From Candidatus Heimdallarchaeota archaeon (lineage in GTDB: Archaea > Asgardarchaeota > Heimdallarchaeia > Heimdallarchaeales > Kariarchaeaceae): a DNA stretch of 64,000 bases. The notes below the pieces were generated by a model, which did not search any database, was not told where the DNA came from, and saw nothing but the letters and a program-made list of their open reading frames with translations. The position numbers were made by a program, and so were the translations under genes. Positions 1 to 64,000 of the stretch are shown here, in pieces. The stretch spans positions 124,001 to 188,000 of the forward strand of contig JASBSB010000006.1 of NCBI GenBank assembly GCA_030149205.1, given 5' to 3'. Position 1 is the stretch's first letter. Every line of letters begins with the position of its first letter.

Positions 1-1
1 T

Positions 2-139
2 ACTGCATTAATGGTCTCGAATGTATTCTATGAACAGTTCCAGGACAGTAAATACAGAGTCCCAGAGTTACTGAAGCAGATGGTTGCTTCAAAACTATTG
101 GGTAGAAAGACAAAAAGAGGATTTTACACCTACGACTAA
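2..139 (+). CDS. 3-hydroxyacyl-CoA dehydrogenase, C-terminal end (partial)
   Basis: The window opens inside this gene; the last 45 codons are visible and end at TAA (137-139). The residues match the C-terminal helical domain of 3-hydroxyacyl/3-hydroxybutyryl-CoA dehydrogenases, with the typical ending ALMVSNVFYEQF, then VPELLKQMV and a final KTKRGFYTYD. This family oxidises 3-hydroxyacyl-CoA with NAD in beta-oxidation or butanoyl-CoA metabolism. The NAD-binding N-terminal domain lies outside the window, so completeness and exact substrate cannot be judged. It converges on msrA, 26 bases away. Confidence 0.75.
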   Translation, partial: TALMVSNVFYEQFQDSKYRVPELLKQMVASKLLGRKTKRGFYTYD

Positions 140-165
140 ATATATACTGGTTTGAATTAACGTCG

Positions 166-693
166 TTATTTTAATAAGTTTGAATACGTTTTCCTAAATT
201 TTATCAATTTAGGATTGATCACAACTTGACAGTATCCTTGGTTTGGATTTTTGTTAAAATAGTTTTGATGATACTCTTCAGCCTCAAAAAATTTGACAAA
301 TGGAACTATTTGAGTGACAATTGGATCTGACCATACCTGTTGTTGAGTAAATTCGCTGATTACACTCTCTGAAACCTTTTTCTGTTCTTCAGAATGATAT
401 AGAATGATTGAACGGTATTGAGTCCCTACATCAGCCCCTTGTCTGTTTAGAGTTGTTGGATCATGAACACTAAGAAATATCTCCAACAATGATTTAAAGG
501 AAATGATCTCAGGATTAAAGGTTATTTGAACTACCTCTGCATGTCCAGTTCTCCCTGAACAAACTGACTTATAACTTGGGTCATCAACATTTCCTCCGCT
601 GTAGCCACAGAGTACTGATTCCACACCTTGAAGATCCCTAAATAATGCATCTAAACACCAGAAACATCCACCACCCAATGTTGTTTTCTCCAT
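166..693 (-). CDS. msrA: peptide-methionine (S)-S-oxide reductase MsrA
   Basis: MsrA reduces the S-epimer of methionine sulfoxide in proteins, using a thioredoxin-like electron donor. The 175-residue protein is of normal family length. It carries the catalytic GCFWC motif at residues 9-13 (nucleophile Cys10), followed by GYSGG near residue 31, and HDPTTLNRQGADVGTQYRS, the usual substrate-pocket segment. No MsrB domain is fused. ATG start at 693. The next gene upstream on the same strand is ccdA, 54 bases away, a membrane protein that moves reducing equivalents, so the pair may serve redox repair. That link is inference from position only. Confidence 0.93.
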   Translation of the reverse strand: MEKTTLGGGCFWCLDALFRDLQGVESVLCGYSGGNVDDPSYKSVCSGRTGHAEVVQITFNPEIISFKSLLEIFLSVHDPTTLNRQGADVGTQYRSIILYHSEEQKKVSESVISEFTQQQVWSDPIVTQIVPFVKFFEAEEYHQNYFNKNPNQGYCQVVINPKLIKFRKTYSNLLK

Positions 694-747
694 GATATTT
701 GTAGAGGCTACAGTTTTATTAAGTTTAGGAATGAAAATTCAGACAAG

Positions 748-1449
748 TCAATAATATATTCTTAATTCAGGAATGTAGGTAGATAAGATAAGATAAAACC
801 CAGATATTAATACAATAATTCCAAGAACCGTTTTTATCTTTTCTTGATTTTTTGAAATTTTAGCAGCAAAAGTTTGTTTAAACTCTGGAACCAGTAAAAC
901 TATTAAAAGAAAGGGAAATGCAGCCCCTAAGCTGAATCCAGAGTATCCTATAATTTTGTCAGACAATCCAAGATTTAGGAGTTGTCCCCAAGAAACAAAA
1001 AAATAAGATATAGCGCATGGAGCTGCTATTATGGTATATAATAATCCCACAACAAACCCTAGAATTAGTAAATTACCTGAAACTCGCTTAGAGTATAATA
1101 GGTCATTCAAAAATTGAGGTAGTTGAATGGAGTACAGAATCTTTGGAGTATATACTAACATTATTCCTGCAAGGATCAATAAAGCTCCTTGGACAGTTGC
1201 AAATGTAACGTAATTTTGTAAAAAAAAACCAATCAAAGATAGAAATGAATTAACAAGTAGCCCTATTGTAGAATAAACTATCATAATCCCAGCAGTTAGA
1301 CCAATCAGGGAAAGTAAAAGTTTGCTTTGTGATGTTTCATTTTCAGCTGCGATTAATGCAAAATAAGTTGGCATTAATGGAAACAGACATGGACTCAATG
1401 ATGTCAGAATTCCCAAAATGAACTGAAAAAAGAAAACATCTAAATTCAT
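748..1449 (-). CDS. ccdA: CcdA/DsbD-type transmembrane thiol-disulfide carrier
   Basis: A 233-residue protein with six hydrophobic segments, the size of stand-alone CcdA proteins. Family members carry reducing equivalents from cytoplasmic thioredoxin across the membrane. The two reactive cysteines of the family are visible: Cys21 in LTSLSPCLFPLMP at the end of the first membrane segment, and a second in IIAAPCAISYFF near residue 144. A periplasmic thioredoxin partner is not adjacent. It lies just upstream of msrA on the same strand. Cytochrome c maturation is one known role of the family, but no other cytochrome c genes are visible here, so the external substrate is open. Confidence 0.88.
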   Translation of the reverse strand: MNLDVFFFQFILGILTSLSPCLFPLMPTYFALIAAENETSQSKLLLSLIGLTAGIMIVYSTIGLLVNSFLSLIGFFLQNYVTFATVQGALLILAGIMLVYTPKILYSIQLPQFLNDLLYSKRVSGNLLILGFVVGLLYTIIAAPCAISYFFVSWGQLLNLGLSDKIIGYSGFSLGAAFPFLLIVLLVPEFKQTFAAKISKNQEKIKTVLGIIVLISGFYLILSTYIPELRIYY

Positions 1450-1518
1450 AAATTACTGAAAGGACAAGTTCTTTAATATTATTTCGATTGGTCTGAACTG
1501 ATACGCATGTGTTTTGTA

Positions 1519-1947
1519 CTACTGCTCAGACATTAGGCTACTGATTATCTTCTCTAATCGAACCATGAGGGGTTGAACCTTTGATTCAAAATGAATTGAA
1601 ATTTGGTTTTGAACAGCTTCAGAGGTGATTCTTTCTTCTTTTTGTTTTTCTTCCTCTAGTGTCTGTACCCTTGCTGTTAATCCCTTAATCTTATCGTCAT
1701 ACTCGGAAAGTTTCCCTTGAAGGGCACTAGATTGCCCTATTTCATCTGTGATCTCAGTTACTGCCAACCGCTGTGATAATTCATCATCATGTACATATCC
1801 TTTTTCCAAATATATTTGAATTGAGCGATTGATTAGTTCTGTCAATGTCGATCCCATTTTTTGTGCATTAAGTTGCAATTTGTCTTTTAATTTCTTGTCC
1901 AACCAGAAAGTTGTTGCGACTCTATCTTTTCTCCGAGTTGAGGGCAC
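1519..1947 (-). CDS. ribbon-helix-helix protein with C-terminal coiled coil
   Basis: A 142-residue protein with GTG start at 1947. Residues about 9-50 (VATTFWLDKKLKDKLQLNAQ and the following helix ending in LINRSIQIYLEKG) resemble the CopG/Arc ribbon-helix-helix fold that binds DNA as a dimer. Residues about 72-120 are rich in Lys, Glu and Leu with heptad spacing and are probably a coiled coil. There is no toxin gene beside it, so an antitoxin role has no support here. A DNA-binding regulator or nucleoid protein is the simplest reading. Target unknown. Confidence 0.6.
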   Translation of the reverse strand: MPSTRRKDRVATTFWLDKKLKDKLQLNAQKMGSTLTELINRSIQIYLEKGYVHDDELSQRLAVTEITDEIGQSSALQGKLSEYDDKIKGLTARVQTLEEEKQKEERITSEAVQNQISIHFESKVQPLMVRLEKIISSLMSEQ

Positions 1948-2013
1948 AAGTATTATGTGAACCTTAGATTTAAAAAATGTTTGCCCGTATATCTTAAGAT
2001 TTTTTCTAATAGA

Positions 2014-3633
2014 TTAATATGCGGTTGAAAGGTGATCATTCATCATCAGATGTTTAAACAATTCATCATAGATTTCAACTAATGTAAGTTGAGAGATCTC
2101 CTGCTCAAACTTCATTTGTGTAGGAGTTTCAGTGTCCTTAAAAAAGGTTAGAGGATATATCATGACCTTGTACAGAATTTTAAAAGGGAGTATCAGAAAA
2201 TCAATGGTTGCCTTATACAGCACCTTGGTACTCTTTTTGCTGACTTGCCAAATCCTTGTTGGCATTCCATCAAGCTGCTTTGGTTTGTTTTTAAATTCAA
2301 TGATTTTATCAAATGAATGATTCAACTGATTCCCTATTTCTTTGTATCTCATTAATGAATATTCCAGCACTGGTCGATTTTTCAAGTTTACGAATTTTAT
2401 TACAAGGAACTTATAACTAACCAAGGCATACTGATAATACACGTAAAGTAAAATCAAGGGGATAAGAAACAAACCATTAAAAAAGTTCACAATCCTTTTT
2501 TTCCTTTTCTCCCAATTCGACTTAAAGGCGTAATGATCCTTCATAAATTGTCTCACTCCAAATGCAAGTCCAGTACTAATTTTCCCAAGATCCAAGTCAT
2601 TGACAAACTGTGAATATTTTTCTTCTTCATGGATTATAATTTTTAGGACTGTTGAAACCATTAGATTGTTAATCAGATCTTCATCCTCTTGGCCAGCAGT
2701 AATTTTGAAACTGAGATTCATCAAGTTAAATTTTGCTTCTTCAAGTGTTAGATGGTATCGATTTGCAAATTCCTTTAGAGCTTTGTTTCTCCTCCAAAAT
2801 TTTATAGTAAATTCGTTTTGGTAAATCTGCAAAGCAAATTCCCTGGCTTTCTCTTCCCTGATGTTTCTAAAATCTAGATTATTAAGACTTTCTTGAGACC
2901 CTTGCAAAATTTCGGATATTAGTTTCTTTGCTCGATCAGGGACTTTGCTTTCCCCAGTTCCAAGTAGATTTACAACTCGTTCGGAGATTTGATTTAACTG
3001 TTCTGACATCTCCTGCTTAAAATCCTCTAATGATGTCTGATCAACAGGTGGAAAATCAAGCACCAAGAAACCCGCGAACCCTCCATAATAAGGAATTGCC
3101 ATTAGTGATTCTAAGGTATTAAAAAATACCGCACCTCTATAATTGCCCATTTTCAGGCATCTTTCCTTGGCATTTTGAAAAACAAAAAAAGGTGGCCCAA
3201 AAATTCCAGCAACCGTTGCTAACACCATTGAGGTTGAACTGAAAATGTAGATCAGAACAGGTCCTAAATCACCGAATTGCCTCTGACTAAAATAAGCAAT
3301 CAGTCCGGCAGATAAAGCAACTGCTGATACTGCGTTATCTATGGTCTGACCAACCCCCTTTCTTAGAGCAAAGCTCTCACTCACCTCTTCTACCTTAGTG
3401 GATATATCCATTAATTGTGAGATGGTTTCTTCTGCTTCAATTCTAACTGGGTCTGTCATCAATCTGCTTAGGGCAAAAATATATGATCGGTTATCCTCGA
3501 GAAACGGCATTGCCTCTTGTAATTTTTGAGGAAAGATAAAATCGTAAATGTTCAACAGGATTTGAGCAGATATAGTTAACAGGAAAATGATAGGGGTGAG
3601 AATAAATATTATAAATGCTCGAATTTTACCCAC
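2014..3633 (-). CDS. multi-pass membrane protein of unknown function, paralogue A
   Basis: A 539-residue protein that I do not recognise. Hydrophobic segments lie near residues 7-28, 100-117, 125-150, 175-193, 385-405 and 470-492. Residues 200-370 are a charged helical region. Sequence marks include ALSRLMTDPVRIEAEETISQ near residue 55 and GIFGPPFFVF near 145. The start is GTG at 3633, placed about 23 bases after a TATA-like box, so the transcript is probably leaderless. The next gene upstream (3847-5466) encodes a protein of identical length and very similar sequence throughout: a tandem duplication in which the promoter was also copied. Function unknown. Confidence 0.8.
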   Translation of the reverse strand: MGKIRAFIIFILTPIIFLLTISAQILLNIYDFIFPQKLQEAMPFLEDNRSYIFALSRLMTDPVRIEAEETISQLMDISTKVEEVSESFALRKGVGQTIDNAVSAVALSAGLIAYFSQRQFGDLGPVLIYIFSSTSMVLATVAGIFGPPFFVFQNAKERCLKMGNYRGAVFFNTLESLMAIPYYGGFAGFLVLDFPPVDQTSLEDFKQEMSEQLNQISERVVNLLGTGESKVPDRAKKLISEILQGSQESLNNLDFRNIREEKAREFALQIYQNEFTIKFWRRNKALKEFANRYHLTLEEAKFNLMNLSFKITAGQEDEDLINNLMVSTVLKIIIHEEEKYSQFVNDLDLGKISTGLAFGVRQFMKDHYAFKSNWEKRKKRIVNFFNGLFLIPLILLYVYYQYALVSYKFLVIKFVNLKNRPVLEYSLMRYKEIGNQLNHSFDKIIEFKNKPKQLDGMPTRIWQVSKKSTKVLYKATIDFLILPFKILYKVMIYPLTFFKDTETPTQMKFEQEISQLTLVEIYDELFKHLMMNDHLSTAY

Positions 3634-3650
3634 AAATTAAACTTGGTTTA

Positions 3651-3661
3651 CTTATTTATAA
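3651..3661 (-). promoter_or_regulatory. TATA-like box of paralogue A
   Basis: On the minus strand the box reads TTATAAATAAG, centred about 23 bases before the GTG start at 3633, as expected for a leaderless archaeal transcript. Both the box and the preceding CCACAAGACAAA stretch recur at the matching place before paralogue B, so the control region was duplicated with the gene. Confidence 0.6.
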
Positions 3662-3846
3662 GTTTGTCTTGTGGAGCACCTTAGAGTAGCATAGTTAGGT
3701 AGAGGCGGACTACACATAAATCAAATTTTGAGATTACATAGAATTGTTTCAGCTACAAAACTGTAATAGGAAAATACAAAGATATCTTTGTGCTTTAATT
3801 CAATAATTGATTCTGAGTTTGATGTAGTTTTATCTTTTGAATTAGG

Positions 3847-5466
3847 CTAATAAGCTGTAGAAATATGATCACTCATCATTAACCGTTTGAATAACTCATC
3901 ATATATTTCAACAAGGGTTAACTGAGAGATCTCCTGTTCAAATTTTGTTCGAGTAGGTATTTCCGACTCCCTGAACAGCGATAAAGGAAATATCAAAATC
4001 TTGTATAATATTTTGAATGGAAGAACAAGAAATTCTAATACTGCCTTGATCAATATTTTGCTGCCTCTCTTGGTCCCATTCCAGAGTTTCGAGGACAAAT
4101 CATCGAATTGTTTTGGGGTATTTTTGATTTCAATTAGCCTATCAAATGTCCTGTCAAGCTGAATCCCAATTTCTGTGTATCTCATTTTGGAATATTCAAC
4201 CACAGGCCTGTTTTTTAAGTTAACAAACTTCATGACAAGGAATTTGTAACTTATTAATGCGTACTGATAGTAGGCATTAATCAGGATATAAGGAAGTACA
4301 AACAGACCATAGAAAAAGTTAAGAATCCTTGATTTCCTGTTCTTCCATTTAGATTGAAAGGCATAATGATCCTTCATAAACTGTCTGACTCCAAAAGCCA
4401 ATCCAGTACTGATTTTTCCAAGTTCTAAATCATCAACCAACTCTGAGTATTTTTGTTCCTCTTGGATGATTATTTTCAGGACAGCTGTTACCATTAAATT
4501 GTTGATTAGATCCTCGTCCTCTTGACCAGCAAGAATTTTAAAACTTAGGTTCATCAAATTATACTTTGCCTCTTCAAGGGTCAGATGGTATCGATTGGCA
4601 AATTCCTCAAGAGCTTTCTTTCTTTTCCAAAATTTTAAGGTAAATTCATTCTGGTAAATTTGAAGGGCAAACTCCCTAGCTTTTTCTTCCCTAATATTTC
4701 TAAAATCTATTTTGTTAAGGCTCTCTTGAGATTCGTCCAGGATCTCATTAATCAATCTTTTTGCCCTATCTGGAATTCTGCTTTCACCTGTCCCAAGTAG
4801 ATTCACAATTCGATCTGAAATTTCGTCTAACTGTTCTGAAATTTCCAGCTTAAATTCTTCTAATGAGGGCTGATCCACAGGTGGAAGATCTAGCACCAAA
4901 AACCCCGCAGCTCCACCATAAAAAGGTATTGCCATTAGAGATTCCAAGGTATTAAAGAGTACAGCCCCTCTATAGTTCCCGAATTTTAAACACCGTTCCT
5001 TAGCGTCTTTAAACACAAAATAAGGTGGCCCAAATATTCCCGCCAAGGTTGCTAACACCATTGAAGTAGAACTAAAAATATAGATCAATACTGGGCCAAA
5101 GTCACCGAATTGACTCTGACTAAAATAGGCAATCAATCCTGCGGATAGTGCCACTGCAGATAATGCATTGTCTATTGTTTGACCAACTCCCTTTCTAAGT
5201 GCAAAGCTTTCACCAATATCTTCTACTTTCGTAGAAATATCCACAAGTTGTGAGATAGTTTCTTCAGCTTCGATCCTAACTGGGTCTGTCATCAATCTAC
5301 TTAGAGCAAAAATAAAGGTGCGATTAACCTCCAGAAGTGGGATCGCTTCCTGTAGTTTAACTGGGAATAGAAAATCAAAGATATTTAATATAACCTGAGC
5401 AGTCATAGCTACAAGGAATACAACAGGGGTGAGAAATAGGATGCCAAGGGTTCGGATTTTACCCAC
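3847..5466 (-). CDS. multi-pass membrane protein of unknown function, paralogue B
   Basis: A 539-residue protein, the same length as its neighbour at 2014-3633 and alignable to it by eye without gaps. The two are nearly identical in the central membrane region (VGQTIDNALSAVALSAGLIA) and in the segment around GKISTGLAFGVRQFMKDHYA. They differ most at the N terminus and at residues 400-500. It has the same GTG start and same upstream box. Charge and hydrophobicity patterns are conserved despite many substitutions, so both copies appear to be kept under selection. It could form a hetero-oligomer with paralogue A (inference). Function unknown. Confidence 0.8.
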   Translation of the reverse strand: MGKIRTLGILFLTPVVFLVAMTAQVILNIFDFLFPVKLQEAIPLLEVNRTFIFALSRLMTDPVRIEAEETISQLVDISTKVEDIGESFALRKGVGQTIDNALSAVALSAGLIAYFSQSQFGDFGPVLIYIFSSTSMVLATLAGIFGPPYFVFKDAKERCLKFGNYRGAVLFNTLESLMAIPFYGGAAGFLVLDLPPVDQPSLEEFKLEISEQLDEISDRIVNLLGTGESRIPDRAKRLINEILDESQESLNKIDFRNIREEKAREFALQIYQNEFTLKFWKRKKALEEFANRYHLTLEEAKYNLMNLSFKILAGQEDEDLINNLMVTAVLKIIIQEEQKYSELVDDLELGKISTGLAFGVRQFMKDHYAFQSKWKNRKSRILNFFYGLFVLPYILINAYYQYALISYKFLVMKFVNLKNRPVVEYSKMRYTEIGIQLDRTFDRLIEIKNTPKQFDDLSSKLWNGTKRGSKILIKAVLEFLVLPFKILYKILIFPLSLFRESEIPTRTKFEQEISQLTLVEIYDELFKRLMMSDHISTAY

Positions 5467-5483
5467 AAACTAAACAGGGTACG

Positions 5484-5495
5484 CTTATTTATAAA
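5484..5495 (-). promoter_or_regulatory. TATA-like box of paralogue B
   Basis: The minus strand reads TTTATAAATAAG, centred about 23 bases before the GTG start at 5466. It mirrors the box before paralogue A. Confidence 0.6.
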
Positions 5496-5535
5496 TTTGT
5501 CCTGTGGTGTACTGAAAGTCGCACTGTAACTTATT

Positions 5536-5550
5536 AAGTGTAGTACACTT
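5536..5550. repeat. perfect palindrome upstream of paralogue B
   Basis: AAGTGTAGTACACTT is an inverted repeat with 7-base arms around a single G. It lies about 45 bases upstream of the TATA-like box of paralogue B and has no counterpart before paralogue A. It could be an operator that lets the two copies be controlled differently. No regulator can be assigned. Confidence 0.35.
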
Positions 5551-5620
5551 GAAAAAGAAAATTACTGTTAACCCAGATTAAACGAAAATGTCAATTTCTT
5601 AATTTACAGATGGCGATATT

Positions 5621-6157
5621 TCAATTTTTTTGGACTACCTTGTTTTCACTTGCAAATCTTATGTACCACCAATAAAGACTAACACCCAAAAGAACGAGAA
5701 TTATCAAGAATTGAGGAAGGGCACTTAGAGATTTGGTTTCTCGATATCCTCCAGATTGCATAATCATCATAACCAACAAAATCTGTAAAAACACAGCTAC
5801 AGACACAGATGCAGCAGATTTAATTTTATTATGTTTCTCATTCAAAATCTGAACAGTGTAATACAGGGCATAATAAGAAGGGATGTTTAGGATCATGACA
5901 ATCCACCAAGGTTCCATCTTCAATTGAAATGTATTATAAATTGGTGCTGGTTGTAATATTTGATAAATTGTCCAAGGATAGTAGTAAGACACTTCAATTA
6001 TATTTCCATTATTAGTTGTTGCTATAATTGGAACAAAAACAATTACTGTGGATACCACTGCTGTGAGGATATACCGGATGAGTCTGTCATTTCTGGATGC
6101 AAACGGTGTTGCTTCTTGAACTGTTGAAGCCAAAGCTTGTAATGACACTAATAACAC
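5621..6157 (-). CDS. small integral membrane protein, unknown
   Basis: A 178-residue protein with four hydrophobic segments, near residues 29-47 (TAVVSTVIVFVPIIATT), 84-104, 117-136 and 148-166. It has a lysine-containing cytoplasmic tail. There is no recognised motif, and the cysteine-free sequence gives no hint of metal or redox function. The ATG start at 6157 faces the divergent DUF1028 gene 105 bases away. Function unknown; the call rests on a clean reading frame and membrane-protein composition. Confidence 0.55.
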   Translation of the reverse strand: MLLVSLQALASTVQEATPFASRNDRLIRYILTAVVSTVIVFVPIIATTNNGNIIEVSYYYPWTIYQILQPAPIYNTFQLKMEPWWIVMILNIPSYYALYYTVQILNEKHNKIKSAASVSVAVFLQILLVMMIMQSGGYRETKSLSALPQFLIILVLLGVSLYWWYIRFASENKVVQKN

Positions 6158-6262
6158 ATCTAAACAAGGACTTAATTATCTTTATGATAACAATTGAACT
6201 TTCTGTGAAAATCTAATTTATAGGAATGCTAAGTTTTAAGTCACTGACAAAAAGTAAGACTC

Positions 6263-7108
6263 ATGACTTTTTCGATCGTTGCATTCGATTCAGAAACCCG
6301 GGAGTTAGGAGTTGCTGTCTCTTCAAAATTCCCAGCAGTGGGATCACTTGTCCCTTGGATATCAATGGATGCAGGAGCGATAGCGACTCAGGCACTTGCT
6401 GACCTTAAATATGGTGTGAATGGACTCAAGCTTCTACAAGCAGGCGCCAGTGCATCTCAGGTTTTACGAGTAATTAATGAGCAAGACCCAGGAAAAGAAT
6501 CTCGACAGGTAGGGATTGTAGATCTAAATGGGAATTCAGTAAGCTTTACAGGAAAGGAATGTTACCCTTATGCTGGAGGACTAACAGGAGAAGGTGTCGC
6601 CGTTCAAGGCAATATTTTAGCCGGAGAAGAGGTCATTAACAATATGATGGACACGTATCTCAAAAAACAGGGAGATTTGTCTGAGAGGTTAATGAGTGCT
6701 CTTGAAGCCGGTCAAAAGGCAGGTGGGGACAGCAGAGGACAACAATCTGCAAATTTGTTGGTATATAAGAAAAATGGGGGATACAGAGGGGGTAGTGATA
6801 TTTATGTAGATGTCAGGGTGGACGATCATCCAAATGCAACCTACGAGTTACGCAAGGTGTTTGAGTTGTACTCATTAACTTTGCTACAAAGAGATGACCC
6901 AAAAAACATTAGTAGACTGGATGCTGAACTGTTAGAGAAAATTACAGACAAGTTGTATGAAATTAAGTTTTTAAAATCACCAATAACTGAGGAAGAAGCC
7001 AGGTTACCTGCCTTTGTTCAATGGATACATACTGAGAATTTTGAGAACAAGGAGAGATTTGATGGGTATGTTTGGAATTCAGTTCTGGATCATTTGTGGA
7101 AATTATAA
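6263..7108 (+). CDS. DUF1028 family protein (Ntn-hydrolase-like fold)
   Basis: A 281-residue protein. The N terminus TFSIVAFDSETRELGVAVSS and the segment GAIATQALADLKYGVNGLKL are hallmarks of DUF1028, a family with an Ntn-hydrolase-like fold and unsettled chemistry. The segment AGQKAGGDSRGQQSANLLVY near residue 150 is the second conserved block. Members have been proposed as amidohydrolases or peptidases but the reaction is not established. The last 80 residues form the C-terminal extension seen in many members. It is convergent with the dehydrogenase at 7112-8203, 3 bases apart. Family call firm, function open. Confidence 0.85.
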   Translation: MTFSIVAFDSETRELGVAVSSKFPAVGSLVPWISMDAGAIATQALADLKYGVNGLKLLQAGASASQVLRVINEQDPGKESRQVGIVDLNGNSVSFTGKECYPYAGGLTGEGVAVQGNILAGEEVINNMMDTYLKKQGDLSERLMSALEAGQKAGGDSRGQQSANLLVYKKNGGYRGGSDIYVDVRVDDHPNATYELRKVFELYSLTLLQRDDPKNISRLDAELLEKITDKLYEIKFLKSPITEEEARLPAFVQWIHTENFENKERFDGYVWNSVLDHLWKL

Positions 7109-7111
7109 TGG

Positions 7112-8203
7112 TTAAGGCTTGATGATTGCTTTCATAACTATGTAATTTTCTACATCGGTGAGAGCTTTTCTTGTTTCCTCTAGATTGTACTCTTGTGAAA
7201 TAATCTTTTCCCATGGATATTTGGAATGATAAGCCTCTACAAATTTGACGGCTAAATAGAAATGGGAGAAATCTGACCCCCAAGAACCCCTAACAGTTAG
7301 ATGCTTCTTGTTGATATCTAAGTGGGGATTAATAGCGATCTCACCTGAGTTGGTATATTGTCCAACAATCACATAGGTTCCTCCATCACGAACAAGTCCA
7401 AATCCCTCCTTTACTGCTTGTGCAACACCTGTTGCCTCAATTATCTTGTCAGCACCTCTATTGTTGGTCAAATTTTTAACCAATTTGATCCTTTCTTCTG
7501 GTGAATATTCATCAATTGAAATTGTATCTTCAATACCAAATTGTCTGACAATGTCAAGTCTTAAGCTGGGCCCACCAATTACAATGACTTTAAACGCACC
7601 ACTTCTTTTTGCAATGATAGCTGACATTAAACCAACTGGACCCGAACCCTGAACTACAACCGTATCCCCCAAATGAATATTTGCTCTTTCCACAGCATGA
7701 ATTGCTGTTGGTAATCCACAACCTGCTGCGATGAAGGTTTTTGCAAATTTGGGCGAGGTTAATTTAATGATCTTGACCCCTGGTTTTAGATAAATATAAT
7801 TTGACCATCCCCCTAATAACCCATCATTTGCTGAATATGTTATCCCATACACCTTCCTTTTTGGACATCTGGTGCTCTCTTTTGCAACCAAACAGAACCA
7901 ACACGAATTACAGGTCTCATTAACATCTAAGAAGGTAACAGCATCTCCTGGTTTGATTAAGTCCCCCTCAACATCAGTTACCTCACCATTTACCTCTTCA
8001 ACTAGTCCTGTGCTAACATGACCTGGGATAATGGGATATGGAACACCACTTAGTTTGTTATGACTCAGGTGAACATCTGTCCCACATACCTCAGAGTAAA
8101 GAGTTTTGATTAACACTGCACCATTTTCTAATGTTGGTCTTTCTATGTCTTTCACTGTGATTTCTCCAGCTTCATTCATCAATGCTGCTTTAACTTTATC
8201 CAC
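7112..8203 (-). CDS. zinc-dependent medium-chain alcohol dehydrogenase family protein
   Basis: A 363-residue MDR-family oxidoreductase. Visible features are the catalytic-zinc region CGTDVH near residue 40, a proton-relay GHVSTGLVEE segment, and the structural-zinc cysteines CNSCWFCLVAKESTRC near residues 98-113. The Rossmann glycine motif VVVQGSGPVGLMSAI lies near residue 185. Such enzymes oxidise alcohols or polyols with NAD(P). The sugar-alcohol/threonine-dehydrogenase-like branch fits best, but the substrate cannot be read from the sequence. ATG start at 8203, then a 333-base stretch without a gene upstream. Confidence 0.87.
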   Translation of the reverse strand: MDKVKAALMNEAGEITVKDIERPTLENGAVLIKTLYSEVCGTDVHLSHNKLSGVPYPIIPGHVSTGLVEEVNGEVTDVEGDLIKPGDAVTFLDVNETCNSCWFCLVAKESTRCPKRKVYGITYSANDGLLGGWSNYIYLKPGVKIIKLTSPKFAKTFIAAGCGLPTAIHAVERANIHLGDTVVVQGSGPVGLMSAIIAKRSGAFKVIVIGGPSLRLDIVRQFGIEDTISIDEYSPEERIKLVKNLTNNRGADKIIEATGVAQAVKEGFGLVRDGGTYVIVGQYTNSGEIAINPHLDINKKHLTVRGSWGSDFSHFYLAVKFVEAYHSKYPWEKIISQEYNLEETRKALTDVENYIVMKAIIKP

Positions 8204-8536
8204 AGGTAATATTCCAAGAAAAAAAGATAAACCTTGGTTTTCTCCTTATTCTAATTACCTAATAAACCGAAAATTTTTCTCTGTAGGCTTAATAACTGTG
8301 AAACAACGAGGAATTATACCAATGAACCTCAAAATTTAATGTTAATGGATAGGATAATATTAGCTTCACATAAATATAGAACTCTAGACCGATCTTGACA
8401 TAACTTGTCGAATCTCTTATGCGTAGAGCGATAAAAACCCCTACAAAAGTATGTAACGAAGTTTCTCTGTTTTATCTAAGTTCTATACCACCTTTTGAAT
8501 CATTACAGACACAAAGATTAAAGCCATTTTTTGTTA
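8204..8536. other. intergenic stretch with no recognised gene
   Basis: Between the dehydrogenase start and the end of rnhB. I looked for a tRNA, a box C/D RNA or a small ORF with a promoter and found none I can support. It presumably holds the promoter of the dehydrogenase and the 3' end of the rnhB transcript. A run of eight T on the minus strand lies within the last codons of rnhB and could aid termination. Confidence 0.4.
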
Positions 8537-9265
8537 TCAAAAAAAATTGTCCAAACTAGTACTTCTATCTATTCGAGTTGTTATATTTTGAATTGTTTTC
8601 CATTTAAGACGTGCATGCTTGGGAAAAGAATGATATTTTTTGTAATATTCAACTAAAAATTGTTTTGCATTGCTGGGGTAACCCTTGCCAAAACTTGGGA
8701 GAGTTGGGTCAAAATTTTTCATTTCCTCCTGTAGAATTTTTATGGTTTCATCTCTGACATATTTAGCAATGATGCTAGCAGCTCCCACAGCAACAAATTT
8801 AGCATCCCCTTTATGTTCAGAAACAACCCTATATTTACCGATACAAGCTTTAGATACTTGAGATCCAAATCTTTCAGCATTGACATCTGCAGCATCAAGT
8901 TGTAACTCTTCAAATGACCCACAATATTCTTTTAATAGATTTTGAAACTTAAAAACTTCAATTTCATTTAGAGTGTACTTCTCCATTAAGGAGTTAATTT
9001 CTGTGGCTTCTACTCTTAGTACTTTGTACGCTGAAACAATACTAGTTATTTCTTGAGCAAGTCTAGACCGAGACTTTTCTGTGAGCTTTTTGCTGTCATC
9101 AACACCTAAATCCAACAGTTTCTTCTTTTGAACAGGAGTCACTCCTACCAAACCCACAACTAATGGACCTAATACTGGGCCTCTTCCTGCTTCATCCATT
9201 CCTACAATCAAACCCTTCTGGTTGGAAGTTTTGCCTTCAATTAGAGATTCCAATAGCCTGTTCAA
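8537..9265 (-). CDS. rnhB: ribonuclease HII
   Basis: RNase HII cuts the RNA strand of RNA-DNA hybrids and single ribonucleotides embedded in DNA. The 242-residue protein has the metal-binding GMDEAGRGPVLGPLVVG motif near residue 22 and VDDSKKLTEKSR near 55. The remaining acidic residues are in LDAADVNAERF and in VRDETI, giving the usual D-E-D-D set. Residues KYHSFPKHARLKWKTI near the end match the archaeal C-terminal helix. ATG start at 9265. It stands alone, downstream of trm1. Confidence 0.93.
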   Translation of the reverse strand: MNRLLESLIEGKTSNQKGLIVGMDEAGRGPVLGPLVVGLVGVTPVQKKKLLDLGVDDSKKLTEKSRSRLAQEITSIVSAYKVLRVEATEINSLMEKYTLNEIEVFKFQNLLKEYCGSFEELQLDAADVNAERFGSQVSKACIGKYRVVSEHKGDAKFVAVGAASIIAKYVRDETIKILQEEMKNFDPTLPSFGKGYPSNAKQFLVEYYKKYHSFPKHARLKWKTIQNITTRIDRSTSLDNFF

Positions 9266-9342
9266 ATATTATCACACTTCACCACTACTAAAAGATTTTA
9301 ATTTTGAAGTTAGATACAGAGAGATTTGTAATTAATTTTATT

Positions 9343-10515
9343 TCAAGGATTACTTAGTTTTAACAAAACCGAATCAAGTACTTCTCTACTTGCTTTGGTT
9401 CGAATGCTCTGAGAACGGAATAATGTGTTGGTGGATTTAAAACCTCTATTCAACAACTCTTCTATCACATATTTTTGTTTTGGCATATTAATTCCTAGTT
9501 TACTTGCACGATCATCTAAGGCATAATAATAGGGAATATCAGCTGCATTAACTGCTTCTTCAAGAAATTTTATTATTCTTTTTTTGGTTCCAAGTTCCAT
9601 TTCTGCGATTAGATTTATAGCATCACTACACCAATCAGGATCAAACAGGTTCCCAGACCAAACTGGCCCAAAATACTCTATTTTGTCGCAGCATTCCATT
9701 GTTTCACCCAGAGATAGAAATTTAAATTTTTGGCATTTTGTACAAACTGCTCCTGACTTAATCTGTTCTAACAGTTTATTTGATCGTCCTCTACCTTCAG
9801 TTAAAAGGAAGAAGACTTTTATGTAATGATCTGCAGAAATAGAGAATACCGGGATAGGAGCGCGTTCGAACCTCCCTCCTGATCTAAGCACCAGGCCAAT
9901 TAAGATTCGAACAGCAGTTTCGTGTGTGAAGTGATTGTTTAAAGAGATCGCACCGTATTTTCTTAGGCAAGACATCGGAAAAACACCAGCAAGAGCAGTC
10001 ATATCAGTGGCAGTAACAGAAAGCAATCCTCGCTTCTGCAGCACTCTCCAAATTGAATCAATGAAGGGAGCTGGACTTCCGAATGGATCCAAATCAATGA
10101 CATGATAGCGTTTTCTGTCCTCAGCAAGATCAAAAGATAGTGCTCTTGCTTCTCTGTTCTCAATTTGTATTAAATCAGAATTATCTTGTAGAGTGTTTGA
10201 AAGCTTCATGATCTCATAAGAAATTTTTGACAAATCATTTAGAACTACCTCAGTCAAATTTTCAGATATCTCTGATATCATCCTCATACCCCTAACACCT
10301 ATTCCAGCCAACGGATCATAGAATCTTATGGCTCTGTTGTTTCTTTGGGAATATAATTTCGTAAACAATATTGATAAATCTCGATTTAGTTCCATTGATG
10401 GATTATAAAAGGCTGGGAGGTCATAGATGTGTTCACCCTGAATTTTGTAGAACTGGCCTTGCCCTTCTTTGCTTAATTCAAGGGGGTAAACTGTATCTTC
10501 AACCTTCAAGTTCAT
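9343..10515 (-). CDS. trm1: tRNA (guanine26-N2)-dimethyltransferase Trm1
   Basis: Trm1 dimethylates G26 at the junction of the D and anticodon stems of tRNA, using SAM. Visible features are the SAM-binding region FYDPLAGIGVRGMRMISE and the catalytic DLDPFGSPAPFIDSIW. A C-terminal zinc ribbon has CTKCQKFKFLSLGETMECC, and the C terminus is of archaeal type. The open frame runs up to 10545, but the ATG at 10515 (MNLKVEDTVYP) gives the usual N terminus and overlaps the end of rlmE by 17 bases. The two RNA methyltransferase genes are therefore probably one transcript. Confidence 0.9.
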   Translation of the reverse strand: MNLKVEDTVYPLELSKEGQGQFYKIQGEHIYDLPAFYNPSMELNRDLSILFTKLYSQRNNRAIRFYDPLAGIGVRGMRMISEISENLTEVVLNDLSKISYEIMKLSNTLQDNSDLIQIENREARALSFDLAEDRKRYHVIDLDPFGSPAPFIDSIWRVLQKRGLLSVTATDMTALAGVFPMSCLRKYGAISLNNHFTHETAVRILIGLVLRSGGRFERAPIPVFSISADHYIKVFFLLTEGRGRSNKLLEQIKSGAVCTKCQKFKFLSLGETMECCDKIEYFGPVWSGNLFDPDWCSDAINLIAEMELGTKKRIIKFLEEAVNAADIPYYYALDDRASKLGINMPKQKYVIEELLNRGFKSTNTLFRSQSIRTKASREVLDSVLLKLSNP

Positions 10516-11122
10516 CAGATTTACCTCTAAAATCTGTACACACAAAGAATTCCTCAGCGGACTTCTTTCTAGTTGCTTTTGGTCTGTATCTTCTCAGTTT
10601 CTCAAATCTTTGATGAATTTCATTTTCTAATTCCTTGATATTTGGCCCTCTAAAAACCTTAGTCACAAACGTCCCACCCTCTTTTAATATTAAATCACAG
10701 ACGTCCAATGCAATTTCCACCAAATAGTTCTGTCTGTCTGCATCTAATCCCCAATTTCCTGTCACATCTCCCGCTAAATCGGACAAGACGAGATCAGCTT
10801 TGGTTCCAACTCTCTCTTTAAGAAAATCCAGTAAAGACTTATTTCTCATATCCATATTTATGATCTCAATATTTTTATCTTCAAATGGACGAATTGGTCT
10901 CTTATCAAGGGCAAATACCATTCCCTGACCCTTTAGATATTTTGAGGCAATCTGACTCCATCCCCCAGGTGCAGCACCCAAATCCAAGATTATATCACCC
11001 CTATGAATTACATAAAACTTTTTTTGAAGCTCTTCCAACTTAAATGCTGACCTAGACCTATATCCTTCTGCCTTTGCTCGTTTATAGTAAAATTCTTTTT
11101 TTCTTTCATCAATGAAGGACAT
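10499..11122 (-). CDS. rlmE: FtsJ/RlmE-family ribose 2'-O-methyltransferase
   Basis: A 207-residue Rossmann methyltransferase of the FtsJ family, which methylates ribose 2'-OH groups in 23S rRNA or tRNA. SAM motif I is DLGAAPGGWSQIASKYL near residue 45, preceded by GYRSRSAFKLEEL, the usual RNA-binding start. The acidic SDLAGDVTGNWGLD and TKVFRG segments supply the aspartate and lysine of the K-D-K-E catalytic set. Bacterial RlmE acts on U2552, and eukaryotic relatives also act on tRNA or other rRNA sites. The target in this organism cannot be decided by eye. It lies upstream of and overlaps trm1. Confidence 0.9.
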   Translation of the reverse strand: MSFIDERKKEFYYKRAKAEGYRSRSAFKLEELQKKFYVIHRGDIILDLGAAPGGWSQIASKYLKGQGMVFALDKRPIRPFEDKNIEIINMDMRNKSLLDFLKERVGTKADLVLSDLAGDVTGNWGLDADRQNYLVEIALDVCDLILKEGGTFVTKVFRGPNIKELENEIHQRFEKLRRYRPKATRKKSAEEFFVCTDFRGKSDELEG

Positions 11123-11266
11123 ACAGATATTTTATCTTTAGATATTTAATATAAGACATTTACATTAGATTTCAATTAATGATGAAAAATCTATCATTAG
11201 TTAAAGTTTGAAGATTTAAGAAAAAAGCATCGAAGATGTTTTATTCCATATAATTTCTCTGCTCTT

Positions 11267-11650
11267 ATGGATATAAAAGCAACAATTCAACAGGAGATAG
11301 AAACACTTCATGTTTTGTTTCAAGAATGGTTTAATGGAAGTTTACCAGAGTTCTATGATATCCAAAAAAGGTTTAGGGGAGATTTTAAGATGATTAACCC
11401 TAACGGTAAAATAGTATCTCAGGAAGAGGTTGTCACACTAATAAAAAATGGAAGAGGAAAAAATCAAGATATTGTAATTTCAGTTGACCAAGTAACATTA
11501 GTCGAATCCTTCAACAATCATCACTTGGTCTATTACAGAGAGACACAAGTTGAAGAGGATAAAATCCTAAATCAGAGACTATCCACAGCATTGCTTTATC
11601 AAACTCAAGAAAGGTTATTTTGGAAGTTTGTTCAAGAGACTTGGCTGTAG
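11267..11650 (+). CDS. small NTF2/SnoaL-like protein
   Basis: A 127-residue protein whose pattern resembles the NTF2-like alpha+beta barrel (DUF4440 type): an N-terminal helix ETLHVLFQEWFNG, then FRGDFKMINPNG and a final strand pair with RLFWKFVQETWL. Members are often small-molecule-binding or assembly domains with no fixed chemistry. The ATG at 11267 is preceded by an AT-rich promoter-like region. It converges on the rpc34 gene with 2 bases between. Function not assignable; the family call is tentative. Confidence 0.5.
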   Translation: MDIKATIQQEIETLHVLFQEWFNGSLPEFYDIQKRFRGDFKMINPNGKIVSQEEVVTLIKNGRGKNQDIVISVDQVTLVESFNNHHLVYYRETQVEEDKILNQRLSTALLYQTQERLFWKFVQETWL

Positions 11651-11652
11651 TA

Positions 11653-12081
11653 TTATTTTCGAAGTTCTAACTCTATCTCGTATTCAATCCACTCTTGAAG
11701 CTCCTCACAGGTTGCTGGGGAGACTGGATTGCCAATTTTACATTCGGACATAATTGGGCATGTAAGACATGGCTGCGCATTAAAGGATTCCCATATAGAC
11801 TGACTTGGATCAACTAGTTTGATCTTTTTCTGAATCCCTTGTTCTTGGTCAATTTCAGATTTATAGATAAGAATCTTATTTTGAAGCATTAAATCTTTCA
11901 GCTTGTCATGAACTTTTTCATAATTCCCAAATTGTTTTGTCACTTCAGTTAGGGTCGTGTCTTTGTATTTATTCAATAGATCTAAAATCCCAGCTTCTAG
12001 GTTTGACTCAAATGATGTACTAATATTGTCTTTAGATCGTTTATCTGAAAAGTTTGACTTAAAATCATCATGGTTAAACAT
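11653..12081 (-). CDS. rpc34: Rpc34-like RNA polymerase III subunit homologue
   Basis: A 142-residue protein with a winged-helix region at about residues 25-75 (GILDLLNKYKDTTLTEVTKQ and onward). Its C-terminal block CLTCPIMSECKIGNPVSPATC, followed by EELQEWIEYE, matches the end of eukaryotic RPC6/Rpc34, where four cysteines in the same C-x2-C-P order bind an iron-sulfur cluster. Rpc34 helps open the promoter in eukaryotic RNA polymerase III and is related to TFIIE-beta. Homologues are known in several archaeal groups. The protein is much shorter than the eukaryotic subunit, keeping one winged helix and the cluster domain. Whether it binds polymerase here is inference. Confidence 0.78.
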   Translation of the reverse strand: MFNHDDFKSNFSDKRSKDNISTSFESNLEAGILDLLNKYKDTTLTEVTKQFGNYEKVHDKLKDLMLQNKILIYKSEIDQEQGIQKKIKLVDPSQSIWESFNAQPCLTCPIMSECKIGNPVSPATCEELQEWIEYEIELELRK

Positions 12082-12296
12082 GGTTCATAATCACTTAGCA
12101 TATAGTATAGTTACCTTTAATATAAATCTTTTGGAAGTCCATTGCTCAGTGAGACGTAAATTGATATTTCAATGAGATTTATCTCCCCTTATGCTTTAAA
12201 AGAAAGATTAGCTTTGCACCCCATTATCGGAAATTTTGATTTAATTCATTCTCATGGTTGAGAAAGTTAATATCCTTTAATCGAGGACTATAATTG

Positions 12297-12731
12297 ATGA
12301 GTGATAGACTCTTCAGAATCTTAGAGAACGAGATTTCCAAGGTCAACAGCCATCTCCCCCAAAAAGTTATACCCCTTCATCTTTTGCTTAAAATGGATCA
12401 CCCACAAATATTAACCAGAGACGGGGAGAAGACCACCTTGGATAATAAAGAAATTGAGTCTATAGCTGAGTTATTCAGAGAGTCTGAACTGAAGCGAATT
12501 TCTCTCCCGATCTATATCACAAGAAGAAGGGACATGGGAAAGGGGACATTTGCGATTGGAGGGTCAATTCATAATATCTATATTGTTAGAGGAGTGTTAG
12601 ATGACTCATTACCATCCTTTAACATATGGAAGTTAAAGGATCACCCAGTGTCTGAACGAATAATTTATAATTATCAACTATCTAAAATTAGAAGTAAATT
12701 TCCCACAACTACAGTGATTGCTTTCGCTTAG
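12297..12731 (+). CDS. UPF0216/DUF61 family protein
   Basis: A 144-residue protein matching the archaeal DUF61 (UPF0216) family. Marks are an N-terminal helix RLFRILENEISKVN, the conserved KRISLPIYITRRRDMGKGTF near residue 75, and a following beta hairpin GGSIHNIYIVR. The family is archaea-restricted and of unknown function. The frame also allows a TTG start one codon earlier (12294); I prefer the ATG at 12297. It converges with the next gene, 2 bases apart. Confidence 0.75.
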   Translation: MSDRLFRILENEISKVNSHLPQKVIPLHLLLKMDHPQILTRDGEKTTLDNKEIESIAELFRESELKRISLPIYITRRRDMGKGTFAIGGSIHNIYIVRGVLDDSLPSFNIWKLKDHPVSERIIYNYQLSKIRSKFPTTTVIAFA

Positions 12732-12733
12732 TT

Positions 12734-13114
12734 TTAGGCTGTCTCAGTTTCTGTTTGGTACAAATTACAACTTGGACATTCAAACTTAGATCCAGGAACA
12801 CAATTGTATGTTGGGTGTTTGTTTATCAATGAGAACTCATGCTTATCTTTATTATAATCTATCTCCATACCTTTAACATATTCCAAGGATGATCTTTCAA
12901 CAACCAATGGAATGCCATCAACAATTGCGTAATAATCCTCTGCTCCTCTCTTTGAAAATTCCAGATCATAAACAAATCCTGCAAATCTATCAATCATAAC
13001 GAAAATTCGGACTACCTGGTCTGTATGTTCAGATAATTTTAACTGACGTTTTAATTCTGTTCTGGCTTCTTCTGTTATTGTTACAAAAACTTCAACAGCA
13101 CCAAGATTAATCAT
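12734..13114 (-). CDS. divergent HesB/IscA-like protein lacking a standard cluster-binding set
   Basis: About 126 residues from the ATG at 13114; the frame is open further, to 13174. The fold pattern is that of A-type iron-sulfur carriers: ITEEARTELKRQL, then a strand-turn-strand with FAGFVYDLEF, then VDGIPLVVERSSLEYVKGME. The first carrier cysteine is absent: where the family has a Gly-Cys-Ser-Gly turn, this protein has RFAGF. The C terminus has NCVPGSKFECPSC in place of Cys-Gly-Cys. It may bind a cluster or metal differently, or have lost carrier function. It is the last gene of a three-gene block with 13152-13562 and 13565-14380. Confidence 0.6.
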   Translation of the reverse strand: MINLGAVEVFVTITEEARTELKRQLKLSEHTDQVVRIFVMIDRFAGFVYDLEFSKRGAEDYYAIVDGIPLVVERSSLEYVKGMEIDYNKDKHEFSLINKHPTYNCVPGSKFECPSCNLYQTETETA

Positions 13115-13151
13115 AAATATTGTTTCCCAAATTACCCTTAAAAGTTTTGGA

Positions 13152-13562
13152 TTATTCCAACTGGTCATCAACAAGAGTTAGTTCAATGGAGTATTGATTC
13201 ATAAGGTATTCCTCAAGGGACTCATAATCATAGTCCCGAATAGATGTAAAAATTGAATTCTTATCTTCATAAAATTGTCTTATCATATCCATTACTAATC
13301 TATGAGATAGCTGTGCTACTTTTGCATAAGAGAAATGTTCATTTTCAAAGTATGGAATATCCATTATCCAATTGGTCTGATCAATCCTGATGAATTGAAG
13401 AGCACCTAGACTGCCTTGTTTTATACTTAATCCTATGTAATTGTTCGGGTCAACACTAACATCAGGTTGATTATCTACAAAAAATAAAACGTCATCTAAC
13501 GGATATGGAAGTTCCCGATATTCTAATTGGGGGATAGTTCCGTATACATTTCTCAAGGTCAT
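13152..13562 (-). CDS. hypothetical protein in a three-gene block
   Basis: A 136-residue acidic protein without a recognised domain. It starts MTLRNVYGTIPQLEYRELPY and has aromatic-rich segments and a C-terminal helix RLVMDMIRQFYEDKN. The start follows the stop of the winged-helix gene by 2 bases. The downstream IscA-like frame begins close to its own stop, so the three are probably co-transcribed. Function unknown. Confidence 0.6.
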   Translation of the reverse strand: MTLRNVYGTIPQLEYRELPYPLDDVLFFVDNQPDVSVDPNNYIGLSIKQGSLGALQFIRIDQTNWIMDIPYFENEHFSYAKVAQLSHRLVMDMIRQFYEDKNSIFTSIRDYDYESLEEYLMNQYSIELTLVDDQLE

Positions 13563-13564
13563 AA

Positions 13565-14380
13565 TTATGCTGCAAAAATAGACCCAATGGTTTCTGATCC
13601 TTCTAATTTCTTTGTGTCCTCATAAATATTATAAGAGATGAAGACTGGACTGATATCACTTATCTGTTGAAGGGTTGTTGTGATACGATCCTTCATAATC
13701 TGTATCTCAAGCTCTCCATCAATATATGATTTTGAAGACAAAGATAAAGAAATTGAATTTTTAGGACCCAATACTAGTTTTGATGATAATGACCCAGTTG
13801 TTGAAATCCATTCTATCTCAAATGAATCATCATATTCTGTCTTAGAGACAAATCTAAAGTCACCAAACCATTTCCCAACAAATTGTTCTCCTAACTCTTT
13901 TAGACCTTGTTTATCCATCTCAATATTGGAGGTGAGAGTTCCAGAAATCACATGGGTCACGATGTTTTCATTAAACCTCTTTAAGGACTGAAATTTATCT
14001 GCTAATTTTAGTGATAATAATAAACCTGTTTCAGTTATTTGGTAACCGTTTTCAGTCTTTTGAATTAAATCCTTTTCAGATAATCTTTTTAATGCTTTGG
14101 TTAATCTGGCTTGATGGAGGTTGATCTTACGTTTCAATCCTTGGAAACTTACAATCAAGTCACCTTCTTGTTCAACTAGATCACTTACAGTTGTTAATGC
14201 ACCAAGGAAATCCAAAACTACAAATTCCTCAGATGTTAACTGCTCTTCCGTATAGAGTTTGTTTATCATGGTAGAATCAAATGAGTTTGTCTCTAGTGGT
14301 CTAAGCAATGCTGTTGTACGGAGAGCAGCCTCACTGTTTTTTACTGATCGAATCTCCATTGACATATCCTTCTTTAGCAC
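13565..14380 (-). CDS. winged-helix DNA-binding protein
   Basis: A 271-residue protein with a winged helix-turn-helix at about residues 48-125 (LTSEEFVVLDFLGALTT, FQGLKRKINLHQARLTKALK, then a wing ending GYQITETGLLL). This resembles MarR/PadR-type archaeal regulators. The C-terminal 140 residues form an unrecognised sensor-like domain with alternating beta strands. The frame starts at GTG 14380, with in-frame ATGs at 14365 and 14359, so the true start is uncertain. It is the first gene of a block with a hypothetical protein and an IscA-like protein; a role in controlling them is inference. Confidence 0.65.
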   Translation of the reverse strand: MLKKDMSMEIRSVKNSEAALRTTALLRPLETNSFDSTMINKLYTEEQLTSEEFVVLDFLGALTTVSDLVEQEGDLIVSFQGLKRKINLHQARLTKALKRLSEKDLIQKTENGYQITETGLLLSLKLADKFQSLKRFNENIVTHVISGTLTSNIEMDKQGLKELGEQFVGKWFGDFRFVSKTEYDDSFEIEWISTTGSLSSKLVLGPKNSISLSLSSKSYIDGELEIQIMKDRITTTLQQISDISPVFISYNIYEDTKKLEGSETIGSIFAA

Positions 14381-14582
14381 ACCGAGGTATATTAATGTGA
14401 GTATCTTACCCTCAGTACAATAGCACTTTTCATTAATAATCTTGGTACAATTATTTCTTGCGTGTCCACTCTTAAAAACCCTTTCAAAACAGAAATTGTC
14501 AGCGAGTTCTATAGAGTCTGAAGATTAATTCATGCTAATATCTAATTTTTTTTTAACAATGATGATGCTTGAACATTTGTAA

Positions 14583-15491
14583 GTGAATAATTTATCCTCT
14601 CGATATGCTCTGGAGATGATCAACCTTAAGGATGATGAAATCAAAGAATTTCTCTTTTATAACAAATTATGGGTGAAAGAGGATGATCAGAGGGGAATAA
14701 AGACTGAGATAAATAAAATTAAGAAAAACAGTGCACATATTGACTATTGTTGGATCTATTTAGATGATGAAAAAGTTGGTGTTGTCCGAATTCGTAAGGG
14801 GAGCTTCTTTCGATTTGGTCTGAAACCTGATATTCAGAGGGAACATATTCCCTTCATCCTTGAGATTATAATAAAAGACGTAAATATTTGGAGACCAAAA
14901 AAACTAGAGGCTTTCGTTCACGAGGATTATAAGACTTACTTGTTAGATAGAGGGTTTAAAGAGGAATATTCAAGGTTAATGATGGAACTTGACCCAAGAT
15001 TACAGAAGCATCCCCCAGAATTGAACGGATGGAACATTGAGTCCTTAAATTGGAGAAGAGTTAATAAAATAGCAGAGCTCTTTCAGGATGCATATTCTAA
15101 CTCTATTGATGAGTTAATTGGGATGTTTAACCCAACCTATTCTAAATATATTTTGAGTGTTATTAAGAAGGGAGAGTTTGGGAAGGTTAACAAGGAGTTT
15201 TCATACTTTGTTAAACAAGACAAAGAGTATGTGGCGGGATTGATTTGTACTGAATATCAGAATGAGTTATTTTTAGTAATTATCGGAGTAAAAAGAGCCT
15301 TTCAGGCCAAAGGTTTAGGAAAAAACCTAATTTTAAAACTAATTGAAGATATTAACAAATCAGAGGGTTTTGATAAAATCACTCTCTGGGTGACATTTGA
15401 GAACACTAATGCCCGAGAGCTTTACTTAAAAATTGGATTTAACCAGGTCTTTAGGGTATATGCATTATCAATTGACCCTAATTTGATTTAG
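14583..15491 (+). CDS. GNAT-family N-acetyltransferase (two-domain)
   Basis: A 302-residue protein starting at GTG 14583. The C-terminal half is a GNAT domain with the acetyl-CoA pyrophosphate-binding segment GVKRAFQAKGLGKNLILKLI (R/Q-x-x-G-x-G type) near residue 240. The following NARELYLKIGFNQVFRVYAL is the classic motif B end of the fold. The N-terminal half has a weaker GNAT-like pattern and may be a degenerate second copy. The acceptor is not predictable. The gene overlaps the 3' end of the convergent amidohydrolase by 14 bases. Confidence 0.82.
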   Translation: MNNLSSRYALEMINLKDDEIKEFLFYNKLWVKEDDQRGIKTEINKIKKNSAHIDYCWIYLDDEKVGVVRIRKGSFFRFGLKPDIQREHIPFILEIIIKDVNIWRPKKLEAFVHEDYKTYLLDRGFKEEYSRLMMELDPRLQKHPPELNGWNIESLNWRRVNKIAELFQDAYSNSIDELIGMFNPTYSKYILSVIKKGEFGKVNKEFSYFVKQDKEYVAGLICTEYQNELFLVIIGVKRAFQAKGLGKNLILKLIEDINKSEGFDKITLWVTFENTNARELYLKIGFNQVFRVYALSIDPNLI

Positions 15492-17022
15492 AAGGGTGAT
15501 ATATAACTTTCCCATTGACATAAACTGATTCAATTTGAGTTGTTGGAATAAGGCTCGGATCAGCAAGAAAATTTTTAGAAAAAATATTAAAGTCAGCGAA
15601 ATACCCCGTTTTCAGTTTCCCTATTCTGTTTTCTTCATGGACATTAAAGGAAGGTGAGTGTGTAAATAGCTTAACTGCATTCTCAATAGATATTGCTTCT
15701 TCAGAATTCCAACTAGAATCTTGTTCATATGATTTCCTGAATACGGCTGCATAAATCCCAGAAAGGGGATCAGGGAGTTCAATTGGAGCATCAGATCCAC
15801 CACTCACATGAATACCAGATTCAATCAAAGTTCTCCATGCATACGACAATTTGGCTCTATCTCCAAGTCTTTGCTCTGCCCACACCCTGTCTGTCGGCAA
15901 GAAGGCTGGTTGGATATTTGCGATAGCATTGGTTTGTAAAAAAAGCTCAATTATATTGGGATTAATCACCTGAACATGTGTTACGATAGGACGTGATGAG
16001 CTCCCATAAACCTCCTGATAAATTTTTAACACATTTTGACAGGCTAGGTCACCAATTGCATGAGTTTCTATATCCCAACCACTCTTTCTTATGTGATCCA
16101 CCTTAGAGCGAAGGGTTTCGAAATCATCAATTAGTATTCCTCTCCCATCAGAACCAGATCCAGAGCCATCATAGTAGGGCTCAATGAGAGCGGCAGTTGA
16201 TGCACCCAATGATCCATCAGCAAAAAGTTTCACTCGTTCAGCCCTAAGAAGGCCTGTTTCCTCTTTGGGTTTGGGTGATTGGTTCATGTCTATCTCTTTA
16301 TAAGGAATTGTTAGGAAAACTCGAATGTTTAGCTGATTTGAATCCACCAAGAATTTATAGAGGAACCAAGCGTTCGAGTCATTAGTTTGGACTGAAGTTA
16401 TTCCAACTTTTGTTACCTCTGCCAACCCCTGTTTTAGGGTTTCTACTCTGTTTTCGAAAGAGTCTATCTCTAGTTCACTTTTTACAAGTTGTAAAGCATT
16501 TTCTCTAATTACACCAGTTAGTTCACCATTTATTGAATCTAACTCTCCTCCTTCAATTTTAGTTGAAACGGTCAGGCCTAATTCATTTATGGCTGGTGTG
16601 TTGATTACAGCTATGTGATTACAAGCTCTGAACAGTATTACTGGAAGGGTTCCTTCTACTTCATCTAAATCGGCTCTTGTTGGATAACGGTTCTCCACAA
16701 AAAGGTCTTGATCCCAACCGTGACCTACAATCCATTTATCATTTTTATGGTGCTTTGTAAATTCAAGAAGTGCTGTCTTTAAACTGTCAATACTTGAAAT
16801 CCCGTTTAAGTGCAACCTCCTCTTTTGTAATCCAATGTTGTATACATGTATGTGTCCATCATGGAATCCCGGTAGAACAAACTTGTTTTTTAAATCATAA
16901 GTATTTCTCACTTTTGGCTCACGGTCATTCCCGGTTGATTCAATACGACCATCGTCATTAACAAGCATCCAAGTTACGAATGAATCACCATCAAAAATTT
17001 GTCCGTTTCTAAAAAGTATCAT
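15478..17022 (-). CDS. YtcJ-like metal-dependent amidohydrolase
   Basis: About 514 residues from the ATG at 17022; a TTG lies seven codons upstream at 17043. Features of the YtcJ-type branch of the amidohydrolase superfamily are visible: ILFRNGQIF at the start, metal-binding PGFHDGHIH near residue 50, GHGWDQDLF, KLFADGSLGASTA, ETHAIGD and the final GGSDAPIE. The last part returns to the small beta domain (FADFNIFSKN). Family members hydrolyse amides, formamides or cyclic ureas. The substrate is not evident and the neighbours do not help. Confidence 0.88.
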   Translation of the reverse strand: MILFRNGQIFDGDSFVTWMLVNDDGRIESTGNDREPKVRNTYDLKNKFVLPGFHDGHIHVYNIGLQKRRLHLNGISSIDSLKTALLEFTKHHKNDKWIVGHGWDQDLFVENRYPTRADLDEVEGTLPVILFRACNHIAVINTPAINELGLTVSTKIEGGELDSINGELTGVIRENALQLVKSELEIDSFENRVETLKQGLAEVTKVGITSVQTNDSNAWFLYKFLVDSNQLNIRVFLTIPYKEIDMNQSPKPKEETGLLRAERVKLFADGSLGASTAALIEPYYDGSGSGSDGRGILIDDFETLRSKVDHIRKSGWDIETHAIGDLACQNVLKIYQEVYGSSSRPIVTHVQVINPNIIELFLQTNAIANIQPAFLPTDRVWAEQRLGDRAKLSYAWRTLIESGIHVSGGSDAPIELPDPLSGIYAAVFRKSYEQDSSWNSEEAISIENAVKLFTHSPSFNVHEENRIGKLKTGYFADFNIFSKNFLADPSLIPTTQIESVYVNGKVIYHPSKSN

Positions 17023-17076
17023 GTCTGTTCTTGTTTTGCTCAATATTAGAAAATTAGGATGAAGGTATAATAAAAA

Positions 17077-17412
17077 TCAAGAGGTTAAAGGTTGCTCTGA
17101 TTTCATTTTAATCGGTTCTTCGGGAATTACAAACATTGCTATCAAGTAGGCAATGGCAACAGATCCACCTGTAAACAACAATAGCAGTACTGTAATCAAT
17201 CGAACAAGCGTTGGATCTTCCCCCATATAGTCAGCAAGTCCTGCACAGACACCAGCTATCATTTGGTTGTTTCGAGACCTATAAAGTTTTTTCGGAGAAC
17301 TCTGGGTTGGTCTATTCAAATCATTCATCTGATATCCACAGTTTGTACAAAACTTTGCTGAATCCTTAAGGATAGTTCCACAATCAGGACATATCATAAT
17401 TTTATTACACAT
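17077..17412 (-). CDS. zinc-ribbon plus PspC-domain membrane protein
   Basis: A 111-residue protein. An N-terminal zinc ribbon has CPDCGTILKDSAKFCTNCG. After a linker comes a PspC domain, KKLYRSRNNQMIAGVCAGLA then YMGEDPTLVRLITVLLLLF, with a hydrophobic helix pair. PspC proteins in bacteria sense envelope stress. The ribbon-PspC fusion is a common stand-alone form in bacteria and archaea whose role is not settled. The protein probably sits in the cell membrane with the ribbon in the cytoplasm. Confidence 0.85.
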   Translation of the reverse strand: MCNKIMICPDCGTILKDSAKFCTNCGYQMNDLNRPTQSSPKKLYRSRNNQMIAGVCAGLADYMGEDPTLVRLITVLLLLFTGGSVAIAYLIAMFVIPEEPIKMKSEQPLTS

Positions 17413-17450
17413 AAGTATTATTTTAAGGTTTTGAATTAATTAAATTTCCG

Positions 17451-18755
17451 TCAAGACCCTTGTTTCTTCAGATTCTCCATCTTTTTTGCATGTACTTCCT
17501 GTACCTCATGTTTGCCATTCAGATGACCACCTCCCTGTAATCTGGATATAATCGGAAAATATAATGGGTTAACTTTTCCTGCTGCTTTTGAAGCAAAAGG
17601 GGTCCCAACTAAAGGCATGAAGGTATGAGAGTGAATTTTTGCACCCATTTCCACAAGACTCTCCATTAAAGATATTGTGAGAAGAATATCCTCCTCCAGC
17701 TCTCCCGGTAACCCAAAGATTATGTCAACATCTACTTGAAATCCAGCATCTAAAAGGAGTCTAGTTGCTCGGAGGACCTCAGCTGAGGAATGACCTCTGT
17801 CACTTAATTTAAGTAAATTATCGGAACCTGATTGACCACCTAATATTACTTTCTTACTATCAGAAAATTCTCTCATAATTTTCACAGAGTCTAAGTTTAT
17901 TGTTTCTGGACGTACCTCAGATGGAAAAGATCCAAAAAACACCTTTCCAGAAATTGGAAGGGCTTTACGAACCCCCTTCAACATCCTTGCCAATTCTCCC
18001 AAATTTAATGATCTACCATCACTTGATGCGTAGGACAATGCATTGGGCGATATAAATCGTATTTGTGTTCTATCTTTAAAGTATTCAACTAGGATCTTAA
18101 CATATTTCCAAATAAGTTCAGGGCTCCTGTGTCTTACACTAAGACCTTTTGACCTAATCTGACAAAATCTACACTTCCAAGCACACCCTCTTGTAATCTC
18201 AATGGGTCGAAATAATTTATGTTTTACAGAAAATGGAGGGTACATATCTAAGTCAATTTGTGGTGGTTTAGGTGTCTTTTCCATTTCTCCGTCGTTATTT
18301 AGATAAGCCAATCCTCTCACTTCGTTAACTTTTCGATCTTGAAAAACTTGCCACATTAAAAATTCAACCAGTGTAATTTCACCTTCTCCCAAACACACGT
18401 AATCCGCATGGTTCTGGAGTGCTGAAAAAGGAGCACCACTAGGATGAGGCCCTCCCACTAAGGTAACTGTCTCTTTTCCCAGAGCATGTAGCTGAGATTG
18501 TAGTTCTTTGAGGTTACGGCCGATTGTTTCATACTGTGTAGAAAAGTAGCTTGCTGCAATAATAACTTTATTAATTTCTTCTCCTAGCTCATAAATCTCT
18601 TTAAATTCTGAATTCACTCTTGGTAAAACTATTCTTAAATCCCTCAATATTGGATGAATATCAAGTGATGCGATTAGTGCACTAATCGCATTTGCATTGA
18701 TTCTTGAATAAAAAAAATATAAAACAACATCATTAAGCTTAGAGGTTAAAATCAA
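17451..18755 (-). CDS. B12-binding-domain radical SAM protein (archaeal MJ1487-like)
   Basis: A 434-residue protein starting at TTG 18755. The N-terminal 180 residues form a cobalamin-binding-like Rossmann domain (GKETVTLVGGPHPSGAP, then GEGEITLVEFL). This is followed by a radical SAM core whose cluster motif is CAWKCRFCQ (Cys-x3-Cys-x2-Cys) in EITRGCAWKCRFCQIRSKG. The C-terminal block FMPLVGTPFASKAAG is typical of the archaeal TIGR04013/MJ_1487-like group. Enzymes of this layout often perform methylations or rearrangements using SAM. The substrate is unknown. No typical B12-binding histidine motif is obvious, so cobalamin binding is uncertain. Confidence 0.83.
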   Translation of the reverse strand: MILTSKLNDVVLYFFYSRINANAISALIASLDIHPILRDLRIVLPRVNSEFKEIYELGEEINKVIIAASYFSTQYETIGRNLKELQSQLHALGKETVTLVGGPHPSGAPFSALQNHADYVCLGEGEITLVEFLMWQVFQDRKVNEVRGLAYLNNDGEMEKTPKPPQIDLDMYPPFSVKHKLFRPIEITRGCAWKCRFCQIRSKGLSVRHRSPELIWKYVKILVEYFKDRTQIRFISPNALSYASSDGRSLNLGELARMLKGVRKALPISGKVFFGSFPSEVRPETINLDSVKIMREFSDSKKVILGGQSGSDNLLKLSDRGHSSAEVLRATRLLLDAGFQVDVDIIFGLPGELEEDILLTISLMESLVEMGAKIHSHTFMPLVGTPFASKAAGKVNPLYFPIISRLQGGGHLNGKHEVQEVHAKKMENLKKQGS

Positions 18756-18804
18756 CTAGTACACCTTTCCTAAGCAAATAATGGTTTAACAAGTAGTTCA
18801 TTCA

Positions 18805-19617
18805 TCACAAATCAGTCTGTCCTAAATCAACAGTAACGTTTTGACCAGTTATAACATTTGTAGTTAGAAGAAGAGCTAAGACTGGAAACATGTCTTCTGT
18901 GTTTAATTCCCCTCTAAGAGGATTCTTTTGCTTAACTAGATCTATTTCTGACTGAATACTACTGGAATTCTTCTCTGCTTTCAATTCAAGTTCCTCAATA
19001 TGTCTTGCAGTCATTACATACCCTGGAACAATTCCGTTGACCAAAATATTAAAATCTGCTCCTTCTTTTGCTAAAGCTTTAACCAGCATATGAACTCCTG
19101 CTTTGGCAACTGCGTAAGGAAGTTTATAGCCACTGGGCTTTATACCTGTCGTTGATCCAAAGAAAACCATGTGCCCACCATCACTGTTTTGTAACCAGTC
19201 AAAGATGTATTTTGAAAAAGTGTATGCAGAGGTCAAATTTAGATTGAGAACTTTAGTAAATTCCTCAGTTTTTAGTTTGCTAACAGGTTTGTTGAACAGG
19301 CTTCCACCAACCAAATGAATAAATCCATCTAGCTTTGGATATTTTAATCTCGCAGATTTTATTGCCCCAGCAATTGACTCAGTATTGAAATAATCACAAT
19401 AGAAAAAATCCAGAAGATCTTGAGGGTATCTGGCTTTAATTTTATTGGTGAATTGTTCACTGTTCTTTCCACCGAACCCTATAACTTGATACTCATTGTC
19501 TAGGAGGTATTCAGTGAACTCTTGACCCATATTACTCCCAATGGCTGAAATTGCAATTATTCGTTTATCCGAAGGAAGAATGATATCCTCTGCTTGAACC
19601 TCATTTGAACCAATCAT
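18805..19617 (-). CDS. short-chain dehydrogenase/reductase
   Basis: A 270-residue SDR. The cofactor region near residue 25 (AISAIGSNMGQEFTEYLLD) is a diverged version of the Gly-rich turn. FIHLVGGSLF corresponds to the family NNAG-type segment. The catalytic Tyr-x3-Lys is in LPYAVAKAGVHML, with the serine in FFGSTTG. The end (ITGQNVTVDLGQTDL) is standard. Substrate unknown. The nearest downstream gene on the same strand is the radical SAM protein, but there is no clear shared pathway. Confidence 0.85.
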   Translation of the reverse strand: MIGSNEVQAEDIILPSDKRIIAISAIGSNMGQEFTEYLLDNEYQVIGFGGKNSEQFTNKIKARYPQDLLDFFYCDYFNTESIAGAIKSARLKYPKLDGFIHLVGGSLFNKPVSKLKTEEFTKVLNLNLTSAYTFSKYIFDWLQNSDGGHMVFFGSTTGIKPSGYKLPYAVAKAGVHMLVKALAKEGADFNILVNGIVPGYVMTARHIEELELKAEKNSSSIQSEIDLVKQKNPLRGELNTEDMFPVLALLLTTNVITGQNVTVDLGQTDL

Positions 19618-19764
19618 AGATGAAATTTCTAATAATTTAATTTAAGATTTTGGGAATATCTTACCTTGTCAGCAGTTGTGGAATTTATCATACAAGTCGG
19701 ATGTTGTCATTCAAAATCTTTAAGTTTACCCTGAATTACCCAAAGATGGGACTCAGTCCCATTT

Positions 19765-19869
19765 GGCTTGGTGGTGCAGTTAGGTCAAACATTTGAGACT
19801 CTCAATTTACAAGGGAACTCTCAAGACCCGGGTTCAAAATACAAATCTATGAAAATCCCGGCCAAGTCA
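19765..19869 (+). tRNA. tRNA-Glu(CTC) with two introns, one in the T loop
   Basis: Folded by hand. The acceptor GGCTTGG (19765-19771) pairs with CCAAGTC (19862-19868), and A73 is at 19869. The D arm starts GTGC. The anticodon stem TGAGA/TCTCA (19794-19798/19819-19823) closes a loop with anticodon CTC at 19801-19803. Intron 1 is 13 bases (19805-19817) at the usual 37/38 site: helix CTCT/AGGG with bulges CAA and AAC. Intron 2 is 17 bases (19839-19855) in the T loop: stem CCGGG/CCCGG, helix TTCA/TGAA, bulges AAA and AAT. Removing both gives loop TTCAAAT and a 75-base tRNA. Confidence 0.9.
19839..19855 (+). other. non-canonical tRNA intron in the T loop of tRNA-Glu
   Basis: A 17-base insert in the T loop between the sixth and seventh loop bases. 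Its flanks form the complete bulge-helix-bulge recognised by the archaeal splicing endonuclease: outer helix CCGGG/CCCGG, central 4-base-pair helix TTCA/TGAA, and a 3-base bulge on each strand, with a two-pair stem inside the intron. The cut positions predicted from the bulges agree exactly with those needed to restore a 7-base T loop. Confidence 0.85.
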
Positions 19870-19904
19870 TCAAATTTATGTTACCTTACCTTATTCATAA
19901 TTTA

Positions 19905-20384
19905 CTATTCAAACTCTTCATCGAGATAATCTGTGGAAATTTTTTGTTGTTCCTTGTTGGATTCATACTCTTCCCATAACCGTTGTGACACATAGATTGG
20001 CGCATCATTAACAACAGCCAACAATGTCGCATTACTTGGAATCATTGAGAAAGCTACACTTCGCTCGAAACCTTCAGGTGTCAACCATATAGTTGCCTGA
20101 TATACTGAAGTTCCAGGAACAGTCGCATCAATTTCCACTCTATCAACCACTGCAAGCTGCCCTACAAGATCATAAATTCTTAAACGTGAATCCTTGTCAA
20201 CCTCCTTTGATTGGTGTGCTGAGATAGCAACTGCAATATCAACAGGAATCATACTCATTAAAAAATCGCGACCATTCTCCAAAATGAACCTTAGAAAGGG
20301 TAAAGTAGCTTGATCAACGACAAAGTTCGGGTTAGAGAGGGTTAAAACTTGAACTTTCTGAACTAGCAGATATTCATCAACCAT
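19905..20384 (-). CDS. DUF151 (bifunctional-nuclease-like) protein
   Basis: A 159-residue protein with the DUF151 pattern: an N-terminal strand, then LRFILENGRDFLMSMIPVDIAVAIS where the family has the glycine/isoleucine block that contacts the trimer. A middle strand pair (VDRVEIDATVPGTSVYQATI) follows, and the C-terminal NDAPIYVSQRLWEEYE corresponds to the conserved APIFV-x-E segment. A plant member was described as a bifunctional nuclease; archaeal and bacterial roles are not established. The family match is by pattern only. It ends 35 bases from tRNA-Glu, in convergent orientation. Confidence 0.6.
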   Translation of the reverse strand: MVDEYLLVQKVQVLTLSNPNFVVDQATLPFLRFILENGRDFLMSMIPVDIAVAISAHQSKEVDKDSRLRIYDLVGQLAVVDRVEIDATVPGTSVYQATIWLTPEGFERSVAFSMIPSNATLLAVVNDAPIYVSQRLWEEYESNKEQQKISTDYLDEEFE

Positions 20385-20467
20385 TTTCTTCTATATATGT
20401 TATATCAATCCGACTTGAAAAGCTTTACCCTTTAAGAAAATCACTTCATGTTCATTTTTAATCAAAA

Positions 20468-21283
20468 TCAACTTAAAAGGACAACCACTCCAATTAATAG
20501 ATCACTTAGAATCATTGGTGTTGCCAGAAACAAACTTGTTCTAAATTCAAACCCTTGAAAATATTTAATTGAAATCGCAGATACAATTAACCCTGAAAAT
20601 ACGGTGATGGTGAAAATTATATTGAATGCTAAAAGATTAAGATAGATGTTTTGTAAGTACAATACATAGACACTCACACCCATTAATGCTCCTGGAACCA
20701 TACTAATTATCCTAACCGTCAGTACTGGTACTCTTAATGATTCCTGAGGAAATCTTAACATGAACAATTCACTCATCAGGAGTATAACAAAACCTATTAC
20801 AAACGCAGATAAATCGTAATAGAAGGAGAAAGGAAACTTTACACGGTATAATGCGCTGCCAGCGAATGCGACTCCCGATATTCCCAGCAGAATACTTACT
20901 GCAAGAATGATTAATCCCCAGAATAGTCCCATCCCTGACTCCCAAAACTTACTATAATCCACTGGTTGACCCGATTCATCTGTTGTGGATTCTGTACTTA
21001 TCCTGCTGACATGTGCCTTTTGTTGTATATTCATGAAATTTATCAGACCTTGTTCCTCAGCAAGTGTTCTTCCTAAACTTGTCAGTGAGTATAAACCGCT
21101 TTCTTTCTTTTCAACCAATGGATCTAAAACTTTGAGATGGTGATAAAGAGACCCGGGTTTAAGCCTTGTATGAGAAATTAACTGTGAATAGCTTCTAGGT
21201 TCTGAGAATAGGAATATGACAATCTCTTTACGTGTTTTGTTTTTTATCTTTGGCAAAATATCCAGATAATCAATTTTATCCAT
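20468..21283 (-). CDS. membrane-anchored winged-helix regulator
   Basis: A 271-residue protein. Residues about 5-85 are an ArsR-like winged helix (IKNKTRKEIVIFLFSEPRSY, then HTRLKPGSLYHHLKVLDPLV and a wing). The rest holds five or six hydrophobic segments starting near residue 118 (GLFWGLIILAVSILLGISGV). This is a one-component membrane regulator layout seen in archaea. It lies 34 bases downstream of the sequon-rich surface protein gene (21318-22370) on the same strand, so the two are probably co-transcribed. It may sense the envelope (inference). Ligand and target are unknown. Confidence 0.72.
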   Translation of the reverse strand: MDKIDYLDILPKIKNKTRKEIVIFLFSEPRSYSQLISHTRLKPGSLYHHLKVLDPLVEKKESGLYSLTSLGRTLAEEQGLINFMNIQQKAHVSRISTESTTDESGQPVDYSKFWESGMGLFWGLIILAVSILLGISGVAFAGSALYRVKFPFSFYYDLSAFVIGFVILLMSELFMLRFPQESLRVPVLTVRIISMVPGALMGVSVYVLYLQNIYLNLLAFNIIFTITVFSGLIVSAISIKYFQGFEFRTSLFLATPMILSDLLIGVVVLLS

Positions 21284-21317
21284 TTCAAAACCTAATTTTC
21301 AATGTTGTACGTAATTA

Positions 21318-22370
21318 TTAACTTCTTCTTCGATACACAACCAACGTAACTAATATCAATGCAGTTGCACTAATTAAGCCTAATGCAGTTGGTGACATAA
21401 ATACGTCCATGAAAGATGGGGATGTTGTACTAGCGGAGCTTGTTGGTGCAAAAGCTGTATTTAACACTAAAACTGCGGTAGGAGAGACTCCAATAGAAGG
21501 ATCGTAAGATATTGAGGATCCATGTGCAAAAGTTAGAGCGAATACTTTGCTATCACCAACAGCATTGGCTAAAACAGGAGTGACCTTCCCGTCAACTTGT
21601 GCTGTTTTATCCCATTTGAAGAACATTGGAACATGCGAGTTAGAATCATTCATTTGAGTTCCGTTAAAATTCCCTTTAGAATCCATATGACCCTTGGTTC
21701 GAGCTTCATCCATCATATTTTGTCGTCCATTATCAGAGTTACCTATTTTATGTAAGACAGCTAATTTTGATGCGCTAGAGATGTATGGGTAATTCAGATA
21801 GAGAGACCATTTCCAAGCGAAGGGTGTAGATGTGGTGGTCTTATTTACTTCAAGCACCATTTTAAAAACATTGGAACTTTTACTTGTAATTTCATAAACT
21901 GTTGAGTTACTAGTCATAGTTTTCTTAACTGGGTTTAAGGTTGTAGAATTAAGACTAAACTCTGAGAGTATAGTTGAATTTTGACGATATTGCGTTGTAC
22001 CATTAAATTCAACAAGTTTTGTTAGGGATACAGAGAAGGTATTAGAGTACTGTGACTCCATGTTACGACTACCAGAATCTGCCATATGAGTCCTCATGGT
22101 ATTAGAGGGCGAAGCAGATATTGTAAGTGTAATCTGAGAGGTGATAGTTACAGTTCCAGTAACATTCATACCTGTTCCATTGTTGTGAAATCCATTGTCT
22201 CCAAATTGGACATGATCCATTCCTGAGGGGTTGTTGTGTCCAGGAGGAGACATCGGAGGTTCAGTAGGCCGATTAGTTGGTTGATGGTCTCCTTGTGCAA
22301 ATGCAGCACTGAAACCAAACAACAAAACTAATGAGAGGGTGAAAGCAATCAATAATCGTGTTGATTTCAT
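21318..22370 (-). CDS. secreted, membrane-anchored surface protein rich in glycosylation sites
   Basis: A 350-residue protein. Residues 1-26 (KSTRLLIAFTLSLVLLFGFS) are a signal peptide, residues 30-60 are Pro/Asn-rich, and the body has many Asn-x-Ser/Thr sequons such as NGTT, NSTI, NSTV, NKTT and NGTQ. A C-terminal hydrophobic helix (PTALGLISATALILVTLVVY) ends in RRRS, so it is anchored with the body outside. No enzymatic motif is seen. The body could be an archaeal surface-layer-associated or sensor protein. It is paired with the membrane regulator downstream. Confidence 0.7.
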   Translation of the reverse strand: MKSTRLLIAFTLSLVLLFGFSAAFAQGDHQPTNRPTEPPMSPPGHNNPSGMDHVQFGDNGFHNNGTGMNVTGTVTITSQITLTISASPSNTMRTHMADSGSRNMESQYSNTFSVSLTKLVEFNGTTQYRQNSTILSEFSLNSTTLNPVKKTMTSNSTVYEITSKSSNVFKMVLEVNKTTTSTPFAWKWSLYLNYPYISSASKLAVLHKIGNSDNGRQNMMDEARTKGHMDSKGNFNGTQMNDSNSHVPMFFKWDKTAQVDGKVTPVLANAVGDSKVFALTFAHGSSISYDPSIGVSPTAVLVLNTAFAPTSSASTTSPSFMDVFMSPTALGLISATALILVTLVVYRRRS

Positions 22371-22549
22371 AAGTACTAATCATCCTGATTCTTTTCAAAG
22401 ATTCACTACAAATTTCGGTTGAGGTTTCCTCAAATCTCAGTTGAAACTTAAAAATATTAAGGGGCAAACCCCTCTATTACAAGTTTAGGTTAATTTTGAA
22501 AAAATGTGCACATTTGAAAGATTAATGTATATTCTATGAATCGTAAAAT

Positions 22550-23209
22550 ATGGTGAAAATTGAGACCCATGTTGTAGGTCCATTACAAACAAACTGTTAT
22601 TTGATAATCCTTCCATCAAATCGAGTCTTGATGATTGACCCGGGAGGCCCCGAAGTTGAAATAATTGCTAAACAGGTAAAAACTGATGGTCAGATTATTT
22701 CAGATATACTGGTGACACATGCACATTTCGATCATTATAACTGGGGAAAATTGGTTAAGAATATTTTTGAAAAAGCAAAAATATGGATTGGGGAGGAGGA
22801 TTCAAAGATATTACCTGAAATATTTGATTGGGGAAACAATTTCAACATCTCGACACCTCAGTACTTTGATCCTGATGAGCTGATTCAGAAGAACACGACC
22901 TTGGAATTTGATAATCTAAGCCTCACCTGTATTGACTCACCAGGACATACTCCAGGTTCAACGGTCTATTTTTTGAAGGAAATGAAAGTTGCCTTCACTG
23001 GTGATGTATTGTTCAAACAGTCCATAGGAAGAACAGATTTTCCATTCTGTGATCCTGGGGATATGGAATCAACTCTTCTTCACCTAACTAAAATTCTACC
23101 TGATGAAACTAGAATATTACCTGGACATGGTGAAAGTACCTCAATGGGAGAAGAAAAATCCTCTAACCCGTTTCTTATCTCACTATCAAGGGGATTAAAC
23201 ATTTTTTAG
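22550..23209 (+). CDS. MBL-fold metal hydrolase (glyoxalase II-like)
   Basis: A 219-residue metallo-beta-lactamase-fold protein. The zinc ligands are visible: THAHFDHYNW (H-x-H-x-D-H), GHTPGS, FTGDVLF and a final GHGE. The start HVVGPLQTNCYLI is that of the small glyoxalase-II-like branch. Family members hydrolyse thioesters such as S-lactoylglutathione. With a possible bacillithiol pathway in this genome, a bacillithiol thioester could be a substrate, but this is inference, since the branch is broad. ATG start at 22550 with an AT-rich box about 20 bases upstream. Confidence 0.87.
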   Translation: MVKIETHVVGPLQTNCYLIILPSNRVLMIDPGGPEVEIIAKQVKTDGQIISDILVTHAHFDHYNWGKLVKNIFEKAKIWIGEEDSKILPEIFDWGNNFNISTPQYFDPDELIQKNTTLEFDNLSLTCIDSPGHTPGSTVYFLKEMKVAFTGDVLFKQSIGRTDFPFCDPGDMESTLLHLTKILPDETRILPGHGESTSMGEEKSSNPFLISLSRGLNIF

Positions 23210-23394
23210 ATTCAATCTTTGAATTTGGATAATTGCTAACCTAGAGGGGATTTTGTTTCCTTTCTCTGTAGTTTTGCTCAAATCAATACTAAAATTCAAA
23301 TATCAATAGAATCCCCAAAGACAAGAAACACACAATAGTAAACAATTAAATACGTGTATGTTTACTATTATAACTATAAAAAGAGGTAGACAAC

Positions 23395-23664
23395 ATGCAA
23401 TTTTGTCCAAAATGTGATGCATTACTCATATTAGACCCTAAAAAAAGCAAACCAGGGAAGCCAGTTTTGAAATGCAGAGATTGTGATTACTCTTCGAGTG
23501 ATAAGTCCAAAGCTAAGGATTATGTTTTATCTGAAGAGGTCGCTCATTCAGAGAAAGATACTATAGAAATCGTTACTGAAACTGAAAACGATAATATTTC
23601 ATCTGAGATTCGAGAAGAGTTAACAGAACAATACAGAGAAGCTATTGAAGGATTTGATTATTAG
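23395..23664 (+). CDS. TFS/RpoM-type N-terminal zinc ribbon protein
   Basis: An 89-residue protein. The N-terminal ribbon has CPKCDALLILDPKK then KCRDCDYSS, the pattern of the first zinc ribbon of archaeal TFS/RpoM and eukaryotic Rpb9. The C-terminal TFIIS-like ribbon with the acidic hairpin that stimulates RNA cleavage is absent. In its place is an acidic, Glu-rich tail. It cannot work as a standard cleavage factor; it may be a polymerase-associated paralogue or an unrelated ribbon protein. It is followed after 5 bases by an unknown gene, probably in one transcript. Confidence 0.68.
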   Translation: MQFCPKCDALLILDPKKSKPGKPVLKCRDCDYSSSDKSKAKDYVLSEEVAHSEKDTIEIVTETENDNISSEIREELTEQYREAIEGFDY

Positions 23665-23669
23665 ACCTT

Positions 23670-24854
23670 ATGGATAAATACTCAGATCCATTTGTGATTA
23701 ACAATCTAAAGTTCCCAGGAAAGGGTAGATTAATTGAAGGTTCACTCTATAGGAAGGGTAATTTAACCAGAATTGGAAAAGAACCTTTCATACTATCTAG
23801 AGCCTTAGGTGAAGATCCGAAAATAATTGATGGGAAAAATGGGGTGATCCTTCCCACTGTTCGTGACAAATTATCTTGGATCAATCCTAATATCTCACAA
23901 AATGAATTGAGAGGGATTGAAGATAATATGATAAAAGGAGGGATAGAAATAACATCATTTCGATCACAAAAAGAGTTATCAAGGGTTGGTTGGTTAAGTC
24001 TTGGCAGAAAAATGAAAACAATCTTATCACCTCAGAATAATATTCTTGGCTCTTTAAATTTCATAGAGAGATGGTATAATCTTCAAGTATCTGGTGAGTT
24101 GCCGGAATCTCAACTTATTGTTGAATACAATGAGTTACCAAATTATTTAAAGGAATATCAATCACCCTGTTCACATCAGATTAATGAACACAGAATCCAC
24201 GAAAACAATAAGAAAAATCCGATGATATCACTTTGGCCAACATCCGTGGAATATTTCTATGCAGACGATGAGTTTACAGCAAAAAACAAACAGCAAGTTG
24301 CTCAAAACAAGTTCTCAACTTTAGAAGAAGAAAGAAGGATTATGAAACTTCCTAAGATTGAACATAAACTCTTGGGAGCAACATATGGAGAATCAAATTC
24401 AACGAACCGCATCCTCTTCCTATATAACCTCCTGTTTGATAAAAGTCACACTAAAAAGTTACAAAACTTTGTTCTACCATTGCGGAGTAAAATTCAAAGA
24501 AAGAATCTCATAAAATCATACCTTGCCAATCAATACACAATAGCTGTGGGGAATCAAGAAATCGGGTCCCAAGACTCCGAGTATAAATTTGGTTTGCCTC
24601 TCAGACCTTTCACCTCATCAATATTAGTAACTTTGTTTTCAGAAAACTATTCTTCACTCTATGAAAAGTTACTTGGTAACCAGAAGGACAGGTATGTTCA
24701 TGACCACACCCAAAGTGAAATTCCTAACAATTTTACAGTTCAAAACAAAACAAAACCTAAGACAATTTCACCTTATGAAGGGATTGAAATTGAGATTCAG
24801 TGGGAAACCACTATTTCAATTAAAAATAATGAAATCTTTTTGATTAGTGATTAA
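23670..24854 (+). CDS. unknown protein downstream of the TFS-like gene
   Basis: A 394-residue basic, asparagine-rich, soluble-looking protein with no motif I recognise. There are no membrane segments and only one cysteine (SPCSHQ). It starts 5 bases after the stop of the ribbon gene, so translational coupling is likely. Its Asn/Lys-rich composition resembles fast-evolving lineage-specific proteins. Function unknown. Confidence 0.65.
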   Translation: MDKYSDPFVINNLKFPGKGRLIEGSLYRKGNLTRIGKEPFILSRALGEDPKIIDGKNGVILPTVRDKLSWINPNISQNELRGIEDNMIKGGIEITSFRSQKELSRVGWLSLGRKMKTILSPQNNILGSLNFIERWYNLQVSGELPESQLIVEYNELPNYLKEYQSPCSHQINEHRIHENNKKNPMISLWPTSVEYFYADDEFTAKNKQQVAQNKFSTLEEERRIMKLPKIEHKLLGATYGESNSTNRILFLYNLLFDKSHTKKLQNFVLPLRSKIQRKNLIKSYLANQYTIAVGNQEIGSQDSEYKFGLPLRPFTSSILVTLFSENYSSLYEKLLGNQKDRYVHDHTQSEIPNNFTVQNKTKPKTISPYEGIEIEIQWETTISIKNNEIFLISD

Positions 24855-24891
24855 AGGTAATGGTTAACTAGAGCCTAGTGAATTTGATTTA

Positions 24892-25860
24892 GTGGAAACC
24901 GCAATAATCACTGGTGTCACAGGGTTAGTTGGGTCAACTTTATCGGTTCAACTTAAAAAGCACGGATTCCGAGTCATCGGGTTAGGGAGGGATAAAACTA
25001 AACTTCAAAGTTTAGAACAGCAAGGTATTGAAACCATACAATTTGATTTGACTGACCCCCTTGAACACTATCCCATGTTTCCATCAGATGCAATTTGGTA
25101 CCATTGCGCTGCAGCCATCTCAGGAAGCACAGAATCCGTCCTTGAGGAGGTAAATGTTTTAGGAACAGAAAAAATAATTCAGGCCGCTACAACCTCAAAA
25201 GCAAAACAATTCATTCAAATTTCATCTATTGCAACCTATAAACTAAGTTTCACAGAACCAATAAAAGAGTCAAGTCCACTTGAACCAAAGTCCGTTTATG
25301 GTAAATCGAAACTGAAAGCTGACGAATTATTAACTAGTAAACTTTTACCTTTTCCATTTACAATAGTGAAACCCCCATATATCATTGGTCCAGGGGATAA
25401 GAATTTCACATATGAGTTGGTTAATCGTCTGAGAAATAGAAAACTTCCAATCTTCACAAAATCAGGGACAATTGGAGTGATAGATGCGAGAGATTTAGCT
25501 GAATTACTATATCTACTCACACAACATCCAGAAATTAATAATCGGATCGTAAACGTCCAGGGAAATCAGGTTAATTACGAAGACCTTGTTCAAACCATTG
25601 TTAGAACTTGCAATTTACCGAGTCCCAAGAGATACAACTATTATTTTATCATATTTGTTGCATTGATAAACGAGGTGGTCTCCAGACTATTAGGTAAAAA
25701 TCCAGATAGGGGTTTATCGAGGTATCGGATTTATACACTCACTAGCTACAGAAGTTTAAACACAACAATATTAGACAATCAAATTCAAAAATTATATATT
25801 TCAATCAGGCAAAGTATCGAGGATTGGTGTGTGGAAAATAAAGCACAGAGAGGGAATTGA
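24892..25860 (+). CDS. NAD-dependent epimerase/dehydratase (extended SDR)
   Basis: A 322-residue extended SDR starting at GTG 24892. The cofactor motif is IITGVTGLVGSTLSVQLKK (G-x-x-G-x-x-G). The catalytic serine lies in IQISSIATY and the Tyr-x3-Lys in SVYGKSKLKADELL. Members act on nucleotide sugars, flavonoids or sterols; the VKPPYIIGPGD block is shared by all. The neighbours do not identify the substrate. Its 3' end overlaps the 3' end of the convergent tRNA-Cys gene by 19 bases. Confidence 0.86.
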   Translation: METAIITGVTGLVGSTLSVQLKKHGFRVIGLGRDKTKLQSLEQQGIETIQFDLTDPLEHYPMFPSDAIWYHCAAAISGSTESVLEEVNVLGTEKIIQAATTSKAKQFIQISSIATYKLSFTEPIKESSPLEPKSVYGKSKLKADELLTSKLLPFPFTIVKPPYIIGPGDKNFTYELVNRLRNRKLPIFTKSGTIGVIDARDLAELLYLLTQHPEINNRIVNVQGNQVNYEDLVQTIVRTCNLPSPKRYNYYFIIFVALINEVVSRLLGKNPDRGLSRYRIYTLTSYRSLNTTILDNQIQKLYISIRQSIEDWCVENKAQRGN

Positions 25861-25924
25861 ACCCCCGTACATGGTTGTCTTCAAAATATTGCAGACCACT
25901 GCATAGCCACTCTGCCATCTGTGC
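25842..25924 (-). tRNA. tRNA-Cys(GCA) with a 12-base intron
   Basis: Folded by hand on the minus strand. The acceptor GCACAGA pairs with TCTGTGC, and base 73 is U, the identity base expected for Cys. T arm GGGGG-TTCAATT-CCCTC. The D arm starts GCAG. The anticodon stem GTGGT/ACCAT closes a loop that becomes CTGCAAA (anticodon GCA) once 12 bases (25877-25888) between positions 37 and 38 are removed. The central helix of the splice motif has one G-A mismatch, so it is a relaxed version. The 3' end lies inside the end of the convergent epimerase gene. Confidence 0.88.
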
Positions 25925-26091
25925 AAATAGGCAAACTCCTGACTGTTTTTCCCTTAATAATCATTTCCTTAGAGATTAAGTCAAATCACACTCATCTGAT
26001 ATTCCCTTTCAAGGAGGTGGACACAATATCTTAATTCTTGTCACTTTAAGAAGAATAAAGATATAATCTAAGAAAATAAAGTACCAACAAG

Positions 26092-26757
26092 ATGGCAGAA
26101 TATTTTACCTCATCCAAAAAAACTTTGTTTGATTATTGGCAGGATAAATCTCGTTCATTACGGTTTCTAGATGGAGGTACAAGAGAAGAAGCTTACAGCT
26201 ATTTTTGTCTAAACTGTCACCCAAAATTTCCTTGGCTTGATATTGGGTCTGGAACTGGATATGTGATTAAAAAGTGTTTGGGAAATATCTTGGGACAGTT
26301 GATTATCGCGGTCGATATATCATTTGAGATGTTAATTCGATATCAAGTTCCAGAAGTTAACAAAATTATTGCTTCAGGTGAATTCCTTCCTTTAAGAAAA
26401 AAGTCTATTGCATTCACAAGTAGTTTCTTTTGTCTTAGTGATTATCCAAGACTTAGCTTGTTTTCGAATTCTATACAGCGAATATTAATTGACGTGGGAG
26501 AAGTAATTTTATTTGATTACGCGGTGGGTGATGGTTATTGGGAACTCAGAAAGGCACACCATGACCCACAAAAATTAATAGGGAATATTAACCTAAGAAC
26601 TGCAGAAGACATAAACAAAGAGTTTTCAGATTTGAGCAGTTTACAAGAGAAATATATCACATCTACTGTGTCCACCAAGAATTTGATGAGAAAATTTGAC
26701 TTTCTCCCTGAAACCCTTGATAGAAAATTTTTATTCATTCATCTCAAGCGGAGATAA
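26092..26757 (+). CDS. SAM-dependent class I methyltransferase
   Basis: A 221-residue protein with SAM motif I FPWLDIGSGTGYVIKKCLG near residue 45 and the acidic end of strand 2 in LIIAVDISFEML. The post-motif segment is IASGEFLPLRKKSI. It is of UbiE/COQ5-like layout but short; the substrate is unknown. The C-terminal residues are translated from DNA that overlaps the end of the convergent thiR-like gene by 27 bases. ATG start at 26092. Confidence 0.8.
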   Translation: MAEYFTSSKKTLFDYWQDKSRSLRFLDGGTREEAYSYFCLNCHPKFPWLDIGSGTGYVIKKCLGNILGQLIIAVDISFEMLIRYQVPEVNKIIASGEFLPLRKKSIAFTSSFFCLSDYPRLSLFSNSIQRILIDVGEVILFDYAVGDGYWELRKAHHDPQKLIGNINLRTAEDINKEFSDLSSLQEKYITSTVSTKNLMRKFDFLPETLDRKFLFIHLKRR

Positions 26758-27678
26758 AAGATTGAAAATGTCTTCAGGAGAATCACAAATTAAGTAAGCT
26801 ATTTGTTCTAGACCTAAGATAGGTTCTGAGTAAATTAATATGGGTTTTGAACTATCACCCAATAAATTAAACACCTTAGAAATTGCTTTTAAGCTCATTG
26901 TATCAATATTGGCTTTAATTTCAGTGACAAGTCCCTTTAGACTAATTAATAGCATATTGGAAAATTTCAGAGTAATCGCTGCCCTTAAATGTTCAAAAAA
27001 CTGATGAACTGTCAATAGGAGTCTCGCAGTTCCTTCTGAAGCTCCAAACTCTGGGGAAGGAATGCGGGTTAAGTGTCCACGATACTTAGTAATTCTTCCT
27101 GGGAAGGCTGAAACATCTAGTTCTGATTGCATATCTGATGTTCCATAGATCATCTGTAACCCAATTTCAGGAACAATTGCTGGTAAAATTGATAACTGAT
27201 CCAATGAACGGATTATCTTTCCCAAGGATTGAATTATAGTGAACCTTTCTTCGGTTAGGAGCTGTATCTGATGTTCTGTGGTAATACAAGCTGTGCAAGG
27301 AGCTCCACCTGTGTTCAATCCAGATACAATTTTGGAATGTAGGACACATGTTGGACCACTGATGCGCAACTCTTTGCATTTCTCACAAACTTTTTGGATA
27401 GCCTTCTCGACAGAGTTTTTTTCTGATAAAATTAAAATTTCTGTGACCTCTTGGGCTACAAGTTTTGCACTTTGATCTATCATCTTAACTTCTTTGTTGT
27501 CTAAATCTAGTTTGATTTTTTGTTTTTTCCTAAGATATGAACTCACCAAAGCCTGAGAAACCCTAAGAATTGATGCAATTTCTGATTGGGTGTATCCAAG
27601 TTTTGAGAGATTTATCGCTGTTTTTTGTCTTACATTTGCAATGTAAGGTTCTGCGATTAGTTCACATGGCATTTTCAT
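26731..27678 (-). CDS. thiR: ThiR-type thiamine regulator (HTH + ThiN domain)
   Basis: A 315-residue protein. Residues about 3-50 are a helix-turn-helix (INLSKLGYTQSEIASILRVS then QALVSSYLRKK). A central stretch has cysteines in CEKCKELRISGPTC and CTAC. The C-terminal 180 residues match ThiN, the thiamine-phosphate synthase domain fused to ThiD in archaea (IGLQMIYGTSDMQ, VSAFPGRITKYRG, FGASEGTARLLL). HTH-ThiN fusions are known archaeal repressors of thiamine genes, where ThiN senses thiamine phosphates. The divergent neighbours are thiamine transport genes, which supports the call. It overlaps the methyltransferase end by 27 bases. Confidence 0.82.
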   Translation of the reverse strand: MKMPCELIAEPYIANVRQKTAINLSKLGYTQSEIASILRVSQALVSSYLRKKQKIKLDLDNKEVKMIDQSAKLVAQEVTEILILSEKNSVEKAIQKVCEKCKELRISGPTCVLHSKIVSGLNTGGAPCTACITTEHQIQLLTEERFTIIQSLGKIIRSLDQLSILPAIVPEIGLQMIYGTSDMQSELDVSAFPGRITKYRGHLTRIPSPEFGASEGTARLLLTVHQFFEHLRAAITLKFSNMLLISLKGLVTEIKANIDTMSLKAISKVFNLLGDSSKPILIYSEPILGLEQIAYLICDSPEDIFNLLSPLEMNE

Positions 27679-27689
27679 AATTCTTTACA

Positions 27690-27709
27690 ATATAAGTGGG
27701 TGATATAAG
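27690..27709. promoter_or_regulatory. shared promoter/operator region between thiR and thiB
   Basis: Two direct copies of ATATAAG (27690-27696 and 27703-27709) are 13 bases apart. The second lies about 25 bases from the TTG start of thiB. Read on the other strand (CTTATAT), it also lies about 25 bases from the ATG of thiR. One box may therefore serve both directions, and a repressor bound here would shut both. No TPP-riboswitch motif is seen. Confidence 0.4.
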
Positions 27710-27730
27710 AGTATAATAACCTTCTTAATT

Positions 27731-28945
27731 TTGAACACAAAACCTCAATCAATGAAGAATAAATTTCTCTTTTTGTTTATAACCTCCATCTTGTTTATGT
27801 CTGCTTCAACAAATGGATTAAATCTCCAACAAAATACTTCAAAACTAACCATTTATACCTATGACAGCCTCTTAGCTGATCCGGGGTATGATTTTGTGGG
27901 TAATTTCTCAGTACATGCAAATATACCTCGAAATGATATAAAATTGGTGAAATTTAGTGATGCTGGATCTATGTTAAGCCGTGTAATAGCAGAAAGGAAC
28001 AACCCTATTGCCGATGTTATCATAGGACTTGATAATGTGTTGATTCACAAAGCAAGACAATTTGATGTTTTACAACCATATCTCGCAAATGGGACGAATA
28101 AACTTAGAAGTTCTCTGGTGAATGAACTTGCACCAGATCATTTATTGACTCCATATGATTACGGAGTTTTTGCAATATGGTATGACACTGCGAGATACAA
28201 TGGAATTAGCGCAAACAACTTCACTCTAACGGACTTGATCAAAGCAGGAGTTTCAGATAAATTAATTATAGAAAATCCACTGATATCCTCTGTTGGTTCT
28301 GGATTTTTGCTTTGGGCAATATCAGAATTTGGTGATAACGCATTGAACTTTACAACTTCAACTAATTGGAGAACTTATTTTAGCCAATTACAGTCAAGAA
28401 ATGTAAGACTGGTTCCAAGTTGGGGAGATGCATTAAATCTGTTTTTCACCCCTGAAGAACATCGTCCAATGATGGTCTCATACACTACCAGTCCAGCATA
28501 TGGGGCATGTCTCTATGGAGGAGACACCACGAAGGCAGTTGTATCCAACCACAATGGAACAAAACAAGGTTGGTTCCAAATAGAAGGATTAGGAATTGCA
28601 AAAGGTGCAGCTCATCCTCAATTAGCAAAAACTTTTATTGATTGGTTCATCAGTCCAGAACTTCAAACTCAGATTTCTACAAACCAGTGGATGTATCCAG
28701 CGTTAAACAATATATCGCTTCCATCTTGTTTTACCAATTCTACCATCCCTGCAAGCTCAATTCAATCACTAAACAGTCGAATTCCAACCAAAGTGTTAAA
28801 CTCATCCTTAGAAGGATGGAAATCAGATTGGGAGAAAGCGTGGGCAACTTCTGGGGGTGCATTCCTTTATAGTAACCTTTTGCTCCCATTGGGTCTCACA
28901 CTTTTCGTAACTGTTATAATTTTAAGGAAGAGAAGGAAATATTGA
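27731..28945 (+). CDS. thiB: thiamine ABC transporter, substrate-binding protein
   Basis: A 404-residue exported protein. LTIYTYDSLLADPG and the segment SRVIAERNNPIADVIIGLDN are typical of ThiB/TbpA thiamine- or TPP-binding proteins. So is DHLLTPYDYGVFAIWYDTAR. After a signal peptide (KNKFLFLFITSILFMSASTNG), the C terminus has a hydrophobic helix and RKRRKY, so the protein is anchored in the membrane, as usual for archaeal binding proteins. Start chosen at TTG 27731 because it sits 25 bases from the TATA-like box; the in-frame ATG at 27752 is the alternative. First gene of thiBPQ. Confidence 0.87.
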   Translation: MNTKPQSMKNKFLFLFITSILFMSASTNGLNLQQNTSKLTIYTYDSLLADPGYDFVGNFSVHANIPRNDIKLVKFSDAGSMLSRVIAERNNPIADVIIGLDNVLIHKARQFDVLQPYLANGTNKLRSSLVNELAPDHLLTPYDYGVFAIWYDTARYNGISANNFTLTDLIKAGVSDKLIIENPLISSVGSGFLLWAISEFGDNALNFTTSTNWRTYFSQLQSRNVRLVPSWGDALNLFFTPEEHRPMMVSYTTSPAYGACLYGGDTTKAVVSNHNGTKQGWFQIEGLGIAKGAAHPQLAKTFIDWFISPELQTQISTNQWMYPALNNISLPSCFTNSTIPASSIQSLNSRIPTKVLNSSLEGWKSDWEKAWATSGGAFLYSNLLLPLGLTLFVTVIILRKRRKY

Positions 28946-28952
28946 TTTTTTA

Positions 28953-30575
28953 ATGAAAGGTTCAAGTTGGTTCTTTTTAATTCCAATGATGCTATTTCTG
29001 GTATTATTCTACTGGTTACCACTTGGAAATATGCTAGCCTTCAGCTTATCACTACCATTGAACAAATGGGTTGAATTAACATTAGGGTCTCAGTTATTCA
29101 TACAGTTTTTTCAGTTTACATTTACACAGGCTATACTTTCCACACTGTTCAGTGCTGTGATAGGTACAACAACTGCCTACCTTATAGCAAACTGGAAATC
29201 CTACTTTATGAGGATATTATCACCTGCCCTGACTGTTCCATTTCTACTCCCACCAATTTCAATATTAATTGGATTTGTAATTATTTTTGAACCAGGAGGG
29301 GTAATTTCAGGGGCTTTTAACTTATTTGGGTTTAATTTTTCTATTTTTTCAAATCCTTGGGCTATAATTTTAGCCCATACACTCTACAATATCTCAGTCT
29401 ATGTAAAAATCATGTTAACTTATTTTAACACCGAACCAGAAGGAATGAATCTAATCCTTGAGTCTTTTGATGGAAGATGGAGTGATAGGTTAAGATACGT
29501 GCTTTTACCTCATATCAAAACGGGTTTTCTTTCTGCAACATTATTGGTTTTTCTTTACAGTTTCAACAGTTTTGCAATTGTGCTGTTATTAGGGGAGGTA
29601 AAATACCAGACCTTAGAAGTTATGATATACACTCAAACACGTGTAAGGTTTGATTTTGCTACTGGATCAATTATTGCGATGCTACAATTAGTATTCAACA
29701 TCCTTATTATTTGGCTATATCTTCAACTTGAGAACAGACAGAAGAACAAAATTTCTGGATCCTCCTTTCATATCACCTCCCCAAACAACCTAAAGCGAGT
29801 TTCTTCAACAATCTTTACAATTTTAATCACGTTATTTACTTGGACTCCAATCTTAGCTACCTTTTATCAATTCACTAGGCTGTTCGAGCAGGCAAACCCT
29901 GTTCTTAAAGAAAAACTAATTTCTGGATCCTATGAAAACCTTCTAGGTACCTCACCAATGCAAGTGCTCATAAACACATTATTTTTTGCAATTGCCTCTG
30001 CAACAGTCACTTTGTTATTTTCTGTCCTTTATATTTTATATTTACAGACTAATAAGCATCCAAGATTTCAAAAAATAATTAACCTTACCACGATTTTACC
30101 GATTGCGACCAGTGGGGTAACCTTGGGATTTGGCTTCATACTTTTTTATTCACCATACATTGATTTAAACTCATATGTTTGGGTTTTCATAATCTCCGCT
30201 CATCTGCTTGCTGAATTACCATTTGTGATAAGAATCATCGCGAGTTCTTGGGAGTATATTGATACAAAATTTATGATTGTCGCTCGTACCCTCGATGCAA
30301 GTAACTGGGAGATATTTAGATGGATATCATTTCCCATACTGCGTAAGTCATTTGCTGTTGGGTTTATTTTCGCTCTTGCTATATCGATTGGTGAATTTGG
30401 TTCCACTTATTATCTTGTCACCGGAAGATGGATGACAGTAGCGGCCGCAATTGGAAGGTTATTCTCCTCTCGAACCGCTTTGCTGCCAGTATTTTATGCA
30501 TCAATTCTTTCAATACTTGGATTTGTCCTCTTTTTTGTTGCTGAACAAACCACATCTATAGAGCTGAAGGTATAA
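28953..30575 (+). CDS. thiP: thiamine ABC transporter, fused permease
   Basis: A 540-residue protein with about twelve hydrophobic segments arranged as two copies of a binding-protein-dependent permease domain. The first half has FDGRWSDRLRYVLLPHIKTG and the second has RTLDASNWEIFRWISFPILR, each an EAA loop that touches the ATPase. One-chain permeases of this size are the norm for ThiP. It starts 7 bases after thiB stops and precedes thiQ by 3 bases, giving a tight operon. Confidence 0.9.
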   Translation: MKGSSWFFLIPMMLFLVLFYWLPLGNMLAFSLSLPLNKWVELTLGSQLFIQFFQFTFTQAILSTLFSAVIGTTTAYLIANWKSYFMRILSPALTVPFLLPPISILIGFVIIFEPGGVISGAFNLFGFNFSIFSNPWAIILAHTLYNISVYVKIMLTYFNTEPEGMNLILESFDGRWSDRLRYVLLPHIKTGFLSATLLVFLYSFNSFAIVLLLGEVKYQTLEVMIYTQTRVRFDFATGSIIAMLQLVFNILIIWLYLQLENRQKNKISGSSFHITSPNNLKRVSSTIFTILITLFTWTPILATFYQFTRLFEQANPVLKEKLISGSYENLLGTSPMQVLINTLFFAIASATVTLLFSVLYILYLQTNKHPRFQKIINLTTILPIATSGVTLGFGFILFYSPYIDLNSYVWVFIISAHLLAELPFVIRIIASSWEYIDTKFMIVARTLDASNWEIFRWISFPILRKSFAVGFIFALAISIGEFGSTYYLVTGRWMTVAAAIGRLFSSRTALLPVFYASILSILGFVLFFVAEQTTSIELKV

Positions 30576-30578
30576 ACA

Positions 30579-31517
30579 ATGACACAAATAAAGCTAGAAA
30601 ATTTGACTATTCAATATGACGAATCACCTGTCATAAATAATTTAAACACACAATTCAAAGGAGGGACTTTTAACATCCTGCTCGGAAAATCTGGGGCCGG
30701 GAAAAGCACAATCCTTAAGGCGATACTGGGTATCGCTAAAGTTCACAGTGGCAAAATTCTATTTGATGGAGAGATTATGAATACAGTTCCAAGTGGCAAG
30801 CGAAATATTGGCTATGTACCCCAAGATCAGATTCTTTTTCCTAACTTAAGTGTCTGGGATAATATTGCTTTTGGGTTAAAAATTAAGAAAACACCTAAGG
30901 AACAGATACGTACAAGAGTCATGAATGTTGCAAAACTGCTCAATGCTGAGGATTTATTAGACAGAGACCCAGAAAATCTTTCTGGTGGTGAGAAACAACG
31001 TGTTGCCTTAGCAAGGGCACTCATCATCAATCCTAGTATACTTTTGCTTGATGAACCCTTAAGTTCTTTAGATACTGGTGAAAGAATGAGATTAGCACTA
31101 TCTCTAAAGAAAGTACAAAAGAAGTTACAATTAACGGTGATCTATGTAACTCATTCAGCAATTGAAGCAGAGCTCTTGGGTGACGAAATATTCGTGCTGG
31201 AGCATGGAGATATTCTTCAAAGTGGCGAATTTCAAGAGTTGAAAAAGAATCCTACGACATTTTCCTCAGCTGAACTTCTTGGCTTAAATAATATATTCAG
31301 GGAAGCTGAAATTCCAATTGAGCTAAGAAAAGTGACAGAAAAATTCAGAAGAGACAATTTTGTCTACATTCCACCTAGTGAGATTTATTTTAGTGACAAA
31401 GGGCATGAATTTGAAGCTATCAGTCAGACAAATGATTTTTCGTACATCCAAACTCACTCGATCTTTTTGGTTAGCAGGAATAAGAATGACAATCACAAGT
31501 TCTTCAATTTTAAATAG
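30579..31517 (+). CDS. thiQ: thiamine ABC transporter, ATPase
   Basis: A 312-residue ABC ATPase. Walker A is LLGKSGAGKST near residue 35, the Q loop is IGYVPQDQILFP, the signature is NLSGGEKQRVALARAL, Walker B is ILLLDEPLSSLD, and the switch histidine is in VIYVTHSAIEAE. The last 80 residues form a regulatory-domain-like extension. It belongs to the spermidine/sulfate/thiamine class; the operon with thiB and thiP fixes the likely substrate. The fused tail is longer than in the shortest ThiQ proteins. Confidence 0.9.
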   Translation: MTQIKLENLTIQYDESPVINNLNTQFKGGTFNILLGKSGAGKSTILKAILGIAKVHSGKILFDGEIMNTVPSGKRNIGYVPQDQILFPNLSVWDNIAFGLKIKKTPKEQIRTRVMNVAKLLNAEDLLDRDPENLSGGEKQRVALARALIINPSILLLDEPLSSLDTGERMRLALSLKKVQKKLQLTVIYVTHSAIEAELLGDEIFVLEHGDILQSGEFQELKKNPTTFSSAELLGLNNIFREAEIPIELRKVTEKFRRDNFVYIPPSEIYFSDKGHEFEAISQTNDFSYIQTHSIFLVSRNKNDNHKFFNFK

Positions 31518-31583
31518 CATTAGGAAAGGCAACCAATTCTTTGAAGAAAAGCTATTAAATGAGTTTTCTCACATATAACTTAG

Positions 31584-32120
31584 ATGTCTCGCAAGAGTAA
31601 GGTTCCTTTCACTTTCAAAATCCTACTTCTGGGTGACCCAGCAGTTGGAAAAACCTCCTTGATTAGAAGATTCATTCATGGAAAATTTACTAAAGATTAT
31701 CTTGTCACACTTGGGATGGAACCTTATTCCAGATATGAGACCATTGATGGCACAACAGTTGCTTTGAATCTTTGGGATATCGCAGGTCAGCAAAAATATG
31801 AGAGCTTCCGATCGGTTTTTCTCAAAGGGGCACAGGGAGCGATAGTGGTTGGAGATGTCACTCGAAGATCTACTTTTGTTAGTGTTGATCAATGGGTAAA
31901 TGATGCGAGAAAATTATCACCTAACATGACAGTCCTTCTTGTTGGGAATAAGAGTGATTTAAAGGACAACCGAGCATTTTTTAGACGTGAAGGAAACCAA
32001 AAAGCCCGTGAGACTGAAAATTGTTTGGGTTATATCGAAACCTCAGCGTTAACAGGCCACAGGGTGGTAGAGGCATTTCACACAATTGCTTCACATATAT
32101 TGGAACAACAGAGAAGTTAG
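31584..32120 (+). CDS. Ras/Rab-like small GTPase
   Basis: A 178-residue GTPase of the eukaryotic Ras superfamily type. The G1 loop is GDPAVGKTSL near residue 17. The switch region has KDYLVTLGMEPYSRY (the G2 threonine is present). G3 is WDIAGQQKYES with the catalytic glutamine, G4 is VGNKSDL and G5 is ETSAL. There is no C-terminal CaaX cysteine; it ends EQQRS, so lipid anchoring by prenylation is not expected. Such GTPases are abundant in Asgard archaea. The gene is followed by a small helical-repeat protein gene. Confidence 0.92.
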   Translation: MSRKSKVPFTFKILLLGDPAVGKTSLIRRFIHGKFTKDYLVTLGMEPYSRYETIDGTTVALNLWDIAGQQKYESFRSVFLKGAQGAIVVGDVTRRSTFVSVDQWVNDARKLSPNMTVLLVGNKSDLKDNRAFFRREGNQKARETENCLGYIETSALTGHRVVEAFHTIASHILEQQRS

Positions 32121-32145
32121 AACATGTTACCTCTGTATTCTATTA

Positions 32146-32155
32146 TTATATAAAG
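32146..32155 (+). promoter_or_regulatory. TATA-like box for the helical-repeat gene
   Basis: TTATATAAAG lies 27 bases before a GTG at 32177 and just after the GTPase stop. It supports that GTG as a leaderless start, rather than the ATG at 32021 inside the GTPase gene. Confidence 0.5.
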
Positions 32156-32176
32156 AATCAGTACAAATTAGTTTTT

Positions 32177-32575
32177 GTGTTTGATTTAGAGAAATTGCAA
32201 CAAGAGTTCAATCAGACAGCGAAAAATTTGTTTATCAATGAAGAAGAGAAAAGGGATAACATATCCAAGGATAAGATTATTAACCTTTATGAAAGATGTA
32301 GACAGCAGAAAAAACTGATCAAAACCGCATATTGGGCTTTAAATGACCAAAATTTATATGTAAAGCTCGCTGCATTGGATCTCATCCAAACCTACCCTAG
32401 TGAAGAATCAAAGGAATATCTATTTAAAGCCCTAGAAGATGAGGAAAACATAAACATTAGACAGAAAATTGTAGAATCAATAAACAAAATTGAATCAGAG
32501 ATAAAAAAGATGTATACTAAAGAAGATGGAAAAATAACTATATCTGGAGCAGTAAAATATCTTAATTATTCGTAA
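32177..32575 (+). CDS. small HEAT-like helical-repeat protein
   Basis: About 132 residues from GTG 32177. The frame is open back to 32021, but that part overlaps the GTPase gene and looks non-coding. The sequence alternates amphipathic helices. The stretch [20 protein letters not shown] then [20 protein letters not shown] resembles a pair of HEAT/PBS-lyase-like repeats. Position behind a GTPase suggests a partner or effector, which is inference. It overlaps the convergent YyaL-like gene by 14 bases. Confidence 0.55.
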
Positions 32576-34631
32576 GATTTGATATTTCGAAATTTTGTTC
32601 TAAGTCTGACATTGTTCTTATTGGAAGTTTACAAACCATGTTTTCACAGATGTAAATTACCTCATCGTCAGTTTCTTCTCTAAAGGAAAGAATCTCCCAA
32701 TCCGGTGTTTCTAATGATGGGTAATATACCAATCTCATTGGAATATACTTGCTAAAAAGTTGTTTCGTTATGTTTCCTTGATTTAAAATTAAAATTTCTT
32801 TGTACTGGCCTTCGAAGTACTCTATAGCTTCAACAAATGTACTGGTTGCACTAGAATACACCTTGAGTAACGAAGACAGTTTATTTATAACTGTTTGCCC
32901 AATCTTGAGATAATCTTCATTTTCAAGATATCTACCAAGCTTGTAGAGCATTTGAACCAAGATACCTAATGCGGAGGGGATTGCTTCATCAGTTACTTGA
33001 ACAGAATCAACTCCAACTGACTTTCTGTCAGTAGGATTATTATGATAGAACACACCTTTTTGTTGATCATAAAATCTTTCTAGGACTATTTTCAGGAGTA
33101 ATTCCGATTTAGTAACATAGCTCCAATTACCTGTAATTTCATAAGCTATCACCAAAGATTTTATTAAATAGGAATAATCATCTAGAGACCCTTCAATAGT
33201 TCTTGAGTTTGAGTTATTGTGTACTCTCGACCGAACTATTATATTGTCTTCTAAATGTTTGTCAAATATTTCTTGTAATTCTTTGAGAGTTCTTGATAAC
33301 AGTTCTGAATCATTAAATGTAATGGCATAGGTTAACAAAGCCTCAATCATCAGTGCATTCCAGCTTGTTATAATTTTGTTATCTAGGTCGGGCCTGACTC
33401 GCTTTAAACGTTCACTCAAGAGCATTTCAGTTGCCTTCGCAAGTTTTGTGTTTTTATCCAAATGTGCAGAATAATTTTTGGTTTTTAAAGTATTAAGAAC
33501 ATTCAAACCGAGTTTTTCAGGGTGATGAGGGTCTCTGAAGTTTCCCTCAGAAGATATCCCAAAATGTGAAACAACTCCATCAAAAATCTCGGGATCCTCT
33601 TCATTTTCAAGAACTGATCGGATTTGCTCCAGTGTCCATACATAATACTTTCCCTCCTCTCCTTCACTTTCTGCGTTCAACGATGCAAAAAAACCTCCAG
33701 ATTCATGGTGGAGCTCATTGAACAACCAACTAATAGTCTGTTCTGAATATTTTTTGATGAAATCTCTCTTCGTAACTTGGTAAACCTCTGCGTAAATTTG
33801 TATGAGTAATGCGTTATCATATAACATTTTCTCAAAATGTGGAATCAACCAATGCTTATCCACGGAATACCTTGCCCATCCACCAGCTAATTGGTCATAA
33901 ATTCCTCCTCTCACTAATTGTTCCAGAGTAAAAACCACAAAATTTGTTAATTCAACACTTTTTTCCAATGAGTGCCTAAAAAGGAATTTTAAGTTTGACA
34001 CCTGAGGAAATTTAGGGGCAGAACCAAATCCACCGTCGTCAGAATCGATTTTTTCTGAGAGTGCAGCATAAGTTTCACCTATTAATGATTGAGGTTGATT
34101 TTCTTCTTGAGGTGTTTTTATTAGAGAATGTTGAAAAGAAATTAATCCAGACTTAATTTCACTCGCCTGTTGTCTGATTTTTAATTCATCAGTATTCCAC
34201 ATTTCCGAGATTTGTGTGATAACCTGCTTGAATGATGAAAGGCCATGAGAGGGTTCTTTTGGAAAATAAGTACCCAGGTAAAAAGGTTCCTTTTCAGCCG
34301 TCATCCAAACTGAGAGAGGCCACCCACCACCTCTTCTAAATACTAATTGATACAGCTCCTGATAAATTTTGTCTACTGCTGGATATTCTTCTCGGTCCAT
34401 TTTTATATTGACAAAATTTGCATTCATAAACTTGGCAATCTCTTCATCTTCAAAGCTTTCTCTCGCTAAAACATGACACCAATGACATGATGAATATCCA
34501 ATTGATAGAAATACGGGGACATTTCGCTCTGTTGCCTCAAGGAATGCCTCTTCTGAATATGGCCACCATTCAACAGGATTATCTTTGTGTTGTAATAAAT
34601 AAGGACTTGATTCATTTGCAAGTTTATTCAC
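32562..34631 (-). CDS. YyaL/DUF255 protein with thioredoxin-like N domain
   Basis: A 689-residue protein of the YyaL/SSP411 family. The N-terminal thioredoxin-like domain starts [20 protein letters not shown] and has a Cys-His-Trp-Cys site in [11 protein letters not shown] near residue 48. The rest is an alpha/alpha toroid-like domain ([43 protein letters not shown]). The family is widespread in all domains and its enzymatic role is not settled; the mammalian relative is linked to spermatogenesis. Length is normal and no disruption is seen. Confidence 0.9.
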
Positions 34632-34693
34632 AAAAGTTCTTTTTCCGGATCTAATTCAAGATTTGGATTAATTCAAGTTAAAATGCATGTAAA

Positions 34694-35443
34694 TTAGGGT
34701 CTGATTATCAGCCAGACTCCAGTAACAACAATAGTTATCACAACAAACTGAACTAACGTTTTTACAACTGGAGACATACCTTTTTTCTCTGGAGGAGGCA
34801 GCTCTTCCAAATCACTTAAGTCAGTAAGTCTTGGGTCACTCTCAATAATTTCTCTTTTCTCTTCTGCTGACATTTCAGAAACAGGCTTTGAGAAAACGTT
34901 CGCACTTCCATACGCAAATTTACCCTTTTTCCCTGCTACCCCACCTCCAGAAATGCTTGCTTCATTCAATTTGTAATCTCTTAGTCTATCGGGTTTTTCA
35001 ATGAAGAGTTTATAAATTACAAATGCGAAAAATATTCCCCAAAGTATCCATAGAAAACCCGGGTCAAAAAAGTTATTGGGGTCAGATCCTAACTTTATTT
35101 CTGCATTATCCGGAAAGCCATCGAAATCTGAATCCGGGTTATAAGGATTGGTCCCAGTACCCGTACCAATAACTCCAAGCCCTGGAGGGCTGACGGGTTG
35201 ACCAAAAGGTGTCATCTCCATTAAATCTGGAAGTTGATCGTTGTCTGAATCTGGTGCTGTATCTACCCAAGCTCTTGATGCAAGGCCTTTATTGATATTA
35301 CTTAGTTGAATCAATTTCAACCAACCTAAGACCATTGTAGACAGATAAAAAATTGAACCTATTAACAATAAAGTAAAGGAAACAACCAGAACATCTTCCT
35401 TTGCCCTTCTCCAAATTGCTCTCAAGGTATCTAATAAACCCAT
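34694..35443 (-). CDS. membrane protein with thrombospondin type-3-like calcium motifs
   Basis: A 249-residue protein with a hydrophobic segment near residues 20-42, a second near 130-148 and a third at the C terminus (LVQFVVITIVVTGVWLI). The first loop, between segments one and two, is extracellular if the N terminus is inside. It carries DSDNDQLPDLME and NPDSDFDGFPDNAEIKLGSD, Asp-rich repeats of the thrombospondin type-3 kind that bind calcium. The tail has an acidic cytoplasmic region. Function unknown; a calcium-dependent surface role is inference. Confidence 0.65.
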   Translation of the reverse strand: MGLLDTLRAIWRRAKEDVLVVSFTLLLIGSIFYLSTMVLGWLKLIQLSNINKGLASRAWVDTAPDSDNDQLPDLMEMTPFGQPVSPPGLGVIGTGTGTNPYNPDSDFDGFPDNAEIKLGSDPNNFFDPGFLWILWGIFFAFVIYKLFIEKPDRLRDYKLNEASISGGGVAGKKGKFAYGSANVFSKPVSEMSAEEKREIIESDPRLTDLSDLEELPPPEKKGMSPVVKTLVQFVVITIVVTGVWLIIRP

Positions 35444-35519
35444 GACTGTTTGTTCTTTGGAATGCTTATATATGCATCGGTATTACGATGGGTTGCAATT
35501 TACTTTTCTTGTTATTATC

Positions 35520-36590
35520 TTAAAGGTAATCAAGAATTGATTTCTGGTCAAAGGTTTTGTTTCGGGAGTTTAGGTTGTAAAGATCAATTGGATCATCAGT
35601 ACAAGATTTAAGAGGTTTAGCCACGTATTGGAGGTATTGATTGACATAATCTGCGAACTTGTCGTCATAAGAATAATGTGTCAACAGATATGAGGGGTCG
35701 ATCTGTTTAACTGTTTGAATTAACTCACTAAAATTTGCGTGGGTTGATAAAGGAGCAGAAAATTCAAAAGATCTGAAGGGGAATCTTGAACTTTGACCAG
35801 TTACAATTGCTCTTGAGTGAGGTATCAACTGCATTTCCTTTGGAACCTGCTTCTCCCCTCTTGGAAGCAAAATGATTGGCTGATCTGTTGAGTTATTTGG
35901 ATCAAAACTTTCTAATGGGAGAAAATTTAAGTCGATACCTTCTGATTGATAGATAGCACTCACTGTTTGAATCTTCGGGTGAACATAAATTGGAGTATCA
36001 GAAAGATTGTTGATTAATTTGATGATTTCTTGTGCACCTCCCATATGTGCAACATTAATAATAGGTAAAAAATTCGAACTAAGCTTTTGAACAACCCATT
36101 GGATTAAACCCATTCGTATGTCTGATCTACTTTTAAATTCAAGACTGGGGTTTCCATAGGTTGTCTCAGTTATCAACACATCTATATCCTCATTTGGCAG
36201 TACTGATTTATTGACACAAAGGAGATCCTCTGGACAAAAATCACCAGAAAACAATATGGTCTGTCCCTTCCTTCGAATGATCACCTGTGCCGCACCTAAC
36301 AGGTGCCCAGCGGGAATTAATTCAATCTCAAACCCGTTAATTTCAAATGGATCATAAAATTCTACCAAATGATTGTTTCTTACTGATTTTTTATTTACAC
36401 TGGAAAATAGCCTTTCAGTTCCTACAGTACAGTATGCATCGTTTTGACTCTTCAAACCAGCACTATGATCACTATGAGAATGTGTTACCACAATTGAATG
36501 TTTGATCGGAACATGTGTGGTTTCGGAATCCACAAAAAGTTTATCATTTCCCTCTGTAATGATCAACCCCTTGTTGAATCTAATCTCCAT
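35520..36590 (-). CDS. MBL-fold nuclease (mRNA 3'-end-processing / beta-CASP-like)
   Basis: A 356-residue metallo-beta-lactamase protein. Zinc ligands are in VVTHSHSDHSAGL (H-x-H-x-D-H), FSGDFCPEDL and LSTHANFSELI. The order AGHLLGAAQVII, then FSGDF, is shared with Ysh1/CPSF-type and ligase-associated exonucleases. The C-terminal SYLLTHYSYDDKF holds the last histidine. It is small for a full CPSF protein, with no KH domain, and the beta-CASP insert is shortened. RNA or DNA as substrate cannot be decided. The family call is good; the exact group is not certain. Confidence 0.75.
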   Translation of the reverse strand: MEIRFNKGLIITEGNDKLFVDSETTHVPIKHSIVVTHSHSDHSAGLKSQNDAYCTVGTERLFSSVNKKSVRNNHLVEFYDPFEINGFEIELIPAGHLLGAAQVIIRRKGQTILFSGDFCPEDLLCVNKSVLPNEDIDVLITETTYGNPSLEFKSRSDIRMGLIQWVVQKLSSNFLPIINVAHMGGAQEIIKLINNLSDTPIYVHPKIQTVSAIYQSEGIDLNFLPLESFDPNNSTDQPIILLPRGEKQVPKEMQLIPHSRAIVTGQSSRFPFRSFEFSAPLSTHANFSELIQTVKQIDPSYLLTHYSYDDKFADYVNQYLQYVAKPLKSCTDDPIDLYNLNSRNKTFDQKSILDYL

Positions 36591-36658
36591 TCAGTTTATC
36601 TAAGACATTGGCTAATTAAGCCTTGTCAAAGAAAAAAGAACACAGTTATTCTTTATCA

Positions 36659-37033
36659 TCAATTAGTAAACGAGTTCAAAGCCTCTTCAATTTTTCCACT
36701 GGTGGCAGGCTTTATAATATAAAAATCGACATGTATTCCTCGCTTCTGAGCATCTGAAAGTGGATCACTCGAAATCATGATCAACTTGGTTTTGGTGTTG
36801 TTCTGCCTATCAACACTGTTGATGAATCTAGCCAACTGTGTACCGTTTTGATTCGGAAGAATTTGATCTATCGTCACCAATGTGGGTTTAAGTTCCAGAA
36901 ATTTCTCTTTCCCTTCCTCAGCACTACCCACCATTTCGATAACTTCATGTCCCATTTGTAAAAAATACCGCTTCAATGCTAATCTGTTGAGAGGTGAATC
37001 ATCCACAATAAGTACTCTTTCCATTGTAATCAT
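36659..37033 (-). CDS. stand-alone response-regulator receiver domain
   Basis: A 124-residue CheY-like receiver. The acidic pair is in VLIVDDSPLNRLAL, the phospho-acceptor aspartate is in LVTIDQILPNQNGT, and the conserved Ser/Lys ends are in KLIMISSDPLSDA and FYIIKPATSGKIEEAL. There is no output domain. No histidine kinase is in the window, so its partner is elsewhere. A second ATG three codons in (ITMERVL) may be the true start. A weak GGAAG before the start could act as a ribosome site. Confidence 0.85.
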   Translation of the reverse strand: MITMERVLIVDDSPLNRLALKRYFLQMGHEVIEMVGSAEEGKEKFLELKPTLVTIDQILPNQNGTQLARFINSVDRQNNTKTKLIMISSDPLSDAQKRGIHVDFYIIKPATSGKIEEALNSFTN

Positions 37034-37170
37034 AATGATTTCTTCCTTTATTACATCTTCTATCGTATTTAGTTTTGCAATCTAATTTTCTTTAACTCAA
37101 TCAAGAAATTTACAGTGCCATGAAAAGGAAGGAGAGGTATTAAATTTAGATCGGATTTTGATATAAATGA

Positions 37171-37632
37171 TTAACTATTTTCAGAGGAAATTTTTTTAAC
37201 GTAATCAGCATGTAACTTAAGGGGTAATCCCATAGAAGCACTCGTTATTTCTGCTGTGACTTCTTGATTAGATGAGTCAATACGTGTTACCTTTGCCCTC
37301 GCACCCTTAAAAGGGCCATTAATTATCTCTACCATGTCTCCCTGCTGAAGTCCCTCGATCGCAGGTCTGGGGACTAGAATATCTTGTAGTTCATCAAGAT
37401 CAACTGGATTAATCGATATAGGTTTATTGGTAATTCCTCGGATAGTTGAAGTAAGTTGTTCTATTTGCGTTAGGTCTTCACCTTCTATGTAGATGTAACC
37501 TTTTGTGGAATCAGTGAACATTACAGCTGAAATAAATCCCTTGTATTGGGGAAGATCTTTTGACTTGTTTGCAAGCATCTTTGCAAGCATCTTTTCTTTT
37601 CCATTACTTGCTCGGTGAATATATACTGGCAT
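37171..37632 (-). CDS. spt5: transcription elongation factor Spt5 (NusG-like)
   Basis: About 153 residues from the ATG at 37632 (MPVYIHRASNG); the frame is open to 37656, which would overlap secE. The N-terminal NGN domain (KEKMLAKMLANKSKDLPQYK) is followed by a KOW domain with GDMVEIINGPFKGARAKVTR near residue 105. Spt5 clamps over the RNA polymerase cleft and raises processivity. The secE-spt5 pair is conserved in archaea. The gene starts 4 bases after secE ends, so translation is probably coupled. Confidence 0.92.
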   Translation of the reverse strand: MPVYIHRASNGKEKMLAKMLANKSKDLPQYKGFISAVMFTDSTKGYIYIEGEDLTQIEQLTSTIRGITNKPISINPVDLDELQDILVPRPAIEGLQQGDMVEIINGPFKGARAKVTRIDSSNQEVTAEITSASMGLPLKLHADYVKKISSENS

Positions 37633-37636
37633 AAGC

Positions 37637-37819
37637 TTAACCCAATGTAACTGCAATTATTTGATGAACTAAAAAGCCTATGGTTCCAATGAAAACTACA
37701 CCTAATGCTGTGATGATAGTGGTAATTCTCAACTCTCTTTTGCTTGGCATTTTGGTGGATTTAAACAAAAGACGTTTTGAATTGTTATAATACCGTCTTG
37801 CAGTATATTGAACACTCAT
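37637..37819 (-). CDS. secE: protein translocase subunit SecE/Sec61-gamma
   Basis: About 60 residues from the ATG at 37819 (MSVQYTARRYYNN); a GTG at 37834 is an alternative. It has the SecE layout: an amphipathic basic helix (SKRLLFKSTKMPSKRELRIT) followed by one membrane helix (TIITALGVVFIGTIGFLVHQ). SecE is the small clamp subunit of the SecYE channel. The position directly before spt5 is the standard archaeal arrangement and supports the call for so short a protein. Confidence 0.88.
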   Translation of the reverse strand: MSVQYTARRYYNNSKRLLFKSTKMPSKRELRITTIITALGVVFIGTIGFLVHQIIAVTLG

Positions 37820-37879
37820 AATTATACTTCTCACTTAATTGTTTTAAGGATTATCATTTGTCACGATTAAAGCAAATAT

Positions 37880-38476
37880 CTAAGTGTCAAAGAACATTGA
37901 CAGAATTTTGGCTTGAAAGTTCCTCAACCTTTGATGTTCAATCTTCAGCAATTCAATAGATTCTTTGATGACCATTTGAAAAAAGGAAATGCTAACTTGG
38001 ATCTCATTTTCAAAATATATAGGAAGAGCTAAGTTGCCCGTACCTAAAATTTCTACAGTGAGACTTGGTTGTATCGATTGAAACTTAGACTTTCCTAATC
38101 CTGAACTCAGAGCTATATCTCTCAAAATTTCAGCAGTTTTAAGATTTTTCACCCCAATATGAAAATTTGGAGCTTCAAAAAGAAACCACCCTGTTAAATT
38201 TGGTTCAAAATTGATATCACCAAGGTTTATTAAGTTTAATTCTGACATTGTATGAGCTTTAAAGTAAAATTTAGTGTGATATTTCGAGCGAATCTTATCC
38301 TTCCCAATAATTATCGCTCTTCCAGAACAACTAGATGTAGTATACATATCTGGAATTCTATTAACAAGATTTACTAAGGGAAGGCTAATTTCATCTACTT
38401 TGTGCTGTTCCAAAGCCATTTCTAAATTGTGTAATGAACGCTTTTTTCTGGTTAAAAACACATTTTTATCAATCAT
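37880..38476 (-). CDS. tyw3: Tyw3-family tRNA wybutosine methyltransferase
   Basis: A 198-residue protein. The conserved start MIDKNVFLTRKKRSLHNLEM and the block RIPDMYTTSSCSGRAIIIGK are diagnostic of TYW3/Taw3, which N-methylates the wyosine intermediate at G37 of tRNA-Phe. HTKFYFKAHT and GWFLFEAPNFHIGVK are further family segments. The other wyosine genes (taw1, taw2) are not in this window. Length is near the family norm. Confidence 0.87.
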   Translation of the reverse strand: MIDKNVFLTRKKRSLHNLEMALEQHKVDEISLPLVNLVNRIPDMYTTSSCSGRAIIIGKDKIRSKYHTKFYFKAHTMSELNLINLGDINFEPNLTGWFLFEAPNFHIGVKNLKTAEILRDIALSSGLGKSKFQSIQPSLTVEILGTGNLALPIYFENEIQVSISFFQMVIKESIELLKIEHQRLRNFQAKILSMFFDT

Positions 38477-38500
38477 TTTAATTGGTGTTAGACACCATGC

Positions 38501-39406
38501 TTATCTAAACTCATCATAAATAGATTCAGCATCGACATTGTTTTCCTTAAAGGTTAGAGGTTCATCCACAGGAATCTTTCCTCTTTTTAATACTCTATCA
38601 AGATCTTCCAAAGGAGGCTGGGATTCATTTTGATAAAAAACACCTATTGGGATTTTGGTCCCCCATTCTAATCCTCTTTTGAAGGCGGAATTTATATCCT
38701 TATGATTATAGCCTTCTTCCTCATCAAGGTTATAGATTCTTTCATTATACCAATCATAGGTGTTTAGTCTGTTGAATGTAACACAAGGACTTATTGTATC
38801 AACCAAAGCGAAACCTTTATGTTTAATTGACTTAACTATTAGGTCTACAAGGTGTGCAGCCTGACCAGAAAATCCTCTGGAGACAAATGAAGCACCAGCA
38901 CCTAGAGCAAGAGCAATCGGATTAATTCTTTGTTCATCCACACCTTCGGGTGTTGTTAGGGTAATATGATGCATCTGAGATGTAGGGGAAGCTTGACCAA
39001 GAGTTAAGCCATAAATTTGGTTATCCATCACAACATAGGATATGTTTAAGTTTCTCCTTGCTGCGTGCACAAAATGACCTACTCCTATTCCAAAGCCATC
39101 TCCATCTCCGCCTACCACGATAATCTTTAAATTAGGATTTGCTAAGGCAATTCCTGTTGCTACAGGTAATGCTCGACCGTGTGTAACATGAAAACCATAA
39201 GTTGACGAAAAGTGCGGGAGGTTCCCAGAACATCCTATTCCACTTACTATTACAACCTCGTTTGGGGTATACCCTAATTCAGATAGTGCTCGAGTTAGAG
39301 CTGATAAAACTCCATAATCACCACAGCCAGGGCACCATGATGGTCTTGGACCTTTAAAATCTTTGGCGGAAACTTTGGATTGGGGTTCAACTGCAGATTC
39401 TTGCAT
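38501..39406 (-). CDS. korB: 2-oxoacid:ferredoxin oxidoreductase, beta subunit
   Basis: A 301-residue thiamine-pyrophosphate subunit of a 2-oxoacid:ferredoxin oxidoreductase (KorB type). Iron-sulfur cysteines are visible in SWCPGCGDYGVL, GIGCSGNLPHF and ISPCVTFN. The TPP-binding block is VVGGDGDGFGIGVGHFVHAA. These enzymes convert 2-oxoglutarate or other 2-oxoacids to acyl-CoA plus CO2 and reduced ferredoxin. The matching gamma-alpha chain (44528-46450) lies 5 kb away, with six other genes between, though the two subunits are usually adjacent. TPP use ties it to the thiamine transporter in the same window. Confidence 0.9.
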   Translation of the reverse strand: MQESAVEPQSKVSAKDFKGPRPSWCPGCGDYGVLSALTRALSELGYTPNEVVIVSGIGCSGNLPHFSSTYGFHVTHGRALPVATGIALANPNLKIIVVGGDGDGFGIGVGHFVHAARRNLNISYVVMDNQIYGLTLGQASPTSQMHHITLTTPEGVDEQRINPIALALGAGASFVSRGFSGQAAHLVDLIVKSIKHKGFALVDTISPCVTFNRLNTYDWYNERIYNLDEEEGYNHKDINSAFKRGLEWGTKIPIGVFYQNESQPPLEDLDRVLKRGKIPVDEPLTFKENNVDAESIYDEFR

Positions 39407-39487
39407 GAAATATCCTCTTCTTAATTACTTTAAGTGTGATAGCGTTAATTAAATGTATAGTTAATTTAACACCCCAGAGATTTTCTC

Positions 39488-39497
39488 AAAAAAAAAA
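39488..39497 (-). terminator. oligo-T terminator candidate
   Basis: A run of ten A on the plus strand (ten T on the minus strand) lies in the 271-base gap after the phosphotransferase gene and before korB. Archaeal polymerases stop at such oligo-T tracts. It would end the amidohydrolase-phosphotransferase transcript. The rest of this gap is AT-rich with no recognised gene. Confidence 0.4.
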
Positions 39498-39677
39498 TAT
39501 TCAGAAATTCTGACTTTAAAATAAAATTACCTATTCAAAAAAATAATTACAAAAGTCTGTAAGTTTGGTTCAAGATGAACTTTGGCATACATATAGGATT
39601 AATTATTAACCAATTATATGAATTTACAAAACATTGTCGAACATCTCAATACCCCTTGCTTAATTTTGATTGTTATT

Positions 39678-40610
39678 TTAATTTTGATGATTTTCACCAT
39701 TTTTGAGTATTGATTTCAATCCACGGAAATAAGGTGCAGCGATTTTAATGAATTTAATGTCATTTGTTCTATAAAATGCGCTGATAAACCATGATACCAT
39801 CAGCAGTAGAACTAACTCCGTCCATTTGGTGACCTTTTCTTGATCAATTCTAGAATCATTTAAACTATGAAGCTTATCTTTAACATGCTCTATTGGGTCT
39901 GAAAACTTAGATTTTCCTAAGCTGTAAAGCATAAAATAACAAAGGTCAAAATTTGGATCTCCCAATGATGCATATTCCCAATCAATTATTTTGAATGAAT
40001 TGGTCTCCTCCTCGAACAGAATATTTTCTGGGTAGAAGTCCCCATGTATTAAAGTATGATTAGTAGAATACAAATTAAGGTTTAACCATCTTTCAATAGA
40101 TAATCCCATAGAATTTTTGAACTTGAAATCAAATATGGGGTCAACTGAATGAAGGTCTCGTTCCGTGAGAATTTGATGTATTTTCCCTAATGTTTCAATT
40201 ATGACCTCACTGTGAAGGCTGAAATTTGACCTATTAAAATTATTTTTACTGAGTTCCTTTAGGGAAAGCCAGACTTTGTAAGCCTCTGCGAGTTCAATAG
40301 TTGGCTTAATTTTGGGCTCATCTACATATTTTAAGATTATAGACTGATAAGAAGCAATTTTAAAATTCCCATAATATTTTGGGACGAGGTTTGATTTCTT
40401 ATTAGAAAAATATTCATAGGCAGCTCGCTCCCTTTTGAAATAAGAATTTCTATCAGGTGGGTATAACCTAATTACAAATTTTGTATTACTATCAGAGCTA
40501 ACAGTAAATTTTAAGACTGACAATCCACTATCTAACCTTGTTATCTGTCTTGGTGTTACACTAAGATGAGAAATTAGGGTGTTAGAAATTTCTTCTTTTA
40601 GTTTGTTCAC
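39678..40610 (-). CDS. APH/choline-kinase-like phosphotransferase
   Basis: A 310-residue kinase of the aminoglycoside phosphotransferase (APH) fold. The catalytic loop is TLIHGDFYPENILFEE near residue 195 and the metal-binding segment is FKIIDWEYASLGDPNFDLCY, with ARLD-like ATP-binding strands at the N terminus (VIRLYPPD). Members phosphorylate small hydroxyl compounds such as choline, homoserine or sugars. GTG start at 40610 overlaps the stop of the upstream amidohydrolase by 4 bases, so the two are translationally coupled. Substrate unknown. Confidence 0.83.
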   Translation of the reverse strand: MNKLKEEISNTLISHLSVTPRQITRLDSGLSVLKFTVSSDSNTKFVIRLYPPDRNSYFKRERAAYEYFSNKKSNLVPKYYGNFKIASYQSIILKYVDEPKIKPTIELAEAYKVWLSLKELSKNNFNRSNFSLHSEVIIETLGKIHQILTERDLHSVDPIFDFKFKNSMGLSIERWLNLNLYSTNHTLIHGDFYPENILFEEETNSFKIIDWEYASLGDPNFDLCYFMLYSLGKSKFSDPIEHVKDKLHSLNDSRIDQEKVTKWTELVLLLMVSWFISAFYRTNDIKFIKIAAPYFRGLKSILKNGENHQN

Positions 40611-41848
40611 TTTGATTCTCCAACAATGATTTTCCCTAATTTTACTACCAAAGAAATTTTATCCCGGTTTGAGATATATTCAATATTTTCTAGTGGAGAA
40701 TTTCTTAAGGCCAACAGATCTGCGTCGTAGCCTACCTTTAACAACCCAGATTTTTTAGCTAAGCTTCCCACGGTTTTGGCCCCCATTCCCGTTGCTGAAA
40801 CTAATGCATCTTCTTTTTTCATTCCAGCCTCAACCAAATATTTTAGTTCCATTGCGTTTTCTCCATGGCGAAACACTCCATTTGGACCTGAAACAAACAT
40901 ATCAGTACCCATCGCAATTTTTACCCCTGTTTTTATTGCTATTTTCATTGCAGATTTATGTTGCTCGTATAAGTTTTTGAGTTTCTCCATAGCATATTCT
41001 GGGACATTAGAATTTTGAGAAGAAGCAAACAACTTTTCAATGACATATCTGGTTGGTACTAGAATTGCCTTTTTTTCAACCATTAACTCAGCTAGATCCT
41101 CATCAAGATAAGTTCCATGCTCAATAGTTTTTACGCCAGCATTTAATGCAGCCTTGATTCCTGGGGATCCATGACAGTGGGCTGCGACTAATCTATCTGC
41201 TCTATGTGCCTCTTCAACTATGGTTTTTAGTTCCAAGTCAGAGAGTTGTTGATGAATTGGATGATCAAGTTCACTCATTACCCCACCAGATGCACAAACT
41301 TTGATTATCTCCGCACCCTTCCGTAGTTGCTTTCGCACACCTTTCAGACAACCGCTAACTCCATCCACCAATTCTCCCAATGGAGAGTTACCCCAAGTCC
41401 TGTAGATTTCCAATGGGATTCCATGTACATCTGAATGACCACCAGTCATACCTAAGACATTTCCCGCTCCATATATTCTTGGACCATCAATCAGACCCTC
41501 TTCGACAACTCTATTCAAATACACACCAATCCCTCCTACTTCCCTCACACTTGTTATTCCGGACGATAGTAACTCCTTGAGGTCCCATGTTGATCTTGCC
41601 GCCGCAACATAAGGATTGACCATTAACCAAGACTCAACAGAGGCTGTCAGACTACCTGAGAAGTGGCAGTGGGCTTCCCATAACCCAGGCATTAGAAATG
41701 GAACATACAGCTCTTTTTTTACACTCGGAGCATGCTCAGTTTCACCACTGTAAGTTATTTTATTTCCCTCTAGGACAACAGAACCATTTTTTATGATTTC
41801 ACCGTCTCCAATAAATAATGTATCAGTATCTATTTTTAAAGCATCCAT
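40607..41848 (-). CDS. amidohydrolase (imidazolonepropionase-like/prolidase-like)
   Basis: A 413-residue metal-dependent hydrolase. The first metal ligands are in LMPGLWEAHCHFSG. Further features are GGVMSELDHP, the middle histidines in RLVAAHCHGSPG and IEHGTYLD, and the last aspartate in IAMGTDMFVSGPNG. The C-terminal beta sandwich starts KVGYDADLLALRNSPLENIE. The Xaa-Pro-dipeptidase/imidazolonepropionase-like group fits. It is coupled to the APH-like kinase gene by a 4-base overlap, hinting at a shared small-molecule pathway (inference). Confidence 0.86.
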   Translation of the reverse strand: MDALKIDTDTLFIGDGEIIKNGSVVLEGNKITYSGETEHAPSVKKELYVPFLMPGLWEAHCHFSGSLTASVESWLMVNPYVAAARSTWDLKELLSSGITSVREVGGIGVYLNRVVEEGLIDGPRIYGAGNVLGMTGGHSDVHGIPLEIYRTWGNSPLGELVDGVSGCLKGVRKQLRKGAEIIKVCASGGVMSELDHPIHQQLSDLELKTIVEEAHRADRLVAAHCHGSPGIKAALNAGVKTIEHGTYLDEDLAELMVEKKAILVPTRYVIEKLFASSQNSNVPEYAMEKLKNLYEQHKSAMKIAIKTGVKIAMGTDMFVSGPNGVFRHGENAMELKYLVEAGMKKEDALVSATGMGAKTVGSLAKKSGLLKVGYDADLLALRNSPLENIEYISNRDKISLVVKLGKIIVGESK

Positions 41849-41898
41849 AAATTTTATAAAACTTTAACAATAAAAATACAATGCCAACAGAGTGAAAA

Positions 41899-42330
41899 TT
41901 ATACCTGTTGATAGTTCATACCTTGACGGGAAGCTATTTTGTTTTTGATTGATTCATAGGTAAGCTTAGATTTATCATCCTCATGAATTTGTGTTGATAA
42001 TCCTACAAAGCTGGACGTTACGGTTTTTTTAGTACCTGCATAACTCATTCGGAGTCTTACTGATGATTCTAAGGGCATCCAGAATAAAAATAACATACGA
42101 GTGTCGTCCAAGCCAACCCTATTTTTCATAGGAAAATCATAGAGAACATATCGGGGCTCATTATCAGGGAGCTCATTCACAACCTCTTCAAAGGATTGTT
42201 CTGTCCTTTTATCAAGGACAATGTGTTCATCCTCAATTTTCAGGATCATCCCCTGTGCTTTTTTCTCAAATCTCATTTTTTCATAATCTTCGATTATGGT
42301 ACTGTTCACTTCAATTCCAGTGGTACTCAT
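41899..42330 (-). CDS. ADF/cofilin-family actin-binding protein
   Basis: A 143-residue protein with the ADF/cofilin pattern: an N-terminal STTGIEVNSTIIEDYEKMRF (cofilins begin with a Ser-Gly segment before the first helix), central PRYVLYDFPMKNRV, then MLFLFWMPLESSVRLRMSY followed by the actin-binding long helix AGTKKTVTSSFVGL, and a final TYESIKNKI helix. Cofilins bind and sever actin filaments. The length matches the eukaryotic family (about 140-165). Asgard profilins and gelsolins are well known, cofilin-like proteins less so. A gelsolin protein is also in this window. Confidence 0.82.
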   Translation of the reverse strand: MSTTGIEVNSTIIEDYEKMRFEKKAQGMILKIEDEHIVLDKRTEQSFEEVVNELPDNEPRYVLYDFPMKNRVGLDDTRMLFLFWMPLESSVRLRMSYAGTKKTVTSSFVGLSTQIHEDDKSKLTYESIKNKIASRQGMNYQQV

Positions 42331-42392
42331 AGATCTTCAAATTAAATTGAACTCAAGGTCTTTTAAGTTTTACTTGAATTTTCGACCTAGTT

Positions 42393-43064
42393 TTAAGATT
42401 GTTCAGGATTTTGAAAACTTGGTAGGAAGGAATAATTTTTTCTCGGTTTAAATGATCCTGAAATTGAGATATTTCTTTGAATAAAAGCCTCTGCTGCAGT
42501 TGTTCCAGCCTGGATACCCCGGAGATGAGTTCTGGCAGAATGGAAGCGAGAATAGAAATTATCTCCACCTTTGTGTGATTGTGATTCATAGATTTTTATC
42601 GCCTTGTCTCTGAGTGAAACAGTGTCACTGATATCAACCAATACTTCAGGTATATCGATTAATACAGTGGTTTCGGCTGACCAAACATTTGATACCTGAT
42701 GAGCCTCTCCTTGTGTGGTGTGACTCGCCCATTCTACAGCTTCTAACACTATTTCTTGAGTGATGCGATGTTCTTTGTGATAATCGTTCGGGATATGTGT
42801 AATCACATGCTGTGGTTTGTGTTTTACAATTAATTCACTCAATTGATTTTGAATCTTTCTGCTATTTTCCCAGGTTATATTCTTTTCATTTAAGGTGATC
42901 GGCAAAGTGTTTAGTATTGAACAAGCTTCCTTGAATTCATCTTCTCTTTTAGGATCTGCTGTTATACTAACAGAAACACTTTTAGAGTATTTAGCCAGAG
43001 TTCCTCCACAGGAAAATGTTTCATCATCCTGGTGGGAAAATATACTCATAATTTTATCTTGCAT
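42393..43064 (-). CDS. bshB: BshB-like N-acetylglucosaminyl-malate deacetylase (LmbE/PIG-L family)
   Basis: A 223-residue LmbE/PIG-L zinc deacetylase. The metal motif is SIFSHQDDETFSCGGTLAKY near residue 9; the family usually has HPDD, here HQDDE. The second histidine motif is NDYHKEHRITQEI. The final YESQSHKGGDNFYSR region is like that of BshB and related deacetylases. In bacillithiol synthesis it removes the acetyl group from GlcNAc-malate. The same genome segment holds bshA and bshC, which makes this the natural candidate, but a mycothiol-type or other amide substrate cannot be excluded. It starts 13 bases downstream of the RNase P RNA. Confidence 0.78.
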   Translation of the reverse strand: MQDKIMSIFSHQDDETFSCGGTLAKYSKSVSVSITADPKREDEFKEACSILNTLPITLNEKNITWENSRKIQNQLSELIVKHKPQHVITHIPNDYHKEHRITQEIVLEAVEWASHTTQGEAHQVSNVWSAETTVLIDIPEVLVDISDTVSLRDKAIKIYESQSHKGGDNFYSRFHSARTHLRGIQAGTTAAEAFIQRNISISGSFKPRKNYSFLPSFQNPEQS

Positions 43065-43077
43065 TTATAATCCTCAT

Positions 43078-43353
43078 GAGGTGAGAAGGTAATCCAGATT
43101 TTGTTTGATCCGCACGACAATCCTGCCTTGATCACGCAACATTCATCTTTGCTTGCTACCCGATTCCTCAGAAGGTGATTCATCGGAATCTGCTTGCAAT
43201 TGCACCACGGTGATGATCCGTTTCAGCATCCAATGGAAGTATCGTTTCTGCTATCAGAGCCAGGTTCTCACCTGAAAGGTTTACACCTTTACCGTTCACC
43301 TTCTGGTGTCTGGACTTTCCTCAGTTTCCCGCAGGTTGCGTTCTTCTCTCCTC
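43078..43353 (-). ncRNA. rnpB: RNase P RNA (A-type)
   Basis: On the minus strand the RNA starts GAGGAGAGAAG (43343-43353). This pairs with CTTCTCACCTC at the 3' end (43078-43088) with one A-A mismatch, forming P1. The universal CR-I sequence GAGGAAAGTCC lies at 43312-43322, and the CR-V-like ACAAAATCTGGATTAC is close to the 3' end, as in RNase P RNAs. About 276 bases, at the short end for archaea. Open frames over this region on either strand are accidental. It may be transcribed together with bshB, whose start is 13 bases away. Confidence 0.88.
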
Positions 43354-43395
43354 AAATTTCAAGTAAATTACTCTCTAATATAATCTTTGTGTTTA

Positions 43396-44469
43396 TCAAC
43401 TCATTCGGGAAATAATCTTAAATGTTTCATCGTCTACCTTATCATAAGTCACCAAAATATTCCGCTTTAACAGAGTTGTAATGACAAATATTGAATCTAT
43501 AGAGAGCAAAGCTGGGTTTCCTTCTAATCTAAGTGATTTCAGTGGTAGACATGCATCCATGGGAGGTATTGATTCAAGTTGATTATTTTGTAATGATAAA
43601 GTGTCCAAAGGAAGATTGATAAGTTGATACGGAAGTGACTTTAATTTGTTTCTTGATAAATAGCAATACCTTAAGCTTTGACAGCCACCAATGGTCTCTG
43701 GGAGATGAGTTATCTGATTATCTTGAAGCCATAATGATTCTAATCCCAACAGATTACCAATCGATTCAGGTACCTGAATCAGTTCATTATTGTGTCCAAA
43801 AAGTTGCCAGAGATTTCTCATTAACCCCACCTTTGGAGGTAAAAATTTTAGTTGATTGTATTGAACCGAGAGCTTGGTGACCTTATATAACAAATCTAAA
43901 TTTTCTGGGAGAGACCTCAATCTGTTGTTATTCAAAGTTAAAACCTGCAACTCTTTAAGTTTGGTTACATCCTCTGGAATAGCTCTCAAATGATTATGGG
44001 ATAGGTCTAGTTTTTTTAGTTTACTCAGGTTTGAAATGTGTTCAGGAATCTCGGTGATATGATTATTTGAGAGATGGAGGTACTCAAGATTCTTTAACTC
44101 AAATAATGCTTCAGGAATCTCAGTCAATTGATTGTTTGATAGGTTTAAAGTTCGTAGATTTTTTAATTCTGAGATATTCTCAGATAAGGATAAAAGGTTA
44201 TTATTTGACACAAAAAGATCTTTAAGATCTTGAAGCGCATATATTTTCTCTGGTAGACGCTTCAGGTGGTTAAAGGACAACTGTAAGCCCTGTAGACCCT
44301 GAAATTCAAATATGATGTTAGGAAGGTATCCTAACCCTAAATCTGTTAAACGTAAATAGGTGAGAACATTACCTCTGTCAAATTCAGTTCTGGGATAATC
44401 ACTTACCAATCCTCTTAGGTCACTTGAAATTTGTTTTTCAAGTCTAAGTAAATTGGCAAGGTCATCCAT
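43396..44469 (-). CDS. leucine-rich-repeat protein (Shoc2-like)
   Basis: A 357-residue protein made almost wholly of about a dozen leucine-rich repeats of the 23-residue type, for example LRTLNLSNNQLTEIPEALF, with the consensus L-x-x-L-x-L-x-x-N-x-L-x-x-I/L-P. There is no signal peptide or membrane segment, so it is cytoplasmic. Such repeats form a curved protein-binding surface. Eukaryotic proteins of this type scaffold Ras signalling; whether this one binds small GTPases is inference. It lies between rnpB and korA on the same strand. Confidence 0.88.
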   Translation of the reverse strand: MDDLANLLRLEKQISSDLRGLVSDYPRTEFDRGNVLTYLRLTDLGLGYLPNIIFEFQGLQGLQLSFNHLKRLPEKIYALQDLKDLFVSNNNLLSLSENISELKNLRTLNLSNNQLTEIPEALFELKNLEYLHLSNNHITEIPEHISNLSKLKKLDLSHNHLRAIPEDVTKLKELQVLTLNNNRLRSLPENLDLLYKVTKLSVQYNQLKFLPPKVGLMRNLWQLFGHNNELIQVPESIGNLLGLESLWLQDNQITHLPETIGGCQSLRYCYLSRNKLKSLPYQLINLPLDTLSLQNNQLESIPPMDACLPLKSLRLEGNPALLSIDSIFVITTLLKRNILVTYDKVDDETFKIISRMS

Positions 44470-44527
44470 TCTACAAGTAATTAACGTATCTTTTGATATT
44501 AAAAGCTATTCACACTTCTCAAATGGG

Positions 44528-46450
44528 TTATGAAAAACTCTCTTGATTGATGACAATATTTTTTCTATTGTTCCACTCTCTCTTTGGCATTGAAAAGAGT
44601 GGTTCTATACCATCAATTACCATATTTTTCATAAATTTAACCATACGAGTTCTGGTTAATAACTCACCATCTATATGTCGAATAATTCCATTAGGTCTCC
44701 AACCAGTATACGTAAACAGCAATTGTTCAAGTTGCCCAGTATAGTTTATTTCTACAATAATAGATTTTTTGATTTTATTCAATTCAGTTTTAACTTTCTC
44801 AACAGGTAGTGGAAACATATTAGTGAAAATTAAACCATTCCACTTTAATTCAGTCTGTTCATTTAACAGTTCAACAGTTTCTTCAACCGCTGTACCAATA
44901 GAACCCCACCCTATTAATGTTATATCTGCATCGTCACCATTGACCCACTCTGGTGGATCCATATCCTCAGTAGCTAATTTTTCTAATTTTCGAAACCTTT
45001 TGTCAAACATTTGGACTTTTAGTTTTCTTGCCTTGGAAAGACCTGCAGAATGTCCTGCAAGTGAGAAAGAATCTACATCATGTTCAGCACCAACAGCCAC
45101 ATGGATCCCATCAGGATGAGGAGCGAATAGCCTGGGTGATATTCCATCTTCAGTTAGAGCATATCTGTGATATTCTGGCTCTTCTTCAGTTGGACCTTCC
45201 CAAACCTTTCCTCTATCAATTTTCACATCAAAGTTAAATGGTTCTACATTTTGAATCCCTTCAGCCAGACCAAAATCTGAGAGAATAAAAACAGGAATTT
45301 GATACTTTTCTGCAATGTTGAATGCCTTTATAGTCAGATGATAGGCATCTGTAATATCTTTTGGTGAGAAAACGGCTCTCGGGAATTCTCCATGTGAAAG
45401 ATTAATCACTGAATGTAAATCTCCCTGTTCGGTCTTGGTAGGCATTCCAGTTGATGGACCTCCTCTTTGAGCATCAACAATTACAACAGGAGTTTCAGTT
45501 ATTCCTGCCAGGCCTACATTTTCAGCCATCAATGATATTCCAGGCCCTGATGTTGCTGTCATGGCCCTTACTCCCGTCCATGATGCACCTATAATCATTG
45601 CGATGGCAGCTAACTCATCTTCAGCTTGTCTTACTACGATTCCGAATTTTGAAGCGTTTTGAGAGAGGTATGTCAAAATACTTGAGGCTGGTGTGATTGG
45701 ATACTGAGCAACAAATTTGAGTCCTGCTGCTGCTGCTCCAAGCGCCACAGCATGATTCCCATTAATCACGATCCCATTTGACTTTTTAAGTTTGCCTTCA
45801 GTTAAAATTAATTCGAAGTCTAGACTATCTCTTGAGAATTCAAACCCTTTTTGTAATGCTTCAACATTCATGTCAAAAAGATCTTTTCGGGGAAATCTTT
45901 TTCTTAATACTTCATGGTACGGTTCAAGTGGAAGACTAAGAATTTCCAATATCGCACCAATAGCAACTGTATTTCCTAATACAGGTTTTTTAAGATCAAT
46001 CTCACGAGCAATCGTTGTGAGAGGAATCCCTAGAAGCACCAGATTTTTCTGTTCTATAACATCCATAAATTCCGTCAGATCGACCTTTCGAGTGTTATTG
46101 TAGATCAAAACACCATTAGGTTTAATCTCGTTTAAGTGGATCCCCACAGAGTTTGCATCAAGGGCAACTATCATATCGACAACGTTATCTGCTGTTGCAA
46201 AGTTTTCGCTGGATATCTCAATATGGTACCAAATATGACCTCCCCTAATAGCTGATTGATTCCCAGGGTAGCCATGTACACTATAACCCAACGTATTGAA
46301 ATATTTTGTAATCAATAAACCTGTAGACTGAAGACCATCACCAGCAGCACCACCCCATTTCATGGCGAATCGTTTCAGTGGTTTGCCTGATTCAATAGGT
46401 TTCTGTGTGTCTACGTCTTTTAACACTTCTTCCAGTGAAATTGAACTCAT
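44528..46450 (-). CDS. korA: 2-oxoacid:ferredoxin oxidoreductase, fused gamma-alpha subunit
   Basis: A 640-residue chain. The gamma domain comes first (MKWGGAAGDGLQSTGLLITK to about residue 190). The alpha domain follows, with GAAAAGLKFVAQYPITPASS, TATSGPGISLMAENVGLAG and QRGGPSTGMPTKTEQGDL. The C-terminal domain is KNMVIDGIEPLFSMP. This gamma-alpha fusion is the form used by archaeal and many bacterial Kor enzymes. The beta subunit is at 38501-39406. Together they make a TPP enzyme that yields reduced ferredoxin. Confidence 0.9.
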   Translation of the reverse strand: MSSISLEEVLKDVDTQKPIESGKPLKRFAMKWGGAAGDGLQSTGLLITKYFNTLGYSVHGYPGNQSAIRGGHIWYHIEISSENFATADNVVDMIVALDANSVGIHLNEIKPNGVLIYNNTRKVDLTEFMDVIEQKNLVLLGIPLTTIAREIDLKKPVLGNTVAIGAILEILSLPLEPYHEVLRKRFPRKDLFDMNVEALQKGFEFSRDSLDFELILTEGKLKKSNGIVINGNHAVALGAAAAGLKFVAQYPITPASSILTYLSQNASKFGIVVRQAEDELAAIAMIIGASWTGVRAMTATSGPGISLMAENVGLAGITETPVVIVDAQRGGPSTGMPTKTEQGDLHSVINLSHGEFPRAVFSPKDITDAYHLTIKAFNIAEKYQIPVFILSDFGLAEGIQNVEPFNFDVKIDRGKVWEGPTEEEPEYHRYALTEDGISPRLFAPHPDGIHVAVGAEHDVDSFSLAGHSAGLSKARKLKVQMFDKRFRKLEKLATEDMDPPEWVNGDDADITLIGWGSIGTAVEETVELLNEQTELKWNGLIFTNMFPLPVEKVKTELNKIKKSIIVEINYTGQLEQLLFTYTGWRPNGIIRHIDGELLTRTRMVKFMKNMVIDGIEPLFSMPKREWNNRKNIVINQESFS

Positions 46451-46534
46451 TAATTAACCTCAACCAACTACCAAGATATTACTTTAAATACAGAACTATA
46501 ATGAACCCAATTTTTGACCTATAATCATTCAATA

Positions 46535-48166
46535 TTAAACTTGAGTGTTCAAGTAGTTGAACCCATGAGGGCTAGAAACAGGGTTATAACTTCTAATGTA
46601 AGTAGGAATATAATCTGCAAGTCCAGTCAATAAAGCTAGGTCGATCCATATCCATGATACCTCTTGTCCAAATTTCTCTTTGGTAAACCTCCCAAATTGC
46701 CAAGAAAGATATTTACTAGGGTCAGATTTATGCTGAACCTTTAACAGAGAAAGAAAGGTCGAATGTATAAATTCTCTGAGTTGTATCTCAACCTTCCTCA
46801 AGCCAGCTAGATCCTCTGACTTTTGACATGTAACCTGGTCTCTTAAGATTTTAAACAGGAACTGATTTTGCAGACTCGGGATATTCCTTTTTTCTAATTC
46901 TTTCCCTAGTTTCTCAATCCAATTTGAATTGTAAAAGGCTCTTTTATACCTGAAATAAATAGGAGTTTTTATTGGAATCGCATTAATAGCATTTGAAACC
47001 TGAGCATAGTATGCAATTTCACCAGGTCCTGAAATTCTTATCTTTATATTCAGGATGTTTTGAACTATTGCTTGTGAAGATTCAACCCTTGGCCCCAAAT
47101 CTTTGATAATCGATTTCAAATCTTCCTCAGTTTTAACTAGGAACTCATAATCTTTTTTGCAAACCGAACATTGACCATAAAGTAGAAATCCGTCCTGATG
47201 CTTAGATTTTGAAATATTAACACGGTATCCCGAGCAGGGACATTCATAAGAGAAAGGTAAGTAAGATTCATCTCGTTGGGGGAGAGAGGGCTTATATCCC
47301 AATTTGATGAGCTCTTCGGTTTGCTTGTTGAATATTTTGTGAAAGTCATCTGAACAAAGAATTTTAAAGTACTGAGATGTCAGTAACTCTCTTAGATCTG
47401 GGTGGGATGTCGGAAGGAATACAATCCCAAGATCATTTATTTTATTAGATATAGTTCCCCAAATTTTGACGAAGAAATCTGGAAAGGTCTTTGAGTTAGA
47501 ATGTGCAAATCTGATTAATGTTTTAATGTGGGCAAGTCGCTCATCCAATAGTTTTTTCTTGTCAACTGGTTTTACAGAACTTTTAAACCCGTTTATCGAT
47601 TGATCGATCTGAAGAAAGACATTTTCTAGCCATTTTTCATCAGGAATTTCAACTCTATGGATAACAGTATCTTCCTGTACCTCTAATGAATCATTTGCAT
47701 CTAGAATTACCGCATTAGGTGAGATCGGGTTTGGAAAATAAGTTCTATAGAGCTCTTTTTGATACCCATCATAATCACCAACCATAAATATTGGTGCTAT
47801 CTTTTTTCCTTCAACATCTACAACTTCTGATATGGCTGAAAGAATTGATATTTTGTTTGCAATAAAACCAGGACCTCCCAAAATCACCGGTTGTTGACCA
47901 GCCATCACTGAACCAAAATTCAATCGTTGGATATTATCTTCAACTTTTTGAGAATAAATTGAGTGCTCAATATGGAAATTTCTTAACAATACCTTTAATT
48001 TGTCAAGATCGTCTGCATCAGTTTCGTTGTTTTCAAAAGAAATCTGATCAGATAGCTTGTTAATCTCTGATCCAATATTCCCCCAAAATGGATTGATTAA
48101 CTCTCTCTTTTCCAAAAATAAATCATACAGGGTATTTGGATTAAGAAGATCAGAATCCTTGTTCAC
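46535..48166 (-). CDS. bshC: BshC-like bacillithiol synthase (cysteine-adding enzyme)
   Basis: A 543-residue protein starting at GTG 48166. MAGQQPVILGGPGFIANKIS near residue 92 is the signature of BshC, where bacterial members have TGQQ-x-GLFGGPLYT. It is followed by APIFMVGDYDGYQKELYRT (bacterial W-x-x-ED-H-D-x-x-E region). Near the end come QVSNAINAIPIKTPIYFRYK and a coiled-coil tail. In bacteria BshC joins cysteine to glucosaminyl-malate. Near residue 310 there are paired cysteines, CPCSG and CSVC, which look like an inserted zinc ribbon. Divergent from a TrxR-like flavoprotein. Confidence 0.85.
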   Translation of the reverse strand: MNKDSDLLNPNTLYDLFLEKRELINPFWGNIGSEINKLSDQISFENNETDADDLDKLKVLLRNFHIEHSIYSQKVEDNIQRLNFGSVMAGQQPVILGGPGFIANKISILSAISEVVDVEGKKIAPIFMVGDYDGYQKELYRTYFPNPISPNAVILDANDSLEVQEDTVIHRVEIPDEKWLENVFLQIDQSINGFKSSVKPVDKKKLLDERLAHIKTLIRFAHSNSKTFPDFFVKIWGTISNKINDLGIVFLPTSHPDLRELLTSQYFKILCSDDFHKIFNKQTEELIKLGYKPSLPQRDESYLPFSYECPCSGYRVNISKSKHQDGFLLYGQCSVCKKDYEFLVKTEEDLKSIIKDLGPRVESSQAIVQNILNIKIRISGPGEIAYYAQVSNAINAIPIKTPIYFRYKRAFYNSNWIEKLGKELEKRNIPSLQNQFLFKILRDQVTCQKSEDLAGLRKVEIQLREFIHSTFLSLLKVQHKSDPSKYLSWQFGRFTKEKFGQEVSWIWIDLALLTGLADYIPTYIRSYNPVSSPHGFNYLNTQV

Positions 48167-48299
48167 AAAACATAAATTTTTGATATCTTTTAATGTTCTT
48201 TCGAAGGGATAAGTTTCACCTCAGAAATTCTGATTGAAAATTTACAATTTGGGAGGATTATCTAAAAATCTTATAAGGAAGAAGGGTTAATATCCATTA

Positions 48300-49211
48300 A
48301 TGTTTAACATGCCAAACGGTGAACTAATTCACACTGATGTTGTTGTAATAGGCGCTGGAATTGCGGGAATAAACGTAGCAAAAATCATTAAGGAGTTCAC
48401 AGAAAAAGAGGTTTGGCTATTAGGGAGCCCATATGAGTCGCAGGTGGCAAAGGCTGGATACATCGTGGATTCAGATGATGTCAGCTCTCAAAAAGTTGGA
48501 CAACAATTAATAAAAGAAATGTTTGAAGAGACAAAAGGTTTGGGAATTAAAACTAAAACCAGCTTAGTGACTGAAATAGAGCCTCAGGGTGAGAAAGTAC
48601 TTTCAAAAACTAAATTTCAAGACTTTATCTCAGATTATATCATAATTGCAACAGGAGCAAAACAGATGAACAGCTTAATTCCAGGATTTGATGACCTGCT
48701 ACACCAAGGTGTTTCTGATTGTGCTGTTTGTGATGCGAACTTGTATAAAAACAAAAAAGTTGCCTTATTTGGTAATCATGAGTACTCTCTCCAAAGTTTG
48801 AAGTTTTTGCTAAATGTTGTACCTGATGTATATTTATTATGGGAAGGGGAGAATCTATCGACAACAGAACTTCCTCTTGATAAATCCAAAATTTATTTGG
48901 GTGTAAAGAATTTACGAATTTTTGGGAATGAGGTAGTAGAAGAGGTAAAGTTTGAATCTAACAAAGAGCAGCATTCGTTAAAAATCAATGGACTCTTTGT
49001 TGAATCCAAGCCACGGTCAAACTCCACGATCTTTCAGAATTTACTTGAAGTAACAGAAAATGGAGAAATTGTTACTGATCAATATTTTAGAACCTCTGCA
49101 AAGAACATTTATGCAATAGGGGACGTGACTTCAAAAGAAAAATCTGTGGCAAGTGTATTTAATCAGCTAAAGAGTTTTAAAAATCTTGTAAAATCCAAGA
49201 CTATCTTATAA
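48300..49211 (+). CDS. thioredoxin-reductase-like flavoprotein without a standard NADPH motif
   Basis: A 303-residue protein of the thioredoxin-reductase fold. The FAD motif is VVVIGAGIAGINVAKII and the second FAD segment is NIYAIGDVTS. A redox Cys-x2-Cys is in VSDCAVCDANLYKNK near residue 142, as in TrxR. The NADPH-binding glycine pattern expected right after it is broken: the protein has VALFGNHEYSLQSL, and the basic NADPH-2'-phosphate motif is missing too. It may take electrons from ferredoxin or another flavin partner, or be specialised. Its place divergent from bshC makes a role in reducing bacillithiol disulfide plausible (inference). A TATA-like CTTATAAGG lies 28 bases upstream. Confidence 0.78.
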   Translation: MFNMPNGELIHTDVVVIGAGIAGINVAKIIKEFTEKEVWLLGSPYESQVAKAGYIVDSDDVSSQKVGQQLIKEMFEETKGLGIKTKTSLVTEIEPQGEKVLSKTKFQDFISDYIIIATGAKQMNSLIPGFDDLLHQGVSDCAVCDANLYKNKKVALFGNHEYSLQSLKFLLNVVPDVYLLWEGENLSTTELPLDKSKIYLGVKNLRIFGNEVVEEVKFESNKEQHSLKINGLFVESKPRSNSTIFQNLLEVTENGEIVTDQYFRTSAKNIYAIGDVTSKEKSVASVFNQLKSFKNLVKSKTIL

Positions 49212-49255
49212 TTCCTTGTCCAAAAGCGTTAAAACTTGATAAGATACTGTATCCT

Positions 49256-50851
49256 GTGCAAATAAAATTCGGGATCATTGAAACTACAATCTTTCAAAAG
49301 CGGTTAGAGAGCATTGCTGAGGAAATGAGTAGGGTATTGAGGAGAGCCTCATACTCACCAAACATCAAAGAGAGAGCAGACTTTTCATGTGCGATATTCG
49401 ACAGTGAGGGGAGATTAATGGCTCAGGCTGAGGCAATACCTGTACATCTGGGATCAATGGGGTTTGTTGCAAAGCCAGTTATAAATAAATTTCAAGGAAA
49501 ATGGAGTGAGGGGGACGCAATAATCGTAAATTCACCTCGTTCTGAATTTGGTGGAACCCACCTTCCCGATATTACCTTGTTATCACCGATTTTTGTTGAA
49601 GAAAAACTGGCTTATGTGGTTGCAAATCGTGCTCATCATGCAGATGTTGGGGGTATGGCACCAGGTTCGCTTCCTGCAGATTCAGTTGAAGTGTTCCAAG
49701 AGGGTCTAATAATTCCACCAATAAGATTATTCAAAAAAGGAAGGGTAAACTTAGATGTTCTTGAATTGATTTTAGAAAACGTCAGAACCCCAGATGAAAG
49801 AAAAGGAGACCTAAACGCACAGTATGCAAGCCTATCCCTTGGTACAAGAAGGTTAAAATCAGTTTTGGGAACAAGTTCATTTTCAGAAATAGTTCAAATT
49901 AACACAAATATTTTAGATTATTCAGAATCGGCAACGAAAAAGATTCTTAAGACTTTACCAAAAGGTTCAGGGACATTTGAAGATACTTTAGATAACGATG
50001 GTTTTAGTCAATCGCCTGTGAAAATTAGATGTTATGCTAATTTGACAGATCAAGGTGAATTACTCTTTGATTTTACAGGAAGTGATTCTGAACAACTGAG
50101 TAATTGTAATGCACCGCTTTCAATCACAACCTCATGTGCTTATTATGCCACTAGACTGTTAACAGGGCCATCAGTTCCAACAAATGAAGGTTGTTTCCGC
50201 TCAGTTAAGGTTATTGCTCCGGAAAATAGTATCCTAAACCCCTCTAAAAATGCAGCAACTTCAAGCGCTAACACAGAGACCAGCCAAAGAATTGTTGATG
50301 TAATCCTTGGAGCACTCAGTCAATGGATCCCTTTAATTCCAGCTGCATCACAGGGAACCATGAATAACGTTATCCTAGGTGGGATTTACAAAGAAGAAAA
50401 TTGGACAATTTATGAAACTCTAGGAGGAGGAGCTGGGGCAAATTTTGAAAATGAGGGGACATCCGCAATACAGTGTCATATGACCAATACTGAGAATACA
50501 CCAATAGAAGCTCTAGAAACACAGTACCCCTTAATAATAAGAGAGTACAGGATTAGAGAGGGCTCTGGGGGATTAGGTGAAAAGGTTGGTGGAGATGGGT
50601 TAATTAGAACATATGAGTTTGTGGATAAAACTACTGTTTCGTTACAGACTGAGAGAAGAGTGTCTAACCCTTATGGCATAAAGGGAGGGAAACCTGGGGA
50701 AAAAGGTGAAAACATTCTCCTACAAAAGGGTAAAAAAGGTGAAAAATTAAGGGGTAAAACATCCTGCCGGATGGAAAGTGGTGATATGCTAATTATTAAA
50801 ACCCCAGGTGGTGGAGGATACGGATCCCTTACAAAACAACCTCTCCTTTGA
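49256..50851 (+). CDS. hyuB: hydantoinase B / oxoprolinase subunit B
   Basis: A 531-residue HyuB-family protein starting at GTG 49256. Family marks are IIETTIFQKRLESIAEEMSR at the start, FSCAIFDSEGRLMAQAEAIP, GSMGFVAKPVI, VNSPRSEFGGTHLPDITLL, NRAHHADVGGMAPGSLP and the end GDMLIIKTPGGGGYG. With HyuA it forms the ATP-dependent N-methylhydantoinase/5-oxoprolinase type enzyme. The unknown gene at 50898 lies between it and hyuA. Exact substrate not predictable. Confidence 0.9.
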   Translation: MQIKFGIIETTIFQKRLESIAEEMSRVLRRASYSPNIKERADFSCAIFDSEGRLMAQAEAIPVHLGSMGFVAKPVINKFQGKWSEGDAIIVNSPRSEFGGTHLPDITLLSPIFVEEKLAYVVANRAHHADVGGMAPGSLPADSVEVFQEGLIIPPIRLFKKGRVNLDVLELILENVRTPDERKGDLNAQYASLSLGTRRLKSVLGTSSFSEIVQINTNILDYSESATKKILKTLPKGSGTFEDTLDNDGFSQSPVKIRCYANLTDQGELLFDFTGSDSEQLSNCNAPLSITTSCAYYATRLLTGPSVPTNEGCFRSVKVIAPENSILNPSKNAATSSANTETSQRIVDVILGALSQWIPLIPAASQGTMNNVILGGIYKEENWTIYETLGGGAGANFENEGTSAIQCHMTNTENTPIEALETQYPLIIREYRIREGSGGLGEKVGGDGLIRTYEFVDKTTVSLQTERRVSNPYGIKGGKPGEKGENILLQKGKKGEKLRGKTSCRMESGDMLIIKTPGGGGYGSLTKQPLL

Positions 50852-50897
50852 GTTTCTACATGAAAATGAAAATAAATATATATACTGCAAAATATCT

Positions 50898-52226
50898 ATG
50901 AGTATAGGTTGGTTTAGAATTCTTCACAGAAATTCAAATAGGCCAGTTCAAGGAGATTTCAATGCTCATATGAACAGCAATGGTTCTAATGTAAAAACAG
51001 TAATAGTTGCGGCAGTCCCAGAAATTAACCGAAACATCTCTTCCCTCTTTGCTAAATTTAAATTTGACATCATCGGTTCTACAACCTCTCTTGATGAGGC
51101 ACACACCATATTGCGAAAATCTCAACCAGAAGGGATAGTATACTTTCTTGATGTTGATATCAATGAGGTTCTTACTGCCTTCCAAATCTTTGATGAATTA
51201 CCCCAGACCCCAATTCTCCTCTTAGGGCAATTAGATGCCCTTATTAAGGTTAAATTGAAAAAACTAAAAAACCCAACCATGCATTCTGATTACCCACTTA
51301 GGAATCCATTCTCTGTTTTAAATAGATTTAAGTCATTAATCCTGGGTGATACAGATAATTCTGATATCTTTGCTCTTGAATTTATCAACCATATTCTCAA
51401 TGAGATTTACTTATTAACACCAAGAACATACAAAAAAACGGTGAAGGCTTTAATTACCCAAGTATTTCAGAATGTCGAGAAAAGGAACTCAAACTTTGTG
51501 TTTGATCAAAACACACTAACAATTTTTTATTCAATTGACGTTACTGAAATTAAAACTCAACAAATGATCTTACTAGTTTCGAGCTTTGCACTGAACGAAT
51601 TTATCCAATTGTTAGATAAAAATATCGATGAGCATTGGAGTCATTCACTGGTTCAGGATGCGATTCTCCAAGTTCTTATAAAATTTGGAAACAAAAATCA
51701 AAAATTGCTTCAGGTTTTCATTGATCAATTTGACGACTTAGCTGAATATAAATCAACCCTAAACCTCCCAACTGGGTCAAAGGATGAACAATTAGATGTA
51801 CATGTTGGACTAATTACTCTTGAGAATGATGGACCAGTCCTCAAGAAGTTCATTGGCTCTGGATCATTATTTGACCCTGTTAATGTTGCCCAGCTTGTGT
51901 TATTGGTTGGTCAAGGAGAATCTTATCGTGAAGGAATATATGGACCTGTTCCGTTTAATACCCCTGTAGGAGATTATGTCACAATAATTGCTAGTAAAAA
52001 AATGAAATCAGATACCCTAACGGATGAAAGGATGGGTGGGACAACACTCGCATTATGTGTTGGTATATTCCATAGATCTTTAGTTAAGACTATTAAAGTT
52101 AGAAAGGTATTCAAAACCATATTCTACCCCTTCCTTGAGAAGTTATCTGTAAATGATATTGATGAAAATATACTATCAAGGATTAATCAGGGGATATTGA
52201 ATTATCTTCAGGATAATACTAGTTAA
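50898..52226 (+). CDS. unknown protein with receiver-like N domain, between hyuB and hyuA
   Basis: About 442 residues from ATG 50898. The frame is open from 50808, but a TATA-like AATAAATATA at 50871-50880 fits a leaderless start at 50898, and the earlier part overlaps hyuB. The segment VKTVIVAAVPEINRNISSLF then YFLDVDINEVLTAF resembles a receiver (CheY) fold, but the phospho-acceptor region is not typical. The C-terminal 120 residues (VGLITLENDGPVLKKFIGSG then MGGTTLALCVGIF) recall longin/roadblock-like domains of Asgard proteins. Tentative. It may have no relation to the hydantoinase subunits. Confidence 0.5.
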   Translation: MSIGWFRILHRNSNRPVQGDFNAHMNSNGSNVKTVIVAAVPEINRNISSLFAKFKFDIIGSTTSLDEAHTILRKSQPEGIVYFLDVDINEVLTAFQIFDELPQTPILLLGQLDALIKVKLKKLKNPTMHSDYPLRNPFSVLNRFKSLILGDTDNSDIFALEFINHILNEIYLLTPRTYKKTVKALITQVFQNVEKRNSNFVFDQNTLTIFYSIDVTEIKTQQMILLVSSFALNEFIQLLDKNIDEHWSHSLVQDAILQVLIKFGNKNQKLLQVFIDQFDDLAEYKSTLNLPTGSKDEQLDVHVGLITLENDGPVLKKFIGSGSLFDPVNVAQLVLLVGQGESYREGIYGPVPFNTPVGDYVTIIASKKMKSDTLTDERMGGTTLALCVGIFHRSLVKTIKVRKVFKTIFYPFLEKLSVNDIDENILSRINQGILNYLQDNTS

Positions 52227-52279
52227 AATTAAATTAGAGCTTAGTCACAGTTTATTAACAAACCACTAAAATTTCCCTT

Positions 52280-54262
52280 ATGTGGAAAATTGTTGGAGTT
52301 GATGTTGGAGGTACATTCACTGATGTGATAGCCATTGATCAAAGCTCTAGGGTTCGTGTGTTTAAAATCCCATCCACACCAGAAAATCCAATAGATGCAG
52401 TAACTAGTGCAATTGATACATTAGATGGTGACATAATTGAACTTTATCATGGAACCACAGTAGCTACTAATCATGTTCTTCAACAAAATGATGCCAACCT
52501 CGTTTTCATTACTACTCAAGGCTTTAAAGATGTAATTGAAATTGGTAGACAGAACAGACTGAATATCTATGACATTATCCCAACCCGATCAAAATCTCTG
52601 GTAAGAAGAGACCATAGAGTTGAAGTTGAAGAAAGAGTGTTAGCAACTGGGAAAATAGAAAAAGAAGTCACCGTTGAGGAATTAGATAATCTTAAAGAAA
52701 AAATCAAATTCCTGATGGATCATGATAAAATTAATGGAATTGCCATTGGATTTCTCTTTAGTTTTCTAAACCCTAGAAATGAAATATTGGTTGAGTCATC
52801 TCTTCAGTCCTTAGGGGTACCAATATCAAGATCATCAGCTATTGTTCCAGAATATCGTGAGTATGAACGCTTCAGCACAACAATCTTAGACGTATATCTT
52901 AAACCTGTACTTGAAACATATACCTTAAATTTAAGAAAGTCAATTCTCGACTCTGGAATAGTAAAAAATCTAGCAATAATGAAGTCTAGTGGCGGGTTAA
53001 CATCAACAAAATCAGTATTAAAAAAACCAGTAGAGTTGTTGATTTCTGGTTTAGCAGGTGGGATGCTAGCAGCAAAACATACATCAGAATTGACTCATAC
53101 TCCAAATATTCTAAGCTTGGATATTGGAGGAACTAGCACAGATTTAGGTCAGATTAAAAACTTCAATTACCAGATGAAAGATGAAATCAAAATTGCAAAC
53201 ACCCCGGCTTTTATTCCTGTTGTTGATGTTATTACTATAGGAGCTGGAGGAGGGTCTATTGTTGAATTAGACGGAGGGTTCCTAAAAGTCGGACCAGAAA
53301 GTGCTGGAGCAAACCCTGGTCCAATTTCGTACAATTTAGGTGGGGATAAACTTACCATTTCTGACATAAATTTAGCTTATGGAATTTTAGCTGAGAACCT
53401 TGGAGGAGGGATTGTACAATTAAATAAACCGTTAGCATTAAAAGCAATCGAAAATATGGCTAATAATTTAAAAACGGATGTAAATTCGTTTGTGGTGGGT
53501 GTTCGAAAAATTTTTCATGAAAACATTGTTGCTTCCTTAAGGCAGATTTCCACTGAGAGAGGAGAAAATCCCAATGAATTTTCTTTGTTAGGATTTGGTG
53601 GGGCTGGTCCATTACATACTGCAGAATTGGCAGATATTTTAGGAATATCAAATGTATTGATACCTCCATTTCCGGGAATTTGGTCTGCATATGGGCTATT
53701 GTTCGGAAATTATAGGTATGACATCAAAAAGACAAATTTCGAAATTCTTGATCATGTTAATGACAAAACTCTTGAAAAGAATTTTTCAGAATTGAAACAA
53801 GAATTAATTTATCAAATTGAAGACGACAGGATACAAATGGACAACGTAAAGTTTAGCGAGGTAATAGATGTAAGATTTAAAGGGCAATCTTACCATTTAC
53901 CAATTGAATGGAAACAAGACAAAACTCTACTAAAAGAAGATTTTTTTGAGGAGCATAGGAAGTTATATGGGTTTGTTGACAGAGCAGAAATCGTTGAAAT
54001 TGTCGCATTAAAGATGAGTGCTGTTATTGAATCTGAGAATGTTAAACTACCTAACATCAAACAAAAAACTTGGAATGAGAGTCCGGGAATGAGAAAAGTC
54101 ATTGGGATTGGAAATGTTGAAATCCATGATAAGGAAGAATTTTCAATAAACTCCTTGTATCAGGGTCCATTAATAATCGAACAAGAGGACACAACAATTT
54201 GGGTTCCACCTAAATGGAAGTTTCGAGTTGATAAACTTGGGTTTGTACGCCTCACAAAGTAA
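52280..54262 (+). CDS. hyuA: hydantoinase A / oxoprolinase subunit A
   Basis: A 660-residue HyuA-family protein with an actin-like ATPase fold. Marks are VGVDVGGTFTDVIAID at the start, HGTTVATNHVLQQ, PEYREYERFSTTILDVYLKP, SSGGLTSTKS, LDIGGTSTDLG, TIGAGGGSIVELDGGFLKVG and GFGGAGPLHTAELAD. It is the ATP-binding partner of HyuB. It begins 53 bases after the unknown middle gene, in the same direction. The substrate remains open, since the family covers oxoproline, hydantoins and acetone-type carboxylases. Confidence 0.92.
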   Translation: MWKIVGVDVGGTFTDVIAIDQSSRVRVFKIPSTPENPIDAVTSAIDTLDGDIIELYHGTTVATNHVLQQNDANLVFITTQGFKDVIEIGRQNRLNIYDIIPTRSKSLVRRDHRVEVEERVLATGKIEKEVTVEELDNLKEKIKFLMDHDKINGIAIGFLFSFLNPRNEILVESSLQSLGVPISRSSAIVPEYREYERFSTTILDVYLKPVLETYTLNLRKSILDSGIVKNLAIMKSSGGLTSTKSVLKKPVELLISGLAGGMLAAKHTSELTHTPNILSLDIGGTSTDLGQIKNFNYQMKDEIKIANTPAFIPVVDVITIGAGGGSIVELDGGFLKVGPESAGANPGPISYNLGGDKLTISDINLAYGILAENLGGGIVQLNKPLALKAIENMANNLKTDVNSFVVGVRKIFHENIVASLRQISTERGENPNEFSLLGFGGAGPLHTAELADILGISNVLIPPFPGIWSAYGLLFGNYRYDIKKTNFEILDHVNDKTLEKNFSELKQELIYQIEDDRIQMDNVKFSEVIDVRFKGQSYHLPIEWKQDKTLLKEDFFEEHRKLYGFVDRAEIVEIVALKMSAVIESENVKLPNIKQKTWNESPGMRKVIGIGNVEIHDKEEFSINSLYQGPLIIEQEDTTIWVPPKWKFRVDKLGFVRLTK

Positions 54263-54471
54263 TAAAACGCATATTTAATCAGATTCTTTAAAAAAGGTTA
54301 AGCTCAAATAGTTAAACAAACAGATTGTTTTATTTTTGACCTTGTTTATAGTATTCACTTCCTATAATACTAAAATTAAAAGGACCATAATTCCAATCAT
54401 TAAGCCAGACGTAATTAAATTGTCAAAATCAATGGTAAGATATACATAGCTATTCTTGATCTTCTTTCCTG

Positions 54472-55572
54472 CTATTGTAATAAAGTTTCATAGATACTCT
54501 CGTATTCAGCAATTATTTTTTCTTTGTTAAATTTCTCTATTACAAATTTCCTACCAAACTCACCAAATCTGTTCCTTAAACTTTCATCACCCATTAATTT
54601 TTCTAATGAGTTTATGGCTGATTCTACAGAATTTACCTCAAATAGGTAACCAGCAGAACCATGTACACACACCTCAGGGATGCCACCCACGTTTGTAGCC
54701 CAAACGGGGGTACCTGATGACAATCCTTCAGCAATTGTCAATCCAAATGATTCAATCTGACTCGGAGCAGCTAAAATGGAGGAAGTTGAAAACTCTATTG
54801 GGATATCTTTTGTTGGAGGCTGAAACATTATTTTATCTAAAAACCCCCCCTCTTTTGCAATCCGATGACAAATCGGTCTCTCAGGCCCGTCACCTATTAA
54901 TTTAAGTTTCCAATTAGGGTAATTTTCTTGCACTTCACCAAAGATTTTCACTAAAAATGGAATTCTTTTGACCGGTCGGTAATTACTGGCTGCCACGATA
55001 ACTTTTTGTTTAGGTTGATCCTTTGGAGAAAATAACTCGGTGTCTATAAAATTATAAACTGTTAACGGTGTTTTTTCAAGAGAAAATGTCTCAGTTGCAA
55101 GATTAGACAAATAATTTGAAACTGTTGTTACTTGATTTGAATTATTCAAGGCTTCTCCAACTATTTCCTTTATCGAGTCTTTGTTACCAAGTGTATGAAC
55201 ATCTGAACCATGAAGCGTGACAACAGATTTTGACTTAGTTCCTTTTGTTGCTAAGTATGAAGAAACTGCATTTGGGATGCCATAATGAGTGTGAATTAAA
55301 TCTAAGCTATGTTCCTTTATAGCTTTTCTTATTGTATTTGCTAACGGAATTGTATAAAGTGCGCCGATCTCTTGAAATAATGGATACTTCTCCATTTCAA
55401 CATTGTGAAAAAATAAATTTGGATTTCCTTGAACTTTTTCATCAAGAAATAAAGGCTTTTTGTAGGAGATAATGTGAACTTCATGCCCTTTTTGGGACAG
55501 TTCAACTGCAAGATTACTTGCAACCATCCCACTACCACCCAATGTGGGAAAGCCAACAATCCCAATCTTCAC
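54472..55572 (-). CDS. bshA: BshA-like N-acetylglucosaminyl-malate synthase
   Basis: A 366-residue GT4-family glycosyltransferase. The N terminus MKIGIVGFPTLGGSGMVAS matches BshA (bacterial MKIGI-x-CYP-x-GGSGVVA). Other shared blocks are LDLIHTHYGIPNAVSSYLA, VVTLHGSDVHTLG, TVYNFIDTELF, ASNYRPVKRIPFLVKIF, LIGDGPERP and ESFGLTIAEGLSSGTPVWAT followed by GGIPEV. BshA joins GlcNAc from UDP-GlcNAc to L-malate, the first step of bacillithiol synthesis. The malate-binding pattern around LHGSD is kept. Together with bshB and bshC the full pathway is encoded within 13 kb. Confidence 0.86.
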   Translation of the reverse strand: MKIGIVGFPTLGGSGMVASNLAVELSQKGHEVHIISYKKPLFLDEKVQGNPNLFFHNVEMEKYPLFQEIGALYTIPLANTIRKAIKEHSLDLIHTHYGIPNAVSSYLATKGTKSKSVVTLHGSDVHTLGNKDSIKEIVGEALNNSNQVTTVSNYLSNLATETFSLEKTPLTVYNFIDTELFSPKDQPKQKVIVAASNYRPVKRIPFLVKIFGEVQENYPNWKLKLIGDGPERPICHRIAKEGGFLDKIMFQPPTKDIPIEFSTSSILAAPSQIESFGLTIAEGLSSGTPVWATNVGGIPEVCVHGSAGYLFEVNSVESAINSLEKLMGDESLRNRFGEFGRKFVIEKFNKEKIIAEYESIYETLLQ

Positions 55573-55663
55573 GGATGGTAAGTTTTCTGATGCTTAAAAA
55601 GAATTGTGAATTCGCTAATTGAATTCTATCACATAAATGGAACTATGAATTTGAAGACTAAAG

Positions 55664-55671
55664 TTATAAAC
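55664..55671 (+). promoter_or_regulatory. TATA-like box of tsr3
   Basis: TTATAAAC is centred 25 bases before the TTG start of tsr3 at 55692, consistent with a leaderless transcript starting at that TTG. Confidence 0.5.
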
Positions 55672-55691
55672 TTGATTAACTAATTAAATCA

Positions 55692-56225
55692 TTGAACAGA
55701 CTAAAGATTGTTCATTACAATCAATGCGATAGAAAAAAATGTTCTGGTACAAGATTAATAAATTTAGGGGTGGCAAAGCAGGTTTCGATTAAACAGATCA
55801 AAAGAGAAGTTGTACTATCACCCTTCGCTGAAAGAGTGATATCTGCTGAAGACAAAGAAACATTTAACAAATTTGGCTTAGTGGGAATGGATTTGAGTTG
55901 GAATAAAATTGCTTCAGACCTCAACAAATACAAATCAATTTTCAATAAGGGAACACCTAGAGCATTACCATTTTTGGTTGCCGCAAATACAGTTAATTTC
56001 GGAAAACCTACAAAACTAAACACTTTGGAAGCGATAGGGAGCGCACTTTGGATTCTTGGAGAAATGGAAGGTGCTGAGAAGGTATTTCAATCTGAAAAAT
56101 ATGGAAAAAACTTCATTGAATTGAACTACGAGAGACTGGAGAGATATGCTAAGGCAAAAAATGCTCAAGAAGTTATTCAAACCCAGGCTGATCTCATGAA
56201 AGAGCTTTACTCAGATTTAGCCTGA
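55692..56225 (+). CDS. tsr3: Tsr3-like rRNA aminocarboxypropyltransferase
   Basis: A 177-residue protein of the SPOUT-like Tsr3 family. It transfers the 3-amino-3-carboxypropyl group from SAM to a modified uridine of small-subunit rRNA (18S/16S). Marks are VHYNQCDRKKCSGTRLINLG at the start, GLVGMDLSWNKI, and PRALPFLVAANTVNFGKPTK followed by LNTLEAIGSALWILG. The TTG start at 55692 has a TATA-like box 25 bases upstream. Its end overlaps the convergent TPR gene by 19 bases. Confidence 0.88.
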   Translation: MNRLKIVHYNQCDRKKCSGTRLINLGVAKQVSIKQIKREVVLSPFAERVISAEDKETFNKFGLVGMDLSWNKIASDLNKYKSIFNKGTPRALPFLVAANTVNFGKPTKLNTLEAIGSALWILGEMEGAEKVFQSEKYGKNFIELNYERLERYAKAKNAQEVIQTQADLMKELYSDLA

Positions 56226-58429
56226 AGGAACACATCATTAATTAGATCATTAATGATATCAAATACGGGTGATCCACTCGTGATAACCTCAGTCTCATTA
56301 AAGTAATCAAGAACCTTCAGTATTTTTAGTTTATTCGTAAAATCTTTGAATCTGCGACGTGTGGTGTAGGTATCTGAGGCTGTGACTATTACACAGGTGT
56401 AATCATTTCCTATGGGATTTAAAAGTAATACATAACCTTCTTGTTCTATTTTGTTTAAACTACCACTTCCTAAGACCTCTCTGGAGAAAGTTGTTATTGC
56501 ACCAAGAAGAGCAGAAACCAAATATTCATCAATTTTTATCTGTGAATTTAATTTTCGAGTAAAAGCTGTTAATCCCGATGACTTCGTTATTAAGATCAAC
56601 GCAGGGACCTCATCTTGCTCTCTTGGTTCGTCTGAAGAAGTTGCTTGTTGTAATTGTAAAAGATTTAATAGTCGTATCCCCTCAAAAGCACTTAACTTAG
56701 CCAAATTGTTACTTTCGAACCATGACCTAAAGCCATCAATAATACCCTCAGCCTCACTATTAAACTCCATTTCTAAACTTACTGAAACCGATTGGAGTCG
56801 TTTATTTATCAGTTGTAACTCTTTTTTCTGTTCTTCTGTGGTTTCCTCTGTTACCAGGGTTTCCGTTACCTCAAGAATGATCTGGTTTGCACCCCTTTCT
56901 CGATTTATGCATAAATTTGCGTAAGCCTCAACAATGAAGAATATCATGTTATAATATGGATTTTCTAATTTTAGGATAATGGGTCTTAAGTCGCTTAATA
57001 TTTCAAGAATAAGTTTGATATCCTCTTGAGTTCCATCATTAATGAACAATCTAAAGAGAACCTCAAGATATATGATATTCAACTCTAAGATTTGAGAAAA
57101 TTGATTTTCCTTCTCAGCTACTTCGATACCTTTTTCCACAATCAGTTTTGCGTCACGGAGATTTCCCTTTTTCATAAAAAATACGGAACTTGCATTAATA
57201 AACCATCCAAAGGCATATCGATCGACTATGTTGATTTGATTTACATTCTTAAGTGCAAGCACAAGCTTGTCAAGAGATGAAAAGTTATCAAAGGTGGTTT
57301 CCGCCAATCTCCCTATGAAGATTTCAGCTTCTGGAAAGCTGTTTAATTTGGAATAAAGGTTAGCGAAGTATGCAAAAGTGGCAGGTTCTTTATCATCTGT
57401 AAGTGTAAAGAGGTGTTCTGCCTTTTCTAAAAAGGTTTTTGCGAGTTTTGTGTTGTTACTTTCAAGATAAAGCTTACTTACAAGGAGAGAATAAACTAAT
57501 GACATATTGTAAGTACTCATTTCGTTTAATGTCACAATCACTTGTTCTAATAATTCTCTTCCCTCCTCTCTTCTCCCCTGGACAATTTGACCAACTGCCA
57601 AATTTGCACCTACAGCACCAAATTCTCTCCTGGCCTGAATTAGAGCAAATTGATCAATTGATTCATTCCAAACTTTAAATCCAAGTGATGCTTCGTTTTT
57701 CATCATAAATTGAATGCCCTTCAAGTTGAGATATTGACCATAGTAATAGGGGTCTGAAACACTGTCAATCCAAGAATTCAAAAATTGAATTGTCTCATTA
57801 AATTTTTCAATATCTCCTGAATAAAGAGATTTTATGATAAGGAGTATATAGCCAGGTAATACAAAATTACTCAGTTGATTTTTTGGAATAACTTTCTTGA
57901 ATTGACGAGAATCAGTAAATAATTCGTATTTTCTTATGAATTGATCTGCAAGATCCATATTACGTGAGTAGATCGAATTTAATCCCAATGCATAAATTAT
58001 TTGTAAATATTGCAAAGTTTCAATAAAGGTCAATCCAAAAGATATGTTTTCAGTTAAACTGTCTAATTCCTCATTCAGATCCTCTTTTACTGCATCATAC
58101 TGTGCTTTATAAATCAGAGACATATAATAATAAATTTTAAAATTTCTATTGTCTGTAAACTCCTGAGTTAGCTTCTCTAACATGGAATATTTTCCTTGTA
58201 TGAAGTATAATTTTGCCAAAATGAATGACAAAATCTCAGAACCCTTTGTAGAAACTCGAAACGTGCTTTCCATTGCTTGGGCAAAATCAACATAAAAGTT
58301 ATCAGATTTTGTTACCCTCTCCCAAGATAGAAGAAAACTATCAATTTCAGAGGCGGATAACTCATTAAAATAAAGATTAAGTTCATCTGGAATTGATAGT
58401 TTCCCTAGGTCAGCCGAAGTATACTCCAT
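56207..58429 (-). CDS. TPR-repeat protein with C-terminal longin/roadblock-like domain
   Basis: A 740-residue soluble protein. Residues about 1-560 are all-helical, with tetratricopeptide-like pairs (for example NLAVGQIVQGRREEGRELLE). The C-terminal 130 residues (ALILITKSSGLTAFTRKLNS, LVSALLGAITTFSREVLGSG, YTCVIVTASDTYTTRRRFKD) have the alternating pattern of longin/roadblock folds that in Asgards are linked with small GTPases. The domain call is by pattern only. A scaffold role is likely; target unknown. Confidence 0.6.
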   Translation of the reverse strand: MEYTSADLGKLSIPDELNLYFNELSASEIDSFLLSWERVTKSDNFYVDFAQAMESTFRVSTKGSEILSFILAKLYFIQGKYSMLEKLTQEFTDNRNFKIYYYMSLIYKAQYDAVKEDLNEELDSLTENISFGLTFIETLQYLQIIYALGLNSIYSRNMDLADQFIRKYELFTDSRQFKKVIPKNQLSNFVLPGYILLIIKSLYSGDIEKFNETIQFLNSWIDSVSDPYYYGQYLNLKGIQFMMKNEASLGFKVWNESIDQFALIQARREFGAVGANLAVGQIVQGRREEGRELLEQVIVTLNEMSTYNMSLVYSLLVSKLYLESNNTKLAKTFLEKAEHLFTLTDDKEPATFAYFANLYSKLNSFPEAEIFIGRLAETTFDNFSSLDKLVLALKNVNQINIVDRYAFGWFINASSVFFMKKGNLRDAKLIVEKGIEVAEKENQFSQILELNIIYLEVLFRLFINDGTQEDIKLILEILSDLRPIILKLENPYYNMIFFIVEAYANLCINRERGANQIILEVTETLVTEETTEEQKKELQLINKRLQSVSVSLEMEFNSEAEGIIDGFRSWFESNNLAKLSAFEGIRLLNLLQLQQATSSDEPREQDEVPALILITKSSGLTAFTRKLNSQIKIDEYLVSALLGAITTFSREVLGSGSLNKIEQEGYVLLLNPIGNDYTCVIVTASDTYTTRRRFKDFTNKLKILKVLDYFNETEVITSGSPVFDIINDLINDVFLQAKSE

Positions 58430-58527
58430 GAGGTAAGTGTTGTTAGCTATCGCTTTATATAAAGTTTCTAGGGAACTTAAAGAGTAGAAAAATTCAGTTC
58501 TAAGGTTTCTACGTTAGAATTTTTTCA

Positions 58528-59409
58528 TCATCCTCTGTCTATTTTTAAGTCATCTGACAACTTATTTATCCATGATAAAATTTCATTAAAAGTATCTTCT
58601 CGGTTAGTTTCATTAAGATTTTCGTGAAAGTTTTCAGGAATTTCATACACCTTAGATAATTTATTTTTCACATGTTCCGTCAGTAACTTTAGTGAAACAT
58701 CTTTGTTCGCTAAATGATCATCACCAGCAATTACAGCAAAAACTGGAAGATTTATATCAGGGAAATTATTGATCAGCTTTTTTTGAGCTGTAAGTAATTG
58801 ACTGGCCATCTTCATACTTGATTTACTTCCTCTTAATTCGTTATGTTGGTCTCTTTGAAATTGCTCTGTAATTTTCTTATCGTGGGAAAGCATATTTGTA
58901 AAATCATCCATGGGAACCGGTTTTTTAGGCAGGATTTTTGAAACAACACTTGACACTCTTATGATTAATGGGTGAACAGGGATCGCGTTTTGATAATAAG
59001 GAGACGATAAAATTAATCCTTTGGCCCCCAAAGCTTCAATTCTTTCTGGGTACTCCATAATTAGGGAAGTTAATATTAACCCTCCCATTGAGTGACCCAG
59101 AAGGAATAGTGGAGTTTCAGAGTACTGTTTGTGAACATGTTCCAAAAAGTATAGTGAATCATTCAATAGTTGACTATAACTTTCGAAATGAGATAAATAC
59201 TGTTTATGTCCTCTCAGATCATATGATACGGTTAAAAACCCGTGTTTCTTTAAATATAACCCCACATTTCTGTAATCACCAGCATGTGCCATCCCCCCAT
59301 GAATCGCACAAATTACTCCTTTAATATCATCTTTAGGTTTCCAGTAATGAACATCTGTACTAAAATCATTAGAAATTTGAAGTTTTTCTATAGAAGATTC
59401 GTCAAACAT
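58528..59409 (-). CDS. alpha/beta hydrolase (monoacylglycerol-lipase-like)
   Basis: A 293-residue serine hydrolase. An oxyanion-loop region is GVICAIHGGMAHAGDYRNVG, followed by SYDLRGHKQYLSH. The nucleophile elbow is LLGHSMGGLILTSL near residue 107. The acid is in FAVIAGDDHLANKD and the histidine in IPENFHENLNE. The layout matches the monoacylglycerol lipase/lysophospholipase branch. No signal peptide, so it is cytoplasmic. Substrate not certain. Confidence 0.84.
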   Translation of the reverse strand: MFDESSIEKLQISNDFSTDVHYWKPKDDIKGVICAIHGGMAHAGDYRNVGLYLKKHGFLTVSYDLRGHKQYLSHFESYSQLLNDSLYFLEHVHKQYSETPLFLLGHSMGGLILTSLIMEYPERIEALGAKGLILSSPYYQNAIPVHPLIIRVSSVVSKILPKKPVPMDDFTNMLSHDKKITEQFQRDQHNELRGSKSSMKMASQLLTAQKKLINNFPDINLPVFAVIAGDDHLANKDVSLKLLTEHVKNKLSKVYEIPENFHENLNETNREDTFNEILSWINKLSDDLKIDRG

Positions 59410-59501
59410 GATTTAACTGAGTTTGAGAAATATTTAAATTTAAATTGAAGTTATTGGATATTTATGGGGATTTAATATAAGAGTTTACTATTTACAGTTT
59501 T

Positions 59502-61370
59502 TTAAATTTGAGCAACACCATATCCATTGTACGGAGTCCATGCTGTAGATGCAGTTTGGTAGGCAAGAGTGTGTAACAACCCTCTTAAAGTGGATGAACC
59601 AGTGTCTGAGAAAGTGCCTACTGGTAAATGACCATATTGACTGATTAATATTGCGATTACTCCTGTTACATGTGGTGTGGCCATAGAGGTACCTGCCCAT
59701 AGAGCATAAGATGAATCTTTAAAGGTTGAAAAGATCATTTCACCTGGTGCAACAACTTCAAGATAAGATTCAGTATTCGAAAAAACTGAGACCTGATCCT
59801 TTATGTTAGAAGAACCAACAGCAATCACCTCAGGATAAGCTCCGGGGTATGAAACAGGTTCAAGTGTTGAAGTATTTCCATCACCATTGTTTCCAGCTGC
59901 TGCAACCAGCGCAACGTTATGAGAATATGCGAACTGAATTGCTGTGTGGAAAGACTGTGGTGGAACCTCACCTTGTGTGTCAAAGGACATTGAGATAATG
60001 TTTGCATCATCTTTTGTCCCTACAACTCCATCAGGCCCTCTTACTGCTGCATATATTGCTTGAGTTGCCCAACTGTATTCACCTTTACCTGTAGTACCAT
60101 CAACCACCTTCATGGAATATAATTTTGCACCAGGGGCAACTCCCACTACACCTTGTCCATTCTTCAAGGCTGCGATTGTACCTGCTACATGAGTCCCATG
60201 ACCACTGACGTCTGTTAATCCAGTTCCAGTGAAATCCTTACTCCAAACTACCTGACCAGCTAAGTCGGGATGTGAAGCATCAATACCACTATCAAGGACG
60301 GCAATATTTACACCAGAGCCAGTTGAGGATGTAAGAGATATCTTATTATGTAAGACTCTTTGAACTCCCCAAGGTGTTTCTGGGTTGAGATTTGCCCATG
60401 ATGGTAATGAATGACCCTTTACTATATCCAAGATTGAACCTACTGATAAGTTTTTCATGGATTTGACGGTAGCTTTAAGATCTTTGAACAGAGTATTCAA
60501 TGATTTCAATGAGTCTATTCTTTGCTTCAGTTCTGACTTTACGGTTTTTAATGTGTCAACAGAAAAGTTAGATTCTTCAGGGTGCTTGAGCAAGTCATTA
60601 ACCCATTTTAACATTGACCGATGCATATCAACCATATTATTTCTAGCATCTTTCAGATCAGAAATTGCAGTTTTCAGATCTTTAATAGCTTGGTGAACTG
60701 TTGTAGAACCATCCCAATTTTTGGCATAATGTAATGCTACACTCCAGTAGGGAACGCTCCAGTAGGGGACACTCCAATAAGGAACGCTCCAATAAGGAAC
60801 ACTCCAGAAAGGAGTACTCTCAAAGGGGACGCTCCAGTAGGGTGAGTTCTCATAGGGGACACTCCAGTAGGGGACACTCCAGTAGGGGACGCTCCAATAG
60901 GGGACGCTCCAGTAGGGGACGCTCCAGTAGGGGACACTCCAGTAGGGTGAGTTCTCATAGGGGACACTCCAATAGGGGACGCTCCAGTAAGGAACACTCC
61001 AGTAGGGTGAGTTCTCATAGGGGACACTCCAATAGGGGACGCTCCAATAAGGAACGCTCCAGTAGGGTGAGTTCTCATAGGGGACACTCCAGTAGGGGAC
61101 ACTCCAGTAAGGAACACTCCAGTAGGGGACGCTCCAGTAAGGAACACTCCAGTAAGGAACACTCCAATAGGGGACGCTCCAGTAAGGAACACTCCAGTAG
61201 GGTGAATTCGAAAACGGAGTTGATGCAAATGCTGAACTCTTAATTCCTGCAGATGAAAAGGATTGAGGGTTATGCTGAGTTGAGTCAGCTACCACAGTTC
61301 CAATTCCTGGGAAAAGAGCACTTAGCATTACTATTGAGATGACAATGGAAAGTATTTGCCTTCTATTTAT
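59502..61370 (-). CDS. secreted subtilisin-like protease with 32 tandem five-residue repeats
   Basis: A subtilase of 622 residues if started at AUA 61370, or 608 from ATG 61328. I prefer AUA: it sits 7 bases after AAGGAGG and gives a complete signal peptide (NRRQILSIVISIVMLSALF), which the ATG form lacks. After the signal come 32 five-residue units, mostly YWSVP, then a coiled-coil-like helical region (DLKTAISDLKDARNNMVDMH and onward). The S8 domain follows, with triad Asp in VLDSGIDASHPD, His in GHGTHVAGTIA and Ser in GTSMATPHVTG (about residues 346, 377 and 547 in ATG numbering). The role of the repeats is unknown. Confidence 0.85.
   Translation of the reverse strand: MNRRQILSIVISIVMLSALFPGIGTVVADSTQHNPQSFSSAGIKSSAFASTPFSNSPYWSVPYWSVPYWSVPYWSVPYWSVPYWSVPYWSVPYWSVPYENSPYWSVPYWSVPYWSVPYENSPYWSVPYWSVPYWSVPYENSPYWSVPYWSVPYWSVPYWSVPYWSVPYWSVPYENSPYWSVPFESTPFWSVPYWSVPYWSVPYWSVPYWSVALHYAKNWDGSTTVHQAIKDLKTAISDLKDARNNMVDMHRSMLKWVNDLLKHPEESNFSVDTLKTVKSELKQRIDSLKSLNTLFKDLKATVKSMKNLSVGSILDIVKGHSLPSWANLNPETPWGVQRVLHNKISLTSSTGSGVNIAVLDSGIDASHPDLAGQVVWSKDFTGTGLTDVSGHGTHVAGTIAALKNGQGVVGVAPGAKLYSMKVVDGTTGKGEYSWATQAIYAAVRGPDGVVGTKDDANIISMSFDTQGEVPPQSFHTAIQFAYSHNVALVAAAGNNGDGNTSTLEPVSYPGAYPEVIAVGSSNIKDQVSVFSNTESYLEVVAPGEMIFSTFKDSSYALWAGTSMATPHVTGVIAILISQYGHLPVGTFSDTGSSTLRGLLHTLAYQTASTAWTPYNGYGVAQI
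60735..61214. repeat. 32 tandem 15-base repeats inside the subtilase gene
   Basis: Exactly 480 bases, in frame, encoding 26 Trp-containing units (mostly YWSVP, with one FWSVP and one YWSVA), four YENSP, one FESTP and one FSNSP. YENSP units interrupt the Trp runs at irregular spacing (8, 3, 3, 6, 1). Silent variation is seen at Tyr (TAC/TAT), Ser (AGC/AGT) and Val (GTC/GTT), so the tract is not a fresh slippage product and appears maintained for its peptide sequence. Confidence 0.95.
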
Positions 61371-61384
61371 GGTAATTCCTCCTT
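61368..61384 (-). promoter_or_regulatory. Shine-Dalgarno site before an AUA start
   Basis: On the minus strand AAGGAGG (61378-61384) is followed by 7 bases and then ATA (61368-61370), in frame with the subtilase. A TAA stop lies in frame at 61383-61385, so no ordinary start is possible upstream of the ATG at 61328. Most nearby genes lack such a site and look leaderless. Confidence 0.55.
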
Positions 61385-61577
61385 AAAAGTCGTCGATTGA
61401 CAACTAAGATGCAATGTTTAACTATTCTTACTTAATAAACTTTTTGCAGTTATTAATTGAGTAGTTATTTTTCATAAGGAAATAATTATTAAATTTATTT
61501 TTCGAATTGTTTAACATTTTTTATTTTTGCTTGTTTAATGTATTAACAAAAAATGGAGGATAAAATGACAAGAAGCA

Positions 61578-61587
61578 TTTATATAAG
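61578..61587 (+). promoter_or_regulatory. TATA-like box of the GNAT gene
   Basis: TTTATATAAG is centred about 24 bases before the GTG at 61606. An ATG in another frame at 61604 overlaps this GTG but has no long frame. Confidence 0.5.
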
Positions 61588-61605
61588 CATGCGAAAAAGT
61601 TACAT

Positions 61606-62283
61606 GTGGTTGATGGCAAAAGAAAATCAACAAAAAATTCTCTATCTAATTTTGGATCCAGCCTGAAAATTAAGAGATTAATCAGAAGAGACGTCAGTCC
61701 TAATTTTATAAATAAAAGTTTAGAAAAACACCTTTTCTATCAAATGGAGATGCCCTTTGCAGAAGCACAAGCTAAGAAGAAAGAAATTAAAACAAAAGTC
61801 AGTAGTCATCCAGTAGCTTCTCAAGTTATAATTAAAAAATTGGATCATACTGAAGATAGTGAGACTTTCTGTGAAATGTATAATGAGATATTTCTTGCTG
61901 CTCCAGATCCATCCAGGGATTTAAGTCTTGAAGAGGTCAAATTATTCGATGAGAATTTGACATTCATTGCAAAAATTGGTTCAACTTTTGCAGGATTTGT
62001 CTATTTAAATATAATTACAAGTTTTTCAGACCCTAAGGCAAAGTCTGGTATCATTGCTGGCATTGGAGTCAGACCAAGATATAGGGGAAAAAAAATTGGG
62101 CTCAAGCTCATATATCATGCTATTAAAAGTTTGGAAAAATATTCTGTAGATTATCTTGCATGTGAAGTTTATGAGAAAAATGAACCTTCTATGAAGATGT
62201 TTCTTTCTTTGGGGATGAACATTATAAATAAGATTTATCTTGAAGATGAGAATACCACAAAAAGTAACACAAATACAGGCTAA
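61606..62283 (+). CDS. GNAT-family N-acetyltransferase with N-terminal extension
   Basis: A 225-residue protein starting at GTG 61606. The first 70 residues are a Lys-rich, probably flexible extension. The GNAT core follows from about residue 80, with the acetyl-CoA-binding GIGVRPRYRGKKIGLKLIYH (R-x-x-G-x-K/G type) near residue 150. The end is CEVYEKNEPSMKMFLSLGMN, the usual last strand and helix. The basic N terminus could bind nucleic acid or a membrane. Acceptor unknown. Confidence 0.8.
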   Translation: MVDGKRKSTKNSLSNFGSSLKIKRLIRRDVSPNFINKSLEKHLFYQMEMPFAEAQAKKKEIKTKVSSHPVASQVIIKKLDHTEDSETFCEMYNEIFLAAPDPSRDLSLEEVKLFDENLTFIAKIGSTFAGFVYLNIITSFSDPKAKSGIIAGIGVRPRYRGKKIGLKLIYHAIKSLEKYSVDYLACEVYEKNEPSMKMFLSLGMNIINKIYLEDENTTKSNTNTG

Positions 62284-62316
62284 AAACAGAACTGTTATTA
62301 AAATAGGTCTAGAATA

Positions 62317-62985
62317 ATGGGTATGGAATTATCTGAATATTTGGGTGGCATCTATCCAAAATTCATATCGGAAGAGGATTTGAAGAAGATTAAAAGGTCA
62401 CCAAGGACATTTTTTAAGGATAAAACACTCCTCAGCTTGGATCTAAGTGGAATACATCTCCCGGTAATCCAAAAAAATTTTTTTGAGAAATTAACAGACC
62501 TTGAAACCCTAATTCTTGCCAATAATGATATTGAATACATTCCTGAAGGATCTTTTCAAAGTTGTGGTAAACTGCAAACGTTGGATATTTCTAACAACCC
62601 AATCTATTCTCTGCATAAAAATGCATTAGTTGGCTTGGAAAATATAAAACATATTAATTTGTCACACACACTTATCTATCAGTTTGACAACAATCAAGAG
62701 TTCCCTGAAAATTTGGAATCTTTAAATTTACGCTCAACCTTAATTAATGACCTTTTAGAAGGTGATAATCTAAGAGATTTTATAGTTAGGGTTCAAAGCA
62801 ATAAAATGAATTTTATGAGAAAGGTACCTGCAAAGCAATATTTTTGGAACACTCTAAAGTTTACCTATCTTGGCTTGGGTTTTCTTCTGGTTAATCCCCT
62901 TCTAGGAGGGGTGAATTTGGGATACCTATCTCTCTCGCTAATCCTATTTGCATTTTTCGTAGGATTGGATTTAAGAGAAATTTAA
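62317..62985 (+). CDS. leucine-rich-repeat protein with C-terminal membrane helices
   Basis: A 222-residue protein. Residues about 40-140 hold four or five leucine-rich repeats (for example LETLILANNDIEYIPEGSF and LQTLDISNNPIYSLHKNAL). The last 50 residues have two hydrophobic segments (LGLGFLLVNPLLGGVNLGYL, then LSLILFAFFVGLDL). The repeats are probably cytoplasmic and the chain anchored at its C terminus, as there is no signal peptide. It overlaps the convergent gelsolin gene by 4 bases. Partners unknown. Confidence 0.78.
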   Translation: MGMELSEYLGGIYPKFISEEDLKKIKRSPRTFFKDKTLLSLDLSGIHLPVIQKNFFEKLTDLETLILANNDIEYIPEGSFQSCGKLQTLDISNNPIYSLHKNALVGLENIKHINLSHTLIYQFDNNQEFPENLESLNLRSTLINDLLEGDNLRDFIVRVQSNKMNFMRKVPAKQYFWNTLKFTYLGLGFLLVNPLLGGVNLGYLSLSLILFAFFVGLDLREI

Positions 62986-63716
62986 CGTCTAAAGATTTTT
63001 GACCAAAAACCCTTCTTATCGGACATTCCCTTTCTTTCAGGCTTATAACCTAGTTCCCTTTTATCTTCAATTGACACATCACTTTTCTTTTTACTTAAAG
63101 TTATTAAGGCTTCATAAAAAGACTTTTCACTTTTTGTTCCTTCTCCCTCATAAATTGTGTATTGTAATGGTAGGTAATTTCGCTCTGAGTCAAGTTTTTG
63201 GAGTAATTTTTGTCCCTGAAACCGTTCTTCTCTATTGGCATTTTTACCAACCCAACAATAAAGTTGGCTGTTTCCATCAACGATGAAAACATCATCTGAT
63301 TTTAAGGATGACCTTGAAAGTGGAACCTCTACCACCTGAGCTTCATCAATCGAACTGGTTTGCTTAGGAGTGTGAACTTTGAACATTTTATAGGTGACCA
63401 TATCAAGTTCTACATTCCTGAGAAACCCTGGGGTGTCTCCTTCTGCAATAGTGAACTCTATGCTAGAGCGAAATTCTTCAGGTTCTTCTCCTTGATTTAT
63501 GGTTACTACTTCAGGTGCACCCTTTCTATCCTGATCCATTTTGTTTGAAACCCAAGCTGCGACAGTTCCCTCATCAACAGAGGAATATTTTCCTATCCAG
63601 ATCCAAATTTTGGAATCTTGGTCAATGACATAAACATCACCATCTAAGAATTTAAATGCGGAATGTTTGACTTCAAGTGGTATTAATTCTTTACCTTCTA
63701 CATGAAATACTTTCAT
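62982..63716 (-). CDS. gelsolin-domain protein (two repeats)
   Basis: A 244-residue protein with two gelsolin repeats. Repeat one has DGDVYVIDQDSKIWIWIGKY near residue 25; repeat two has SDDVFIVDGNSQLYCWVG near residue 140. Both match the gelsolin core D-x-F/Y-I-x-D-x-x-x-x-x-W-x-G. Two-repeat gelsolins of Asgard archaea bind actin and can sever or bundle filaments in vitro. A Lys-rich tail (KKSDVSIEDKRELGYKPERK) follows. ATG start at 63716. A cofilin homologue is 20 kb away. Confidence 0.9.
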   Translation of the reverse strand: MKVFHVEGKELIPLEVKHSAFKFLDGDVYVIDQDSKIWIWIGKYSSVDEGTVAAWVSNKMDQDRKGAPEVVTINQGEEPEEFRSSIEFTIAEGDTPGFLRNVELDMVTYKMFKVHTPKQTSSIDEAQVVEVPLSRSSLKSDDVFIVDGNSQLYCWVGKNANREERFQGQKLLQKLDSERNYLPLQYTIYEGEGTKSEKSFYEALITLSKKKSDVSIEDKRELGYKPERKGMSDKKGFWSKIFRR

Positions 63717-63842
63717 TAGATAAACTTATGTTTAAACTACTTATGTTTTGTGCTATTCAATTGAACAATGTTAAATTCTTTACCTTCTAAAATATTTTTA
63801 ATTTATGATCATTGAATAGGAGAGTAAGGCATCCATTTAAGA

Positions 63843-64000
63843 TTACTGGGAAGAATCCTCTAATATTTTTCCATCCAACATTTTAATTATACGAGTCCCA
63901 TATTTTGCAACTTCTGCATCATGAGTAACTAGAATAATTGTTTTACCTCGCTCATGGGCCATTTTAAGTAGCTCCATGATTTTAGCCCCTGTTTTGTGAT
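63843..64000 (-). CDS. ABC transporter ATPase, C-terminal end (partial)
   Basis: The gene enters from the right edge; only the last 51 codons are seen. They hold the end of an ABC ATPase: AKIMELLKMAHERGKTIILV, then the switch histidine in THDAEVAKYGTRIIKM and DGKI at the end, as in LolD/MacB-like export ATPases. Walker A, Walker B and the signature lie outside the window. The transported substrate cannot be judged. Confidence 0.75.
   Translation of the reverse strand, partial: HKTGAKIMELLKMAHERGKTIILVTHDAEVAKYGTRIIKMLDGKILEDSSQ

Follow-up and report, generated by a model that had tools for sequence, protein, structure and literature searches.

The bsh genes of the window

The window, the whole 64,000-nucleotide stretch of DNA from a Candidatus Heimdallarchaeota archaeon that was analysed, contains three genes that resemble those of the bacillithiol pathway (Table 1). 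Bacillithiol is a protective small thiol, so far known from bacteria. The three open reading frames that a sequence-only reading had reported, encoding an LmbE-type deacetylase (BshB), BshC and BshA, were all found at their places on the minus strand. Two genes of the hydantoinase/5-oxoprolinase family (HyuB/HyuA-like) lie between bshC and bshA, and homologues of them again stand next to bsh genes elsewhere in the window organism's family, in other genera. The gene adjoining bshB encodes a protein with a cofilin/ADF domain, an actin-binding family of eukaryotic type. Elsewhere in the window two tandem genes encode proteins of 539 amino acids that are 77% identical, a duplication; a Pfam scan of the first of them gave no match.

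Table 1. Features of the window, in order of position
Feature	Positions	Strand	Description	Basis
Tandem protein, first copy	2014-3633		539 aa	
Tandem protein, second copy	3847-5466		539 aa	
Cofilin/ADF-domain protein	41899-42330		adjoins bshB	PF00241, 91 bits
bshB	42393-43064	-	LmbE/PIG-L deacetylase, archaeal BshB type, 223 aa	profiles, synteny, tree, predicted structure
bshC	46535-48166	-	predicted cysteine-adding enzyme, divergent archaeal type, 543 aa	PF10079, predicted fold, tree
Cys-rich insert of BshC	47159-47242	-	zinc-ribbon-like; C309, C311, C333, C336	
GQQPVILGGPGF motif of BshC	47864-47899	-	residues 90-101	
TrxR-like flavoprotein	48300-49211	+	CAVC motif; divergent neighbour of bshC	linkage
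HyuB/HyuA-like genes	49256-50851, 52280-54262		between bshC and bshA	
bshA	54472-55572	-	predicted UDP-GlcNAc:L-malate GT4 glycosyltransferase, 366 aa	TIGR03999, alignment to solved BshA

BshA

The window BshA scored 327.4 bits with TIGR03999, above the curated equivalog cut-off (273.7), and covered positions 1-374 of the 375 in the profile. The alignment begins at residue 1, which confirms the earlier observation that the protein matches bacterial BshA from its first residue on. It could be aligned end to end with the BshA proteins of known structure (2JJM, 3MBO, 5D00), and 70 of the 97 columns that are at least 90% conserved in bacterial BshA are kept. One conserved loop is altered: the bacterial HGTDIT reads HGSDVH in archaeal BshA. 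L-malate is the predicted acceptor of the window enzyme, a protein with a changed loop.

BshC and its cysteine-rich insert

BshC matched the Pfam family PF10079 with 60.8 bits (gathering score 27), whereas its score with TIGR03998 was only 65 bits, far below the equivalog cut-off of 265.8. Judged by its sequence, it belongs to the Pfam family as a divergent archaeal type and not as canonical bacterial-type BshC. The sequence-only reading had named a GQQ...GGPGF signature. The motif GQQPVILGGPGF is present, but GGPGF turned out to be the archaeal form and not a general feature of BshC; in this stretch only Q92, G98 and K105 are near-invariant across bacteria and archaea. Of 30 columns with at least 90% conservation in bacterial BshC, 20 are kept in the window protein. 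Some residues that are invariant in bacteria are missing from archaeal BshC; for example, Y407 and V503 of the window protein stand in place of bacterial arginines.

The AlphaFold model of the window BshC had a pLDDT of 89.8. In a Foldseek search its top PDB match was Bacillus subtilis BshC (4WBD; E 1.5e-19, TM 0.68, 587 alignment columns), and the second was class I lysyl-tRNA synthetase (1IRX; E 3e-7, TM 0.41).

Archaeal BshC carries an insert that usually contains three or four cysteines. Asgard families are denoted here by f and a number, f1 being the family of the window. All 16 Bathyarchaeia, f11 and f5 sequences have four cysteines; the set is partly decayed, with fewer cysteines in f2, f3, f4 and some f1 sequences. 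The insert was absent from the 30 bacterial and five bacterial-type Asgard BshC sequences examined. Plasmid records yielded only three bacterial BshC sequences, which were set aside. The zinc-ribbon-like insert probably binds zinc. As of a 2015 review, in vitro BshC activity had not been demonstrated for any bacterium (PMC4360819), and the divergent protein offers itself for study of the cysteine-adding reaction.

Identification of BshB

The LmbE protein of the window matched PF02585 with 60.8 bits, above the Pfam cut-off, and stayed far below the NCBIfam equivalog cut-offs for BshB1 (TIGR04001; 57 against 182.5 bits) and BshB2 (TIGR04000; 62 against 195.25 bits). Of the five PIG-L proteins in the genome, the window LmbE is the weakest Pfam match, so BshB could not be named from sequence alone and that approach was dropped. 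The claim that an LmbE deacetylase fits BshB was in this respect unsafe; synteny, co-occurrence and trees nevertheless pick out the same protein. Its orthologues (phmmer E 1e-29 to 1e-78) adjoin bshA and bshC in families f1, f4, f11 and f28. In f3 no BshB had been seen next to bshA. A profile of the archaeal LmbE type, which gave matches at E <= 1e-74 in 86 Asgard genomes, f3 included, located the f3 orthologue elsewhere on the chromosome. In a quick tree the remaining four PIG-L proteins of the genome fell outside the archaeal BshB clade.

The HxDD and HxxH motifs are present in the window LmbE (H11, D13, D14, H96, H99), which also retains R40, E43 and Q162. The metal-binding and catalytic residues, whose roles we take from established knowledge of the LmbE/PIG-L family, are among the 19 columns kept of the 32 that are at least 90% conserved in bacterial BshB. 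A loop that bacterial BshB has between T35 and R40 is absent from archaeal BshB, including that of the window. The AlphaFold model (pLDDT 88.9) had as its top Foldseek match B. cereus BC1534 (2IXD; E 5e-16); next came diacetylchitobiose deacetylases of archaea and, with E 1.5e-14, B. subtilis BshB (6ULL). In vitro deacetylation of GlcNAc-Mal has been shown for B. cereus BshB homologues, BC1534 among them (PMC4360819).

The changed BshC residues and the HGSDVH loop of BshA mean that the substrates could differ from those of the bacterial enzymes. One alternative is a cysteinyl-glucosaminide with an aglycone other than malate, which would be the archaeal sister of the thiols bacillithiol and mycothiol. 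The missing BshB loop also points that way, and variation of this kind is suggested by f19 genomes, which lack BshA and have a GT2 glycosyltransferase in its place, in a trio with LmbE and a BshC-like protein (L108:7246-10574, L109:2-2983). The f19 trio is possibly a different cysteinyl-sugar thiol pathway. We nevertheless regard a non-malate aglycone in the window's own pathway as unlikely, as BshA exceeds its equivalog cut-off in 90 Asgard genomes and the window protein retains most of the columns that are fully conserved in BshA.

Linkage and co-occurrence of the three genes

Among the 46 fetched loci having both bshA and bshC, the two genes were at most 1 kb apart in 44, and bshB was there too in 32. 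The three genes are adjacent in sister genera of the window's family, and their spread in the window is therefore a local rearrangement. The sequence-only reading had taken the spacing as an argument against a very recent transfer. That argument fails; its conclusion holds on other grounds, namely the trees described below. In f28 a gene of the phosphoglucomutase/phosphomannomutase family (L101:7528-8925) is conserved near the bsh cluster, and possibly serves the supply of UDP-GlcNAc.

Of 218 Asgard genomes, 88 had one or more of the three archaeal-type genes, and 79 of these 88 had the whole trio. The count leaves out f7 and f23 genomes and sets aside f5, f6, f18 and f19, which have BshC-like proteins only. 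Genomes with an incomplete trio were mostly fragmented assemblies. Co-occurrence of the archaeal trio is thus close to all-or-none, with Fisher p-values (about 1e-50) that overstate the evidence because the genomes are related. When 228 Asgard genomes were searched, the complete gene set was present in about 40%. Misbinning is unlikely as the source of the genes, since the Asgard and Bathyarchaeia assemblies that have them include two made of a single contig (G008, G185) and one, from the Bathyarchaeia order, in which they sit on a contig of 2.3 Mb (G271).

BshC-like proteins occur where no BshA exceeded the threshold, in f5 and f6 (same class as the window; L126-L130, L107) and in f18, and the fold alone is therefore no proof of bacillithiol. 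The neighbour of the f5 BshC-like proteins is a class I/II aminotransferase, likewise found beside BshC in f28. This neighbourhood, and the class I lysyl-tRNA synthetase as second structural neighbour of the BshC model, would fit a system of another purpose, in which a sugar-modifying GT4/LmbE pair and an aminoacyl-tRNA synthetase-like ligase make no thiol. We consider such a role very improbable in view of the specific, almost all-or-none trio and of the YpdA/Bdr-type reductase that genomes of the window's family also encode.

Candidate recycling reductases

That reductase, a candidate for the reduction of bacillithiol disulfide, lies outside the window, on the same contig about 160 kb from the bsh genes (G000:C2:342363-343331), and scored 355.1 with TIGR04018 (cut-off 339.9). 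Three relatives of the same family also had YpdA/Bdr above the cut-off. Among the relatives searched such scores were restricted to this family, and the gene may have been acquired by transfer. Cys14 of Firmicutes Bdr is absent from the archaeal YpdA proteins, which have a valine in the GxGPVG motif. According to a review, Deinococcus Bdr likewise has its cysteines elsewhere, and structural work cited there assigns Cys14 no direct role (PMC8945050).

The gene for the thioredoxin-reductase-like (TrxR-like) flavoprotein diverges from bshC in the window and stands beside it in all but one of the five genera of the family. In f3 a related flavoprotein with shared N-terminal motifs adjoins bshB. 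The linkage makes the window protein a candidate partner reductase. It was ruled out as YpdA, since it has a CxxC motif, TIGR04018 was not among its 25 matches listed, and the gene that does exceed the YpdA cut-off is the distant one described above.

Phylogeny and distribution

In careful trees all three window proteins fell into one archaeal clade, composed of Asgard and Bathyarchaeia sequences and separate from bacteria, with supports of 99/94 for BshA, 100/100 for BshC and 100/100 for BshB. Rooting of the BshA tree was attempted with further GT4 proteins that the genome encodes, but the two chosen as outgroups did not group together and sat on branches of 7-10; the tree was rebuilt without them. 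For want of a reliable root, the trees would look the same after a single early transfer from bacteria as under an ancient origin in archaea.

A genome-wide scan with BshA had Heimdallarchaeota MAGs on top; below them came numerous bacterial phyla and two MAGs of Bathyarchaeota. Within the order to which one of these two belongs, BshC was found in 16 and BshA in 17 of 32 genomes, with bshB nearby. About a dozen other Bathyarchaeia genomes (L293-L298) have a bacterial-type BshC (E about 1e-90), apparently through separate acquisitions. Bacterial-type operons in the order bshC-bshB-bshA occur in families f7 (same class as the window) and f23; they lie outside the archaeal clade, and their BshC and BshB cluster with bacterial sequences.

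These operons show that bsh genes do move into Asgard archaea, and the pathway is otherwise bacterial; the YpdA gene, above its cut-off only in the window's family among the relatives searched, may itself be a transfer. A recent uptake of the window's genes as a cluster from bacteria is all the same extremely unlikely, given the 94-100% support for an archaeal clade apart from both bacteria and f7/f23, and an insert found only in the archaeal type of BshC. The recurrence of the set in Asgard archaea and some Bathyarchaeia as a distinct archaeal lineage also argues against recent uptake. Asgard archaea most likely have an archaeal-type bacillithiol pathway that is complete and probably old.

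A proposed bacillithiol-type pathway

The window most probably holds a complete pathway for a low-molecular-weight thiol of the bacillithiol type in a Heimdall-lineage Asgard archaeon, the product being bacillithiol or a very close variant; we give this reading a probability of nearly 0.8. The sequence-only reading had come to the same view, which linkage, co-occurrence, trees and structures uphold. The data show the identity and linkage of the genes, their co-occurrence, the clade of each protein, the predicted folds and the conserved active sites, from which the reactions, the precise product, zinc in the insert and the recycling are inferred. BshA would form GlcNAc-malate from UDP-GlcNAc and L-malate, the LmbE protein (BshB) would remove the acetyl group to give GlcN-malate, and BshC would add L-cysteine, yielding Cys-GlcN-malate, which is bacillithiol. 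Recycling of the oxidised dimer would fall to the YpdA/Bdr-type flavoprotein of the genome, with a possible contribution from the TrxR-like flavoprotein next to bshC. The enzymes fall in the archaeal branch of each family, a branch found in several Asgard families and in some of the Bathyarchaeia. With BshC and BshB divergent and below the bacterial equivalog cut-offs, the archaeal pathway should still work like the bacterial one.

More tentatively, and with more doubt than confidence, bacillithiol-type thiols might be an old archaeal trait, one that several Asgard lineages had from a common ancestor and that Bathyarchaeia share, with a zinc-ribbon in BshC reminiscent of class I aminoacyl-tRNA synthetases and perhaps an archaeal variant of the thiol. 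No known organisms are more closely related to the archaeal ancestor of eukaryotes than the Asgard archaea. If the reading is true, that ancestor may have had a bacillithiol-type thiol before glutathione. The pathway also provides a directly testable answer to the question of which small thiol protects Asgard archaea.

Comparison with known systems

A 2025 paper stated that no archaea have the full pathway, on the basis of BLAST searches in which C. tepidum sequences were the queries and E-values were limited to 1e-20 (PMC12719100). The complete Asgard trio contradicts this statement. The divergent archaeal BshC and BshB would be missed at such thresholds, and strict-threshold BLAST from bacterial queries can overlook the archaeal branch. 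In the literature searched, which included few subscription papers and no preprints, we found no earlier report of a complete co-occurring pathway, the archaeal clade, the insert or the extension to Bathyarchaeia.

The bacterial BshA-BshB-BshC system of Bacillus, Staphylococcus and Deinococcus has the same three enzyme families and folds as the window. It differs in that the window BshC is only 14-18% identical to bacterial BshC and carries the cysteine-rich insert, BshB lacks the loop, and all three proteins belong to a separate archaeal clade. The mycothiol system (MshA-MshB-MshC) likewise combines a GT4 glycosyltransferase, an LmbE deacetylase and cysteine addition, but its models match the window weakly (MshA 67.7 bits, cut-off 462.5; MshB 25.9, cut-off 224.35). 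Class I lysyl-tRNA synthetase is a far weaker match to the BshC model than is B. subtilis BshC (E 3e-7 against 1.5e-19).

By remarking that bacillithiol is, to its knowledge, not established in Asgard archaea, the sequence-only reading implied a novelty that was not supported. The portion of a 2020 review consulted lists 39 archaeal homologues of BshA and as many of BshC, most of them Asgard, but only two of YpdA; it proposes that archaea may make bacillithiol, which had not been detected in archaea at that date (PMC7278568). The Asgard BshA and BshC homologues and the proposal of bacillithiol are common to that portion and to our analysis, whereas BshB, synteny, trees, Bathyarchaeia and the variant features do not figure in it. 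The bacillithiol idea itself is thus published, and what is added here is the completeness of the pathway, the archaeal clade, the insert and the wider distribution.
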